In this document: in pieces, positions 1-45,977 of the stretch
Position numbering within the stretch: the first letter of the stretch is position 1
Layout: the number at the start of each line of letters is the position of its first letter
NCBI GenBank assembly: GCA_017423025.1
Contig: JAFPGC010000026.1
Location: 1-45,977, forward strand
DNA length: 45,977 bases
Reading direction: 5' to 3'
Source: Bacteroidales bacterium
GTDB taxonomy: Bacteria; Bacteroidota; Bacteroidia; Bacteroidales; UBA932
Notes under the pieces: model-generated
Told to the model about the DNA's origin: nothing
The model's database searches: none
The model's input: only the letters and a program-made list of their open reading frames with translations
Made by a program: the position numbers and the translations under genes

Positions 1-62
1 ACACGGGTCTTACCCATTTGTGAAAATTGAGAACCGCCCGGCTCCATTGTCCTTTGTTAAAC

Positions 63-93
63 TTTCTTTATCGGCATAAAATTACTACTTTTG
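63..93 (+). promoter_or_regulatory. Bacteroidetes-type promoter upstream of the first gene
   Basis: A TACTTTTG box at 86-93 matches the Bacteroidetes -7 consensus TAnnTTTG. A TTTC at 63-66, one base from the -33 TTTG, lies 19 nt upstream. Transcription would begin near 98-101. This makes an in-frame TTG at 91 impossible as a start and supports the ATG at 160. Confidence 0.6.
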
Positions 94-159
94 TCGTACA
101 AACCTAGGCGCAGAGAACTACGCTGCAAATCTAAGGTTTGTTACCAAGAACTAAGCCCT

Positions 160-645
160 ATGGTATTTTTAATTGAATCCCTGGTTGCGTGCGCTATTTT
201 CACGCTTTGTGTGTTCCTGATGTCCAGGGACCCGGTTAAGGTTGTCTTCAACTATCCTCCGGCTATCATTGAAAGGTGTGACAAGCTGGGATTGGTGGAT
301 GCCGGTAACAGGCCCGGAGGAACTGCCTTCTATGTAAAGAAGGTTGTTGCCATGCTGCTCTTTGGCGTATTACTGGGATTGCTGGTGCGTTACGTCAACG
401 GTTGCACCACTTTCTGGTGCGGCACTCTGACCGCTTACGCCCTGTGGGTGGTGGTGAACTGGTTTGATGCCCTTGTCCTGGACTGCATCTGGTTCTGCCA
501 CGACAGGCATTATGTTATACCCGGGACAGAAGACATGGTAAAGGAGTACCACAATTACTGGTTCCACATCAAGGGGGCCCTGATTGGTATGCTTCTGGGC
601 ATTCCGGCGGCCTTGGCGGCAGGGCTGATGGTATTGTTTTTATGA
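160..645 (+). CDS. small integral membrane protein of unknown function
   Basis: The product is 161 residues from the ATG at 160. An in-frame TTG at 91 lies inside the promoter and is rejected. About four hydrophobic segments are visible: residues 2-20, about 63-80, about 85-105 and about 140-160. Between the third and fourth is a polar stretch rich in aromatic and charged residues (HDRHYVIPGTEDMVKEYHNYWFH). The PGTEDM..EYH..WFH pattern looks like a conserved family signature, but I cannot name the family or its function. The short-chain dehydrogenase gene follows 22 nt later on the same strand, so the two are probably co-transcribed. Confidence 0.75.
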   Translation: MVFLIESLVACAIFTLCVFLMSRDPVKVVFNYPPAIIERCDKLGLVDAGNRPGGTAFYVKKVVAMLLFGVLLGLLVRYVNGCTTFWCGTLTAYALWVVVNWFDALVLDCIWFCHDRHYVIPGTEDMVKEYHNYWFHIKGALIGMLLGIPAALAAGLMVLFL

Positions 646-667
646 TTGCCTATTAACAATTTGCCTT

Positions 668-1432
668 ATGAAAACAGCAATTATCATTGGAGCAACGTCT
701 GGAATAGGGCGTGAGGTGGCTAAGAGATTGGTGGCCGATGGCTGGCGCATAGGCGCAGCAGGCCGAAGGGAAGAGAGGCTGGCCGATCTTCAGAAAGAAT
801 GCGGAGAGGAAAGCCTTGCCTACGAGGTGATGGATATTACCAAGCCGGACGCTCTGCCGGCCCTGGACAGGCTGCTGGAGAAGACGGGTGCGCCGGATTT
901 GTTCCTGCATGTTTCGGGCATAGGAAAACAGAACTGGCAATTGGACGAGTCTGTAGACGTGGCCGTGATGGAAACCAACTGCACCGGTCTGGCGCGGATG
1001 CTGCTGCATATTCTCAACTATGTCAAATCCAACCCCATATACTCTTCCAGGAACAAGGCTCATATTGCCGTGGTGACTTCTGTAGCAGGGACCATGGGCA
1101 TGGGCGTGTCGGCGGCCTATTCGGCCAGCAAGAAGATGCAGAGCACCTATGTATCGGCCCTATGTCAGCTTTGCCGGATGGCGAAGATTCCTGCGCAGTT
1201 CTCCGATATCCGGCCCGGATTTGTGGCTACCGATATCCTGGACCCCAAGTATCATTATCCCATGATGATGACGGTGGAGGAGGCTGCCGGCCATATTCTC
1301 AAGGGGTTAAAAAGAAAGCGCCGGGTCATTATCTTTGACTGGCGCTATCGTGTTCTGGTTGCCTTTTGGCGGCTCATTCCCAGAGGGCTCTGGGAACGGA
1401 TGGATATTTATACCAAAGATTATTCTGCGTAG
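668..1432 (+). CDS. short-chain dehydrogenase/reductase (SDR family)
   Basis: A 254-residue Rossmann-fold oxidoreductase of usual SDR length. The N-terminal cofactor loop is GATSGIG at residues 8-14. The catalytic set is Asn104, Ser138 (in VVTSVAG), Tyr151 and Lys155 (in YSASK). An Arg-Arg pair near residues 33-34, after the second strand, suggests NADP(H) preference; this is inference. The C-terminal 35 residues are basic and hydrophobic (KRKRRVIIFDWRYRVLVAFWRLIP) and could sit at the membrane, as in some lipid or sugar reductases. The substrate cannot be told. The gene overlaps the 3' end of the opposing NamZ-like gene by 13 nt. Confidence 0.9.
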   Translation: MKTAIIIGATSGIGREVAKRLVADGWRIGAAGRREERLADLQKECGEESLAYEVMDITKPDALPALDRLLEKTGAPDLFLHVSGIGKQNWQLDESVDVAVMETNCTGLARMLLHILNYVKSNPIYSSRNKAHIAVVTSVAGTMGMGVSAAYSASKKMQSTYVSALCQLCRMAKIPAQFSDIRPGFVATDILDPKYHYPMMMTVEEAAGHILKGLKRKRRVIIFDWRYRVLVAFWRLIPRGLWERMDIYTKDYSA

Positions 1433-2631
1433 AGGAGGTACGGCTTCCGCTGCTGCTTGAAGGCTTCTACATCGGCCTGCCACTGGGCCTTGATATCGGC
1501 CGCAGAGGCACCCTCTTCAATCATTTCGCGGATGTAACGCTGGCCCATGAGGAGGTCGAAGAAGCGGCGGAAGAAGCCCTGCTCCATACCCTGTTCCTTG
1601 AGGATGGTGTACGCGTCGATGATGTAGGAGAGGTCCAGCCCGTTCTCACGGATCTGTTTCTGGTCCATCTCCGACAGGTCTACGCCGAAGCACTGCTGGC
1701 CCAGGAGCGGGGGATTGCTGGAACCCTTGACGCTCTGGGGCGTGAAGGTGTAGGTGTACTTGACGCCCAGGGCAGGGTGACCGTACTGCTGGAAAGGCTT
1801 GTCGGTACCGCGGCCCAAGCTTACCACCGTGCCTTCGAAGCCGCAGAGGGCGGGATACAGGTAGATGGCCTGCATGTTGGGCAGGTTGGGGCTGGGACGC
1901 ACGGGCAGTTCATACAGGGTCTGGTGCGTGTAGTTCTTGCAGGGGACGATGGTGACCTTGCAGGCGTTGCCGGCCTCGCTCAGCCATTTCTCTCCCTGGG
2001 CCATCCGGGCCAGTTCTCCCAGCGTGAGGCCGTGAACGGTGGGAATGGGCAGGTGGCCCACGCCGCTCTTGAGGCTCATGTCCAGGATAGGGCCGTCCAC
2101 GTACATGCCGTTGGGGTTGGGCCGATCCATGATGATCACGTGCTTACCGGCTTCGCCGCAGGCGTCCAGCAGGTGGCACATGGTAATGTAATAAGTATAG
2201 AAACGCAGGCCGACGTCCTGGATGTCTACGATGAGCACGTCGAACATGTCCATGGATTCCTGGGTGGGGTGGTGGCCACCGGCGCCGCCGTACAGCGAAA
2301 GGATGGGAACGCCCGTTATGGGCTCCACGCCGTCCCCGACGTGGGAACCGTCATCGGCCAGATCGCGGAAACCGTGCTCCGGGGAGAAGATGGCGCTCAC
2401 GTTCACGCCCTTGGCGATGAGGGTGTCCAGGATGTGGGTTTTGGTATTGCCCACCAAACCGGTCTGGTTGCTGAAGATGGCTACTCTCTGGCCTTCCAGA
2501 AGAGGCATGTATACTTCGAACTGTTCGTCTCCCAGGATTATGCGCTCCGGGGTGGAAGCGGTGCAGGAGACGGTTACCAGGCCGCAAATGAAGAGGATGG
2601 CGGCCAGCATCCGGCGATGAATAGTTGTCAT
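1420..2631 (-). CDS. namZ: exo-beta-N-acetylmuramidase NamZ-like lipoprotein (DUF1343, GH171)
   Basis: A 403-residue protein of the DUF1343 family, now known as GH171 exo-N-acetylmuramidase. NamZ removes non-reducing-end MurNAc from peptidoglycan fragments. Family signatures seen are VAIFSNQTGLV near residue 50, IFSPEHGFR near 80, SLYG near 110, VLIVDIQDVGLRFYTYY near 130-146, and MDRPNPNG near 170. The start is the ATG at 2631. An in-frame upstream ATG at 2676 would put 15 polar residues before the signal peptide. The N-terminus is a lipoprotein signal ending LVTVSC (Cys23), with a weak lipobox, so the enzyme is probably periplasmic or outer-membrane anchored. AnmK, a later step for MurNAc use, is encoded at 32584. 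Confidence 0.85.
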   Translation of the reverse strand: MTTIHRRMLAAILFICGLVTVSCTASTPERIILGDEQFEVYMPLLEGQRVAIFSNQTGLVGNTKTHILDTLIAKGVNVSAIFSPEHGFRDLADDGSHVGDGVEPITGVPILSLYGGAGGHHPTQESMDMFDVLIVDIQDVGLRFYTYYITMCHLLDACGEAGKHVIIMDRPNPNGMYVDGPILDMSLKSGVGHLPIPTVHGLTLGELARMAQGEKWLSEAGNACKVTIVPCKNYTHQTLYELPVRPSPNLPNMQAIYLYPALCGFEGTVVSLGRGTDKPFQQYGHPALGVKYTYTFTPQSVKGSSNPPLLGQQCFGVDLSEMDQKQIRENGLDLSYIIDAYTILKEQGMEQGFFRRFFDLLMGQRYIREMIEEGASAADIKAQWQADVEAFKQQRKPYLLYAE

Positions 2632-2698
2632 TAAAGGTAATGAGATGGTTTTATGCAGCGAAGTTACACCCTCCATGGCAGATTCGCAAATTATTTGC

Positions 2699-2706
2699 TA
2701 TATTTG
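2699..2706 (+). promoter_or_regulatory. -7 promoter box for the barrel / hydrolase / glpKF run
   Basis: TATATTTG matches TAnnTTTG exactly and lies 40 nt before the ATG at 2747, in the spacer between divergent genes. No clear -33 TTTG is seen at the usual distance. It is the likely start of transcription for the plus-strand run 2747-7523. Confidence 0.5.
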
Positions 2707-2746
2707 TAAACTAAGTGACTAAAATTTTAACTAGACTATAACTGAT

Positions 2747-4192
2747 ATGAAAAGATTTCTAACCGGCATCCTTCTGGTGGCCATTTCTTTAACCGCTGCC
2801 GCTCAGAAAAAGGAGATCACAAAAACCGGCATTAACCTTGGTCCTCTGCCTACCCTTGGTTATAACTCCGATTTAGGTTGGCACTATGGCCTTATGTCGG
2901 ATATCTTCTGGTACGGAGACGGCTCCAAGTACCCCGAATACATATGGAAAGCCAATGTGGAAGCTTCCTGGTATTCCAAGGGAAACTCCGTATATCACGC
3001 CTTCTTTGACAGCAAATATCTCATCCCCGGCGTCCGCATGTCGTTTGATCTGTCCTACTTTGCCAATAAGACAAGTAATTTCTATGGATTTAACGGCGGC
3101 TCCTCACTTTATGTGGAAGCCCTGGACAAGATTACCAATAGTGAAAAGAATAAGAAATACTCCTTCAGCGAGGAGGGTCAGGGCTTTTACCTGATGAAGC
3201 GTAATATCCTTCGTGGTATGGCTCTGTTCCAGGGACAGTTTGGCGAGAGCCACTGGGGCTGGGCGGCCGGTCTTACCTATATGGGTATCAAGACGGGCCA
3301 TGCAGAGAACAAAGGTCTGGCCGGTTATGACAAGAAAACCAAGCACCCCGCCACCGACCTTTCTCTCTATGACCTATATGTCAAGCATGGACTTATTCCC
3401 AAGGCCGAAGAGTTTGGCGGTAAGCATCTGGAAGCCAAGGTGGGCGTGGTGTTTGATACCCGAAACCACGAGAATAATCCCAGCAAAGGTACCAACCTGG
3501 AAATTTGCCTGTATGGCTCTCCGGATATCCTGAACGGACGTGCGAAGGCCGACCGCACCAACTATCTCAAGCTGGCCGTTCACTTCAAGCAGTTCGCTAC
3601 CCTGGTACCCGACAAACTGGTCTTTGGCGGCCACCTGGCCTTCCAGGGACTCCTTTGGGGCCGTACTCCTTCCTATATGATGCAGACCCTCCAGGTCATC
3701 AATTTCAAACAGCTTTGTCCGGAAGGCCTGGGCTCTGCCACTACCATCCGTGGTTCGCTGTTTAACCGCCTGCAGGGTGAGAGTTTCGCCTGGACCAACC
3801 TGGAACTCCGCTGGAGCTTTGCCCGTTTCACCCTCTTTAACCAGAACTTCATCCTGGCCACCAACCCGTTCTTCGATATGGGTATGATTCTGAAACCTTA
3901 TACCCCGCCTACGGCCGACTACAGCGGTTTTGCTGCCGATAATACGGTGGTAAACAGAATCTCCGGCAAGCTTGACAACAGCTCGGTGCAATATGTTGCC
4001 AGCGACTTCTACAAGGAGGAAAAGCAGAAGCTGCACATGGGCGCCGGTATCGGCCTTCACGTTATCATGAACCAGAACTTCAACGTCAACTTTGAATTTG
4101 GTAAGATCTTCTTCGACGGCAAGAAGTTCGGCTGGAAGAATAACGACGGCGCCAGCCTGGGCATCAACATCGGCCTGAACTACATTTTCTAA
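2747..4192 (+). CDS. Omp85/BamA-like outer-membrane beta-barrel without POTRA domains
   Basis: A 481-residue secreted protein with a Sec signal peptide (residues 1-19, cleavage after AAA in LTAAAQ). The mature protein alternates hydrophobic and polar residues throughout and ends LNIGLNYIF, a typical barrel C-terminus with terminal Phe. A block near residues 330-350 (TTIRGSLFNRLQGES) resembles the conserved (V/I)RG segment of the Omp85 L6 loop. Length and the lack of N-terminal repeats argue against BamA itself. It matches the shorter Bacteroidetes proteins annotated as BamA/TamA-family surface antigen. The gene is one base apart from the alpha/beta-hydrolase lipoprotein gene, so both are probably in one operon with glpK. 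A role in uptake or export of a lipid or glycerol ester would be speculation. Confidence 0.7.
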   Translation: MKRFLTGILLVAISLTAAAQKKEITKTGINLGPLPTLGYNSDLGWHYGLMSDIFWYGDGSKYPEYIWKANVEASWYSKGNSVYHAFFDSKYLIPGVRMSFDLSYFANKTSNFYGFNGGSSLYVEALDKITNSEKNKKYSFSEEGQGFYLMKRNILRGMALFQGQFGESHWGWAAGLTYMGIKTGHAENKGLAGYDKKTKHPATDLSLYDLYVKHGLIPKAEEFGGKHLEAKVGVVFDTRNHENNPSKGTNLEICLYGSPDILNGRAKADRTNYLKLAVHFKQFATLVPDKLVFGGHLAFQGLLWGRTPSYMMQTLQVINFKQLCPEGLGSATTIRGSLFNRLQGESFAWTNLELRWSFARFTLFNQNFILATNPFFDMGMILKPYTPPTADYSGFAADNTVVNRISGKLDNSSVQYVASDFYKEEKQKLHMGAGIGLHVIMNQNFNVNFEFGKIFFDGKKFGWKNNDGASLGINIGLNYIF

Positions 4193-4193
4193 T

Positions 4194-5171
4194 ATGAAAA
4201 AACTAGCGTCCATCCTGGCCATTGCTTTATCGGCCCTGCTTCTTAATTCCTGTATGGTGGGCCGGGTTGCGACCAAGTATGCCCTCAGCCCCAAGAGGCA
4301 TGGCATTGCCGATATTGAGCGTACCCGCCATAAGGCCGATTCCCTCCGGCCCGGCAGTACCCACTGGTACGACAGCCTGAAGGCCATAGGCGTGATGCGG
4401 GATACCTTTATAGTGGGGTACAACAATTACCGCGTTCACGCTGTCTATGCCCCTGCCGCCAAGCCCGGGGAGGCCAACGGAACGGCCATGATCATTCACG
4501 GTTACGGAGACAACCACCTGGTTTTCCTGTATCTGGGCCGAATGTACCGGGATGAACTCAATTACAACATCGTGATGCCGGACCTTCAGTACCACGGGTA
4601 TTCCGAGGGCCCCTCCATCCAGATGGGTTGGCTGGACCGCTATGACATCCTGAACTGGATCAATGTGGCCCAGGGCATCTATCACAGTGATTTTATGGTG
4701 TTGCACGGCGTGTCCATGGGTGCCGCTACGGTCATGTTTACCAGTGGCGAACCCCAGCCTGATTACGTGAGGTGCTTTGTGGAGGACTGCGGTTACAACA
4801 GCGTACGCGGCCAGTTCGCCAAGAACCTGAAGGACATCGGCCCCATTCCAACCGATATTCTCAACAGCGCCAGCATTGTGACAAACCGTAAGTTTGGCTG
4901 GCGCTTCGAGGAGGCAGACTGCTCCAAGCAGCTGGCCAAGTGCAAAAAGCCCATGCTCTTCATCCACGGAGATGCCGACGATTTCGTGGCTTTCGAGGAC
5001 ATATGGAAGAACTACAACGCCAAGACCCAGGGCTACAAGGAATACTGGGTGGCCGAAGGGGCCGTGCATGCCAACTCTTATGCCCGATATCCCGAGGAGT
5101 ATACCCGGCGGGTATCCAATTTCCTGCAAACCGTACATAAAATGATAGAAGATGGCACCTATGAACAATAA
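4194..5171 (+). CDS. alpha/beta-hydrolase lipoprotein
   Basis: A 325-residue protein with a lipoprotein signal ending LLLNSC (Cys20). The hydrolase fold shows an oxyanion HG motif (IIHGYGD, about 101-106), a nucleophile elbow GVSMG (Ser174), an acid residue in HGDADDFV (probably Asp262), and the general base His292 in AVHANSY. All three catalytic residues are therefore present. The family covers esterases, lipases and acyl-aminoacyl peptidases. Its place directly before glpK, with an 11-nt overlap, makes a glycerol-ester substrate attractive but unproven. The preceding barrel gene ends one base before this ATG. Confidence 0.85.
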
Positions 5172-6642
5172 GTACATCCTGGCACTGGACCAGGGAACCA
5201 GCAGTTCCCGGGCCATAGTCTTTGACCACGAGGGCAACATCTGCTCCGTGGCCCAGCAAGAGTTTACGCAGCATTTCCCCAAGCCCGGCTGGGTAGAGCA
5301 CGACCCCATGGAAATCTGGTCGTCGGAGGCCGCCGTCATTGCGCAGGCCATTACCAAGATGGGCGTCAGCGGGAAGGATCTGGCCGCCATCGGCATTACC
5401 AATCAGCGTGAGACCACCATTGTCTGGGATGCCGAGACCGGCGTTCCCGTGTACAACGCCATCGTCTGGCAGGACCGCCGTACATCGGCCTTCTGCGATG
5501 CCATGAAGGAGCAGGGACTGGTGGACAAGATCCGCGAAAAGACGGGCCTTATCATCGACGCCTACTTCTCCGGCACCAAGATCAAGTGGATCCTGGACAA
5601 CGTACCCGGAGCCAGGGAAAAGGCCGATGCCGGCAAACTGCGCTTCGGCACCGTGGACAGTTGGCTGGTGTGGCAGCTTACCCGCGGCGAGGTGCACGTG
5701 ACGGACGTGACCAACGCCTCCCGCACCATGCTGTTCAACATCAACACCCTGGAATGGGATAAGGAACTGCTTTCGCTCTTCAATATTCCGCTTTCCATGA
5801 TGCCCACCGTGAAGTCTTCTTCAGAGGTGTATGGCCATACCAAGACCACCATCTTTGCTCACGAGGTTCCCATCGCCGGCATCGCCGGTGACCAGCAGGC
5901 GGCCCTCTTCGGCCAGATGTGCACGGATCCCGGCGCAGTGAAGAACACTTACGGAACCGGTTGCTTCCTTCTCATGAATACGGGCAACAAGCCCATCCTT
6001 TCCAAGAACAACCTCCTTACCACCATAGCCTGGAAGATAGGGGACACCGTGAACTACGCCCTGGAAGGTTCCATCTTCGTGGGCGGCTCCGTGGTCCAGT
6101 GGCTGCGGGACGGCTTGGGAATCATCCGCTCCTCTTCCGAGATTGAGGCCCTGGCGGCTACTGTCGAGGACAACGGCGGCGTGTACTTTGTGCCCGCCCT
6201 CACCGGCATGGGAGCCCCGTACTGGGACCAGTATGCCCACGGCGTCATTTGCGGCATCACCCGCGGCACCACGGCAGCGCACATTGCCCGTGCCGCCCTG
6301 GAAGGCATCGCTTTCCAGACCATGGACATCGTGAACGCTATGGAAAAGGACGCCGGAGTACCCCTGGCCGAGCTGAAGGTGGACGGCGGCGCTTCCCGCA
6401 ACAACCTCATGATGCAGTTCCAGGCCGATATCCTGGGCGCCTCCGTGGTCCGTCCCGTCGTTACGGAAACCACCGCCATGGGTGCCTGCTACCTGGCCGG
6501 CCTGGCCGTTGGCTACTGGAATTCCCTGGACGAGATTAAGGCCCAGTGGCAGGTAGAGCGCTGCTTCAAACCCACCGGCACCGACGTCACCGCCGTCAAG
6601 GCTGGCTGGGCCGATGCGATCAACCGTACAATCAGTAAATAG
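5161..6642 (+). CDS. glpK: glycerol kinase
   Basis: A FGGY-family kinase (493 residues) that phosphorylates glycerol to sn-glycerol 3-phosphate with ATP. Seen motifs: [12 protein letters not shown] at the N-terminus (phosphate 1), [10 protein letters not shown] mid-protein, [14 protein letters not shown], and the FGGY signature region [20 protein letters not shown] near residue 405. I chose the ATG at 5161 because [12 protein letters not shown] matches family N-termini; an in-frame ATG three codons upstream (5152) is possible. Either start overlaps the end of the hydrolase gene, suggesting coupled translation. glpF follows, separated only by repeat element A. Confidence 0.97.
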
Positions 6643-6765
6643 TTTCTGAGGTAGTACCTCCGGAACCCCCTACGCTTCGCTTCGGCCCCCCCACCGCTTC
6701 GCGGCGGGTCCCCCCCCTCTAATAGCCGAGGGTGGCTAAGGCTTCCGGAGGTACTACCTCAGAAA
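6643..6765. repeat. palindromic intergenic element, copy A
   Basis: The spacer between glpK and glpF is almost entirely one large palindrome. Arms at 6643-6665 and 6743-6765 are perfect 23-bp inverted repeats, and the left arm begins directly after the glpK stop codon. Each arm contains its own small palindrome (GAGGTAGTACCTC). The 77-nt loop holds CGCTTCGCTTCGG, a hairpin CCCaCCGC-TTC-GCGGcGGG (6690-6708), C-rich runs, and a second hairpin TAGCC-GAGGGT-GGCTA (6723-6738). The loop is related to copies B and C, while the arms are not. It lies between two co-directional genes. No ORF is present. Confidence 0.85.
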
Positions 6766-6785
6766 ACCAATAAGCTTAAACGATT

Positions 6786-7523
6786 ATGAATCCTTACGTT
6801 TTTGAGTTTTTGGGCACTCTGGTGCTCGTGCTGCTGGGTGACGGCGTATGCGCCGCCTGCTCTTTGAACAAATCCAAAGCTCAGGGCGGCGGATGGGTGG
6901 TGATTGCCCTGGCCTGGGGCTTTGCCGTGATGATGGGCGTGCTCATTGCCGGCCCTGTTTCCGGTGCGCACTTGAACCCGGCCGTTACTTTGGGCCTGGC
7001 CATTGCCGGCAAGTTTGCCTGGAGCCAGGTGCTGGGTTACTGCGTGGCCCAGATGCTGGGCGGCTTCGTGGGTGCTGTTCTGGTATGGATTTTCTACAAG
7101 GACCACTATAAGGCTACGGCTGATCAGCCGGATACCATGCTGGGCACCTTCTGCACAATGCCGGCTATCTGGAACCCATGGCGCAACTTCCTCTCCGAGG
7201 TCATTGCCACCTGCCTGCTGGTGTTTGTGATCCTTGCCATCGGCTTTGAAGGCAATGCCTTCCAGGTGGGCTCCGTGATGGCTTCTCCGGGCGCCATCGG
7301 TTCTCTTCCTGTGACCTGCCTCATCATGGCGCTGGGTATGTCCCTGGGCGGAACCACCGGTTATGCCATGAACCCGGCGCGTGACCTTTCGCCGCGCTGC
7401 GCCCATGCCATTCTGCCCATCGCCGGCAAGCGCGACAGCGGCTGGAACTACAGCTGGGTTCCCGTTGCTGGCCCCATGGTAGGTGCCTGCCTCGCTGCGG
7501 GGCTCTTCCTGCTGGTTTTCTAA
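6786..7523 (+). CDS. glpF: glycerol facilitator (aquaglyceroporin)
   Basis: A 245-residue MIP-family channel for passive glycerol entry. Both half-helix motifs are present: HLNPAVT (NPA at residues 64-66) and MNPARDLSPR near residue 195. The Asp after the second NPA-Arg is the usual mark of glyceroporins rather than water-only aquaporins. About six membrane segments are visible. It follows glpK on the same strand, so imported glycerol can be trapped at once as G3P. A strong hairpin after the stop probably ends the transcript. Confidence 0.95.
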   Translation: MNPYVFEFLGTLVLVLLGDGVCAACSLNKSKAQGGGWVVIALAWGFAVMMGVLIAGPVSGAHLNPAVTLGLAIAGKFAWSQVLGYCVAQMLGGFVGAVLVWIFYKDHYKATADQPDTMLGTFCTMPAIWNPWRNFLSEVIATCLLVFVILAIGFEGNAFQVGSVMASPGAIGSLPVTCLIMALGMSLGGTTGYAMNPARDLSPRCAHAILPIAGKRDSGWNYSWVPVAGPMVGACLAAGLFLLVF

Positions 7524-7588
7524 TTCCATAGTGCTATCGGCTTTCATTGGCCGTGAAATGGAACTGGCTCACAATGAGCTAATTATAA

Positions 7589-7621
7589 AAATTCTCCTCG
7601 GAAAAACTCCGAGGAGAATTT
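7589..7621. terminator. bidirectional hairpin terminator between glpF and glpT
   Basis: A perfect 14-bp stem (7589-7602 with 7608-7621; core TCTCCTCGGA) and a 5-nt loop lie between the 3' ends of convergent glpF and glpT. The sequence is A-rich on the left and T-containing on the right, so it can serve both strands, though neither side has a long U-tract. Confidence 0.8.
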
Positions 7622-7664
7622 GTGTTAATTACTGATAATCAGTTAGTTGTATTTCACGGAAATC

Positions 7665-9038
7665 TTAGCCACGGCGTTCTTCCTTCAGGGTGAGGCCCAT
7701 GAAGAAGATGGCCAGGAGGCAGGCGACCAGCAGGAGGATGAAGGTCCAGCTCCAGCCGAAGTTCTGGGCTACCCAGCCTATGACCGTATTGGCCAGGATG
7801 AACGTGCCCAGGAAGTAGCCGAAGAAGCCGGTGAGGCCTGCGGCCGTGCCGGCGGCATTCTTGGGAGCCAGGTCCAGGGCCTGCACGCCAATGAGCATCA
7901 CGGGGCCATAGATGAAGAAGCCGATGCCGATGAGGCAGATGATGACCATGGTGAGGTTATCGATGTACAGCCAGTAGAGTATAATGAAAATGAGCACCAG
8001 GGCCATGAAGAGGATGGTGGGCAGGGCACGCTTGCCGTGGAAGAGTTTGTCGGATAGCCAGCCGCAGAGCAGGGTGCCCGGGATGGCGGCGAACTCGTAG
8101 GCGAAGTAGGCCCAGCCGGCGCTCTTGAGGTCGATTCCCTTCTCCGTGAGGATGGTGGGAGCCCAGTCCAGGCAGCCGTAGCGAACCATATAGACAAAGG
8201 CATTGGAAAGGGCGATGAACCACAGGAACTTGTTGTTCAGTACGTACTGGAAGAAGATTTCCTTGGTGGTAAGGGTCTGTTCGTGCTTGTGGGAATAGTT
8301 CTTGGGATAGTCGTTGCGCCAGGCTTCCACGGAAGGGAGGCCGCAGGACTGCGGTGTATCCCGCAGCAGGACGTAGGCCAGCAGGGCAATGAAGATGGCC
8401 ACGGCTGCAGGGAAGGCAAAGGTGCCGATGAGGAAGTAAAGCTCGGTATGGGCACCGTAGAACCAGCTGCCGAACCATGCAGCGCCGTAAGTGGCCATGG
8501 GGCCCACCAGGGCGCCGCCCACGTTATGGGCGCAGTTCCAGACACTCATCCAGGTGCCGCGTTCTCCCGGTGAGAACCAGTGCGTCATCACGCGGCCGCA
8601 AGGAGGCCAGCCCATGCCGTTGAACCAACCCACGGCGGCGTTGAGTACGCCCATCACCAGAATGGCCAGGGCTTTGTGATCGGCCCCGATAAACTGGATG
8701 GGTACAATCATGAAGCACATGGAAATGGCCGTGAGGATAAGGCCCAGCGGCAGGAATACGCGGGCGTTGGAACGGTCCGATACGCTGCCCATCAGGAATT
8801 TGGACAGGGCATAGGCCGCCGCATTCAGGCCAAGGACAAAGCCCAGTTCGGTCTTGTCGAAGCCCAGCGGCTCCATGGCCGGAATAGCCATGGAAAGGTT
8901 TTTACGGACCAGATAAAAGCCTGCGTAGCCAATGAAGGCTCCCAGAAATACCTGCAGGCGCAGGCGCTTGTACTTGGCATCGGCCTCTGGCCCCGTTTCA
9001 ATGGGCAGATGAGCCGGTTGTTGCAAAAACTTTAGCAT
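7665..9038 (-). CDS. glpT: glycerol-3-phosphate:phosphate antiporter
   Basis: A 457-residue MFS transporter of the organophosphate:phosphate antiporter family, with about 12 membrane segments. GFYLVRKN near residue 40 carries the Arg matching the substrate-binding Arg45 of E. coli GlpT. The block GMGWPPCGRVMTHWFS followed by WNCAHNVGG is nearly the GlpT signature. The start is the ATG at 9038 (MLKFLQQPAHLPIETG). The longer frame to 9104 would run through repeat element B. It ends the glpA-glpB-glpC-glpT run and is set off from glpC by that element. It imports G3P as substrate for GlpABC. Confidence 0.95.
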   Translation of the reverse strand: MLKFLQQPAHLPIETGPEADAKYKRLRLQVFLGAFIGYAGFYLVRKNLSMAIPAMEPLGFDKTELGFVLGLNAAAYALSKFLMGSVSDRSNARVFLPLGLILTAISMCFMIVPIQFIGADHKALAILVMGVLNAAVGWFNGMGWPPCGRVMTHWFSPGERGTWMSVWNCAHNVGGALVGPMATYGAAWFGSWFYGAHTELYFLIGTFAFPAAVAIFIALLAYVLLRDTPQSCGLPSVEAWRNDYPKNYSHKHEQTLTTKEIFFQYVLNNKFLWFIALSNAFVYMVRYGCLDWAPTILTEKGIDLKSAGWAYFAYEFAAIPGTLLCGWLSDKLFHGKRALPTILFMALVLIFIILYWLYIDNLTMVIICLIGIGFFIYGPVMLIGVQALDLAPKNAAGTAAGLTGFFGYFLGTFILANTVIGWVAQNFGWSWTFILLLVACLLAIFFMGLTLKEERRG

Positions 9039-9053
9039 ATTAATAACGTGTTT

Positions 9054-9229
9054 GATTAAGGTATAGGGGTTCAAAACCCCTCCGCTTCGCTTCGGCCCTC
9101 CCACCCCTGCGGGGCGGGCCCCTCCCGGGAAACCGGGAAAAAACTATACCCCCTATGGCCCCCCAGGGGGCACTTGCCCTTACGGGGTAGCCGAGGGTGG
9201 CTAAGGTTTTGAAGCCCTATACCTTAATC
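9054..9229. repeat. palindromic intergenic element, copy B
   Basis: Arms at 9054-9078 and 9205-9229 form a 25-bp inverted repeat with one mismatch (position 9069). The right arm contains the last Asp codon and the stop codon of glpC (minus strand, stop 9226-9224). The left arm ends 16 nt from the glpT start codon. The 126-nt loop contains CCGCTTCGCTTCGG (9082-9095), hairpin CCCaCCCC-TGC-GGGGcGGG (9100-9118), extra hairpins CCCGG-GAAA-CCGGG and GGGG/CCCC runs, then TAGCC-GAGGGT-GGCTA (9188-9203) as in copy A. Genes here are on the minus strand, so the core runs opposite to transcription, unlike A and C. Confidence 0.85.
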
Positions 9230-10450
9230 TTTACCATTATCTGATATAGCTTCGGCCAGGATGGAGATGGGGTTCTCCACTTTGTAGCCGGTGGACATTT
9301 CTATTTGCCATTTGCAGGTTTCGCAGTCGCAGGCCACCACGTCCGGGTTCACGGCGCGGATCTGGTCGAAAAGGGGCGCTCCTATGGCCTGGGAGTTGGC
9401 GTAATTCTCTTTCTTGAAGCCGTAGGTTCCGGCCATGCCGCAGCAGGTCTGCTCCAGGGGAGTGAACTCCACACCGGGAATCATCTGGAGGAGTCTCTGG
9501 GAGAAGATACCCCATCCCAGGCGCGCCATGTGGCAGGGCGTGTGGTAGGCGATGCGTTTGTGGAAATCGTTCCGGAAGGGGAGTGTGGCGCCCTGCTCCA
9601 GCTTTTCGCAGATGAAGCGGGTGGCCATGAGGACCGAGTCGCGGACGGCGGCGTTGTCCACCTCCAGCAGGGACGGATACTCGTCCCGGATGGTGAGCGT
9701 GCAGGTGGAGGAGGTGGTTACCACCTTGAGGCCGCTTTCCACGGCCTTGCCCAGGCTTTCCACATTGTGCAGGGCCTTCTTCCGGGCCTGGGCCGACTGG
9801 CCGTTCACAATGAGGGCGATGCCGCAGCACTGCTCCTTCTCCAGAAGCTGGACGCCTACGCCCATCGCATTGAGCACCTTCACCAGGTCCTTGCCCAGCT
9901 GAGGGTAGTTGTAATTGACATAGCAGCCGTGGTAATAGGCAACCTGTTCCGGGAAAGCCGCCTGCTCTTTCTTGCGGCGCTTGAGCCAGCCCTCGAAGCC
10001 TCTGGCGGAGTACTCCGGGAAAGTGCGGTGCCGGTCAATGCGCAGCGTGACATCCATGGCGGTACGGGTAAGCTGCTGGCGGGTGGCGAAGTTCACTATA
10101 GGAGCCACCGGGCGGGCCAGTTTGCCCATTACGTCCGTGCTGGCCAGCAGGTAGTCTCTCACCTTGGGCGGCGTGCGCTCATATCGGATGCGGGCCGATT
10201 GGATAAGATCGGCCACCTTTACCTCCGAGGGACAGTACACCTCGCAGCGCTTGCAGTTGAGGCAGTACTTGAGGGCTGCGTCAAAGAAGCCCGGGTCCCG
10301 CAGACGGAGGCGTTCCCCGTCCGGTCCGGCCTGCTTGGGGCCGGGATACAGCGGGTTCACCTGCATGACCGGGCAGTAGGCCGTGCAGATGGTGCATTTG
10401 GTGCACTCCTCGAAGTTATACTCACTCTGTGTATACTCCTGGTACTGCAT
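9224..10450 (-). CDS. glpC: anaerobic glycerol-3-phosphate dehydrogenase subunit C
   Basis: A 408-residue Fe-S subunit that links GlpAB to the membrane quinone pool. Two 4Fe-4S ferredoxin motifs are at Cys16/19/22/26 (CTKCTICTAYCPV) and Cys63/66/69/73 (CLNCKRCEVYCP). Two CCG domains follow (CCGIAL near residue 215 and CCGMAGTYGF near 341), as in GlpC and HdrB-type proteins. The first 29 nt overlap the end of glpB, which suggests translational coupling. Its stop codon lies inside the arm of repeat element B. Confidence 0.95.
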   Translation of the reverse strand: MQYQEYTQSEYNFEECTKCTICTAYCPVMQVNPLYPGPKQAGPDGERLRLRDPGFFDAALKYCLNCKRCEVYCPSEVKVADLIQSARIRYERTPPKVRDYLLASTDVMGKLARPVAPIVNFATRQQLTRTAMDVTLRIDRHRTFPEYSARGFEGWLKRRKKEQAAFPEQVAYYHGCYVNYNYPQLGKDLVKVLNAMGVGVQLLEKEQCCGIALIVNGQSAQARKKALHNVESLGKAVESGLKVVTTSSTCTLTIRDEYPSLLEVDNAAVRDSVLMATRFICEKLEQGATLPFRNDFHKRIAYHTPCHMARLGWGIFSQRLLQMIPGVEFTPLEQTCCGMAGTYGFKKENYANSQAIGAPLFDQIRAVNPDVVACDCETCKWQIEMSTGYKVENPISILAEAISDNGKD

Positions 10451-11573
10451 GAGGTTCGGTAATTAGGTTAGCTACCTTGAGGGCACTCCGGATGGCGAGG
10501 CCGGCTCCGCAGCCCAGTTCGGGATGGGTTTCTCCCAGGATGGAACCTATGACATAGAGGTTCTTGACGGGAACGCCTTTGCGGCTGGGGCGGAAGTCGG
10601 CGTCGGTCTTGACACCGAAGCCCATGTAAGGTTGGTGGTTAGTGAAGGAGGGATCGTACCAGGCGTTACGGTCCGTATTGTAGTCCATGTCCAGTTCGAA
10701 CAGGGGCTCGTATACTTTGAAAGGATTGCTGTCGAGGCCCTTGGAGAAGAAACCTCCGCTGGCCAGAATGAAGTTATCGGCCTCCAGGTAATGGCGGTCC
10801 AGATGCTTGGTTACCACATTCTGAACCGTATCCTCATAGACATGGGCGCCCGTAACGCGGTCTCCCATGAGATAGGTGCCGCCCAACACCTCGTAGCGCT
10901 TCTTGAGCAGCATCTGGGTGCGGATGCCGGGCACGGAGGGAGGCAGGGTGGCGGCAAAGACCACGCGGGCAGGGATGCCCTGGCGGATGCGCTCGGGAAT
11001 GGTGGCGTCGTTGAGGCCGAAGACCTGCGGCAGGATGACGGTGTCCTCGTCCTTGAGGAGCACGCGCACCTCCTGCACCACCTTGTCCCACACCTCGTCC
11101 ATCTTGCGGGCGATCTGCACGGCGCGCATCTGGTTGGGGCCCAGTTCCGGCTGGGCAAGGTCTCCCAGGTTGAGGAAGCGGATGCGGCATTCCATGCCCT
11201 GCTTCTCCAGTCCCTCGGCCAGGAAGGAGGAGAAGAAGTCGTGGTAGGCCATAAAGTTGATAATGAGCACCTTCCTTCCAAACTTCGGGCTGGGGAAGAG
11301 GCTCACGTCCTCCAGCGCCAGGGCCGATTCCTTGAAGGTGCCCATGGGCATGAGGCGTACGCCCGGCGAGTAGTGCAGCCGGATGCCGGCCTCGGAAAAG
11401 AGGGACTGAATCTCCGGGGTGGGTTCCTGGATGGATTCGAAGCAGCCGGAGAAGAAGTACAGGGCATTCTGTCCGGTACTTACGATGGCGGTGTTTTTCC
11501 CGGCCTTCTGCAGGCGGATGCCCGCGGTGAGGCCGGCCAGGCCGCCTCCAATTATGACAGTATCGTACCTCAT
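10422..11573 (-). CDS. glpB: anaerobic glycerol-3-phosphate dehydrogenase subunit B
   Basis: A 383-residue flavoprotein of the GlpB type. The N-terminal dinucleotide-binding motif is VIIGGGLAGLTAG (residues 6-18), followed by a basic loop. A second conserved block near the C-terminus (YVIGSILGETHPELGCGAGLA) closes the FAD site. In E. coli GlpB pairs with GlpA to oxidise G3P and passes electrons to GlpC. The ATG overlaps the glpA stop by 4 nt and the 3' end overlaps glpC by 29 nt, giving a tightly packed glpABC operon. Confidence 0.95.
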   Translation of the reverse strand: MRYDTVIIGGGLAGLTAGIRLQKAGKNTAIVSTGQNALYFFSGCFESIQEPTPEIQSLFSEAGIRLHYSPGVRLMPMGTFKESALALEDVSLFPSPKFGRKVLIINFMAYHDFFSSFLAEGLEKQGMECRIRFLNLGDLAQPELGPNQMRAVQIARKMDEVWDKVVQEVRVLLKDEDTVILPQVFGLNDATIPERIRQGIPARVVFAATLPPSVPGIRTQMLLKKRYEVLGGTYLMGDRVTGAHVYEDTVQNVVTKHLDRHYLEADNFILASGGFFSKGLDSNPFKVYEPLFELDMDYNTDRNAWYDPSFTNHQPYMGFGVKTDADFRPSRKGVPVKNLYVIGSILGETHPELGCGAGLAIRSALKVANLITEPHAVPGVYTE

Positions 11574-13165
11574 ATGCCCAGCACGTGTTTATAAACCCAT
11601 TGTGTATATTCGGCCTCGCGGAGGGTTTCTCCCCAGCCGATGGGGAAGTTGCCCTTCCAGCGCTCCTGGAGGAAGGAGTCGATGTCTTCCCTTTCTTTCT
11701 CTATGCAGCCGTGGGCCTTGGCCAGGAGGCCGGCGGCACGGCAGGCGCAGAACTCACCCTGGCAGGTGCCCATGCCCACGCGGGTGCGGCGGCGAAGGTC
11801 CGTGAGGGTGCTGGCTTCCAGGCGTTCGATAGCCAAATTGATCTCACCCATGGAAACCTGCTCGCACTCGCAGATGAGGGCTTCGTCGCGATGGTCCGTA
11901 CTGCGCATGCGGGAAACGCGGGTGCCCATGCGGGAGGCAGCCACTTTCTGGGCCGTGGTGGGATTCTCCCAAATCTTCTTGGCCACTTCCTCGTAGGAAC
12001 CCTCTTCCGAGCCTGGAAGGGGAGTGGTGGCGGTTTCGCAGGCTTTGTCCACGCCCAGCTTCTTGCACACCAGGTCGGTGGCCATTTCGGCCATCAGGCG
12101 GTAACTGGTGAGCTTGCCGCCGGTGATGGTGATGAGCCCCTTGACCCCGTCGCGGACCTCGTGGTCCAGGCAGACGATGCCGCGGGAGATGTTGCGGCCC
12201 GAAGGGTCGTCATCGGCACTTACAAGCGGGCGTACGCCGGCATAGGCGCGGAGGATGCGGGTGGATGCGAGCCTCGGGGCCAGTTTCATGCCTTCCGTGA
12301 TGAGGAGGGTGACCTCGTCGGGTGTGACGGCCACATTGCGGCACTCTTCCAGCGGGATGCGGGAAGAGGTGGTACCCACGATGCAGACGGTGTCTCCGGG
12401 AACCAGAATATCGGCATTGGAGGGCTTGCGGCAGCGGTTGATGACCATGTTGTTCACGCGGTGGGCGAAGATGAGGAGGGAGCCCTTGGCGGGGAACATG
12501 CCCACCTTGACCCCGGCTATCTGGGCTAGTTCCTGACCCCAGACGCCGCCGGCATTCACTACGATGGGGGCGTAGAATTCCACATCTTCCCCGGTATTGC
12601 GGTTGTGGGTGCGGATGCCCTTGACGGTGTCTCCTTCCCTGATGATGCCCGTCACTTCCGTCTGCAGGCGCACCTGGCCGCCGTGAAGTTTGGCGTCCAG
12701 CATGTTGGCGGCGCAAAGGCGGAAGGGATCTACGCTGCAGTCCGGCACGCGCACGGCGCCTATGATGTCCGGATTCACGGACGGCTCCAGGCGGCGGGCC
12801 AGGTCCGGGTCGATGATATCGGCCCTGATACCGGCGTTTCGGCAGGCCTGGACGAAGGTTTTCTGGTAATCCAGGTCGTCTTCGGGAAGGGTTACGAAGA
12901 GGCCGTCGTTCTCGTCAATGCAGTGGGCGGCGACCCGGCGCAGGATCATATTTTCCCGGATGCATTCGGCGGCCGATTCGGGGTCGTTCACGGCGTAGCG
13001 CGCGCCGGAGTGCAGCAGGCCGTGGTTGCGGCCCGTGGCTCCGGTGGCGATGTCCGAGCGGTCTACCAAGAGCGTGCGGAGGCCGCGCATGGCGCAGTCC
13101 CTTTGCGTTCCGGCTCCCGTAATGCCGCCGCCGATGATTATTACATCAAATTCGTTTGCTTTCAT
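11570..13165 (-). CDS. glpA: anaerobic glycerol-3-phosphate dehydrogenase subunit A
   Basis: A 531-residue FAD-dependent dehydrogenase oxidising G3P to dihydroxyacetone phosphate. The N-terminal FAD motif is VIIIGGGITGAGTQRDCAMRG, and ATGATGRNHGLLHSGARYA is the GlpA/GlpD signature. The C-terminal 100 residues carry a BFD-like [2Fe-2S] domain (CECEQ near residue 426, then GTCQGEFCAC near 464), as in E. coli GlpA (542 residues). It starts 7 nt after the stop of the M23 peptidase gene and is probably transcribed from that gene's promoter. In an anaerobe the electrons would go through GlpC to menaquinone. Confidence 0.95.
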   Translation of the reverse strand: MKANEFDVIIIGGGITGAGTQRDCAMRGLRTLLVDRSDIATGATGRNHGLLHSGARYAVNDPESAAECIRENMILRRVAAHCIDENDGLFVTLPEDDLDYQKTFVQACRNAGIRADIIDPDLARRLEPSVNPDIIGAVRVPDCSVDPFRLCAANMLDAKLHGGQVRLQTEVTGIIREGDTVKGIRTHNRNTGEDVEFYAPIVVNAGGVWGQELAQIAGVKVGMFPAKGSLLIFAHRVNNMVINRCRKPSNADILVPGDTVCIVGTTSSRIPLEECRNVAVTPDEVTLLITEGMKLAPRLASTRILRAYAGVRPLVSADDDPSGRNISRGIVCLDHEVRDGVKGLITITGGKLTSYRLMAEMATDLVCKKLGVDKACETATTPLPGSEEGSYEEVAKKIWENPTTAQKVAASRMGTRVSRMRSTDHRDEALICECEQVSMGEINLAIERLEASTLTDLRRRTRVGMGTCQGEFCACRAAGLLAKAHGCIEKEREDIDSFLQERWKGNFPIGWGETLREAEYTQWVYKHVLGI

Positions 13166-13171
13166 TCAAGA

Positions 13172-14398
13172 CTATTTACTACTGACTAACAGGGAATCCA
13201 GCCGCTGGGAGCGCACGCGGTACGCGGAATCCAAGGAGGGCTTGAATTCTTCGCGGATAGGGTCTCCCGAAGGCGATTCCATTTTGAGCGGGTTGATGGG
13301 CGTACCGTTTTTCCACACCCGGAAGTCCAGGTGGGGGCCGGTGGCCGTGCCCGTCATGCCTACATAGCCGATGACCTGGCCCTGGTGCACGCGGTCTCCC
13401 ACTTTGAGGCCGGCGGCGTATTTGGACAGGTGGAGGTAGGCAGTGGTATATACAGAGTTGTGGCGGATTTTGACGGTGTTGCCACCGCCGCCGCCCCAGC
13501 CTTTGCTGATGACGGTGCCGTCTCCGATACTCATCACCGGCGTGCCGGTGGGAGCCGCATAGTCTACCCCGGTGTGGGGGCGGACTGTCCCGTGAACGGG
13601 ATGAAGACGGTGATAGGAGAAGCCGGAAGAGATGCGGGAGAACTTGAGCGGGGCCTTGAGGAAGGCCTTGCGCATGCTTTCACCCTTCTCGTTCCAGTAT
13701 TTGTTGCCATTGTCGTGCTGATCCAGATAAAGGGCGGGATATTCCTTGCCGTCGCGGCTGAATACCGCGTAGGGAACGTCTACAATGCGGAAAACTTCGC
13801 CTTCGCAGACGTCCTGGTTGTACAGCACGCGGAAACGGTCCCCTTCCTGAAGGCCGAAGAAGTCCACCGTCCAGGCGTAGATATCGGCCAGTTCCACTAT
13901 GATCAGGGGAGAGGCGCCGGCGTCCAGCATGTCGTTCCAGAGCGAAGTGTGGATGGTGATATCGGCCACCTTTTCCTGCCTTTCCACGGGTTTGTCGTAG
14001 GTCCAGGCGGCGAGGCTGTCCCGGCACTGGAAGACGATGCTGCGCACGCGATTGTCCTGGTAAACCAGGTACTTCAGCTTGGTGGAATCCGAATAATACG
14101 CCTGCCAGGAATTGCCCGCGCGGAAACGGCGGACGTCGAAGATGCCTTCTGAGGCGTGGATGAGCTGGTAAGTTTCGTCGCCGGAGAGGCCCAGGCTGCC
14201 CATCAGACCCGAGAAAGTGGCTCCCGCCGCCACGGTTCCGTCCACGCGCCGGAAGGAATCCGTGCAGAAACCCAGGGGATACACAGTGTCATTTACCATA
14301 TCCTCGGGTTCGGGAGTGGAAACGCCCCGCCGCTGTCCCCAGTTGCAGGAAAGGGTGAGGACAAGCAGAAGCGCTATGGCGGCAATGTTTCTTTTCAT
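13172..14398 (-). CDS. M23-family peptidase lipoprotein with an altered HxH motif
   Basis: A 408-residue protein with a lipoprotein signal ending LTLSC (Cys18). Residues 40-245 form an N-terminal region of the kind found in MepM/Csd-like endopeptidases. The C-terminal LytM domain has HxxxD (His275, Asp279, in RPHTGVDY) and His323 (AYLHLS). The last motif, normally HxH, reads HLD (His356-Leu-Asp358, in GPHLDFRVWKNG), so one of the usual zinc ligands is Asp. Activity may be altered or lost. It heads the minus-strand run that continues into glpABC, an odd partner for glycerol genes. A TATATTTG box sits 8 nt before its start codon. Confidence 0.85.
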   Translation of the reverse strand: MKRNIAAIALLLVLTLSCNWGQRRGVSTPEPEDMVNDTVYPLGFCTDSFRRVDGTVAAGATFSGLMGSLGLSGDETYQLIHASEGIFDVRRFRAGNSWQAYYSDSTKLKYLVYQDNRVRSIVFQCRDSLAAWTYDKPVERQEKVADITIHTSLWNDMLDAGASPLIIVELADIYAWTVDFFGLQEGDRFRVLYNQDVCEGEVFRIVDVPYAVFSRDGKEYPALYLDQHDNGNKYWNEKGESMRKAFLKAPLKFSRISSGFSYHRLHPVHGTVRPHTGVDYAAPTGTPVMSIGDGTVISKGWGGGGGNTVKIRHNSVYTTAYLHLSKYAAGLKVGDRVHQGQVIGYVGMTGTATGPHLDFRVWKNGTPINPLKMESPSGDPIREEFKPSLDSAYRVRSQRLDSLLVSSK

Positions 14399-14406
14399 TT
14401 AACTTA

Positions 14407-14438
14407 CAAATATAGTCATATTTAGGGGAATGGAGAAA
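14407..14438 (-). promoter_or_regulatory. promoter for the M23-glpABC-glpT run
   Basis: On the minus strand, TATATTTG (14414-14407) is preceded by TTTC (14438-14435) after a 20-nt spacer. This is a near-consensus Bacteroidetes promoter. Only 8 nt separate the -7 box from the ATG at 14398, so the transcript should be leaderless or nearly so. The gap to the divergent hypB shows no equally clear plus-strand box. Confidence 0.65.
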
Positions 14439-14508
14439 TATTTCGCTTTTCGGGGATTTTTTAGTAAATTGCACAAATTAAAAAAAACACTAAAACCATT
14501 AACCGCCT

Positions 14509-15183
14509 ATGGAAGACGGCGTTAAAGTCATTGAGATAAAGAAGAGTATCTTCGAAGACAATGAAAAAGAGGCCGATGCCCTCCGCGCAGAACTCAAGCG
14601 CAAGGGCGTGTATCTGCTTAATCTGATGTCATCCCCCGGCAGCGGAAAAACCACCACCCTCATCCGGCTCGTCAACCTCATCAAGGACCAGGTGCGCGTG
14701 GCGGTGATGGAGGCCGATATCGACAGCGACGTGGATGCCGTCAAAATCAAGGAAGCCACCGGCATCCCCTCCATCCAGCTCCATACCGGAGGCATGTGCC
14801 ACCTGGACGCCGAAATGACGCGCCAGGGGCTGGACAATGTGGCCCTGGACGGCCTGGACCTGGTTATCCTGGAAAACGTTGGCAACCTGGTATGCCCGGC
14901 GGAGTTCGATACCGGATCGGCCCAGAATGCCATGATCCTGTCCGTGCCCGAGGGACACGACAAGCCCCTCAAGTACCCTCTTATGTTCTCCATCTGCAAC
15001 CTGGTGGTTATTAACAAGATGGACGTGATGCCGTACTTTGACTTCGACCTGGATAAGTGCAAGGAATATATCCACATGCGCAATCCCAAGGCCACCGTCA
15101 TTCCCATCTGCGCCAAAACCGGAGAAGGCGTGGATGAACTGGCCCAATGGCTTCTCAATGAAATTAAAAACTGGAAAAACTGA
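14509..15183 (+). CDS. hypB: nickel-insertion GTPase HypB
   Basis: A 224-residue G3E-family GTPase. The P-loop is SSPGSGKTT (41-49). The metal-binding pair is Cys97-His98 in GGMCHLDAEM, with the conserved ENVGNLVCP block following, and NKMD (169-172) is the G4 motif. It lacks the N-terminal CxxCGC and His-rich tail of some HypB proteins. HypB normally works with HypA to put nickel into [NiFe] hydrogenases (or urease). Here it opens an [FeFe]-hydrogenase cluster, and no nickel enzyme is encoded in the window. The next gene starts 6 nt later, so they are co-transcribed. Confidence 0.93.
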   Translation: MEDGVKVIEIKKSIFEDNEKEADALRAELKRKGVYLLNLMSSPGSGKTTTLIRLVNLIKDQVRVAVMEADIDSDVDAVKIKEATGIPSIQLHTGGMCHLDAEMTRQGLDNVALDGLDLVILENVGNLVCPAEFDTGSAQNAMILSVPEGHDKPLKYPLMFSICNLVVINKMDVMPYFDFDLDKCKEYIHMRNPKATVIPICAKTGEGVDELAQWLLNEIKNWKN

Positions 15184-15189
15184 CCGCAT

Positions 15190-18015
15190 ATGCCTGAAAT
15201 GTCCACCAAATTTGTTCCCAAGCATAAAGGGGACAAGAATCCCAATCCCAAGCTTCTGAAATTCGTCCGCCACGTCACGGACCGCGTGCCCGGCAAGATT
15301 AAGATGGATACCGACGCCCCGGAATACTGGGGCCTGGCCTGCATCTTCGAGGACGAAATGGATGCCGTAACGCGCGAGGCCTCCCTGGACCTTCTGCTGG
15401 ACATGCTGCCCGGCAATTTCTTCAAGGTGAGGGAGCACCATTCCTATCAGGAACTGCACGAGTGGAACGCCAAGAAGCATTATACCCCGGATGACAAGAG
15501 CTTTGACGATCTTCTGGATAAGCTGGCCTGGTTCGGCATGCTGGAATACGACTATGGTGACAAGTACACCAAGGAAGGTCCGGTTCCCGGTGCATCCTTC
15601 GAGCGCGAGGCCCGCATTTATTGGGTGCCCATGTTCGTTCCCGGCAGTGCCGAGTACACCAACATGAACGTGGAACTCATGGACAAGCATCCGGAACTGG
15701 CCATGTTCTTCGAGCGTATGACGTTCCTGCCACTGGAGAAGATTACGCCCATGGTCCCTATGGGTGGCAGCGGCATCGGCATGCACGTGATTCCCGTGGA
15801 GAAAGCCATCTCCATGGAGAACGAATCCATTGACATAGAGCATATTTCCTACTGGCTCAAACGCTACGAGGGCCATCTGGGCGTGGGCATCTGCAGCTGC
15901 CGCTACGGCCGCAAGAAGCTGGACGAAGGCTGCGCCGACGACTACCGCGACTGGTGCATCGGAGTGGGCGATATGGCCGATTATCTGGCCGAGACCGGCC
16001 GCGGCCACTACATCACCTACGACGAGGCCATGGCCATCCTCAAGAAGGCCGAGGACCACGGATTCGTGCATCAGGTGACCAATATCGACGGCGAGGGCAA
16101 GATCTTCGCCATCTGCAACTGCAACGTGAAGATTTGCAACGCACTGCGAACCTCGCAGCTCTTCAACACGCCCAATATGAGCCGCAGTGCCTATGTGGCC
16201 GAGGTGGATCCGAAGAACTGCGTGGCATGCGGCCGATGCGTGGAGTACTGCCCCGCCGGAGCCGTGAAGCTGGGCCAGAAACTCTGCACCCAGCACGGCC
16301 CTCAGCAATATCCCAAGCAGGAGCTGCCGGATGCATCGGCCTGGGGTCCTCACAAGTGGAACGAGGATTACCGGGACCGCAACCGCATCAACTGCTACCC
16401 CACGGGCACTTCGCCGTGCAAGACGGCCTGCCCGGCCCACATTGCCGTTCAGGGCTATCTGAAGAAGGCAGCCGAGGGGAAATACACCGAGGCCCTGGAG
16501 CTCATCAAACGGGAGAATCCGCTGCCCGCCGTCTGTGGCCGCGTATGTAACCGCCGCTGCGAGGACGCCTGCACCCGCGGCACCATAGACCGCGCGGTGG
16601 CCATCGACGCCGTGAAGAAATTCATAGCCGAGCAGGACCTCAAGGCCGAAACCCGCTTTGTGCCGGAGGTGAACATCTGCTCCAACGTCCAGGACCGCTG
16701 GGAAGAGAAGATCGCCATCATCGGCGGCGGCCCGGCCGGCCTGTCCTGCGCCTACTACCTGGCCACCATGGGTTACAAGCCCACCCTTTTCGAGCGCAAT
16801 CCGGAACCCGGCGGAATGCTCCGCTACGGCATTCCTTCCTACAAACTGGGCAAGGACGTCCTGAAGGCCGAGATTGATATCATGAAAGAGATTGGCGTGG
16901 ACATCAAGTGTGGCGTGGAAGTGGGTAAGGATGTTACCATTGCCAGCCTGAGGGAAGAAGGTTATAAGGGCTTCTATGTGGCCATCGGCTGCCAGGGCGG
17001 AAGACTGCCCGGCATCCCCGGAGAAACGCTCCCCGGGACCACTACGGCCATTGATTTCCTGCACAAGGCCAACTGCGGAGACGTCAAGGTTTCCGGTAAG
17101 GTGGTGGTGGTTGGCGGCGGCAACGTAGCCATCGACGCCGCCCGTGTGGCCAAGCGCAGCGGCGCTTCCGAAGTCACCATGCTGTCCCTGGAAACCGAGG
17201 ACATCATGCCTGCCTCCCTGGAAGAGCGCGCCGAAGCCCGCGAGGACGGAGTGGTCCTGAATCCCGGCTGGGGCCCGAAGGAAGTGCTGGGCGAGGACAA
17301 GGTCAAGGGCATCGTCTTCAAGAAATGCACCTCCGTCTTCAACGCAGAGCACAAGTTCGCCCCGGAATACGACGAGAACGAGCTCATCACCCTCGAGGCC
17401 GATCTGGTCATCTTCGCCATCGGCCAGACGGTCCTCCTCAAAGACCTTCTCAAGGACACAAAGGTGGAATTCTTCCGCGGAGTATATCCTGTGGCCGATA
17501 AATTAACGTATCAGACGGCCGAGCCGGACATCTTCGTGGGAGGCGACGTCTTCACGGGACCCAAGTTTGCCATCGACGCCATCGCAGCCGGCAAGGAGGC
17601 CGCGGAGAGCCTGCACCGCTTCGTGCAGCACGGACATATGACCATCGGCCGCAACAGGAGAGACTTCATCGAGCTCAACAAGCAGGATATCCTGGTTGAG
17701 TCTTATGATAACGGATCCCGTCAGGATCCGGGAGTCGTGCCGGTGAAAAACGCCTTCCAGGAGTATCAGGGCACGCTGACGGAAGAGCAGGTGCGCAAGG
17801 AGACGGCCCGTTGCCTCTCCTGCGGAGCCTCCGTGGTGGACGAAAACCGCTGCATAGGCTGCGGTGTCTGTACCACCAAGTGCGGCTTCGACGCCATCCA
17901 CCTGCACCGAGTCCATCCGGAAGCCTCTGTAATGCGCACATCCGAAGACAAGTTCTCCGGAATCCTGCCCTACATGGTTAAACGTACAGGTAAAATATTG
18001 TTTAAGAAGAAATAA
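15190..18015 (+). CDS. 941-residue Fe-S / GltD-like flavin oxidoreductase fusion protein
   Basis: A large soluble redox protein with at least four parts. (1) Residues 1 to about 330, with a Cys-rich site made of Cys235/237/248/256 and Cys309/311/316 (ICSC...CNCNVKIC). (2) A ferredoxin-like 4Fe-4S motif at Cys344/347/350/354 (CVACGRCVEYC). (3) A GltD/NfnB-like module: N-terminal Fe-S cysteines (Cys410, 414, 449, 453, 457), FAD motif IIGGGPAGLSC near 512-522, second nucleotide motif VVGGGNVAIDAARVAKRSG near 640-658. (4) A C-terminal ferredoxin motif with Cys875/878 and CIGCGVCTTKC near 888-898. NAD(P)H oxidation or reduction coupled to ferredoxin is the natural reading. Its place between hypB and hypA, upstream of hydBAC, suggests a hydrogenase partner subunit. 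Confidence 0.85.
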   Translation: MPEMSTKFVPKHKGDKNPNPKLLKFVRHVTDRVPGKIKMDTDAPEYWGLACIFEDEMDAVTREASLDLLLDMLPGNFFKVREHHSYQELHEWNAKKHYTPDDKSFDDLLDKLAWFGMLEYDYGDKYTKEGPVPGASFEREARIYWVPMFVPGSAEYTNMNVELMDKHPELAMFFERMTFLPLEKITPMVPMGGSGIGMHVIPVEKAISMENESIDIEHISYWLKRYEGHLGVGICSCRYGRKKLDEGCADDYRDWCIGVGDMADYLAETGRGHYITYDEAMAILKKAEDHGFVHQVTNIDGEGKIFAICNCNVKICNALRTSQLFNTPNMSRSAYVAEVDPKNCVACGRCVEYCPAGAVKLGQKLCTQHGPQQYPKQELPDASAWGPHKWNEDYRDRNRINCYPTGTSPCKTACPAHIAVQGYLKKAAEGKYTEALELIKRENPLPAVCGRVCNRRCEDACTRGTIDRAVAIDAVKKFIAEQDLKAETRFVPEVNICSNVQDRWEEKIAIIGGGPAGLSCAYYLATMGYKPTLFERNPEPGGMLRYGIPSYKLGKDVLKAEIDIMKEIGVDIKCGVEVGKDVTIASLREEGYKGFYVAIGCQGGRLPGIPGETLPGTTTAIDFLHKANCGDVKVSGKVVVVGGGNVAIDAARVAKRSGASEVTMLSLETEDIMPASLEERAEAREDGVVLNPGWGPKEVLGEDKVKGIVFKKCTSVFNAEHKFAPEYDENELITLEADLVIFAIGQTVLLKDLLKDTKVEFFRGVYPVADKLTYQTAEPDIFVGGDVFTGPKFAIDAIAAGKEAAESLHRFVQHGHMTIGRNRRDFIELNKQDILVESYDNGSRQDPGVVPVKNAFQEYQGTLTEEQVRKETARCLSCGASVVDENRCIGCGVCTTKCGFDAIHLHRVHPEASVMRTSEDKFSGILPYMVKRTGKILFKKK

Positions 18016-18132
18016 GATGCATATCCCCAAAACTACGGACCTTCGGTCCTATCCCTCCCACCGCTGCGCGGCGGGCCCCTCCCATTCACGAGACATGGGC
18101 GTCTACGGTTTTGGGGACATACATCTTATTTC
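18009..18132. repeat. palindromic intergenic element, copy C
   Basis: Arms at 18009-18033 and 18108-18132 are 25-bp inverted repeats with two mismatches (at 18020 and 18023). The left arm includes the last codon and the stop TAA (18013-18015) of the fusion gene; the right arm ends 13 nt before the hypA ATG. The 74-nt loop has GGACC-TTC-GGTCC (18037-18049), the shared hairpin CCCaCCGC-TGC-GCGGcGGG (18057-18075), CCCCTCCC, and a hairpin CCCAT..ATGGG (18081-18099) where A and B carry TAGCC..GGCTA. As in A, the core runs with the direction of transcription. No ORF is present. Confidence 0.85.
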
Positions 18133-18145
18133 ATAATCAAAGTTT

Positions 18146-18490
18146 ATGCATGAATTAGGCATTGTGTTTTACATTATCAGGGACGTTAAGAAGGCGGCCC
18201 TGGAGCATGGTGTGGAGCATGTGAATGCCGTGGTTATGAATATTGGCGAAGTGTCTACGGTGGTGCCGGATTATTTGACGGATTGCTGGCGCTGGGCGGC
18301 CGATAAGGAGGATCTCCTGCGGGGCTGCGAGCTCAGGTGCAATATGCTGCCGGCGGTGACAACGTGCAATGCCTGCGGGAAAGAGTATCCCACGGTGGAG
18401 CACGGCCGGACGTGCCCGTACTGCGGGAGTGAAGACACGGTGCTGAAATGCGGGAATGAAGTAGAAATCAAAGAAATAGAAGTATTATAA
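18146..18490 (+). CDS. hypA: nickel metallochaperone HypA
   Basis: A 114-residue protein of HypA size. It begins MHELGI, with His2 as the usual nickel ligand, and has a zinc-ribbon of two Cys pairs (CNACG near 75 and CPYCG near 92). HypA delivers nickel with HypB during [NiFe]-hydrogenase maturation. Here it sits between a redox fusion gene and hydBAC of an [FeFe] hydrogenase, which does not use nickel. Either a nickel enzyme is encoded elsewhere or the pair has another job. The next gene starts 3 nt after the stop. Confidence 0.92.
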   Translation: MHELGIVFYIIRDVKKAALEHGVEHVNAVVMNIGEVSTVVPDYLTDCWRWAADKEDLLRGCELRCNMLPAVTTCNACGKEYPTVEHGRTCPYCGSEDTVLKCGNEVEIKEIEVL

Positions 18491-18493
18491 ATT

Positions 18494-18823
18494 ATGGCTT
18501 GTTTCGTAGTACCTCTGGTTCAGGCTATTGCCACCAGCGCCCTTCGCAAATGGGGGCGGAAAGACGGCTTTGTGGGCCGCAACCTTGCTTCTCTGGAGTT
18601 GATGCTCTGGGGCGGCAGCGTCATGCTCATCGTAGACCACGTAATCAATGGTGAGCTGACCTGGCGTTTCCCCTTCTTTACCGCCTTGGGTGAGACCGGC
18701 GGGGCATCCGTGATGCTCCGCGAAATGCTCACTGTGGGCGTTCCCATGAGTGTGATCATCACGCTGGTGTGGGCCGTCTGGGCGTTGTACAAGGAGCGCC
18801 GTACCGTATATAGCCAATCTTAG
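18494..18823 (+). CDS. small membrane protein in the hydrogenase operon
   Basis: A 109-residue protein with about three hydrophobic segments (residues 2-15 weak, 35-52, 76-97). A basic stretch (LRKWGRKDGFVGRN, 17-30) and basic C-terminus (YKERRTVY) suggest their orientation. I do not recognise the family. It lies 3 nt after hypA and 15 nt before hydB, so it is surely co-transcribed. It might anchor the otherwise soluble hydrogenase at the membrane, but this is only inference from position. Confidence 0.75.
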   Translation: MACFVVPLVQAIATSALRKWGRKDGFVGRNLASLELMLWGGSVMLIVDHVINGELTWRFPFFTALGETGGASVMLREMLTVGVPMSVIITLVWAVWALYKERRTVYSQS

Positions 18824-18838
18824 TTATTTCCTACAGAT

Positions 18839-20743
18839 ATGAAAATCACTTCTGCAGCTGAATTAGAAGACATCAGAAGGAAAGCCGTCCAAGCGCTTGC
18901 CTTGCGGGAGGAAAGCAACAAGGTGGTGCAGGAAACCGCCTGCGGCCTGGAAAAGGGAACGCCGCACATGCAGATTCTCTGCTGCGGCGGTACCGGTTGC
19001 AAAGCCTCCGACAGTGCCAAAATCGTAGAGAACTTCCGCGCCAGCCTGGCTGCCCACGGGGTGGCCGATAAGGTGGAGGTGGTGGTTCCCGGTTGCTTCG
19101 GCTTCTGCGAGAAAGGCCCCATCGTCAAGATCATCCCGGACAATACCTTCTACACCTCCGTTCGTCCGGAGGATGTGGAGGAGATTGTCACCGCACACAT
19201 CCTGGGCGGCGAAAAGGTTGAACGCCTCCTCTACAAGGATCCCGGGACCGGCAATCACATCAGTGATTCCAAGCACATGAACTTCTACCGCAAGCAGTTG
19301 CGTATAGCCCTGCGAAACTGCGGTTTCATCGACCCGGAGAACATCCTCGAGTATATTGCCCGCGACGGTTACAAGGCCCTGGCGCAGAGCCTGCAGCGGG
19401 ACAGCCTGGAGGTGTTGGCCGATGTCAAGGCCAGCGGCCTGCGCGGCCGCGGCGGCGCAGGTTTCCCTACCGGCGTCAAGTGGGAGATTGCCCGCAAGTT
19501 CGACGCGCCCGACAAGTACGTGGTGTGTAATGCCGACGAGGGTGACCCCGGTGCCTTCATGGACCGTTCCATCATGGAAGGCGACCCCAACTCGGTGGTG
19601 GAAGCCATGATGATCTGCGGCTACTGCATCAACGCCAACCATGGTCTCATCTACATCAGGGCCGAGTATCCTCTGGCCGTGCACCGGCTCAAGGTGGCCA
19701 TCGCCCAGGCCCGTGAATACGGACTGCTGGGAGAGAACATCCTGGGGACGGGCTTCAACTTCGACATCGAGATCCGCTACGGTGCCGGCGCCTTCGTCTG
19801 CGGCGAAGAGACCGCCCTTATCCATTCCATGGAAGGCAAGCGCGGTGAACCTACGCTGAAACCTCCGTTCCCGGCCGAAGCGGGCTACATGGGTCGGCCT
19901 ACCAATGTAAACAACGTGGAAACCCTGGCCAACGTGCCTGTCATCCTCACCAAGGGTCCCCAGTGGTTCGCCTCCATCGGCACGGAAAAATCCAAGGGTA
20001 CCAAGGTGTTTGCCCTGGCCGGCAAGATCAACAACGTGGGCCTTATCGAAGTGCCCATGGGAACCACGCTGCGCGAGATTATCTACGACATTGGCGGCGG
20101 CGTCAAGAACGGTAAGAAGTTCAAGGCCGTCCAGACCGGCGGTCCTTCCGGTGGCTGCCTTACGGAAAAGCACCTGGATATTCCCATTGACTATGAGTCG
20201 CTTGCAGCGGCCGGTTCCATGATGGGTTCCGGCGGTATGATTGTGATGGACGAGGACGACTGCATGGTTTCCGTGGCCAAGTTCTTCCTGGAGTTCACCG
20301 TGGACGAGTCCTGCGGCAAGTGTACGCCCTGCCGCATCGGCAACCGCCGTATGCTGGAAATCCTGACCCGCATTACGGATGGACGCGGAACGCCTCAGGA
20401 CCTGGAGAAACTGGAAACCCTGGCCAAAGTTATCAAGGACACCGCCCTGTGCGGCCTGGGCCAGACCTCCCCGAACCCGGTCCTCAGCACCCTGGCCAAT
20501 TTCCGCGAGGAGTATGAGGAGCATGTGAACAAGCACGTGTGCCGTGCCCATAAGTGCAAGGCCCTCCTTACGTATTCCATCGATCCGGTGCTGTGCAAGG
20601 GCTGCAGCTCCTGCGCCCGCGGCTGCCCGGCCGAAGCCATCGCCGGCGAGGTCCGCAAACCGTTTGTGATCAATCCGGAGAAGTGCATCCGCTGCGGCAT
20701 GTGCATGAGCCGGTGCAAGTTCGGAGCCATCAACGTCATTTAA
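18839..20743 (+). CDS. hydB: [FeFe] hydrogenase subunit HydB (NuoF-like, flavin/NADH)
   Basis: A 634-residue NuoF-type diaphorase subunit. The N-terminal thioredoxin-like [2Fe-2S] domain carries Cys48, Cys54, Cys86 and Cys90 (CCGGTGCKAS...CFGFCEKG). The FMN/NADH site follows: GRGGAGFPTGVKW near 200 and CNADEGDPGAFMDRS near 228. SLBB and the N3-type cluster come next (ESCGKCTPCRIG near 489). Two C-terminal 4Fe-4S motifs are CKGCSSCARGCP (about 585) and CIRCGMCMSRC (about 617). The subunit exchanges electrons between NAD(H) and the HydA Fe-S chain and is the flavin site of bifurcating HydABC enzymes. hydA follows after 10 nt. Confidence 0.95.
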   Translation: MKITSAAELEDIRRKAVQALALREESNKVVQETACGLEKGTPHMQILCCGGTGCKASDSAKIVENFRASLAAHGVADKVEVVVPGCFGFCEKGPIVKIIPDNTFYTSVRPEDVEEIVTAHILGGEKVERLLYKDPGTGNHISDSKHMNFYRKQLRIALRNCGFIDPENILEYIARDGYKALAQSLQRDSLEVLADVKASGLRGRGGAGFPTGVKWEIARKFDAPDKYVVCNADEGDPGAFMDRSIMEGDPNSVVEAMMICGYCINANHGLIYIRAEYPLAVHRLKVAIAQAREYGLLGENILGTGFNFDIEIRYGAGAFVCGEETALIHSMEGKRGEPTLKPPFPAEAGYMGRPTNVNNVETLANVPVILTKGPQWFASIGTEKSKGTKVFALAGKINNVGLIEVPMGTTLREIIYDIGGGVKNGKKFKAVQTGGPSGGCLTEKHLDIPIDYESLAAAGSMMGSGGMIVMDEDDCMVSVAKFFLEFTVDESCGKCTPCRIGNRRMLEILTRITDGRGTPQDLEKLETLAKVIKDTALCGLGQTSPNPVLSTLANFREEYEEHVNKHVCRAHKCKALLTYSIDPVLCKGCSSCARGCPAEAIAGEVRKPFVINPEKCIRCGMCMSRCKFGAINVI

Positions 20744-20753
20744 GTAGAGCGCT

Positions 20754-22514
20754 ATGGAAAATTTGATACATCTTACTATAGATAACAGACCGGTTTCCGT
20801 GCCCCAGGGTACCAGCGTCCTGGACGCCGCCGCCACCGTGGGCATCGACATTCCCGCCCTGTGCCACATAGACCTTAAGGGAACCTGCGTCAAGAGTTCT
20901 CCGGCCGCCTGCCGCATCTGCGTGGTGGAGATTGAAGGCCGGCGCAACCTGGCGCCTTCCTGTGCAACCTTTGTCACCGAGGGGATGGTGGTCCGTACCA
21001 ATTCGGCCCGCGTTGTGCGCGCCCGCAAGACGGTGGCGGAACTCATCCTTTCCGACCATCCCAACGACTGCCTTACCTGCGCCAAGTGCAACCACTGCGA
21101 CTTGCAGAAGCTGGTGACCCGCTTCAACATTCGCGAGATGCCGTATAAGGGAGAGCAGTCTTCCCGCAAGAAGGAGCAGACGGTGGCCATTACCCGCAAC
21201 ATGGACAAGTGCATCCTGTGCCGCCGCTGCGAAAGCATCTGCAACAATGTGCAGACGGTGGGCGTGCTGGGGGCCATCCGCCGCGGCTTCGATGCCACCA
21301 TCGCCCCTACCTTTGACCGGATGTTCTCCGAGACCAACTGCACCTACTGCGGCCAGTGCGTGGCCGTGTGCCCCACCGGTGCCCTCACCGAAAGGGACAA
21401 TACGGACCGCCTGCTGGAAGACCTCTGCAACCCGGACAAGATTGTCATTGCCCAGCCGGCACCGGCCGTGCGTGTGGCCCTGGGAGAGGAATTCGGCCTG
21501 CAGCCCGGTACCATCGTTACCGGCAAGCTGGCCGCCTCCCTGCGCGCCCTGGGCTTCGACTATGTGTTTGACACGGACTTTGGCGCCGACCTTACCATCA
21601 TGGAAGAAGGGGCCGAGATTCTTTCCCGCCTCAAGGCCTTCCTGGGTGGGGATAAGAACGTCAAGCTCCCCATCATGACTTCCTGCTGCCCGGCGTGGGT
21701 CAACTTCTATGAGCACCATTATCCCGACCTGTTGGAGTATCCTTCATCGGCCAAATCGCCTGCCCAGATGTTCGGCGCCATTGCCAAGACGTACTGGGCC
21801 AACAAGATGGGCATTCCTCGCGAGAAACTGGTGGTGGTGTCCGTAATGCCCTGCCTGGCCAAGAAATACGAGTGCGAGCGCGAAGAGTTCAAGGTGGACG
21901 GCAATCCCGACGTGGATTACAGCATCTCTACCCGCGAACTGGCCCGCCTTATCAAGCGTTCCAATATCGACTTCCTCAAACTGCAGGACGAAGACTTTGA
22001 CAAGCCCATGGGAGAGAGTTCCGGTGCGGCTGCCATCTTCGGTGCCACCGGCGGTGTTATGGAAGCCGCTCTGCGTACCGTTTATGAGGTATATACCGGA
22101 AAGACGCTGCCCAAACTGGAATTCCACGAGGTCCGCGGTCTGGAAGGCATCAAGGAGGCCACCATTGATCTGGGCGGCTTCCCGCTCAAGGTCTGCGTGG
22201 CCCATACGCTGGGCAATGCCCGCATCATCATGGACAAGCTGCGCGCCGGTGAGCTGGATTACCACGTGGTGGAAATCATGGCCTGCCCGGGCGGCTGCAT
22301 CGACGGCGCAGGTCAGCCTTACCATCACGGCAACGTGGAGGTCATCAAGGCCCGCGCCAAGGCCATCTATGCCGAGGATGAAGGAAAGCCCATCCGCAAG
22401 AGCCACGAGAATCCGGATATCCAGAAGCTTTACAAGGAATTCCTGGGAGAGCCCATGAGCACGCGTGCCCACCACCTCCTGCACACCCATTATTTTGACA
22501 AAAGCATCAAGTAG
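20754..22514 (+). CDS. hydA: [FeFe] hydrogenase catalytic subunit HydA
   Basis: A 586-residue enzyme that interconverts H+ and H2. The N-terminal [2Fe-2S] domain has Cys37, 45, 53, 56 and 70. A His-ligated cluster (HPNDCLTCAKCNHC, 102-115) and two 4Fe-4S motifs (Cys153-163 and Cys196-206) follow. The H-cluster signatures are all present: L1 TSCCPAW (309-315), L2 MPCLAKKYE (365-373), and L3 EIMACPGGCIDGAGQP (507-522). Cys311 is the expected proton-relay residue; Cys312, 367, 511 and 515 hold the cluster. In L3 the usual GGGQP reads GAGQP. The domain set fits group A3 (NAD-linked, possibly bifurcating) hydrogenases. hydC starts 2 nt after the stop. Confidence 0.97.
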   Translation: MENLIHLTIDNRPVSVPQGTSVLDAAATVGIDIPALCHIDLKGTCVKSSPAACRICVVEIEGRRNLAPSCATFVTEGMVVRTNSARVVRARKTVAELILSDHPNDCLTCAKCNHCDLQKLVTRFNIREMPYKGEQSSRKKEQTVAITRNMDKCILCRRCESICNNVQTVGVLGAIRRGFDATIAPTFDRMFSETNCTYCGQCVAVCPTGALTERDNTDRLLEDLCNPDKIVIAQPAPAVRVALGEEFGLQPGTIVTGKLAASLRALGFDYVFDTDFGADLTIMEEGAEILSRLKAFLGGDKNVKLPIMTSCCPAWVNFYEHHYPDLLEYPSSAKSPAQMFGAIAKTYWANKMGIPREKLVVVSVMPCLAKKYECEREEFKVDGNPDVDYSISTRELARLIKRSNIDFLKLQDEDFDKPMGESSGAAAIFGATGGVMEAALRTVYEVYTGKTLPKLEFHEVRGLEGIKEATIDLGGFPLKVCVAHTLGNARIIMDKLRAGELDYHVVEIMACPGGCIDGAGQPYHHGNVEVIKARAKAIYAEDEGKPIRKSHENPDIQKLYKEFLGEPMSTRAHHLLHTHYFDKSIK

Positions 22515-22516
22515 CC

Positions 22517-22996
22517 ATGAGTGAGTTTAAAGTATCCAGCAAGGCGCTCCGCGCCACGGAAGAGATTTGCCACAAGTTCAACAACGATCCCGGCGAACTC
22601 ATCAGCATCCTGCACGAAACGCAGAACACTCTGGGCTATATTCCGGAGGCCGTCCAGCGGGTGATTGCCCGCGAACTGGGCATTCCGGAGCAGAAGGTCT
22701 ATGGGGTGGTCACGTTCTATTCCTTCTTCTCCATGGTCCCCAAGGGCAAGTATCCCGTTTCCGTTTGTCTGGGAACGGCCTGCTATGTCCGTGGATCGGA
22801 CAAGGTGCTGGAGGAATTCAAGCGTGTACTGGGCATAGAAGTGGGAGAGACTACGCCCGACGGCAAGTTCTCCCTGGACTGCCTGCGCTGCGTGGGCGCC
22901 TGCGGCCTGGCTCCGGTGGCCACCATCGGAGAAAAGGTCTACGGCCGCCTGAATCCCTCGGATATCAAGAAGATTGTAACGGATTTCGAGGACTAG
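22517..22996 (+). CDS. hydC: [FeFe] hydrogenase subunit HydC (NuoE-like)
   Basis: A 159-residue thioredoxin-fold subunit. The [2Fe-2S] ligands are Cys84 and Cys89 (CLGTACYVRG) and Cys125 and Cys129 (CLRCVGACG), the spacing of NuoE. It completes the trimer with HydB and HydA and relays electrons next to the flavin site. It is the last gene of the run that begins at hypB. Its 3' end overlaps the opposing hydF by 4 nt, and the transcript probably ends at a terminator about 65 nt further, inside hydF. Confidence 0.95.
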   Translation: MSEFKVSSKALRATEEICHKFNNDPGELISILHETQNTLGYIPEAVQRVIARELGIPEQKVYGVVTFYSFFSMVPKGKYPVSVCLGTACYVRGSDKVLEEFKRVLGIEVGETTPDGKFSLDCLRCVGACGLAPVATIGEKVYGRLNPSDIKKIVTDFED

Positions 22997-24069
22997 GGAA
23001 GGGCGATCCTTTCCAGGATCCCCTGCAGTTTAGCAATCGCTATCCCGTAATTGGTAATGGGCACTCCCGCGCGGAGTGCCTTTTTTATGCGGCTCTGGAC
23101 AAGCGTCCTGGTAGCCACACACCCGCCGCAGTGGATGATGAGCTGGTAGGGAGTGCGGTCCTCCGGGAAGTCGTTCCCGGCAGCGATGTCCACTTTAATA
23201 TCGGCCTTCTTCCTTAGCAGGGCGGGGATTTTGACCCGGCCGATGTCTTCCGTGTCGGGAACGTGGGTGCAGGCCTCGGCTATGAGCACGCGGTCTCCGG
23301 GCTGGAGACGGTCGATGGCCGATGCGCCTTCCACGAAGGTGCGGAGGTCTCCCTTCGCTCCGGCCAGAAGCACGGAGAAGGAAGTGAGCGGAATGGAGGA
23401 GGGGAGGGCCCGGTTCACCAGGCCGAAGACCTGGGAATCGGTGATGACCAAATCCGGAGTGACGCGTTTAAGGGCCGATGCCAGGGACTCGGGCGTGCAG
23501 CAGAGAGCGTTGCAGCCGCGGTCCAGCAGTTCCCGAAGCACCTGCACCTGCGGCAGGATTAGGCGCCCCTTGGGGGCCTCGCTGTCCTGCGGCATCACCA
23601 GCATAACGCAGTCACCCGCTTTGACCAGATTGCCGGTCAGGAAGCGCTCCTCCTGTTTGGGAGCCACCGCACGGAGGCGTTCCATAAGGGATTCGATGGA
23701 TTCGCCGCGGGTGTACTGAACAATGGGAATGCTGGAGGATTCTAATAACGCCAGAAGATGAGATACGCTCGCTTCGCTCGGTATGACAGACGGAGATAAT
23801 ACTACCGCTATGTCGGTTTCGTCCAGGACGGCGAGGGTGCGGCGGCGGCGCTCCGGGCCCAGGAGGCTGGCATCGTCCAGGCCCGCCGTATCAATGAGAA
23901 CGCACGCACCCAGGCCCGGGAGTTCCACGGTTTTGCGCACAGGGTCTGTGGTGGTGCCCGGGACGGGGCTCACCAGGGAAACCTCCTGGCCGCAAAGGGC
24001 GTTCACCAGGGTGGACTTGCCGCTGTTGGCGGGGCCGAAAAATGCGATGTGCAGGCGTTCCATGGGCAT
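22993..24069 (-). CDS. hydF: [FeFe] hydrogenase H-cluster maturation GTPase HydF (shortened G domain)
   Basis: A 358-residue scaffold on which the 2Fe precursor of the H-cluster is built and passed to HydA. The Fe-S/precursor domain is complete: EACTHVPDTEDIGRVKIP near 263-280 and IHCGGC near 314-320 give the C-x-H and HCxxC ligands. The G domain keeps G1 (GPANSGKST), G2 (PGTTTDP) and G3 (DTAGLDD), but there is no NKxD (G4) or SA (G5). Compared with typical HydF of about 400 residues, roughly 45 are missing at that place. The start shares TAATG with the hydG stop, so translation is coupled. A palindrome-like CGCTTCGCTCGG stretch lies just before the shortened part. Confidence 0.9.
   Translation of the reverse strand: MPMERLHIAFFGPANSGKSTLVNALCGQEVSLVSPVPGTTTDPVRKTVELPGLGACVLIDTAGLDDASLLGPERRRRTLAVLDETDIAVVLSPSVIPSEASVSHLLALLESSSIPIVQYTRGESIESLMERLRAVAPKQEERFLTGNLVKAGDCVMLVMPQDSEAPKGRLILPQVQVLRELLDRGCNALCCTPESLASALKRVTPDLVITDSQVFGLVNRALPSSIPLTSFSVLLAGAKGDLRTFVEGASAIDRLQPGDRVLIAEACTHVPDTEDIGRVKIPALLRKKADIKVDIAAGNDFPEDRTPYQLIIHCGGCVATRTLVQSRIKKALRAGVPITNYGIAIAKLQGILERIALP
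23060..23086 (+). terminator. intrinsic terminator for hydBAC inside the hydF coding region
   Basis: Stem GGCACTCC (23060-23067) pairs with GGAGTGCC (23073-23080) across a 5-nt loop, followed directly by six T (23081-23086) on the plus strand. This is a canonical Rho-independent terminator 64 nt after the hydC stop. On the other strand it encodes part of the HydF C-terminus (KKALRAGVPI), so it has a double function. Confidence 0.8.
23766..23785. repeat. repeat-like CGCTTCGCTCGG stretch inside hydF
   Basis: The stretch CGCTCGCTTCGCTCGGTATG reads in frame as part of HydF (IPSEASVS). It closely resembles the CCGCTTCGCTTCGG start of the intergenic element cores at 6672 and 9082. It could be a repeat fragment that entered the gene in frame, or coincidence. 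Confidence 0.35.
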
Positions 24070-25484
24070 TAGAATCGAAAATCCCGTTTGCCGGCCTCAA
24101 TCTCCTTGAGATGCTGGCGGGTAATCTCCCGCGTGCGCTCCAGGGGAATATCGGCCAAGGACTCTTCAATGAGCGCTTCCCCAAGCTTGCGCGTAGCAGG
24201 GGAGGCGTAGTCTACCAGGTATTCCTTTAGCGTCATAAGGGCGTTGGGGGTGCAGCAGAGGCTTATTTTGCCGCTTTTGCAAAGGCTCATGAAACGGTCT
24301 CCCGTGCGGCCCTCGCGATAGCAGGCCGTGCAGAAACTGGGGATGTGCCGGGTCTCCAGCAGCCAGCGGACCACGTCGTCCAGGGGGCGGGTGTCGGAGA
24401 CATCGAACTGGGCGGTCTCATTGTGCCGCTCTTCGGTGGTGTAACCGCCCACGCTGGTGCGGGAGCCGCCGCTGATCTGGGACACGCCGCATTCCAGCAG
24501 TTTGGCTCTCATGGAAGCGCTTTCCCGCGTGGAAACAATCATTCCGGTGTAGGGGACCGCCACGCGAAGGACGGCCACCAGTTTGCGGAAGATGGCGTCC
24601 GGAAGGGCGTCGGGGAAATCGGCCGTATCTATGTCATCGGCCGGGCAGATGCGCGGGACGCTGATGGTATGCGGTCCCACGCCCCAGCGGGCTTCCAGAT
24701 GCTCTGCGTGCATGAGCAGGCCCACCAGTTCGTACATATAATTTTCCAGGCCGAAAAGGACGCCTATGCCCACATCGTCGCAGCCGCCTTCCTGCGCACG
24801 GTCCATGGCCTCCGTGTGCCAGGCGTAATTGCTCTTTGGACCGGTAGGGTGCAGCAACTGGTATCTTTCCTTATTATAGGTCTCCTGGAAGAGAATATAG
24901 GTGCCGATGCCCGCTTCTTTGAGTTTGCGGTAAGACTCTACATCCGTAGCCGCAATGTTCACGTTTACGCGCCGGATGGAATTGCCGCCTTCCTGCACGG
25001 AGTAGATGGTGCGGATGGAATCCAGGATGTATTCCAGCGGATTGTTCACCGGGTCCTCTCCGGCTTCCACCGCCAGACGCTTGTGACCGGTGCGGATGAG
25101 GGCGCGCACTTCCTCGGCAATCTCCTCCTGGGAGAGTTTCTTGCGGGGAATGGTCTTGTTCTTATAGTGGTAAGGGCAATAGACACAGCCGTTTACGCAG
25201 TAATTGGAAAGGTACAGCGGGGCAAAGAGCACAATGCGGTTTCCGTAGAACTGCTGCTTGATCCGGGCGGCCAGGGCGTAGATTTTTTCTTCCAGTTCCG
25301 GCTCCCGGCATTCCATCAGGATGGCTGCTTCCCTGTGCGAGATTCCTTTGCACAGAGCTGCCTTTTCCAGAATCTGCAGCACCCGCTGCGGGTTGGTACT
25401 CTCGCGACGGGCCTCTTCCAGGGTTTCCAGAATTTCCTGGTGGTTTATGAATTCATCGGCATGGGCCGATTGGGGATTATACAT
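24069..25484 (-). CDS. hydG: [FeFe] hydrogenase maturase HydG (radical SAM tyrosine lyase)
   Basis: A 471-residue radical SAM enzyme that splits tyrosine into p-cresol, CO and cyanide for the H-cluster. The SAM cluster motif is CVNGCVYCPY near residue 95 (CxxxCxxC). The second cluster in the C-terminal region is in CTACYREGRTGDRFMSLCKSG near 385-405. The ATG at 25484 (MYNPQSAHADEF) is chosen. An upstream TTG at 25508 lies in the promoter -7 box. It is in an operon with hydF through a TAATG overlap. The third maturase, HydE, is not in the window. Confidence 0.95.
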   Translation of the reverse strand: MYNPQSAHADEFINHQEILETLEEARRESTNPQRVLQILEKAALCKGISHREAAILMECREPELEEKIYALAARIKQQFYGNRIVLFAPLYLSNYCVNGCVYCPYHYKNKTIPRKKLSQEEIAEEVRALIRTGHKRLAVEAGEDPVNNPLEYILDSIRTIYSVQEGGNSIRRVNVNIAATDVESYRKLKEAGIGTYILFQETYNKERYQLLHPTGPKSNYAWHTEAMDRAQEGGCDDVGIGVLFGLENYMYELVGLLMHAEHLEARWGVGPHTISVPRICPADDIDTADFPDALPDAIFRKLVAVLRVAVPYTGMIVSTRESASMRAKLLECGVSQISGGSRTSVGGYTTEERHNETAQFDVSDTRPLDDVVRWLLETRHIPSFCTACYREGRTGDRFMSLCKSGKISLCCTPNALMTLKEYLVDYASPATRKLGEALIEESLADIPLERTREITRQHLKEIEAGKRDFRF

Positions 25485-25505
25485 GGTTAAATGAATTCTG
25501 TTAGA

Positions 25506-25513
25506 CAAAATTA
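25506..25513 (-). promoter_or_regulatory. -7 promoter box of hydG-hydF
   Basis: On the minus strand, TAATTTTG (25513-25506) fits TAnnTTTG and lies 21 nt before the hydG ATG. It rules out the upstream TTG start. It is back to back with the plus-strand box at 25525. Confidence 0.55.
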
Positions 25514-25524
25514 CAAAAAATGTT

Positions 25525-25532
25525 TATCTTTG
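25525..25532 (+). promoter_or_regulatory. -7 promoter box for the polytopic membrane protein gene
   Basis: TATCTTTG fits TAnnTTTG exactly and lies 50 nt before the ATG at 25583. No convincing -33 TTTG is seen. It is 11 nt from the oppositely directed hydG box, so the two promoters may affect one another. Confidence 0.55.
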
Positions 25533-25582
25533 TTAACAAGAAACCACATTAGAACCACTATAAACTAACTAAACCTTTAATT

Positions 25583-26680
25583 ATGTTTTTCCAAGTTTAC
25601 GGGGCTAATGCCCTGTCACAGTGGGGCATGCTAATCGTTGTCCTGCTGGGTCTCATTCTTTTCAATGAGTTTGCCCGTCGCACCAAACTGGGCGGTATCA
25701 TCACCTTCTTTATCATTCCCGTGGCCCTCACGGCATACTTTGTTGCCATTTGGCTGGGTGTGAGAAGCGGCCAGCAGTGGGCGCTGGAAAACCAGACCCA
25801 CGTGTACATGCAAGGCTGGTTCCACTATGCCAAGCTCTATGCGGCAACGGCCGGCTGTATCGGCTTCATGATGATCAAGTACAAGTGGGGAATTGGTGCC
25901 AAGCACTGGTTCAAGCCCTTCCCGTTCATCATCGTGGCCATCAACATCCTCATTGCCTGCGCCTCTGACTTCGAGAGCGCTGCCATGGGTTGGAACAAAT
26001 GGTGGCTCACCTCCGAAGGTGTCTGGCAGTATGGCGGCTGGCACAATGTGTTCAACGGCGTGGCCGGTCTGGTCAACATTTTCTGTATGACGGCCTGGTG
26101 GAGCATCTGGCCTTCCAAGGACAAGAAAGACATGGTTTGGGCCGATATGACCTGGGTCTACATTGTCGTCTACGACATCTGGAACTTCGCTTACACCTAC
26201 AACTGCCTGCCTACGCACAGCTGGTACTGCGGCGTTGCCCTTCTGCTGGCCCCCACCGTGGCTGCCCTCCTGTGGAACCGCGGCGGCTGGATCCAGAACC
26301 GCGCCAACACCCTGGCCATCTGGTGCATGTTCGCCCAGGTATTCCCCCTGTTCCAGGAAACCTTCAAGAACGGCCAGCAGTGGTTCTCCTGGGCCACCCT
26401 GCCCGTGCTCTATCCTGAAGGTGTGGCCACCATCGAAAAGCTTTACGCCGCTGCCGGCGCCGAGGCTGCCGTAGTGGGAACCACCGTGGATCCTTCCGTA
26501 GTTCCGGCCAATCCGTCCATGATGGTGTTCATCAGCGCTCTGGCCCTGATCACGAACATCGCCGCCCTGTGCTGGATCGTCGCCATCTCCAGGAAGCGTC
26601 ACATCAATCCATACAAGGAAGATGTCTTCATTACCCAAAAGTACTACAAGGACGCCCTGGCCCGTGCCGATATGAGCTAA
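25583..26680 (+). CDS. polytopic membrane protein, DUF5692-like
   Basis: A 365-residue protein with about nine or ten hydrophobic segments and many Trp residues (for example WNKWWLTSEGVWQYGGWHNVFNG near 135-157, and YIVVYDIWNFAYTYNC near 190-205). It resembles the Bacteroidetes/Firmicutes membrane family I know as DUF5692, but I recall this only from its general look. The function is unknown. It has its own promoter and terminator, so it is probably a single-gene unit. Its place between hydG and a formate/nitrite-type channel hints at a tie to fermentation, without proof. Confidence 0.7.
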   Translation: MFFQVYGANALSQWGMLIVVLLGLILFNEFARRTKLGGIITFFIIPVALTAYFVAIWLGVRSGQQWALENQTHVYMQGWFHYAKLYAATAGCIGFMMIKYKWGIGAKHWFKPFPFIIVAINILIACASDFESAAMGWNKWWLTSEGVWQYGGWHNVFNGVAGLVNIFCMTAWWSIWPSKDKKDMVWADMTWVYIVVYDIWNFAYTYNCLPTHSWYCGVALLLAPTVAALLWNRGGWIQNRANTLAIWCMFAQVFPLFQETFKNGQQWFSWATLPVLYPEGVATIEKLYAAAGAEAAVVGTTVDPSVVPANPSMMVFISALALITNIAALCWIVAISRKRHINPYKEDVFITQKYYKDALARADMS

Positions 26681-26700
26681 GCCCATCGGCCTGTAAAATG

Positions 26701-26730
26701 AAAGCCGACCCTTCGGGGCCGGCTTTTTTT
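26701..26730 (+). terminator. intrinsic terminator shared with the opposing gene end
   Basis: AAAGCCGaCCC pairs with GGGCCGGCTTT (one A/C mismatch) around a short TTC loop, then seven T (26724-26730). The T-run overlaps the stop codon (26731-26729) of the opposing FNT gene. On the minus strand the A-rich left side could serve as a U-tract too. Confidence 0.85.
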
Positions 26731-27301
26731 ATTCCTTGGGAAGGATTAGGCGTCGGACGTTGCAGCCTACGTAATTGCCGATAACGATGACGGGGTAGAA
26801 CCACAGGATGGCGGGGGACCACTTCCAGGCGGCTACCAGGTAAACCACGTCGGCAATGGAGTGGTAGAAGCCGCAGAGGATGAACAGGGGCACGCCAAAG
26901 AGGATGGGAATCAGGGACTTGGACACGCGGTACAGGTAAACGGAAAGGTCTATGATGATACCGCAGCCCACAGCGCGCAGGAAGCAGCGCCAGGGACCCT
27001 GTGCCAGACGGCCCGCCACCAGGGTCTGCGCCCTTTCAAAAGGTTCCCCTCCAATAGCATAGACCATAAGGCCGATAAAGACGCAGGCGACTACATTCCA
27101 GAACCAGATCTTGCCCAGGGCGCCCAGGTCCGTGAGGACGCCGGCCTTGCCCGTATAGAGCAGGGAACCGGTAAGGACTACGCCCACCAGGCCGAAGGCA
27201 AAGATAATGGCGCCGGGAATGCCGCCCAGAGCCAGAAATCCATAAGCGCCCAGGCCTATCAGCAGGCCGGCAAACAGGGAAAGTCGGTTGTCTTTACTCA
27301 T
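26729..27301 (-). CDS. formate/nitrite transporter (FNT) family channel, short form
   Basis: A 190-residue membrane protein from the ATG at 27301. The longer frame to 27352 runs through a terminator. It has about six hydrophobic segments. FNT-like blocks are FAFGLVGVVLTGSLLYTGKAG (residues 34-54), WFWNVVACVFIGLM, and GFYHSIADVVYL, in which His147 matches the pore His of FocA-type channels (GFEHS.AN). It is shorter than classical FNT proteins (about 270), as in other Bacteroidetes homologues. Formate, nitrite or hydrosulfide are possible substrates. Formate would suit the neighbouring hydrogen metabolism. Confidence 0.75.
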   Translation of the reverse strand: MSKDNRLSLFAGLLIGLGAYGFLALGGIPGAIIFAFGLVGVVLTGSLLYTGKAGVLTDLGALGKIWFWNVVACVFIGLMVYAIGGEPFERAQTLVAGRLAQGPWRCFLRAVGCGIIIDLSVYLYRVSKSLIPILFGVPLFILCGFYHSIADVVYLVAAWKWSPAILWFYPVIVIGNYVGCNVRRLILPKE

Positions 27302-27322
27302 TACTTGGTCAATTAGTTCCCC

Positions 27323-27330
27323 CAAATATA
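27323..27330 (-). promoter_or_regulatory. -7 promoter box of the FNT gene
   Basis: On the minus strand, TATATTTG (27330-27323) lies 21 nt before the ATG at 27301. It starts directly after the T-run of the susCD terminator, so terminator and promoter are packed into about 45 nt. Confidence 0.6.
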
Positions 27331-27331
27331 C

Positions 27332-27367
27332 AAAAAAAACCGGAGCGGGCATTGCTGCTCGCTCCGG
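27332..27367 (-). terminator. intrinsic terminator of the susC-susD operon
   Basis: Read on the minus strand, CCGGAGCG (27367-27360) pairs with CGCTCCGG (27347-27340) around a 12-nt loop, followed by eight T. It lies about 60 nt after the susD stop. A 27352 start for the FNT gene would fall in this hairpin. Confidence 0.85.
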
Positions 27368-27429
27368 GGGGTACAGATCATATCAATATTTTGTTTAACA
27401 AATCTGTATTCTTTGTAACATTTTTGAAA

Positions 27430-29019
27430 TTAAAGGGTAGGAGGTACGCACTGTTCTTCAGTGAGCACACCTTCCTCGTTGGGCTCGACATCCCACCACA
27501 GACGGCTGGTCACATCGTCCACACCACCGCGGAGCATCTTGACAGCTTCCACGTAGTTGTCGTAGTTGTAATCTACGTCGGTGTCAGTGTAGAAGCCCAG
27601 ACGGTAAGGATAGTGGGTGTTACCACTGTCAGCAGCACCGGGACCAACGGGCATCTTGGGGATGTCCAGGCGGCGCCAGTCGGCCCAGGCCTCAACACCA
27701 TCGGACATGTAGGAGGCAATCCAACGCTGGATGGCAATCTGCTCGATGGCCTTGCTGGAGTCGAAAGCTACGGCTTCGCTGGCGATGTAGGCATCGGCGC
27801 CCTCAGCACCCCACTGCTCGAAGGAGGCGGCGATACCGGCCTCGTAGAGGGCCTTGGCATCGGCGCTGATCCAGCCGCGTGCGGCAGCCTCGGCCTCGGT
27901 GAAGAGAACGCGGGCGGCGGGAATCACGGGAACGGTAGCGCTCATGCCCAGGAGGCTGCTGTTGATGGAGCAGCAGACGCTGGTCCAGGCATTAACGGCA
28001 TCGTTGGTGGACAGACCGAAGGGAACACCGTAGAAGGAATCGTAGGAGTCGCGGGGGAACTTGTCCGCCGGGCGGGGACCACGGTAACCTTCGATGTCGA
28101 AGTACTTGAACATACGGTTGTCCTTGAGAGCCTTCATCTGCTCTACGATGAACATGTTGGGAACGGCGTTGAAACCGGCGCCGGAGTAGTCCGGGCTGAC
28201 CCAGTAGTACAGACGGTTCCAGGTGAGGTCGTCGTAGGTGTACATGAAGCTGTCGGCGTTGCTGGTCATACCTCCATCGCTGTAGGCGGCAGCAAAACGG
28301 GTCTTACCATTGGCGGGATCCACGTCGCACATCTTGATGGCCAGGAGCATACGCAGGGAAGCGTTGAATTTCTTCCACTTGGCCACATCGCCACCGAACA
28401 GGATGTCGGCTGCACCGCTGAGGTCTTCATTCTCCTTGAACTGGCCGTAGGCTTCCTTCAGCATGGTGTCCAGACCGGCATAAACCGTTTCCTGGGAGTC
28501 ATACTTGGGAGTCCAGATGTCGTCACTCTTACCCTTGAGGGCTTCGGTGAAGACAATGGGGCCGATGATATCGGTCAGGGACATGTAATAGAAGGCAGAC
28601 AGCGTCTTGGAAACGGCAATCTGGTTGTTGTTGGAACCGAATGCCAGGACATTGGATTCACCCTTCTGATCTTCGTCCTCATTCATCTCGACGATCTGTT
28701 TGAGGTTGCGGAGAGCATACAGGTAAATGGTGCTCACAGTGGAATACTGGGCCGTAGTGGCCAGAGGTCCATACTGGTTGTTCTTGGATTCGGAGATATA
28801 ACCCGGCCATTCCTGCTGCCAGGGGTCGTAACCGTTGGTAGCGCTGCCCAGTACGAAGTAGGGGACATAGGTGGCGGCCGAAGTGAACAGGTAGTTAGTG
28901 AAAGCCGTCGAAGGGTTGTTGGGGTCCTTGTTGATGTCACCAAAGTCTGCAGGGTTGCAGGCGGTAACAAGGATGGAAGCCGTCAGAACGGAAAGAAGGA
29001 TACTCTTAAACTGTTTCAT
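27430..29019 (-). CDS. SusD/RagB-family outer-membrane lipoprotein (SusD-like 2 type)
   Basis: A 529-residue lipoprotein with signal ending LVTAC (Cys21). The N-terminal FGDINKDPNNP block and helix-rich body (TPR-like) are typical of the SusD_2 branch. C-terminal sequence IEQIAIQRWIASYMSDGVEAWADWRRL is the well-conserved end of that family. SusD proteins cap a SusC barrel and hold the ligand (a glycan or peptide). It follows susC by 16 nt. No glycoside hydrolase, surface glycan-binding protein or regulator is next to it, so the ligand cannot be told. Confidence 0.93.
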   Translation of the reverse strand: MKQFKSILLSVLTASILVTACNPADFGDINKDPNNPSTAFTNYLFTSAATYVPYFVLGSATNGYDPWQQEWPGYISESKNNQYGPLATTAQYSTVSTIYLYALRNLKQIVEMNEDEDQKGESNVLAFGSNNNQIAVSKTLSAFYYMSLTDIIGPIVFTEALKGKSDDIWTPKYDSQETVYAGLDTMLKEAYGQFKENEDLSGAADILFGGDVAKWKKFNASLRMLLAIKMCDVDPANGKTRFAAAYSDGGMTSNADSFMYTYDDLTWNRLYYWVSPDYSGAGFNAVPNMFIVEQMKALKDNRMFKYFDIEGYRGPRPADKFPRDSYDSFYGVPFGLSTNDAVNAWTSVCCSINSSLLGMSATVPVIPAARVLFTEAEAAARGWISADAKALYEAGIAASFEQWGAEGADAYIASEAVAFDSSKAIEQIAIQRWIASYMSDGVEAWADWRRLDIPKMPVGPGAADSGNTHYPYRLGFYTDTDVDYNYDNYVEAVKMLRGGVDDVTSRLWWDVEPNEEGVLTEEQCVPPTL

Positions 29020-29035
29020 AATTGATTCCTCCTAT

Positions 29036-32000
29036 TTAGAAAGTGACGTTGAGAGTGACACCGAAGGAGCGGGTAGACATGGCCTGACCGCCTTCGAGGT
29101 AGTTATATTCTACGCCGGCGATTTCGGAAGGATCCAGGTTGGGGCAGGCGGAGTAGATGAGCCAGGGGTTGGTGGCAACCAGGGCGATGCTGGCCTTGGT
29201 GAGGCCGATACCCAGGCTGTTCAGGAATTTCTGAGGAAGATCGTACTTGAGGGAAACCTCGCGGAGTTTTACATAGGTACGGTCATATACCCAGGAGTCG
29301 CAATCGTAGTAAGCCTTGTAGTGATAGTACTGGTAAGCGTCCACGTAACCGCTCATAGGGTTGCCGTCCTTATCGACGCCTTCCATGTAGACACCACCGC
29401 CGCAGGGGACGGGCTCACGCTCGTTGACACCTCTGTTGTTGATCTTGGCCGTGGAGGCGAACACACCGGAACCGGTGCCCCACATGTTGGTCCAGGAGAC
29501 CAGGCTGCCGCCTACGAGGAAGTCCAGGGATGCGCCCAGGGTGAAGTTCTTGATGCGGATATCGGTGGAGAAACCGCCGGTGAACTTAGGCTGTACGTTA
29601 CCGACCGTCTTGGGGTTACCCAGGTCGTAGACAGGACGCACATCACCCCAAGTGGCATTACCGGCCTGGAGGATAGGAGTGCCGTCCTCGGTCTTGGCCC
29701 AACGGGCGGCGGACTGGATGACACCGATAGGCTGACCCTCGATGGCCTTGTTGTACCACTCATAGTAGAAACGGGTCCAGTAGATGGTGGTCTCTTCATC
29801 AGCGAGGTTGGGATCGGTGAGTTCTACGAGGGTGTTGACGTTGCGGGCGAAGTTGGCGCTCAGGTTCCAGGTAACGTCCTTGGTCTGCACAGGGGTGCCA
29901 CCCAGAACGATTTCGATACCCTTGTTGCGGACCAGACCGGCGTTCACCTTGCGGGAAGAGTAACCGGACTGAGGAAGCACATCGGCATCGATGATGTTGT
30001 TGCGGGTGTCTTTCTGGTAGAGGTTGATGTCACCGTAGAAACGGTTGCCGAACATCTTGAACTCGGTACCTACTTCGAAGGAGGTGGAGATGGTAGGAAG
30101 AACGTTGGGGTTCTTCAGGGTAGCAGGCTCATACATGGTGGTCTGGCCGTTCTTCTTGGTGCCGATGGTGTAGGTGGGATAGATCTGATAGGCGCTGATG
30201 GTGGAACCTACCTGGGCCACGGAACCGCGGATCTTCCAGAAGTTGAGCCAAGGGGCGTTGATGAGCTTGGAAGCCATGAAGGATACTGAGCCGCCGCCAT
30301 AGAGGTAACCGTTGTGTTCAACGGGCAGACGGGAATCCAGGTCGTAACGGATGGAACCATCCAAGTACACGAGGTCGTCCCAACCGATAGTGGCCGTGCC
30401 GAAGAAGGAGCGGGTCTTGTAGTGGGTCTCCTCGTTGTTGGTGGAATAGGTGCTGGCAGAGGCCTTCAGGTTGTAGTAGTCCTTGAGGGACAGGCCGCCA
30501 TTGGTGGAGGAGTTCAGGTAGCGGTAGTCGTATCTGCGGGTCTCGGCGAAGGCGGCGGCCTCCACGGAGAGCTTGTTGTCTACGAACTGACCGGCATAGG
30601 TGAGATAACCCTGAGCGGTGAAGTCGTTATCCTGAACGTGGTAAGTACGGAAGGAAGGAGACCAGTTGATGGAGCCGGTTCCGTGCTTGGCATCGTACTG
30701 ACGGGCATTGATGTAGTTGTTTACGCGGACGCCGATCTTGAAGTTGAGGGGCAGAGTAGCGTAAATGTCACCTGCAATGAGGTGGTAATTGAAGGTGGAC
30801 TTGCTGTTGTAGTTGTACAGCGTTGCGTACGGGTTGTCGTGGAAGTTGGCACTGAGGTCGGTAGGATCCTTGATGTTCCAGGTGCGCCAGCTTCCGTCCG
30901 GACGCTGCCAGTCAAAGTAATCCTTGATGTTCACGTTCGTCTGACCCCACTGGACGAAGTCGCACACAACGTTACCGTCGGCGCTGTAACCTTCCGTTGC
31001 AGCGTTCTGGTTCTGGCGGAAACGATAGCGGTAGCTGAAGTCGGCGGTGAGCCAGCTGGTGGGCTTCAAAGTGGTAGCGATGCTGACGGAACGGCGGATG
31101 GCCTTGGAGTTGTACATGACACCCTGACGGTCCACGTTGGTGAAGGACACACGGGTGCTCATGCCTTTAACGGACTTGGAGAAAGCGATGCTGGTGGTGT
31201 TGGACCAGGCGGCGCGGGTGAGGTCGCTCAGGTTCAGACGGGCCTGCCAGGGCTCGGCCGTGCCGTATTTGTCAGAAGTGGGATCCCAGGAAAGGGCGGA
31301 ACGCACGAGGGTGGTGCCGTCGTAACGGGGGCCCCAGTTCTCGTCGGAGTAGTAGTCCATGGAATATGTACCGTCTCCGTTGTCGTCGAACAGGAAAGTA
31401 GGGGAAGTGTAATCATAAGCGTCGGCACCGTACTTGTTGGCCAGGGAGGTAAGACCGCCACCCATGGAACCACCACCGTAGAGGTCGTTCAGCTTGATAT
31501 GATTATAATAGGTCTCGACAGCCGTGGTGTGGGAGAATTCCAGCATGGTACGGCCTTCGGCAGCCTTCTTGGTGGTCACGATCACAGCACCGTTGGCACC
31601 GCGGGAACCGTACAGGGCGGTAGCGGAGGGGCCTTTCAGCACGTTGATGCTCTCCACATCGTCCATGTTGATGGCGGAGGCGGAGGCGATGGTACCGTCG
31701 ATCACGTAGATGGGCTCGTTACCCTTGGCATCGGAATAGGAAGTGGCACCGCGCAGGACGATGGAACCTTCATTGAAGGTAGCACCACCGGCACCCCAGA
31801 ACTGGGCACCAGCCACCTTACCGGCCAGGGAGTTACCCAGGTCGGAGCTGTGGGTCATGGTGAGTTTTTCCTCATTCAGCGTCTGGGCTGAGTAACCGAT
31901 AGCCTTCTGCTTGCGGGTGAGACCCTGGGCGGTCACGACGACCTCGTCCAGGAACTCGGCATCCTCCTGCAACGTGATGCGGATAGGAGAAGCAGTGATA

Positions 32001-32248
32001 GGAACGGAAAGGGTGGAATAGCCGATGCAGGATGCAGTCAGCGTTCCGGTCGCGGGTGCGTTTGCGATGGAGAAAGCACCGGACTCGTCGGTAATGGAAC
32101 CGAGAGTGTTACTACCCTGGACCACCACGTAGGCGCCCACGACAGGTGCTCCGTTACCGTCAAGGACAGTACCCTTGATGGTGTTCTGAGCAAACGTTAC
32201 CGTCAGGCTTGCGAAAAGGCAAGCCAAAAGCAATAAAGCTCGTTTCAT
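29036..32248 (-). CDS. SusC/RagA-family TonB-dependent transporter
   Basis: A 1070-residue outer-membrane transporter. Signal peptide residues 1-20 end in TFAQ. A carboxypeptidase-regulatory-like domain (about 22-100, IKGTVLDGNGAPVVGAYVVV) precedes the TonB box region and the plug. The plug contains the SusC signature ALYGSRGANGAVIVTTKKA near 210-230. The remaining roughly 800 residues are barrel, ending in SFGVTLNVTF. No STN domain is present, so anti-sigma signalling is not expected. It is paired with the susD-like gene. The locus has few GGCCGAT motifs compared with its surroundings. Confidence 0.95.
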   Translation of the reverse strand: MKRALLLLACLFASLTVTFAQNTIKGTVLDGNGAPVVGAYVVVQGSNTLGSITDESGAFSIANAPATGTLTASCIGYSTLSVPITASPIRITLQEDAEFLDEVVVTAQGLTRKQKAIGYSAQTLNEEKLTMTHSSDLGNSLAGKVAGAQFWGAGGATFNEGSIVLRGATSYSDAKGNEPIYVIDGTIASASAINMDDVESINVLKGPSATALYGSRGANGAVIVTTKKAAEGRTMLEFSHTTAVETYYNHIKLNDLYGGGSMGGGLTSLANKYGADAYDYTSPTFLFDDNGDGTYSMDYYSDENWGPRYDGTTLVRSALSWDPTSDKYGTAEPWQARLNLSDLTRAAWSNTTSIAFSKSVKGMSTRVSFTNVDRQGVMYNSKAIRRSVSIATTLKPTSWLTADFSYRYRFRQNQNAATEGYSADGNVVCDFVQWGQTNVNIKDYFDWQRPDGSWRTWNIKDPTDLSANFHDNPYATLYNYNSKSTFNYHLIAGDIYATLPLNFKIGVRVNNYINARQYDAKHGTGSINWSPSFRTYHVQDNDFTAQGYLTYAGQFVDNKLSVEAAAFAETRRYDYRYLNSSTNGGLSLKDYYNLKASASTYSTNNEETHYKTRSFFGTATIGWDDLVYLDGSIRYDLDSRLPVEHNGYLYGGGSVSFMASKLINAPWLNFWKIRGSVAQVGSTISAYQIYPTYTIGTKKNGQTTMYEPATLKNPNVLPTISTSFEVGTEFKMFGNRFYGDINLYQKDTRNNIIDADVLPQSGYSSRKVNAGLVRNKGIEIVLGGTPVQTKDVTWNLSANFARNVNTLVELTDPNLADEETTIYWTRFYYEWYNKAIEGQPIGVIQSAARWAKTEDGTPILQAGNATWGDVRPVYDLGNPKTVGNVQPKFTGGFSTDIRIKNFTLGASLDFLVGGSLVSWTNMWGTGSGVFASTAKINNRGVNEREPVPCGGGVYMEGVDKDGNPMSGYVDAYQYYHYKAYYDCDSWVYDRTYVKLREVSLKYDLPQKFLNSLGIGLTKASIALVATNPWLIYSACPNLDPSEIAGVEYNYLEGGQAMSTRSFGVTLNVTF

Positions 32249-32583
32249 AACACGATAAACCTTAGATTAAACATAAATATTGATAGTGATAAATAGTTTC
32301 TTAACAAGCACACTACCAGAGTATTACTAACCTTACTATGCGCAACCCTATTAAACGCTTTCTAAGGGCTGCCGGGTGCAAATATAACAATTATTCATTA
32401 TAAAAAAGTGCATGCAACTAGCACATTTGCAGGCAATTGGGACGATTTTTAACATATTTTAAGAAATGTAACCCAATTTTACTTTCAAATTATTATTAAA
32501 AATATTAGAAATGCACTAAATCTAAATATTTCAAAAATTTTTTAATTTTTTCCTAACTTTGTATTGGACTAATCTAGAACGAA
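32249..32583. promoter_or_regulatory. AT-rich divergent promoter region between susC and anmK
   Basis: This is the longest gene-free stretch (335 nt). For susC, a minus-strand TATATTTG (32386-32379) gives a leader of about 125 nt, long enough for post-transcriptional control. For anmK, TAACTTTG at 32554-32561 with TTTC at 32529-32532 (21-nt spacer) gives a leader of about 15 nt. The rest is A/T tracts (32440-32550). I see no ORF, RNA gene or clear riboswitch. Confidence 0.6.
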
Positions 32584-33642
32584 ATGACCAGAACTATGAC
32601 CAGCATCGGCCTTATGTCCGGCACCTCCGTAGACGGCCTGGATGTCTGTTGTGCTACTTTTACTCTTACAGACGGTAAGTGGAGTTTCCATATCGATTGC
32701 GCCCGCGGGTACGACTATCCCGCGGAACTCAAGCAAAAACTGGGAAAGGACGTCCAGAATATGAGCGCCTACGAATTCGTGGCCTTCCACAGTGAATATG
32801 GCCGATTCCTGGGGCAGCGCGTGAACGACTTCCTAGCAGAATTCAAGGTAAAGCCGGATATCATAGCCTCGCACGGTTCCACGGTCTTCCACGAGCCCGG
32901 CAAGCGCATTATGTATCAGATAGGCGACGGCGCCGCCATCGCTGCCGAGACGGGCATTCCCACCGTATCGGATTTCCGCCGCCTGGACATCATGCTGGGC
33001 GGCCAGGGCGCTCCGCTGGTGCCGGTGGGGGACAATCTCCTTTTCGGCCAATATGACTATTGTTTAAATATAGGGGGCTTCTCCAACATTTCCTGGCGGG
33101 AAGGGGACAAGCGCATTGCCTTCGACATTTCCCCAGTTAACTATGTAATCAACCGCTTCTGCCGCGGCATCGGCCAGGAAATGGACCGCGATGGAGAGAT
33201 TGCTTCCCGCGGTACGGTTTACCAGCCACTGTTGGACAAGCTCAACGCCCTGGATTATTATTCCAAGCCCTGGCCCAAGTCCCTGGGCCGGGAGTGGGTG
33301 GAAGCCAACGTTTTCCCTCTGCTGGATGCTTCCGGCCTCATGCTGGAAGACCTTCTGCGCACTTATTATGAGCATTGCGCGGAGCAATTGGCCAGGGTTA
33401 CCAAGCCCGGCCGCAGCTTATTGGTTACCGGAGGCGGGGCTTACAACAAGTTCCTTATCAGCCGCATGCGCGAGCTCTCCGGCTGCGACATAGTAGTACC
33501 TGAGCCTGCTATCATTGAATTCAAGGAGGCCCTCATTTTCGCTTTCCTGGGAGTGCTGTATATGTTTGACCAGCCCTCCTGCCTGCGTTCCGTCACCGGC
33601 GCTTCCCGGGACAATATTGGCGGAATGCTGTTTAAAGTATAA
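32584..33642 (+). CDS. anmK: anhydro-N-acetylmuramic acid kinase
   Basis: A 352-residue kinase of the AnmK family. It opens and phosphorylates 1,6-anhydro-MurNAc to MurNAc-6-phosphate during peptidoglycan recycling. Signatures: GLMSGTSVDGLDVC near the N-terminus (ATP site), LGGQGAPLVP near 138, NIGGFSNIS near 160, and TGGGAYNKFL near 280. The start at 32584 gives MTRTMTSIGLMSGTS; the ATG four codons later is also possible. With the NamZ-like muramidase at 1420-2631 it points to MurNAc salvage. The 3' end overlaps the opposing HAD phosphatase gene by 11 nt. Confidence 0.95.
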   Translation: MTRTMTSIGLMSGTSVDGLDVCCATFTLTDGKWSFHIDCARGYDYPAELKQKLGKDVQNMSAYEFVAFHSEYGRFLGQRVNDFLAEFKVKPDIIASHGSTVFHEPGKRIMYQIGDGAAIAAETGIPTVSDFRRLDIMLGGQGAPLVPVGDNLLFGQYDYCLNIGGFSNISWREGDKRIAFDISPVNYVINRFCRGIGQEMDRDGEIASRGTVYQPLLDKLNALDYYSKPWPKSLGREWVEANVFPLLDASGLMLEDLLRTYYEHCAEQLARVTKPGRSLLVTGGGAYNKFLISRMRELSGCDIVVPEPAIIEFKEALIFAFLGVLYMFDQPSCLRSVTGASRDNIGGMLFKV

Positions 33643-34276
33643 GGGAAAGAAGTTCCGAAGGGGAATGGACCAACGCGTAAGCCGGGGAGGGCTCCAGGGC
33701 CCGGTATCCCCAGCTTACGGCTATTCCGCGGATGCCTCCGTTGGAGGCGGTCTTCATATCGGTGAGCGAATCACCCACCATAACGGTTTGGGAAGGGGAG
33801 GCCGATGCCTGGCGCAGGACCTCGCCCACAATTTCGGGATCCGGCTTCAGCGGATACCCGGGCCGGTTCCCCAGCACGGCCACGAAGGGAATGCCGGGGA
33901 AGAATTCGGCTATCAGGGTCTCGGTTCCGGACTGGAACTTGTTGGAGGCGATGGCCAGCTTGACGCCATGGGCGTGCAGCTGCTGCACCACTTCCACCAT
34001 GCCCGGGTACGGGCGTGTGTGAACGTCTATGTGGGCAGTATAGTAATCCTTGAATTGGGCCAGGCAGGTGTCAATGAGGCCTTCATCGGCCTGTAATTCC
34101 CTGGGAAGGGCCTGCGTGACCAGGTTGCGGACGCCGTGGCCCACCATCCCGAGGTACTCCTCCAGCGAATGGAGGGGGTATCCGTGCAGGGAGAGTGCGT
34201 GATTCACGGCTTCGCCCAAGTCCTCGATGGTGTTGAGGAGGGTGCCGTCCAAATCAAAGATGACTGCCTGTACCAT
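33632..34276 (-). CDS. gph: HAD-family phosphatase, phosphoglycolate phosphatase-like
   Basis: A 214-residue HAD hydrolase. Motif I is FDLDGTLLNT (Asp8, Asp10), motif II Ser in IASNKF, motif III Lys in LKPDP, and motif IV GDSLTDMKTA. The cap is the small alpha-helical type of Gph/PGMB proteins. Phosphoglycolate is the best-known substrate of this subgroup, but sugar phosphates are as likely. It starts on a TAATG overlap with the C69 peptidase stop, so they are translated together. Near its 3' end is a long hairpin (33676-33719). Confidence 0.85.
   Translation of the reverse strand: MVQAVIFDLDGTLLNTIEDLGEAVNHALSLHGYPLHSLEEYLGMVGHGVRNLVTQALPRELQADEGLIDTCLAQFKDYYTAHIDVHTRPYPGMVEVVQQLHAHGVKLAIASNKFQSGTETLIAEFFPGIPFVAVLGNRPGYPLKPDPEIVGEVLRQASASPSQTVMVGDSLTDMKTASNGGIRGIAVSWGYRALEPSPAYALVHSPSELLSLIL
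33676..33719. other. long stem-loop in the 3' coding end of the HAD gene
   Basis: Stem 33676-33688 pairs with 33707-33719 (13 bp, one mismatch; ends CGTAAGC / GCTTACG) and an inner GGGC-TCCAGG-GCCC stem. It lies 34 nt after the anmK stop. There is no T-run, so it might slow or end anmK transcription or protect its 3' end rather than act as a standard terminator. Confidence 0.5.
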
Positions 34277-35949
34277 TATTTCTTGAGTTCCGGTCTTATG
34301 TAACGGTCTCCGGTCTGGGCCTTGACGGCTTCGATGAATACCGGAGCATAGGTGGGAGAAGTGTGGCGGCCGGGGACGATCTCACCGTCCTTGGAAGGAC
34401 GCATGACCTGGTCGTTGTGCTTGACGATGAGGAACTTGGCCAGCTTGTCCCATCGCTTCATCATCTTGTCGGTATAGGCGATGGTCTTGCCCGTGAGGAA
34501 GTCAGAGAGGTCGGCAGGCGTCATTTCGGTGGCCTTGGCTTCAACATCGGCCTGATCGGCCTCAAAGAAATCTTCCAGTTCGGTCTGGGCGTCTTTCAGG
34601 TCCGGATACATGGCGCTCCAGCGGGGATAGACCATGTTGGCCACCCAGTTGTTCATCCAGAAGGCGCTCTCGAAGGAGAATTCGGTGAGTTTGTTGTTCT
34701 CGTCGCGGAAGGGGTCCGGGATGCGGTTGATGCCGCAGTATACGGGTACGTAGGCTACCATGGTGGCATCGTCCATGTTGAAATAGGTGATGCCGCCCAC
34801 GGCGTCGGGCAGCCAGTTGCGCATGCGGCAGACCAGGGTCATGCCGCTCTGCTGGCAACCGATGGGACGCTCACGGAACATATTCTCGCCTTCGGGGCCC
34901 TTGAAATTCACGGGCTGGTTGCGGTACGGGGAGGCCCAGGGGCCGGCGCTTACATCGGCCGTCATATCCAGTGCGGTGCCCTCGAAGTGGTCGCGCATGT
35001 CGTTCTGGATGTCGCGGTAGGTGACGGGCTTATCGGGCTTGATCCACAGGGGAAGGTGGTCGATTTCCCTCATGTCTCCGTTAATGAAGGGGAGGTAGGA
35101 GTCCATGACCTCGGTGTCGTAGTGATGGCGGAAGAAGCTCCAGACGCGGGCTTCGCAGGCCCGGATCTTTCCGAAGTCCATGGGATTGTAGGCCTCGCGG
35201 AAGCTGAAGTCCTTATCGGCCCCGGTGAAATATCCCATTTCGCGGGCGAAGCTGATGCAATCGGCCGAATACATGGTGTTGCCGTCGGCGGTTACGTAGA
35301 AGCCCAGCTTTTTGTCCACTTTCTTGGCCTGGGGGAACTGCTGGATGCGGCTGCAGTTGGCGTAGGCGCTGATGCAGTCGTCCGGGAGGCGGAGGGCCAC
35401 CCACACGGCGCCCTTGCGGCCTTCACCCTTGCCGACCAGTTCCATGATCCAGGCTTCGTCCTTGTCGCACACTGCGAAGGATTCTCCCGTCTCGTTGTAA
35501 CCGTACTCGTTGACGAGGTTGTTCATCACGGCAATGGCTTCACGGGCCGATGCCGCACGCTGAAGGGCCAGCTCCATGAGGTTGAAGTAGCCCAGCCAGC
35601 CTTCGGGGTTGCGGAGTTCGCGGCGGCCGCCCCAGGTGGTTTCCACGATGGAGACCTGCTTCTCATTCATCAGGCCTACCACGGCGTAGGTGTAAGGGGC
35701 CTGGTCAATGTAATGGACGGGAGAGCCGGGGAAGAATCCGCGGATGGCGACCTTCTCGCCGGGCTCGTGCTGGCCCGGACGGGAATAGGTGAGGGGAGAG
35801 ATGAAGCCGAAGCTGTCGCAGTTGTACGTGCACATGACGCTTCCATCGGCCGAAGCCTTTTTGCCCACGATAAGGTTGGTGCAGGCATCAGAGGGGGCCG
35901 ATACAGCCAGAAGGGCGGCCGATAAGGCCAAAATCACAATTCGTTTCAT
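34276..35949 (-). CDS. secreted C69-family dipeptidase
   Basis: A 557-residue Ntn-type peptidase of family C69 (PepD-like). A Sec signal (residues 1-22, SDA) is directly followed by CTNLIVGKKASADGS. Cys23 becomes the N-terminal nucleophile after cleavage. Other family blocks are MCTYNCDSFGF, WIMELVGKGEGRKGAVWVA and YSADCISFAREMG. Family members release dipeptides. The periplasmic location suggests use of outside peptides or peptidoglycan peptides. It starts 4 nt after the acyltransferase stop and overlaps the HAD gene start by one base. Confidence 0.92.
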   Translation of the reverse strand: MKRIVILALSAALLAVSAPSDACTNLIVGKKASADGSVMCTYNCDSFGFISPLTYSRPGQHEPGEKVAIRGFFPGSPVHYIDQAPYTYAVVGLMNEKQVSIVETTWGGRRELRNPEGWLGYFNLMELALQRAASAREAIAVMNNLVNEYGYNETGESFAVCDKDEAWIMELVGKGEGRKGAVWVALRLPDDCISAYANCSRIQQFPQAKKVDKKLGFYVTADGNTMYSADCISFAREMGYFTGADKDFSFREAYNPMDFGKIRACEARVWSFFRHHYDTEVMDSYLPFINGDMREIDHLPLWIKPDKPVTYRDIQNDMRDHFEGTALDMTADVSAGPWASPYRNQPVNFKGPEGENMFRERPIGCQQSGMTLVCRMRNWLPDAVGGITYFNMDDATMVAYVPVYCGINRIPDPFRDENNKLTEFSFESAFWMNNWVANMVYPRWSAMYPDLKDAQTELEDFFEADQADVEAKATEMTPADLSDFLTGKTIAYTDKMMKRWDKLAKFLIVKHNDQVMRPSKDGEIVPGRHTSPTYAPVFIEAVKAQTGDRYIRPELKK

Positions 35950-35953
35950 ATAG

Positions 35954-37150
35954 CTATGCGGTTTGTTTGTTTCGTTTGAGCCAATGCTCGGTGAGCCAGG
36001 CGCGCACCGGCAGGTCGTAGGCCTTGAGCAGGCCGTAGGCCAGGATGATGGAAATGGCCACTACGCCTACATTTACCATGATGTGGATCCAGACCGGAGA
36101 ATCGGGATGGTCCTGGACCCAGCTCATCTGCATATACATGATAGGGTAGTGCGTAATATAGATAGGGTAGGAGATGTCTCCCAGCCATTTGCAGAACTTG
36201 GTGGAGAAAGCGTCCGTCGTACGGGAACCAGCGCCCGTGAGAACGATGATGGGGAACAGGGCCAGGATGGTTAGAGCCTGGTAGATTCCGTCGGCCAGAC
36301 CGGGCGTTTTGCCGCCGATGCAGGGAATGGCCAGGAGCACCACGATGGCCAGGGCGCACCACCAGAAGCCGCCGCGGATGTGGATGGGCGAGCCGCTGGG
36401 ATTAGCCTCCGTGCGCCGTCCGGGCAGGATGCGGGAGATGAGCAGGCCGCAGAGGAAAGGATACAGCAAACGGGTAAAGGCAATGTAAATCTGCTCGGGA
36501 TCCAGGCTCCATCCGCCGATGACGGTATAGTGCGGGTCTTCCGGGAAGAAGCCGAAGAGGTCCCAGCCCAGCGTAACATCCAGCGTAAGCACGGCGCAGC
36601 ATGCACAGAGCACAGCCAGGGCCACCTTGGGAAGATGCCGGAACACAAGGGCATAGAGAATGTTGCCGATGTATTCCATGGTAAGCGTCCACTGGGGGCC
36701 GTTGAAGGAATTGACCTCATTCCAGCCGCGGATGTCCAGCCGGGAGCCGCAGGGAATCATGAACAGGCCCATGACAAAACAGAGGGCGAACTTCCAGCCT
36801 TCCACCGTCTGAGTCTTGGGGAAGTAGCTGGGGGAGAAGAAGAACAGGGCGGCACCCACCACCATGCCGGCTATCACCATGGGATGCAGGCGGGTGAGAC
36901 GGCGCTTGAAAAAGCCCCAGGTGCTCATCTTGTCCCAGCGGTCGTCGTAGGCGTAGCCAATTACGAAGCCCGACAGCACGAAGAAAAAATCTACCGCCAG
37001 GTAGCCGTGGTTCACAATCTGGGTGCCGAAGGTGGGTACATAAGTCTCGAAGCAGTGGAAGATGACCACCATGAGGGCGGCCACGCCGCGCAGCCCGTCC
37101 AGTATCTCATAACGGGGCTTGGAGGCCAGGTATACGTTTTGTTTTGCCAT
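35954..37150 (-). CDS. acyltransferase-3 family membrane protein
   Basis: A 398-residue integral membrane O-acyltransferase with about ten hydrophobic segments. The N-terminal RYEILDGLRGVAALMVVIFHCFE holds the conserved R and H of the family, and NHGYLAVDFFFVLSGFVIGY with FFKRRLTRLHP (R-x-x-R-x-x-P) is typical. It ends in a basic tail. Such proteins put acetyl or other acyl groups on surface polysaccharides, lipids or peptidoglycan. The start at 37150 gives MAKQNVYLASKPRYEILDG. Longer frames run into the promoter. It heads the run acyltransferase-C69-HAD. Confidence 0.88.
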   Translation of the reverse strand: MAKQNVYLASKPRYEILDGLRGVAALMVVIFHCFETYVPTFGTQIVNHGYLAVDFFFVLSGFVIGYAYDDRWDKMSTWGFFKRRLTRLHPMVIAGMVVGAALFFFSPSYFPKTQTVEGWKFALCFVMGLFMIPCGSRLDIRGWNEVNSFNGPQWTLTMEYIGNILYALVFRHLPKVALAVLCACCAVLTLDVTLGWDLFGFFPEDPHYTVIGGWSLDPEQIYIAFTRLLYPFLCGLLISRILPGRRTEANPSGSPIHIRGGFWWCALAIVVLLAIPCIGGKTPGLADGIYQALTILALFPIIVLTGAGSRTTDAFSTKFCKWLGDISYPIYITHYPIMYMQMSWVQDHPDSPVWIHIMVNVGVVAISIILAYGLLKAYDLPVRAWLTEHWLKRNKQTA

Positions 37151-37155
37151 AAGTG

Positions 37156-37186
37156 CAAATATAAGTAAAAATGAATTAAACGGAAA
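37156..37186 (-). promoter_or_regulatory. promoter of the acyltransferase run, almost touching the ATG
   Basis: Minus strand TTTC (37186-37183), 19-nt spacer, TATATTTG (37163-37156). Only 5 nt separate the -7 box from the ATG at 37150, so a leaderless mRNA is expected. Confidence 0.6.
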
Positions 37187-37207
37187 GGTCTTCGCCGTGT
37201 CTAAGGT

Positions 37208-37215
37208 CATGTTTG
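37208..37215 (+). promoter_or_regulatory. weak -7 box for the Spy-like gene
   Basis: CATGTTTG differs from TAnnTTTG at one base and lies 28 nt before the ATG at 37244. Evidence is modest. Confidence 0.3.
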
Positions 37216-37243
37216 TTAGGAACAATTTCAATCTTTCATAACT

Positions 37244-37861
37244 ATGAAGAAACATTTACTGATTGCCGCAGCCTTGCTGCTTGCGTTCATTTCCATGCAG
37301 GCCCAGCCTCCTCAGGGCGGGCGTCCCGGTGGCCGTCCCGGCCGTGGAGAAGGTTTCAAAATGCCTGAAGTACTGGCCGATACGGTGTATGCCGAAACCC
37401 GTACCTCCGAAATGACGGAGAAGTACACGCTCACCGAAGAGCAGGTGCCCCAGGTCTTTGCCCTGAACCTGGAATACGCTTCCAAGCTCCAGTTCGATCC
37501 TTCCATCCTGGGAGAGAGGAAAGAGGGCGAACGCAAGGATCCCCGCAGCATGAGCGATGCCGAGCGTCAGGAATTCTTCCAGCAGATGCAGGAGCGCATG
37601 ATGAAGGTACAGGACGCCTGGGCCGAGATTGAAGACAACCAGAAGGCCTTCGACCTGGCCATGAAGGAAATCCTGACCAAGGACCAGTACAAACTCTATA
37701 AGAAAGACCGCCGCAAGGAAGACGCTGAGCGTCAGCGCATGCAGGGTGGCTTCGGTGGTCCTGGCGAAGGCCCTGGTGGTCCCGGTCGTGGTTTCGGCGG
37801 GCCTGGTGGCCGTGGCGGCTTCGGCGGCCCTGGCGGAGGCTTCGGAGGAGACTTCGATTAA
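37244..37861 (+). CDS. Spy/CpxP-like periplasmic protein with a Gly-rich tail
   Basis: A 205-residue secreted protein. Signal peptide ends near residue 20 (SMQAQ). Residues 21-38 are Gly/Pro/Arg-rich, residues 45-160 form a charged helical domain with an LTEEQVPQV motif and LTKDQYKLYKK, like the LTxxQ motifs of Spy/CpxP proteins. The last 40 residues are a low-complexity GGFGGPG / GGPGRGF tail ending in acidic DFD. A chaperone or envelope-stress role is likely by analogy only. The flanking Gly-rich ends may be unstructured and their repeated codons prone to length change. Confidence 0.75.
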   Translation: MKKHLLIAAALLLAFISMQAQPPQGGRPGGRPGRGEGFKMPEVLADTVYAETRTSEMTEKYTLTEEQVPQVFALNLEYASKLQFDPSILGERKEGERKDPRSMSDAERQEFFQQMQERMMKVQDAWAEIEDNQKAFDLAMKEILTKDQYKLYKKDRRKEDAERQRMQGGFGGPGEGPGGPGRGFGGPGGRGGFGGPGGGFGGDFD

Positions 37862-37872
37862 GCGAAAATCCC

Positions 37873-37903
37873 TTTGTTATAGTTAATAGTTTTGGTAACT
37901 TTG
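37873..37903 (+). promoter_or_regulatory. consensus Bacteroidetes promoter of the cation efflux gene
   Basis: TTTG (37873-37876), 19-nt spacer, TAACTTTG (37896-37903): the best promoter in the window. The ATG at 37910 is 6 nt past the -7 box, so transcription should start at or just before the start codon. Confidence 0.75.
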
Positions 37904-37909
37904 TGGAAG

Positions 37910-38794
37910 ATGACACGCGAAAAGGAAATATACAAAGTTACCTTGGTAGGCGGAGTGGCCAATCTGCTGCTGGTGGGCTTCAAGTTCATAGCAGGCACGG
38001 TGGGTCACTCCGGCGCCATGTTGGCCGATGCCGTCCATTCCCTGTCCGATTTCCTCACGGACGTAGTGGTACTCATCTTCGTGGGCATCAGCGCCAAGCC
38101 GCAGGACGAATCGCACGACTTTGGCCACGGCAAGTTCGAGACCATCGCGACGCTGTTCATCGGCCTGGCCCTGGTGGCGGCCGCTTTGGGCATTGTGGTG
38201 AGCGGAGCCGGCAAACTGGCCGCATGGCTGCAGGGGGAGAGTCTTCCTTCGCCCGGCAAGATTGCCCTCTGGGGTGCCCTCGTTTCCATTGTCGTCAAGG
38301 AACTCCTTTATCAGTATACCGCCATCAAGGGCCGCAAGCTGGAGTCCAAAGCCGTGGTGGCCAACGCCTGGCACCATCGCTCCGACTCCCTTTCCTCCAT
38401 CGGCTGTGCCATCGGCATTGGCGGGGCCATCTTTCTGGGGGACCGTTGGACGGTGCTGGATCCGCTGGCTTCCATCGTGGTGGGCGCCATGCTGGTGAAG
38501 GTTGCCTGGGACCTGCTGGTTCCCAGCGTGGGAGAACTCACGGAACAATCCCTTCCGGATTCTACGGAGAAAGAGATTATGGGCCTGATAGAGTCTGTGG
38601 AAGGGGTCTGTCAGCCGCACAACCTCCGCACCCGGCGCATCGGCAACCGCATAGCCGCCGAGGTCCACATCCGCCTGGACGGAGCTATGACGCTGAACGA
38701 GGCGCACGAAAAGGCCTCCGCCATAGAGCGGCTTTTCAAAGGGCGTTTTGGAAACAACGCCCACATCATCATTCACATGGAGCCGAAGAAGTAG
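37910..38794 (+). CDS. cation diffusion facilitator family efflux protein
   Basis: A 294-residue CDF transporter that exports Zn2+, Mn2+, Fe2+ or similar by proton exchange. Six membrane segments are expected. Metal-site residues: His43 and Asp47 in ADAVHSLSDFLTD (TM2), and His/Asp in AWHHRSDSLSS (TM5). The HDFGHGKFE loop after TM2 is a CDF hallmark. The C-terminal ferredoxin-like cytosolic domain (about 205-294) ends with His-rich NNAHIIIHMEP. The ATG at 37910 is chosen; a TTG at 37892 lies in the promoter. The opposing creatininase-like gene ends 3 nt after its stop. Confidence 0.93.
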   Translation: MTREKEIYKVTLVGGVANLLLVGFKFIAGTVGHSGAMLADAVHSLSDFLTDVVVLIFVGISAKPQDESHDFGHGKFETIATLFIGLALVAAALGIVVSGAGKLAAWLQGESLPSPGKIALWGALVSIVVKELLYQYTAIKGRKLESKAVVANAWHHRSDSLSSIGCAIGIGGAIFLGDRWTVLDPLASIVVGAMLVKVAWDLLVPSVGELTEQSLPDSTEKEIMGLIESVEGVCQPHNLRTRRIGNRIAAEVHIRLDGAMTLNEAHEKASAIERLFKGRFGNNAHIIIHMEPKK

Positions 38795-38797
38795 CGG

Positions 38798-39562
38798 CTA
38801 CAGATACAAATCTCCCTTCTCTATTATTTCCCGAAGCATCTGGACGTAGAGGACAACGGCGTCTTCTACGTAACGCCTGCCCTTTTCAGGAGTGGCTTTG
38901 GCGGGGTTGCCGATGCCGGTGTCAACGGAAACGCGGGACCAGTCGCGCGGATGCCAGGCCACGTGTTTGCGCAGGCCTTCGATGGCGAAGGGCTTGTATT
39001 CGCCCGTGCCGGCATATTCCATCTTGACGAGCTCCGGACGGAGGTACATCACTACGGAGGTTTCCTGCTCTCCGGCGTGTTCGTCGATATCGGCCTCAAA
39101 ATACTTTTCCCTCGGCAGCACCGTATACCAGTCGCTGGCCAGGATGAGGAAGGACGGGTCTTCCACGGTGAGGTCCCTCACCATGCCTTTGAAGCTGTTG
39201 CCGCCGTGCCCGTTGATGATAAGGAGCCGGCCGATGCCCTGCCTTTTGAGGGAGGTGACGACGTCCCGGAGAATTGCCATCTGCGTCTCCTGGCGGGTAT
39301 GCAGGCAGAAGGGGAGGCCCGTCTGGCCGGGATTCTGCGACCCAAACGGCACGCCCGGCAGCGCCATGGCTTTGATGCCTGCCTTCGACAGCCCCTCGGC
39401 CACCTTGCAGGCAATGCCCGAAGAGCAAATGACATCCGTCCCATACGGCAGATGCCCGTTGTGCGGCTCCGTAGAGCCCCACGGCAGGATGGCCCAATCG
39501 AACCGTCCCTGCTTCTTAACCTCGCCCCAAGTGGCGTCGGAAAGGTTGAATTCTGAGTGCAT
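38798..39562 (-). CDS. creatininase-family amidohydrolase
   Basis: A 254-residue metal-dependent hydrolase. Metal ligands fit the creatininase pattern: Glu32 and His34 in STEPHNGHLPYGTD with Asp43, then His in NGHGGN, and Glu in DEHAGEQETS. The family includes creatininase, formamide hydrolases of flavin/archaeal pathways and MftE peptidases, so the substrate is unknown. The ATG at 39562 is chosen; the TTG at 39568 is rejected. It starts 6 nt after the guaA stop, so it is co-transcribed with guaA. Confidence 0.9.
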   Translation of the reverse strand: MHSEFNLSDATWGEVKKQGRFDWAILPWGSTEPHNGHLPYGTDVICSSGIACKVAEGLSKAGIKAMALPGVPFGSQNPGQTGLPFCLHTRQETQMAILRDVVTSLKRQGIGRLLIINGHGGNSFKGMVRDLTVEDPSFLILASDWYTVLPREKYFEADIDEHAGEQETSVVMYLRPELVKMEYAGTGEYKPFAIEGLRKHVAWHPRDWSRVSVDTGIGNPAKATPEKGRRYVEDAVVLYVQMLREIIEKGDLYL

Positions 39563-39568
39563 AAGCAA

Positions 39569-41146
39569 CTATTCCCATTCTATGGTTGCCGGCGGTTTGG
39601 AACTGACGTCGTAGACGACGCGGTTGACGCCGCGGACTTTGCGGATGATTTCGTTGGAGACGTCGCGGAGGAAGTCGTAGGGGAAGGGGAACCAGTCGGC
39701 CGTCATGGCGTCGGTGGAGACCACGGCGCGAAGGGCCACAGGGTTCTCGTAGGTGCGCTCGTCACCCATCACGCCCACGCTCTTGACGGGCAGCAGGATT
39801 ACACCGGCCTGCCAGATGGCATCGTAGAGGTTGGTGGCCATGACGCGGGGGTCGGAAGCGGACGGGAAGCCCATACCGGCGCAGTCGTAGTTGCGCAGAC
39901 CGCGGATGTAGATGTCATCGGCCTCTCTCAAGACGGCCAGTTTCTCTTCGGTTACTTCGCCAATGATGCGGATGGCCAGGGACGGGCCCGGGAAAGGATG
40001 GCGGCCCACCAGCTCTTCCTTGATGCCCAGGGCGCGGCCCACGCGACGGACCTCGTCCTTGAACAGCATCTTGAGCGGTTCCACAATCCTGAGGTTCATC
40101 TTCTCCGGGAGGCCGCCCACGTTGTGGTGGCTCTTGATCTTGGAGGCGATGCCGGGGATGCCGGCGCTCTCGATCACATCCGGATAAATGGTACCCTGTG
40201 CCAGCCAGCGGGCGCCTTCGATGCTTTGGGCATAGTGGTCAAAGGTTTCCACAAAGAGGCGGCCGATGATCTTGCGCTTGGCCTCGGGTTCGGAAACGCC
40301 CTTGAGTTCGCTCAGGAAGGCCTGGGAGGCATCGGCCCCTATTACGTTGAGGCCCATGTCTTTATAGGAGGCCAGCACGTCTTCGAACTCGTTCTTGCGC
40401 AGCAGGCCGTTGTTGACGAAAATACAGGTGAGCTGGCTGCCGATGGCTTTGTTCAGGAGCACGCCGGCCACGGTGGAATCTACGCCACCGCTGAGGCCCA
40501 GGATCACTTTATCGCTGCCGATGGTGCGGCGGAGCTCCTCCACCGTAGTCTCGATGAAGGAATCCGGCGTCCAGTCTCCTGTGCAGCCGCAGATGCCCAT
40601 GGCAAAGTTGGAGAGCATCTGGGAGCCCTCGTCGGTGTGGTACACCTCGGGGTGGAACTGCACGGCGTACGTGGGCTCGTTCTCAAACTGGAAGGCGGCG
40701 TTCACTACGTCGGCCGTAGAGGCAATGACCTTGGCACCGGCAGGAAGGGCCGATATGCTGTCTCCGTGCGACATCCAGACCTGCGTCTGGGGCTTGACGC
40801 CCTTGAGCAGGGGAGAATCGGCCACCACCTTGAGCATGGCGCGGCCATACTCGCGGGTGTTGGAAGCTTCCACCTTGCCGCCGCCGGTGTGGGCCAGATA
40901 CTGGGCGCCGTAGCAGATGCCCAGGACCGGATACTTGCCGCGGAAGAGCGAAAGGTCTACCTGCGGGGCATTGGCGTCGCGGACGCTGCAAGGGCTGCCG
41001 GAAAGGATGATGCCCTTTACATCGGCATCCAGGGCAGGCACTTTGTTGTAAGGAAAAATTTCACAGAAGACGTTCAGTTCTCGCAGGCGGCGGCCGATAA
41101 GCTGCGTAACCTGGGAACCAAAATCCAGAATGATGATTTTTTGCAT
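39569..41146 (-). CDS. guaA: GMP synthase (glutamine-hydrolysing)
   Basis: A 525-residue two-domain enzyme converting XMP to GMP with ATP and glutamine. The class-I amidotransferase domain has nucleophile Cys78 (LGICYGAQ) and a His/Glu pair in VQFHPEV. The ATP-pyrophosphatase loop is LSGGVDST near 218-226. The C-terminal dimer domain includes [17 protein letters not shown] and ends with the conserved KPPATIEWE. The ATG at 41146 ([12 protein letters not shown]) is the family start; the longer frame to 41236 reads through the promoter. Confidence 0.97.
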
Positions 41147-41179
41147 GCTTAAAAGATAAATGCACGAATTTTTCGGACG

Positions 41180-41187
41180 CAAAATTA
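41180..41187 (-). promoter_or_regulatory. -7 promoter box of guaA
   Basis: Minus strand TAATTTTG (41187-41180), 33 nt before the guaA ATG. No clear -33. It is close to the plus-strand gltS box. Confidence 0.5.
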
Positions 41188-41199
41188 AGAAAAATTTTT

Positions 41200-41207
41200 T
41201 ATTTTTG
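41200..41207 (+). promoter_or_regulatory. -7 promoter box of gltS
   Basis: TATTTTTG fits TAnnTTTG and ends 3 nt before the ATG at 41211. If used, the mRNA is leaderless or translation begins at a later Met (41235). Confidence 0.45.
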
Positions 41208-41210
41208 TAC

Positions 41211-42437
41211 ATGGACAGAATCTGGGCTTTAGACATGTATCAAACGGCGGGATTGGGCGTACTGGCCCTTCTCGCAGGTATTTATCTCACTCGTTACATC
41301 AAATTCCTGAAGAAATTCTGCATCCCGGCACCCGTTACCGGCGGTATTATTTTCTCCCTCCTTACGCTGGGCTTGTATCACCTGGGAATCGAATGTACCT
41401 TCGACGGCACCATCAAGGATTTGTGTATGATGCTGTTCTTTACATCGGTAGGTTTTCAGTCAGACTTCAAGGTGCTCAAAAAGGGCGGAAAGCCGCTCGT
41501 GGTCATGATAGGCCTGGTATTCGGGCTCATCGTGTGTCAGAATCTCATTTCCGTGGGCCTGGCCCGGGGAATGGGCTTCAATGCCCTGTTTGGCATGTCG
41601 GCCGGTTCCATTCCCATGTGCGGCGGCCACGGTACCTCCGGCGGCTTTGCCCCGCTTTTGGAGAAGATGGGTCTGGAAGGGGCCGATTCCATCACCATGG
41701 CGGCGGCTACCTTCGGCCTTCTGGCCGGCTCCCTGCTGGGCGGCCCGCTGGGAGAGAGGCTTATCCGCAGGCATAAACTGGCCGATCCATCGGCCCATAA
41801 GAACGTGATGGAGGGCATCGAAGGCGTGGAGGCTTCCCCGGAGGCCAAGGGCTACCACACCAACCAGGAAGAAGACTTCCAGACGTACGTGATGGGCGCC
41901 TGCTATCTGTTCATCGCCACGGCGCTGGGCACCGGCGTGAGCAAGCTCCTGCAGCTTACGGGCATTACCTTCCCCACCTATTTCGGGGCTTTGATCGTGG
42001 CCTGTTTCCTTCGCAATGTCCTGGGTCTGTTTCCCAGCTTTTTAAAATCGCTGCCCGTAGATAAGATTGTGTACCTGGGAGACATCTCCCTGCAACTGTT
42101 CCTGGGTATAGCCATGGCCAGCCTGCAGCTATGGGAACTGGCCTCCCTGGCCCTTCCGCTGGGGGTTATCCTATGCACCCAGGTGGCTTTCATGGCCCTC
42201 TACGGTGCCTTCGTGGCCTTCCCGCTGCTGGGCAAGAATTACGACAGTGCCGTGCTGGTGAGCGGTCTGTGCGGCTTCGGCCTGGGCGCTACGCCCAACG
42301 CCATGGCCAACATGTCGGCCGTTTGCTTCAAATACCGCTATGCGGTGCAGCCCTTCATCATTGTGCCCATCATCGGCGCCATGTTCGTGGATATCATCAA
42401 CACCGGCGTCATAACCGTATTCCTCAATCTGATATGA
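41211..42437 (+). CDS. gltS: sodium/glutamate symporter
   Basis: A 408-residue GltS-family transporter with about ten to twelve membrane segments in two inverted halves. Pore blocks are [21 protein letters not shown] near 135-155 and [21 protein letters not shown] near 355-375, both with the expected Gly/Asn-rich sequences. The start at 41211 ([14 protein letters not shown]) aligns with known N-termini; 41235 is possible. The stop overlaps the next gene (ATGA), so GltS and the amidotransferase-like lipoprotein are made together. Confidence 0.95.
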
Positions 42438-43180
42438 AACGTATCTTAGCAGCCCTTTCCATCGTTTTATTCATGGCTTGTTCCAGCGCTCCGCAGAAGC
42501 CGCTCATCGGCATCAGCAGTTCCCGTTCGCAGTCTTCCGGCACCATCCAGCTTTCGCCGACCTATACCGACGCCATCATGAAGGCCGGAGGCACCGCCGT
42601 GATACTCCCCGTCATTTACAGCCGTGAACAGGCCGATGCCCTGCTGGCCACCCTGGACGGCATCGTTTTGTCCGGAGGCGTGGACGTGGCCCCCAGCTGG
42701 TATGGGGAAGAGCCGCTGAACGAGACCGTGGAAGTAGACGTAGTGCGGGATTACAGCGACAGCCTCCTGGCCCGCGCAGCCCTGGATTCCGGCAAGCCCA
42801 TCCTGGCTATCTGCCGTGGCGAACAGCTGCTCAATGTGGTCATGGGCGGTTCACTTTACCAGGACATCCCGTCCCAGGTGGAAGGGCATGTAACCCATGG
42901 CGGTGGCGCCACGCATAAGATTCAGATTGACAAAGACAGTTTTCTCTACAACATCTTCGGGGTAGAATCCATGGAAGTGAATTCCTACCACCACCAGGCC
43001 GTCAAGGAGCCCGCTCCCGGGATAAAAATAACGGCCCGCTCCGAGGATGGCTTGGTAGAAGCCTTCGAAGCGGACCGCATCTGGGCGGTTCAGTTCCATC
43101 CGGAAAAGACCCTGGCGGAAGGAGACGAAACCATCCTCCCGTTCTTCAAGGCCTGGATTCACTTGACCGAACCGCGATAA
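42434..43180 (+). CDS. lipoprotein gamma-glutamyl hydrolase (peptidase C26 / PuuD-like)
   Basis: A 248-residue class-I glutamine-amidotransferase fold hydrolase. The triad is Cys127 (AICRGEQLLNV), His222 and Glu224 (VQFHPEKT). GGVDVAPSWYGEEP (81-94) is a PuuD/C26 block. The unusual part is the N-terminus: [18 protein letters not shown] is a lipoprotein signal (Cys16), so the enzyme acts outside the cytoplasm, while PuuD itself is cytosolic. The gltS stop overlaps its ATG by 4 nt. Cleaving outside gamma-glutamyl compounds would release glutamate for GltS. The 3' end overlaps the calycin-like gene by 22 nt. Confidence 0.9.
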   Translation: MKRILAALSIVLFMACSSAPQKPLIGISSSRSQSSGTIQLSPTYTDAIMKAGGTAVILPVIYSREQADALLATLDGIVLSGGVDVAPSWYGEEPLNETVEVDVVRDYSDSLLARAALDSGKPILAICRGEQLLNVVMGGSLYQDIPSQVEGHVTHGGGATHKIQIDKDSFLYNIFGVESMEVNSYHHQAVKEPAPGIKITARSEDGLVEAFEADRIWAVQFHPEKTLAEGDETILPFFKAWIHLTEPR

Positions 43181-43605
43181 GAAGTAGGAACGGTTCCGAA
43201 GTTCAAGGAAAAACTAATCTCCTTTCCCTCAATGGTACCCTGCAGGTCTGTGACCGTGTAGCGCGGGTACTCGCCACCCATCGCCAGGGGAATCACATTG
43301 GTGCAGCTCAGGCTGATCCGTTCGGTAGTGCTGGTAACGTTGATGTCCGGAATGGTTACATCAATGGTCACCGGCATCTGGGGAACGAAGCGGATCTTAT
43401 AGATGGTTAGGGAGCCCGTTTTACAGTCCTGAGCGGGAGTGAAATTCACCTCGATGTCCTCTGTTTCATAAGGGGCATCCTGATAGATGACGGTCACCGT
43501 TCCTACGTAATTGGCCTCTTCGGGCACAAGAGGTTCATCGGCCGGCTTGTTGCAAGCCAGGAGGAGAAGGGCCGATGTGGCAATAATTAAGTTCGTGAGT
43601 TTCAT
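43159..43605 (-). CDS. calycin-like domain lipoprotein
   Basis: A 148-residue lipoprotein (signal ending LLLLAC, Cys18). The body is all-beta: NYVGTVTVIYQDAPYETEDIEV, then SLTIYKIRFVPQMPVTIDVTIPDI, a pattern I link to the Bacteroidetes calycin-like family of beta-barrel lipoproteins. No enzyme motif is visible. It begins 4 nt after the stop of the TonB-dependent receptor gene and is surely co-transcribed. It may be a surface or periplasmic ligand-binding partner of that receptor. Confidence 0.8.
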   Translation of the reverse strand: MKLTNLIIATSALLLLACNKPADEPLVPEEANYVGTVTVIYQDAPYETEDIEVNFTPAQDCKTGSLTIYKIRFVPQMPVTIDVTIPDINVTSTTERISLSCTNVIPLAMGGEYPRYTVTDLQGTIEGKEISFSLNFGTVPTSYRGSVK

Positions 43606-43609
43606 GGTA

Positions 43610-45748
43610 TTAAATTGAAAATGAGATTCCGATAATCAGGATCCGGGGCTTCCCGCTGGCCAGGAATTCGTTTCCCATGGATTTGAAGTAGAAGGTATGC
43701 GTGGAGGCATGGGTGAGATTCTGCCCCCGCAGGTAAAGTTCGAAGCGGGAGAAAGCCAGGCCGATACGGGCATCCAGCTGCAATGAAAAGGGCTCCCGCA
43801 GGGTATTCTCTTCGTTCCACCAGAAAGGACCGGCGCCACGGAGGGAGGCATTCAGGGAAAGTCGGGCCTTGCCCAAATCGAAGCGGTAGCCGCTTTGCAG
43901 GTACAGGGTGTGGGCGGGAACGTAAGGAAGACCCTTTCCTTCCATGGTGGCGTGACAGTGGCCGTAGGAGGCCCTCAGAAGCCACTGGCCCGGTTGCCAG
44001 TTAACCTGCGCCTCGGCTCCCAGGCTGCGGCTGCGGCCGGCGTTGGTCATCATCCGCCCCGTCGTCATTCCGGGAGGGAAGACGGTGAGCTGCTGGTCCC
44101 GCACCTCCAGCCAGTAGAGGGCGGCATCGGCCTTGAAATTGCCTTTTCCATAGCGGGCGCCCAGCTCGAAGTTCCAGGCCTTTTCGGGGTTGTATTCCGT
44201 GTTCCCGGCTACGACGGATACCATCTCTTTATCCAGGTAAACGCCCAGGTCTTTCATAAGCGCCGTCATGGTCTGGTATTGGAGGATGTCAGCGAAAATC
44301 TGCGTGTTGAAGCCTCCGGCGCGGTATCCTTTGGAGATGGTGCCGAAAAGCCGCAGGTGGCTTCCGGCTTCATAGAGGGCCGATAATTTGGGAAGCACCT
44401 GGAAATAGTGGTGCGCAACGCTGCCGCGGTAGGGCACCTCGAAGGGCTTGGCGGCCTTCATGGTGGGGATGAACTGGTAGCTCAGCTGCGCCAGGCAATC
44501 GTATGCCATCCGGGCCCCCTCGTAATCCAGGCGGAGGCCGGCGGTAAGGATCCAGGAGCCCAGCCGGAACACCGATTCGTGAAAGAGGGCGGCATTCCAG
44601 GAGCCGATGAGGAAGTCTGAAAGGATGGGCATTTCCTGGTCCGGAATGCTCAGATAGCCTACATCGGCCGGGATATTCTTGTTGGCGTTGCCCAGGATGA
44701 GTTCCTCTATGCCTTCCCTTTTGAAGAGGACGGGGGCCGACATGCTGTTGAGCTTGTAGAAGCCGAAGAACCCGGTGGTGGGTTGCCAGATGGCACTCTT
44801 ATCGGTACGGCGGAGAAGGACTTCGCCGGTGAGGGCTCCGCTCAATTGCTTTTGCTGCAAGGTAAAGATGGAACGCTCCGTATAGTCCTGGTCCATTCGC
44901 ATATGATCGGCCAGGACCTGCAGGGATGCGTTGGCGTTCCAGGTCCATTCCGGGTTCCGGTGGCTATATTTGACGCCTTCCAGCACGGAGAGTCGCCGGT
45001 ATCCGGCTTCGTCATTATAATTCACAGGAAGTTCATGGCCGCCCAGGATCTGCCCATAGGCAAAGCCCCTTTCGTCGGAGAGGCTTACATTAAGGACATG
45101 GCCCCGATTCCCTTTCTCCCATTTCCACCGGGCCGATAATCCATTATAAGGGTCGCATAAGGCGTTCTTGAAAGCATTGAGGAAATAACCGTCCGTATGG
45201 CGGAAAGTGGCGGAGAAAACGTGGTTCCCGCTAGTCCATGCCCCTCCCGTGCGTATGGTGTTAGCCGTTCCGTACTCCAAAAAGAAGGAAGGCTTTGCGC
45301 CGTCGGAAGGAGAAAGGGTGCGCAGGGACAGCACGCCACCCATGGCGTTGCGGCCGTAAAGGGTTCCCTGTGGCCCACGAAGCAGGGTAGCGCTTTGCAC
45401 GGCTTCCCAGTCAAAGTCATAGGCATTCTTGTCCAACACCGGAATCCCGTCCACATAGAGACCCATCACTGGATTCTCCATCCGGGAACCCAGTCCCCTC
45501 ATATAAATAGTGGAAGTAAGGGAAGCCCCGTAGTCCGGTATATAAAGACCAGGGACAATTGTCGAGAGGGAATTAGGACGATATGTGCCTGAGTATTGGA
45601 GCAATCGAGAATCTGCTACCGAGACCGAAGAAGCCAGCTGCGTAACGGGGATATTTTCCTTGAGCGCTGTAATACGGGCTTCCTGCAACACCGTATCTTT
45701 AACCGGCGTTGTTAGAATGGCGATAGTTAGAATGAGTGCTCCGTTCAT
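43610..45748 (-). CDS. TonB-dependent outer-membrane receptor
   Basis: A 712-residue receptor with a short signal sequence (MNGALILTIAILTTPV) from the ATG at 45748; a start at 45781 would add 11 residues before it. DTVLQEARI near 18-26 may be the TonB box. The plug has IYMRGLGSRMENPVMGLYVDGIP and LLRGPQGTLYGRNAMGGVLSL. The barrel ends in GISFSI with an aromatic near the end. There is no carboxypeptidase-like domain, so it is not SusC type. It is closer to siderophore/FyuA-like receptors by plug sequence. The partner is the calycin-like lipoprotein gene. Confidence 0.92.
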   Translation of the reverse strand: MNGALILTIAILTTPVKDTVLQEARITALKENIPVTQLASSVSVADSRLLQYSGTYRPNSLSTIVPGLYIPDYGASLTSTIYMRGLGSRMENPVMGLYVDGIPVLDKNAYDFDWEAVQSATLLRGPQGTLYGRNAMGGVLSLRTLSPSDGAKPSFFLEYGTANTIRTGGAWTSGNHVFSATFRHTDGYFLNAFKNALCDPYNGLSARWKWEKGNRGHVLNVSLSDERGFAYGQILGGHELPVNYNDEAGYRRLSVLEGVKYSHRNPEWTWNANASLQVLADHMRMDQDYTERSIFTLQQKQLSGALTGEVLLRRTDKSAIWQPTTGFFGFYKLNSMSAPVLFKREGIEELILGNANKNIPADVGYLSIPDQEMPILSDFLIGSWNAALFHESVFRLGSWILTAGLRLDYEGARMAYDCLAQLSYQFIPTMKAAKPFEVPYRGSVAHHYFQVLPKLSALYEAGSHLRLFGTISKGYRAGGFNTQIFADILQYQTMTALMKDLGVYLDKEMVSVVAGNTEYNPEKAWNFELGARYGKGNFKADAALYWLEVRDQQLTVFPPGMTTGRMMTNAGRSRSLGAEAQVNWQPGQWLLRASYGHCHATMEGKGLPYVPAHTLYLQSGYRFDLGKARLSLNASLRGAGPFWWNEENTLREPFSLQLDARIGLAFSRFELYLRGQNLTHASTHTFYFKSMGNEFLASGKPRILIIGISFSI

Positions 45749-45756
45749 AGCGGGTG

Positions 45757-45764
45757 CAAATATC
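45757..45764 (-). promoter_or_regulatory. weak -7 box of the TonB receptor gene
   Basis: Minus strand GATATTTG (45764-45757) differs from TAnnTTTG at the first base and lies 8 nt before the ATG at 45748. Confidence 0.3.
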
Positions 45765-45854
45765 TGTAAAAAGGAGCACATATTCTATAACAAACAAGAT
45801 TGTTATTAGGATTTTTTATGCTATTGTAGATTTTTAGTATCTATTCTTATGGAT

Positions 45855-45873
45855 TTTCCAAATGATTTGGAAA
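45855..45873. promoter_or_regulatory. perfect 19-nt palindrome, possible operator
   Basis: TTTCCAAAT-G-ATTTGGAAA lies in the AT-rich region upstream of the TonB receptor gene (about 107 nt from its ATG). Nothing else in 45782-45935 is recognised. It could bind a dimeric regulator. Confidence 0.3.
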
Positions 45874-45937
45874 GAAGTTAGGATATATTTCATCACTTCG
45901 ATTCAGCGGTGTAGTTTGTGGATATATATTGCGCTCA

Positions 45938-45977
45938 TAGGGGCGTCCCGCCCCTGGCCGCGCGGCCACCCCTGGAG
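45938..45977. repeat. GC-rich palindromic sequence cut by the window end
   Basis: After an AT-rich stretch the window ends in GGGGCG-TCC-CGCCCC followed by TGGCCGCGCGGCCA and CCCCTGG. It has the style of the three intergenic palindromic elements, but no sequence is clearly shared with their core. It could be the start of another copy or a different GC-rich element. Confidence 0.4.

Follow-up and report, generated by a model that had tools for sequence, protein, structure and literature searches.

A genus-wide family of small palindromic repeats in Bacteroidales with a conserved folded core and arms that may be rewritten in matched pairs

Results

The window, i.e., the whole stretch of 45,977 nt of Bacteroidales DNA that was analysed, contains three palindromic elements, A, B, and C (Table 1). 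Element A lies between the genes of an FGGY (glpK-like) kinase and a MIP channel, element B between those of an MFS transporter and a CCG protein, and element C between a gene for a 941-aa Pyr_redox fusion and hypA; the flanking genes are co-directional in all three cases. In a scan for inverted repeats scoring at least 16 with arms 30–260 nt apart, A, B, and C were the only three matches in the window, and the bounding arms of 23–25 bp given in a preliminary description of this DNA were recovered with the same coordinates and matches (23/23, 24/25, and 23/25). The core parts common to A, B, and C were likewise present as first described, and the core covariance model R1 gave exactly three strong matches in the window, the next one having an E of 0.16. 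The core runs with the genes in A and C and against them in B, in agreement with the preliminary description, which had also placed all three elements exactly between two co-directional genes. The gene direction held and the exact position did not: the stop codon of a neighbouring gene lies inside one arm of B and one arm of C, so that these elements are not wholly intergenic.

Table 1. Position and main traits of elements A, B, and C and of their parts in the window.
Feature	Position	Strand	Remarks
Element A	6643..6765	- (G-rich folding strand)	Arms 23/23; R1 E 5.5e-12
Element A, left arm	6643..6665	.	23/23 complementary with right arm
Element A, right arm	6743..6765	.	23/23 against left arm
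Element A, hairpin P2	6723..6738	-	TAGCC ACCCTC GGCTA; pseudoknot pairing of the loop to 6715-6719 possible, judged from homology to alignment A1
Element A, pseudoknot partner	6715..6719	-	GAGGG on minus strand
Element B	9054..9229	-	R1 E 3.8e-10; additional GC-rich stretch of ~60 nt from P2 to G-rich core
Element B, left arm	9054..9078	.	24/25 paired
Element B, right arm	9205..9229	.	24/25; includes stop codon of minus-strand CCG gene 9224-10450
Element B, hairpin P2	9188..9203	-	.
Element B, core P3	9096..9126	-	GGGAGGGGCCC-hairpin-GGGAGGG
Element C	18009..18132	-	R1 E 1.2e-18
Element C, left arm	18009..18033	.	23/25; starts with GAAATAAGATGCA, which in relative G379 forms the gene junction without interruption
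Element C, right arm	18108..18132	.	Both mismatches against left arm are G-T on minus (G-rich) strand
Element C, core P3	18053..18083	-	GGGAGGGGCCC-hairpin-GGGAGGG
Element C, pseudoknot strand	18081..18085	-	ATGGG on minus strand; partner CCCAT in P2 loop (18095-18099)

The fold is carried by the G-rich strand, whereas the preliminary description had read the other one. As single-stranded DNA, the G-rich strand folds more stably than its complement, with −43.2 vs. −34.6 kcal/mol in A and −33.4 vs. −28.0 kcal/mol in C. The unit consists of an outer stem formed by the arms, the hairpin P2 with a loop that pairs with bases further downstream to give a pseudoknot, the G-rich GGGAGGGGCCC-P3-GGGAGGG part, and a variable hairpin P4. 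The fold of the core, that is, P2 with its pseudoknotted loop plus the GGGAGGGGCCC-hairpin-GGGAGGG unit, is conserved in alignment A1, from which R1 was built. A1 holds 81 copies, element C being one, and was obtained from 88 rows after removal of L068 (odd) and of six alphaproteobacterial rows (L162 twice, L163, L165, L171, and L176). The pseudoknot is paired in 81/81 rows, with two covarying pairs (GC34/UA33/AU14 and CG41/UA39/UG1). It must be noted that the copies were gathered mostly by means of exact core patterns, so that in A1 the constancy of GGGAGGGGCCC and GGGAGGG partly follows from how the alignment was made; this collection did not impose the covarying columns of the pseudoknot. 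Given the conservation of the core fold with covariation, the elements are not plain terminators with unrelated loops.

R1 was applied to at most 39 scored candidates per genome in 121 genomes of the genus and to at most 16 per genome in 294 other genomes of the order, one genome being sampled per species. The family was detected in 108/121 and 4/294 genomes, respectively, and the figures of these large searches count among the matches listed. The interpretation given in the preliminary description was partly supported: one family with a common core and mostly private, nearly perfect arms was borne out in the genome and in the genus. A, B, and C thus belong to a family of small palindromic repeats, non-coding and patchy in their insertion, that extends across the genus; no earlier published description of it was found in our literature searches. 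Named matches were found in Candidatus Cryptobacteroides caccocaballi and in two Candidatus Coprenecus. With regard to carriers, one element searched against phage records gave no match. Viral contigs were set aside, since only 4 of their 119 core matches had an arm of at least 12 and the pooled matches (L073–L152 and L192–L271) were mostly of an alphaproteobacterial type, judged by the flanking letters. Plasmids were discarded as well (12 Azospirillum records only, among the matches listed), as was a replication-strand bias, the orientations being mixed by eye in two near-complete genomes.

Arms were distinct in 139 among 192 copies. There were 83 same-genome pairs with near-identical cores (core identity of at least 0.97), and arm identity was below 0.9 in 28 of them and below 0.7 in 15. 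Common arms were found in groups of copies with mostly different flanks, seven copies being shown for G081 and twelve for G016 (alike, not all identical), and in two metagenome-assembled genomes (MAGs) with flanks 81% identical, one element had an identity of 98% along 111 nt that take in its arms. Other copies sharing the same arms, which the preliminary description had named as evidence against variable arms, do therefore occur. As some groups keep common arms, being private is not a built-in trait of the arms; it seems to come with age and through paired rewriting. The lack of any similarity between arms, stated at first for A, B, and C, is slightly too strong for the family, since 113 distinct arms have a weak consensus in their inner ~12 nt. 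The early arm sets took in the alphaproteobacterial row L165, which is absent from the orthologous-site, mismatch, gene-orientation, and paired-change sets. As aligned, arms without mismatch or gap were found in only 40/139 arm-distinct copies; 137 of the 3711 aligned positions of these 139 copies were mismatched, and there were 78 gaps. When 17 arms, including that of C, were compared with the genome, 33/39 matches were the arms themselves and the six others had an E of at least 1.6, and the same arms gave no phage match. With no genomic or phage targets for these 17 arms, a guide or spacer function was set aside. An exception to the origin of private arms by age and rewriting is the outer part of the left arm of C, which is the same as the gene junction in relatives that lack the element.

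On the G-rich strand, the arm mismatches of the 139 arm-distinct copies were G-T in 53 cases vs. A-C in 18 (p 4e-5) and A-G in 44 vs. C-T in 3 (p 2e-10). The mismatches that remain are those tolerated on the G-rich strand. The same bias appeared in the 39 copies with both genes reading the C-rich strand (G-T 14 vs. A-C 4, A-G 14 vs. C-T 0). Copies with both genes co-directional with the G-rich strand showed it weakly or not at all (7 vs. 6 and 3 vs. 1, respectively). The G-rich strand ran with the genes in 26 copies and against them in 39, and lay between convergent genes in 47 and divergent genes in 16, in a table from which 53/181 copies were left out as incomplete and whose genes come from simple ORF scans.

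Sixteen orthologous pairs were picked from the list of cross-genome rows. In 10 of the 16, at least one arm position, and up to seven, had changed on both sides and was paired in both members, while in 7/16 some position breaks a pair in one member. In some pairs the orthologous arms could not be aligned (L047/L460, 18/20 positions; L349/L351, 13/25). The orientation of the element also differs between orthologous sites, a trait unnoticed in the preliminary description: among 21 cross-genome rows in which each flank had an identity of 78% or more, 9 showed opposite orientation with collinear flanks. In the nearest such pair, L422/L461, the flanks are 95.0 and 95.5% identical, the arms differ at two positions, and the core is 99% identical; further pairs are L475/L518, L542/L608, L349/L351, and L454/L514. 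The pair L100/L186, at first taken for a textbook core inversion, was dropped as such because identity is much higher in the element than in the flanks (98% vs. 81% over 6.7 kb); two insertions or transfers of recent date explain it better. Since the arms are palindromic, inversion of the core is indistinguishable from re-insertion of the whole element in reverse.

The site of element C was matched in 216/400 genomes, and 69 loci besides our own were read at the g1-hypA junction; a fucose site was matched in 161/400 genomes, from which 20 regions were taken. Spacers without the element were short in most relatives. At the C site, three relatives had short palindromes without core, with arms of 12 bp in G220, 10 bp in G396, and 8 bp in G019, and a possible ATGCA(T/C) repeat lies on either side in G000 and G220. 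At the fucose site no target duplication was evident; the core subtype of G000 differs from that of G217 and G019, and G230, G334, and G337 are empty. A single old insertion at these two sites is weakened by the differing core subtypes and the empty relatives.

Discussion

The groups of copies with common arms argue that the element spreads as one unit together with its arms. The explanation that we prefer, tentatively and at somewhat less than an even chance, is that this spread is followed by rewriting of the arms in matched pairs through replication template switching. After insertion, a polymerase at the palindrome would copy one arm onto the other, which would keep the arms complementary and make several paired changes in one go; it could also take in flanking bases and invert the core. 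Over time, each copy would thus come to have private, nearly perfect arms. The dissimilar arms beside near-identical cores, the paired arm changes and opposite orientations at orthologous sites, the palindromes without core at the C site, the strand bias of the mismatches, and the more stable fold of the G-rich strand agree with this view. We infer that template switching rather than re-insertion causes the arm changes, that the folded G-rich single strand is the state under selection, and that mobility depends on a putative enzyme, no mobilising enzyme having been found.

In this regard, parts of PMC8604942 describe how template switching jointly homogenises arms and inverts the spacer, and parts of PMC8794818 describe stems made and maintained through it. 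The inverted repeats of template-switch shape treated there, in yeast and in RNA genes, likewise have equalised arms and spacers of changing orientation; in those parts they are single loci with inverted spacers of 2–5 bp, the shorter ones being favoured (PMC8604942), whereas here we deal with a bacterial repeat family, a spacer of ~75 nt, and a putative inversion. The length of the spacer, the orthologous arms that could not be aligned, the pair-breaking positions, and the mismatches and gaps in most arm-distinct copies count against template switching, of which no single event was observed; the rereading of L100/L186 also lowered our confidence in it. At the fucose site, the core subtypes and the empty relatives favour re-insertion, and the strand bias of the mismatches needs selection or a strand-specific process besides template switching.

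A mobile folded single strand, with a logic similar to that of REP/RAYT or attC, is possible although rather doubtful. It would re-insert frequently either way round, and its arms would be made or changed at insertion by a putative enzyme. The patchy occurrence at sites where most relatives have a short spacer, the identical cores with dissimilar arms, the two orientations at one site, the fucose-site subtypes, and a strand-specific pairing regardless of genes are all consistent with it, and Y1-transposase genes were present in 19/25 genomes searched (11/16 within the genus). However, the arms are retained through amplification in some groups, they have a weak consensus, their drift between orthologous sites is pairwise, and no core was found beside any of 14 Y1 loci scanned in stretches of 4–10 kb. 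Arms as inverted target copies made at insertion were also considered, and the groups with common arms, together with the weak consensus of the arms, make them less likely. Slightly more doubtful than the mobile folded strand is a new class of bacterial mobile elements, in which the pseudoknotted G-rich core of a folded single strand would be recognised, the pairing stem would be free of sequence, and a putative enzyme would recopy the second arm at each move; if this were true, one core unit would serve related elements of Bacteroidales and Alphaproteobacteria.

A structured RNA acting within mRNA (stability, attenuation, or a 3′-end element), with the arms as an ordinary variable P1 stem under compensatory selection, is unlikely. 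The covarying fold with its pseudoknot and the G-T wobbles as the commonest mismatch agree with it, and copies often adjoin stop codons (65/159 stop-facing edges within 15 nt). Nevertheless, the orientation to the genes is mixed and differs between orthologous sites, the 39 copies read on the C-rich strand favour pairing on the G-rich strand, which is the reverse of what selection on mRNA predicts, and no Rfam family was matched at gathering thresholds in the window and 8 loci. Insertion into pre-existing hairpins such as terminators, whose halves would now be the arms, is very improbable: the palindromes without core at the C site, the positions just past stop codons, and the many convergent gene pairs would fit, but most element-free spacers are too short for a hairpin, the core-less forms could equally be core losses or template-switch hairpins, and the arms have a weak inner consensus in common. 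A site-specific inverton with a dedicated invertase is hardly credible, since the arms, which would be its recombination sites, differ in most copies, even if it would explain opposite orientation between collinear flanks.

A miniature inverted-repeat transposable element (MITE) is a short non-coding element with terminal inverted repeats that has multiplied in one genome, and its ends are normally conserved between copies. The present family is likewise short, non-coding, bounded by inverted repeats, and multiplied within the genome, but its ends are conserved only within some groups and no parent transposon was found.

The REP, BIME, and REPIN repeats with their RAYT (Y1) genes, among them the structurally atypical subclass 2.6 of Bacteroidetes treated in part of PMC6006769, are also small, multi-copy, mostly intergenic, and hairpin-forming, with a one-strand fold. 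RAYT-like genes occur within the genus, and that of G000 has its own flanking palindromes. Unlike those repeats, the family has no unpaired GTAG/CGTC tag and does have a pseudoknot core and long private arms; the GTAG of many copies is, by reading, part of the P2 stem. In parts of PMC3733652, the GTAG- and CGTC-tagged REP are likewise palindromic repeats of many phyla, the CGTC type also occurring without transposase, and some REP dimers lie within longer palindromes; the outer palindromes described there fit one consensus per genome, whereas ours are mostly private and enclose a different inner fold. Membership in RAYT/REP was set aside: Y1 genes are present, but without a core beside the loci scanned.

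When long stems pair perfectly but have unrelated sequences, the usual reading is compensatory selection on RNA. The present family, which has tens of copies in many genomes, offers paired arm rewriting beside a nearly constant core, and therefore the core could be used as an internal clock for changes of arm and orientation in bacteria. It also raises the questions of why pairing on the G-rich strand persists whatever the gene direction and of what moves the core. In addition, a GC-rich intergenic repeat of Alphaproteobacteria (Caulobacter, Sphingomonas, Azospirillum, and others), for which no published name was found in literature searches, has an identical central unit, GAGGGAGGGGCCC-hairpin-TGGGAGGG. 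The likeness of this unit in two phyla points to what is probably a widespread, uncharacterised repeat family. The alphaproteobacterial repeat differs in that it is without private long arms, its inverted-repeat matches being units in inverted pairs, and in that a CCCTCTCCC hairpin replaces P2 and the tail is TGAGGG; it shares the CCCTC/GAGGG pairing adjoining the central unit and is matched by R1 with E down to 2e-8.

The repeat family and its core fold

Elements A, B and C lie where the preliminary description placed them, with the same arm matches, and were the sole inverted-repeat hits of the window in a scan allowing 30–260 nt between arms at a score of ≥16. The covariance-model search which it had proposed was carried out with a core model, R1, built from 81 cores (one being copy C), and A, B and C were the only strong R1 matches in the window.

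Coordinates of the elements and of other features observed
Sequence	Positions	Feature	Observation
Window	6643-6765	Element A	Arms match 23/23; glpK-glpF spacer
Window	9054-9229	Element B	Arms match 24/25
Window	9127-9187	Extra GC-rich stretch in B	Situated between P2 and the G-rich core, with additional hairpins; L014, a locus of the same genome, also has an extra GC-rich stretch and forms a sub-type with B
Window	18009-18132	Element C	Arms match 23/25; fusion-hypA spacer
Window	7551-7659	52-nt imperfect inverted repeat (73%)	Possible terminator between convergent genes, following the MIP channel gene
L100	5463-5573	Element	Uncultured Bacteroidales MAG
L186	6829-6939	Element	Candidatus Coprenecus avistercoris
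L186	1239-1351	Second copy	Arms different
L357 (genome G162)	7999-8173	glpK-glpF element	Insertion of ~40-50 nt in the P3 loop
L373 (G000:C19:16000-25000)	3421-4746	Gene for a RAYT-like Y1 transposase of 291 aa, with its flanking palindromes	Palindromes of ~90 nt on both sides, TGCGGTAGACGTCCCA common to both

On the G-rich strand (minus in A, B and C) the order is arm, hairpin P2, a GAGGG-like strand, AGGGGCCC, hairpin P3, GGGAGGG, hairpin P4 and arm. The P2 loop pairs with the GAGGG-like strand in all 81 alignment rows, two positions showing compensatory changes (GC34/UA33/AU14 and CG41/UA39/UG1), and P3 also covaries. Across the whole structure, both sides had changed in 182 cells (shuffled mean, 53), and the signal was lost when the partner was slid; two of five covariation measures (pairs changed and further pair types) were no higher than shuffles. 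A G-T pair occupies one P3 position in 42 of 81 rows and 137 of 220 copies, where the opposite strand would have a C-A mismatch. The fold is therefore that of the G-rich strand, which was also predicted to fold better than the C-rich strand as single-stranded DNA in A and C. No Rfam family matched the window or eight loci of the family at gathering threshold.

Distribution

The family is real and widespread. A core query located 20 places in the window's own genome (some being fragments of a single copy), a second pattern 18, and R1 gave at least 25 matches. Arms were present at 16 of the 17 places first examined, and were perfect over 21–29 bp at 12 of these. Of 121 genomes sampled from the genus, at least 108 had R1 matches (up to 39 candidates scored per genome). 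Of 295 sampled from the order, 5 did, including the window's own; the remaining four come from one further genus of the taxonomic family and from three further families. Such scattered occurrence beyond the genus suggests that the repeat has spread horizontally.

A repeat sharing the central unit is common in Alphaproteobacteria, and no private long arms were seen on it. Its form, CCCTCTCCC-loop-GGGAGAGGGAGGGGCCC-hairpin-TGGGAGGGTGAGGG, was found intergenically in loci L078, L079, L087, L099, L125 and L148 and also in viral-contig loci such as L199, L209, L211, L224 and L242; it often stands in inverted pairs, with up to six copies in one 14 kb contig classed as viral.

Arm pairing and arm sharing

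Well-scoring arms were present in 192 copies, of which 139 were arm-distinct (median, 27 aligned pairs). Their arms were Watson-Crick paired at 3574 of 3711 positions, with no mismatch or gap in 40 copies. The remaining mismatches, read on the G-rich strand, were biased (G-T 53 v A-C 18; A-G 44 v C-T 3), and remained so when only the 16 innermost pairs were counted (35 v 10; 16 v 0). In the same order, the counts were 14 v 4 and 14 v 0 for copies whose two neighbouring genes both read the C-rich strand, 14 v 6 and 17 v 1 between convergent genes, 6 v 3 and 5 v 0 between divergent genes, and 7 v 6 and 3 v 1, weak or absent bias, where both read the G-rich strand. Thus, the bias goes with the core and not with the mRNA.

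Arms had been described as specific to each copy, which holds for most of the family. Core identity was ≥0.97 in 83 same-genome pairs; arm identity was <0.7 in 15 of these, 0.7–0.9 in 13 and ≥0.9 in 55. Identical cores with dissimilar, well-paired arms occur, for example, in L058/L523 (genome G016) and L575/L576 (G014). Against the claim, the arm-sharing groups of G081 and G016, most of whose flanks differ, fall in the high-identity class, and L100 and L186 share arms across genomes. The G081 group (L540–L549) has arms reaching ~46 nt (GTGCCGTTCTTG...CAAGAACGGCAC) that terminate near GCATTCCGG; several of its copies are at contig ends. Cross-genome arm consensus was weak and confined to about the inner 12 positions; 17 joined arms had no other convincing match in the genome and none in phage records.

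Orthologous spacers

The proposed comparison of spacers found short, element-free junctions in most relatives, together with some core-less palindromes. At glpK-glpF the spacer was 5–18 nt in 15 of 21 relatives, 38–121 nt with other sequence in G054, G019 and G085, and absent in G093; G162 carries an element with different arms, and G140 was assigned to no class. At fusion-hypA (Pyr_redox fusion gene/hypA) it was ≤16 nt in 48 of 70 loci, with a full element in seven, one partly masked, half an element in G054 and short core-less palindromes in G220, G019 and G396. The left arm of C opens with sequence that stands uninterrupted in G379. Small repeats seem to accumulate at this junction: L400, L412, L415, L422 and L353 hold variants of a second palindromic repeat (..gaaaactttttctacccc..gggg..gcgaaaaagttttg..), and L405, L417, L428, L435 and L444 a third, gtcattctgagcgaagcgaagaatct-like.

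The junction downstream of fucose isomerase (identified by Pfam), where the next gene is presumably a fucose permease, was readable in 19 of 21 loci. The elements of the own genome (G000) and of G217 differ in subtype, that of G019 faces the other way and that of G203 is degraded; three loci have other inserts of 82–84 nt, ten (including G230, G334 and G337) have ≤9 nt, and two were assigned to no class. Given this mixture at the three sites, both insertion and loss occur, and the same tiny spacers are probably used repeatedly.

Orientation and the origin of the arms

An all-against-all flank comparison gave 58 rows, within-genome rows included. Among the cross-genome rows, 21 had both flanks ≥78% identical; in 9 of these the element lay in opposite orientation, and several rows have a site in common and so are not independent. 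The nearest of the opposite pairs, L422/L461, has flanks 95.0 and 95.5% identical, a core 99% identical and arms differing at two positions, with other sequence interrupting one near flank; in L475/L518, L542/L608, L349/L351 and L454/L514 the element is inverted between collinear flanks 80–90% identical. Among 16 orthologous pairs chosen from this list, arm positions had changed on both sides and remained paired in both members in ten, at least one position broke a pair in one member in seven, and several had long unaligned arm parts.

Template switching between inverted repeats has been described as producing arm equalising and spacer inversion together (PMC8604942, PMC8794818). We tentatively regard this process as the most likely cause of the private, paired arms, at somewhat short of an even chance. 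It would yield private yet near-perfect arms and multi-base paired changes, and would account for the flanking-base capture in C, the core-less palindromes and the orientation changes. Since a switch would also equalise the arms, present-day mismatches should postdate the last event, so that strand bias with respect to the core could persist. The preference for the G-rich strand and the spread of the core are left unexplained by it. Frequent re-insertion in either orientation may instead be responsible; it accounts for orientation and subtype differences equally well or better at some sites, but less well for matched arm drift. L100/L186, in opposite orientation, was dropped as a case of core inversion, the elements being 98% alike over 111 nt, arms included, against a background of 81%; this recheck lowered our confidence in template switching and raised that in re-insertion. 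The surprising feature of the arms has a plausible, already known mutational mechanism, and the literature searched yielded no description of such arm behaviour in a setting like this family.

The RAYT-like gene of L373 and its palindromes are a REP-like system, separate from the core family, in the same genome.
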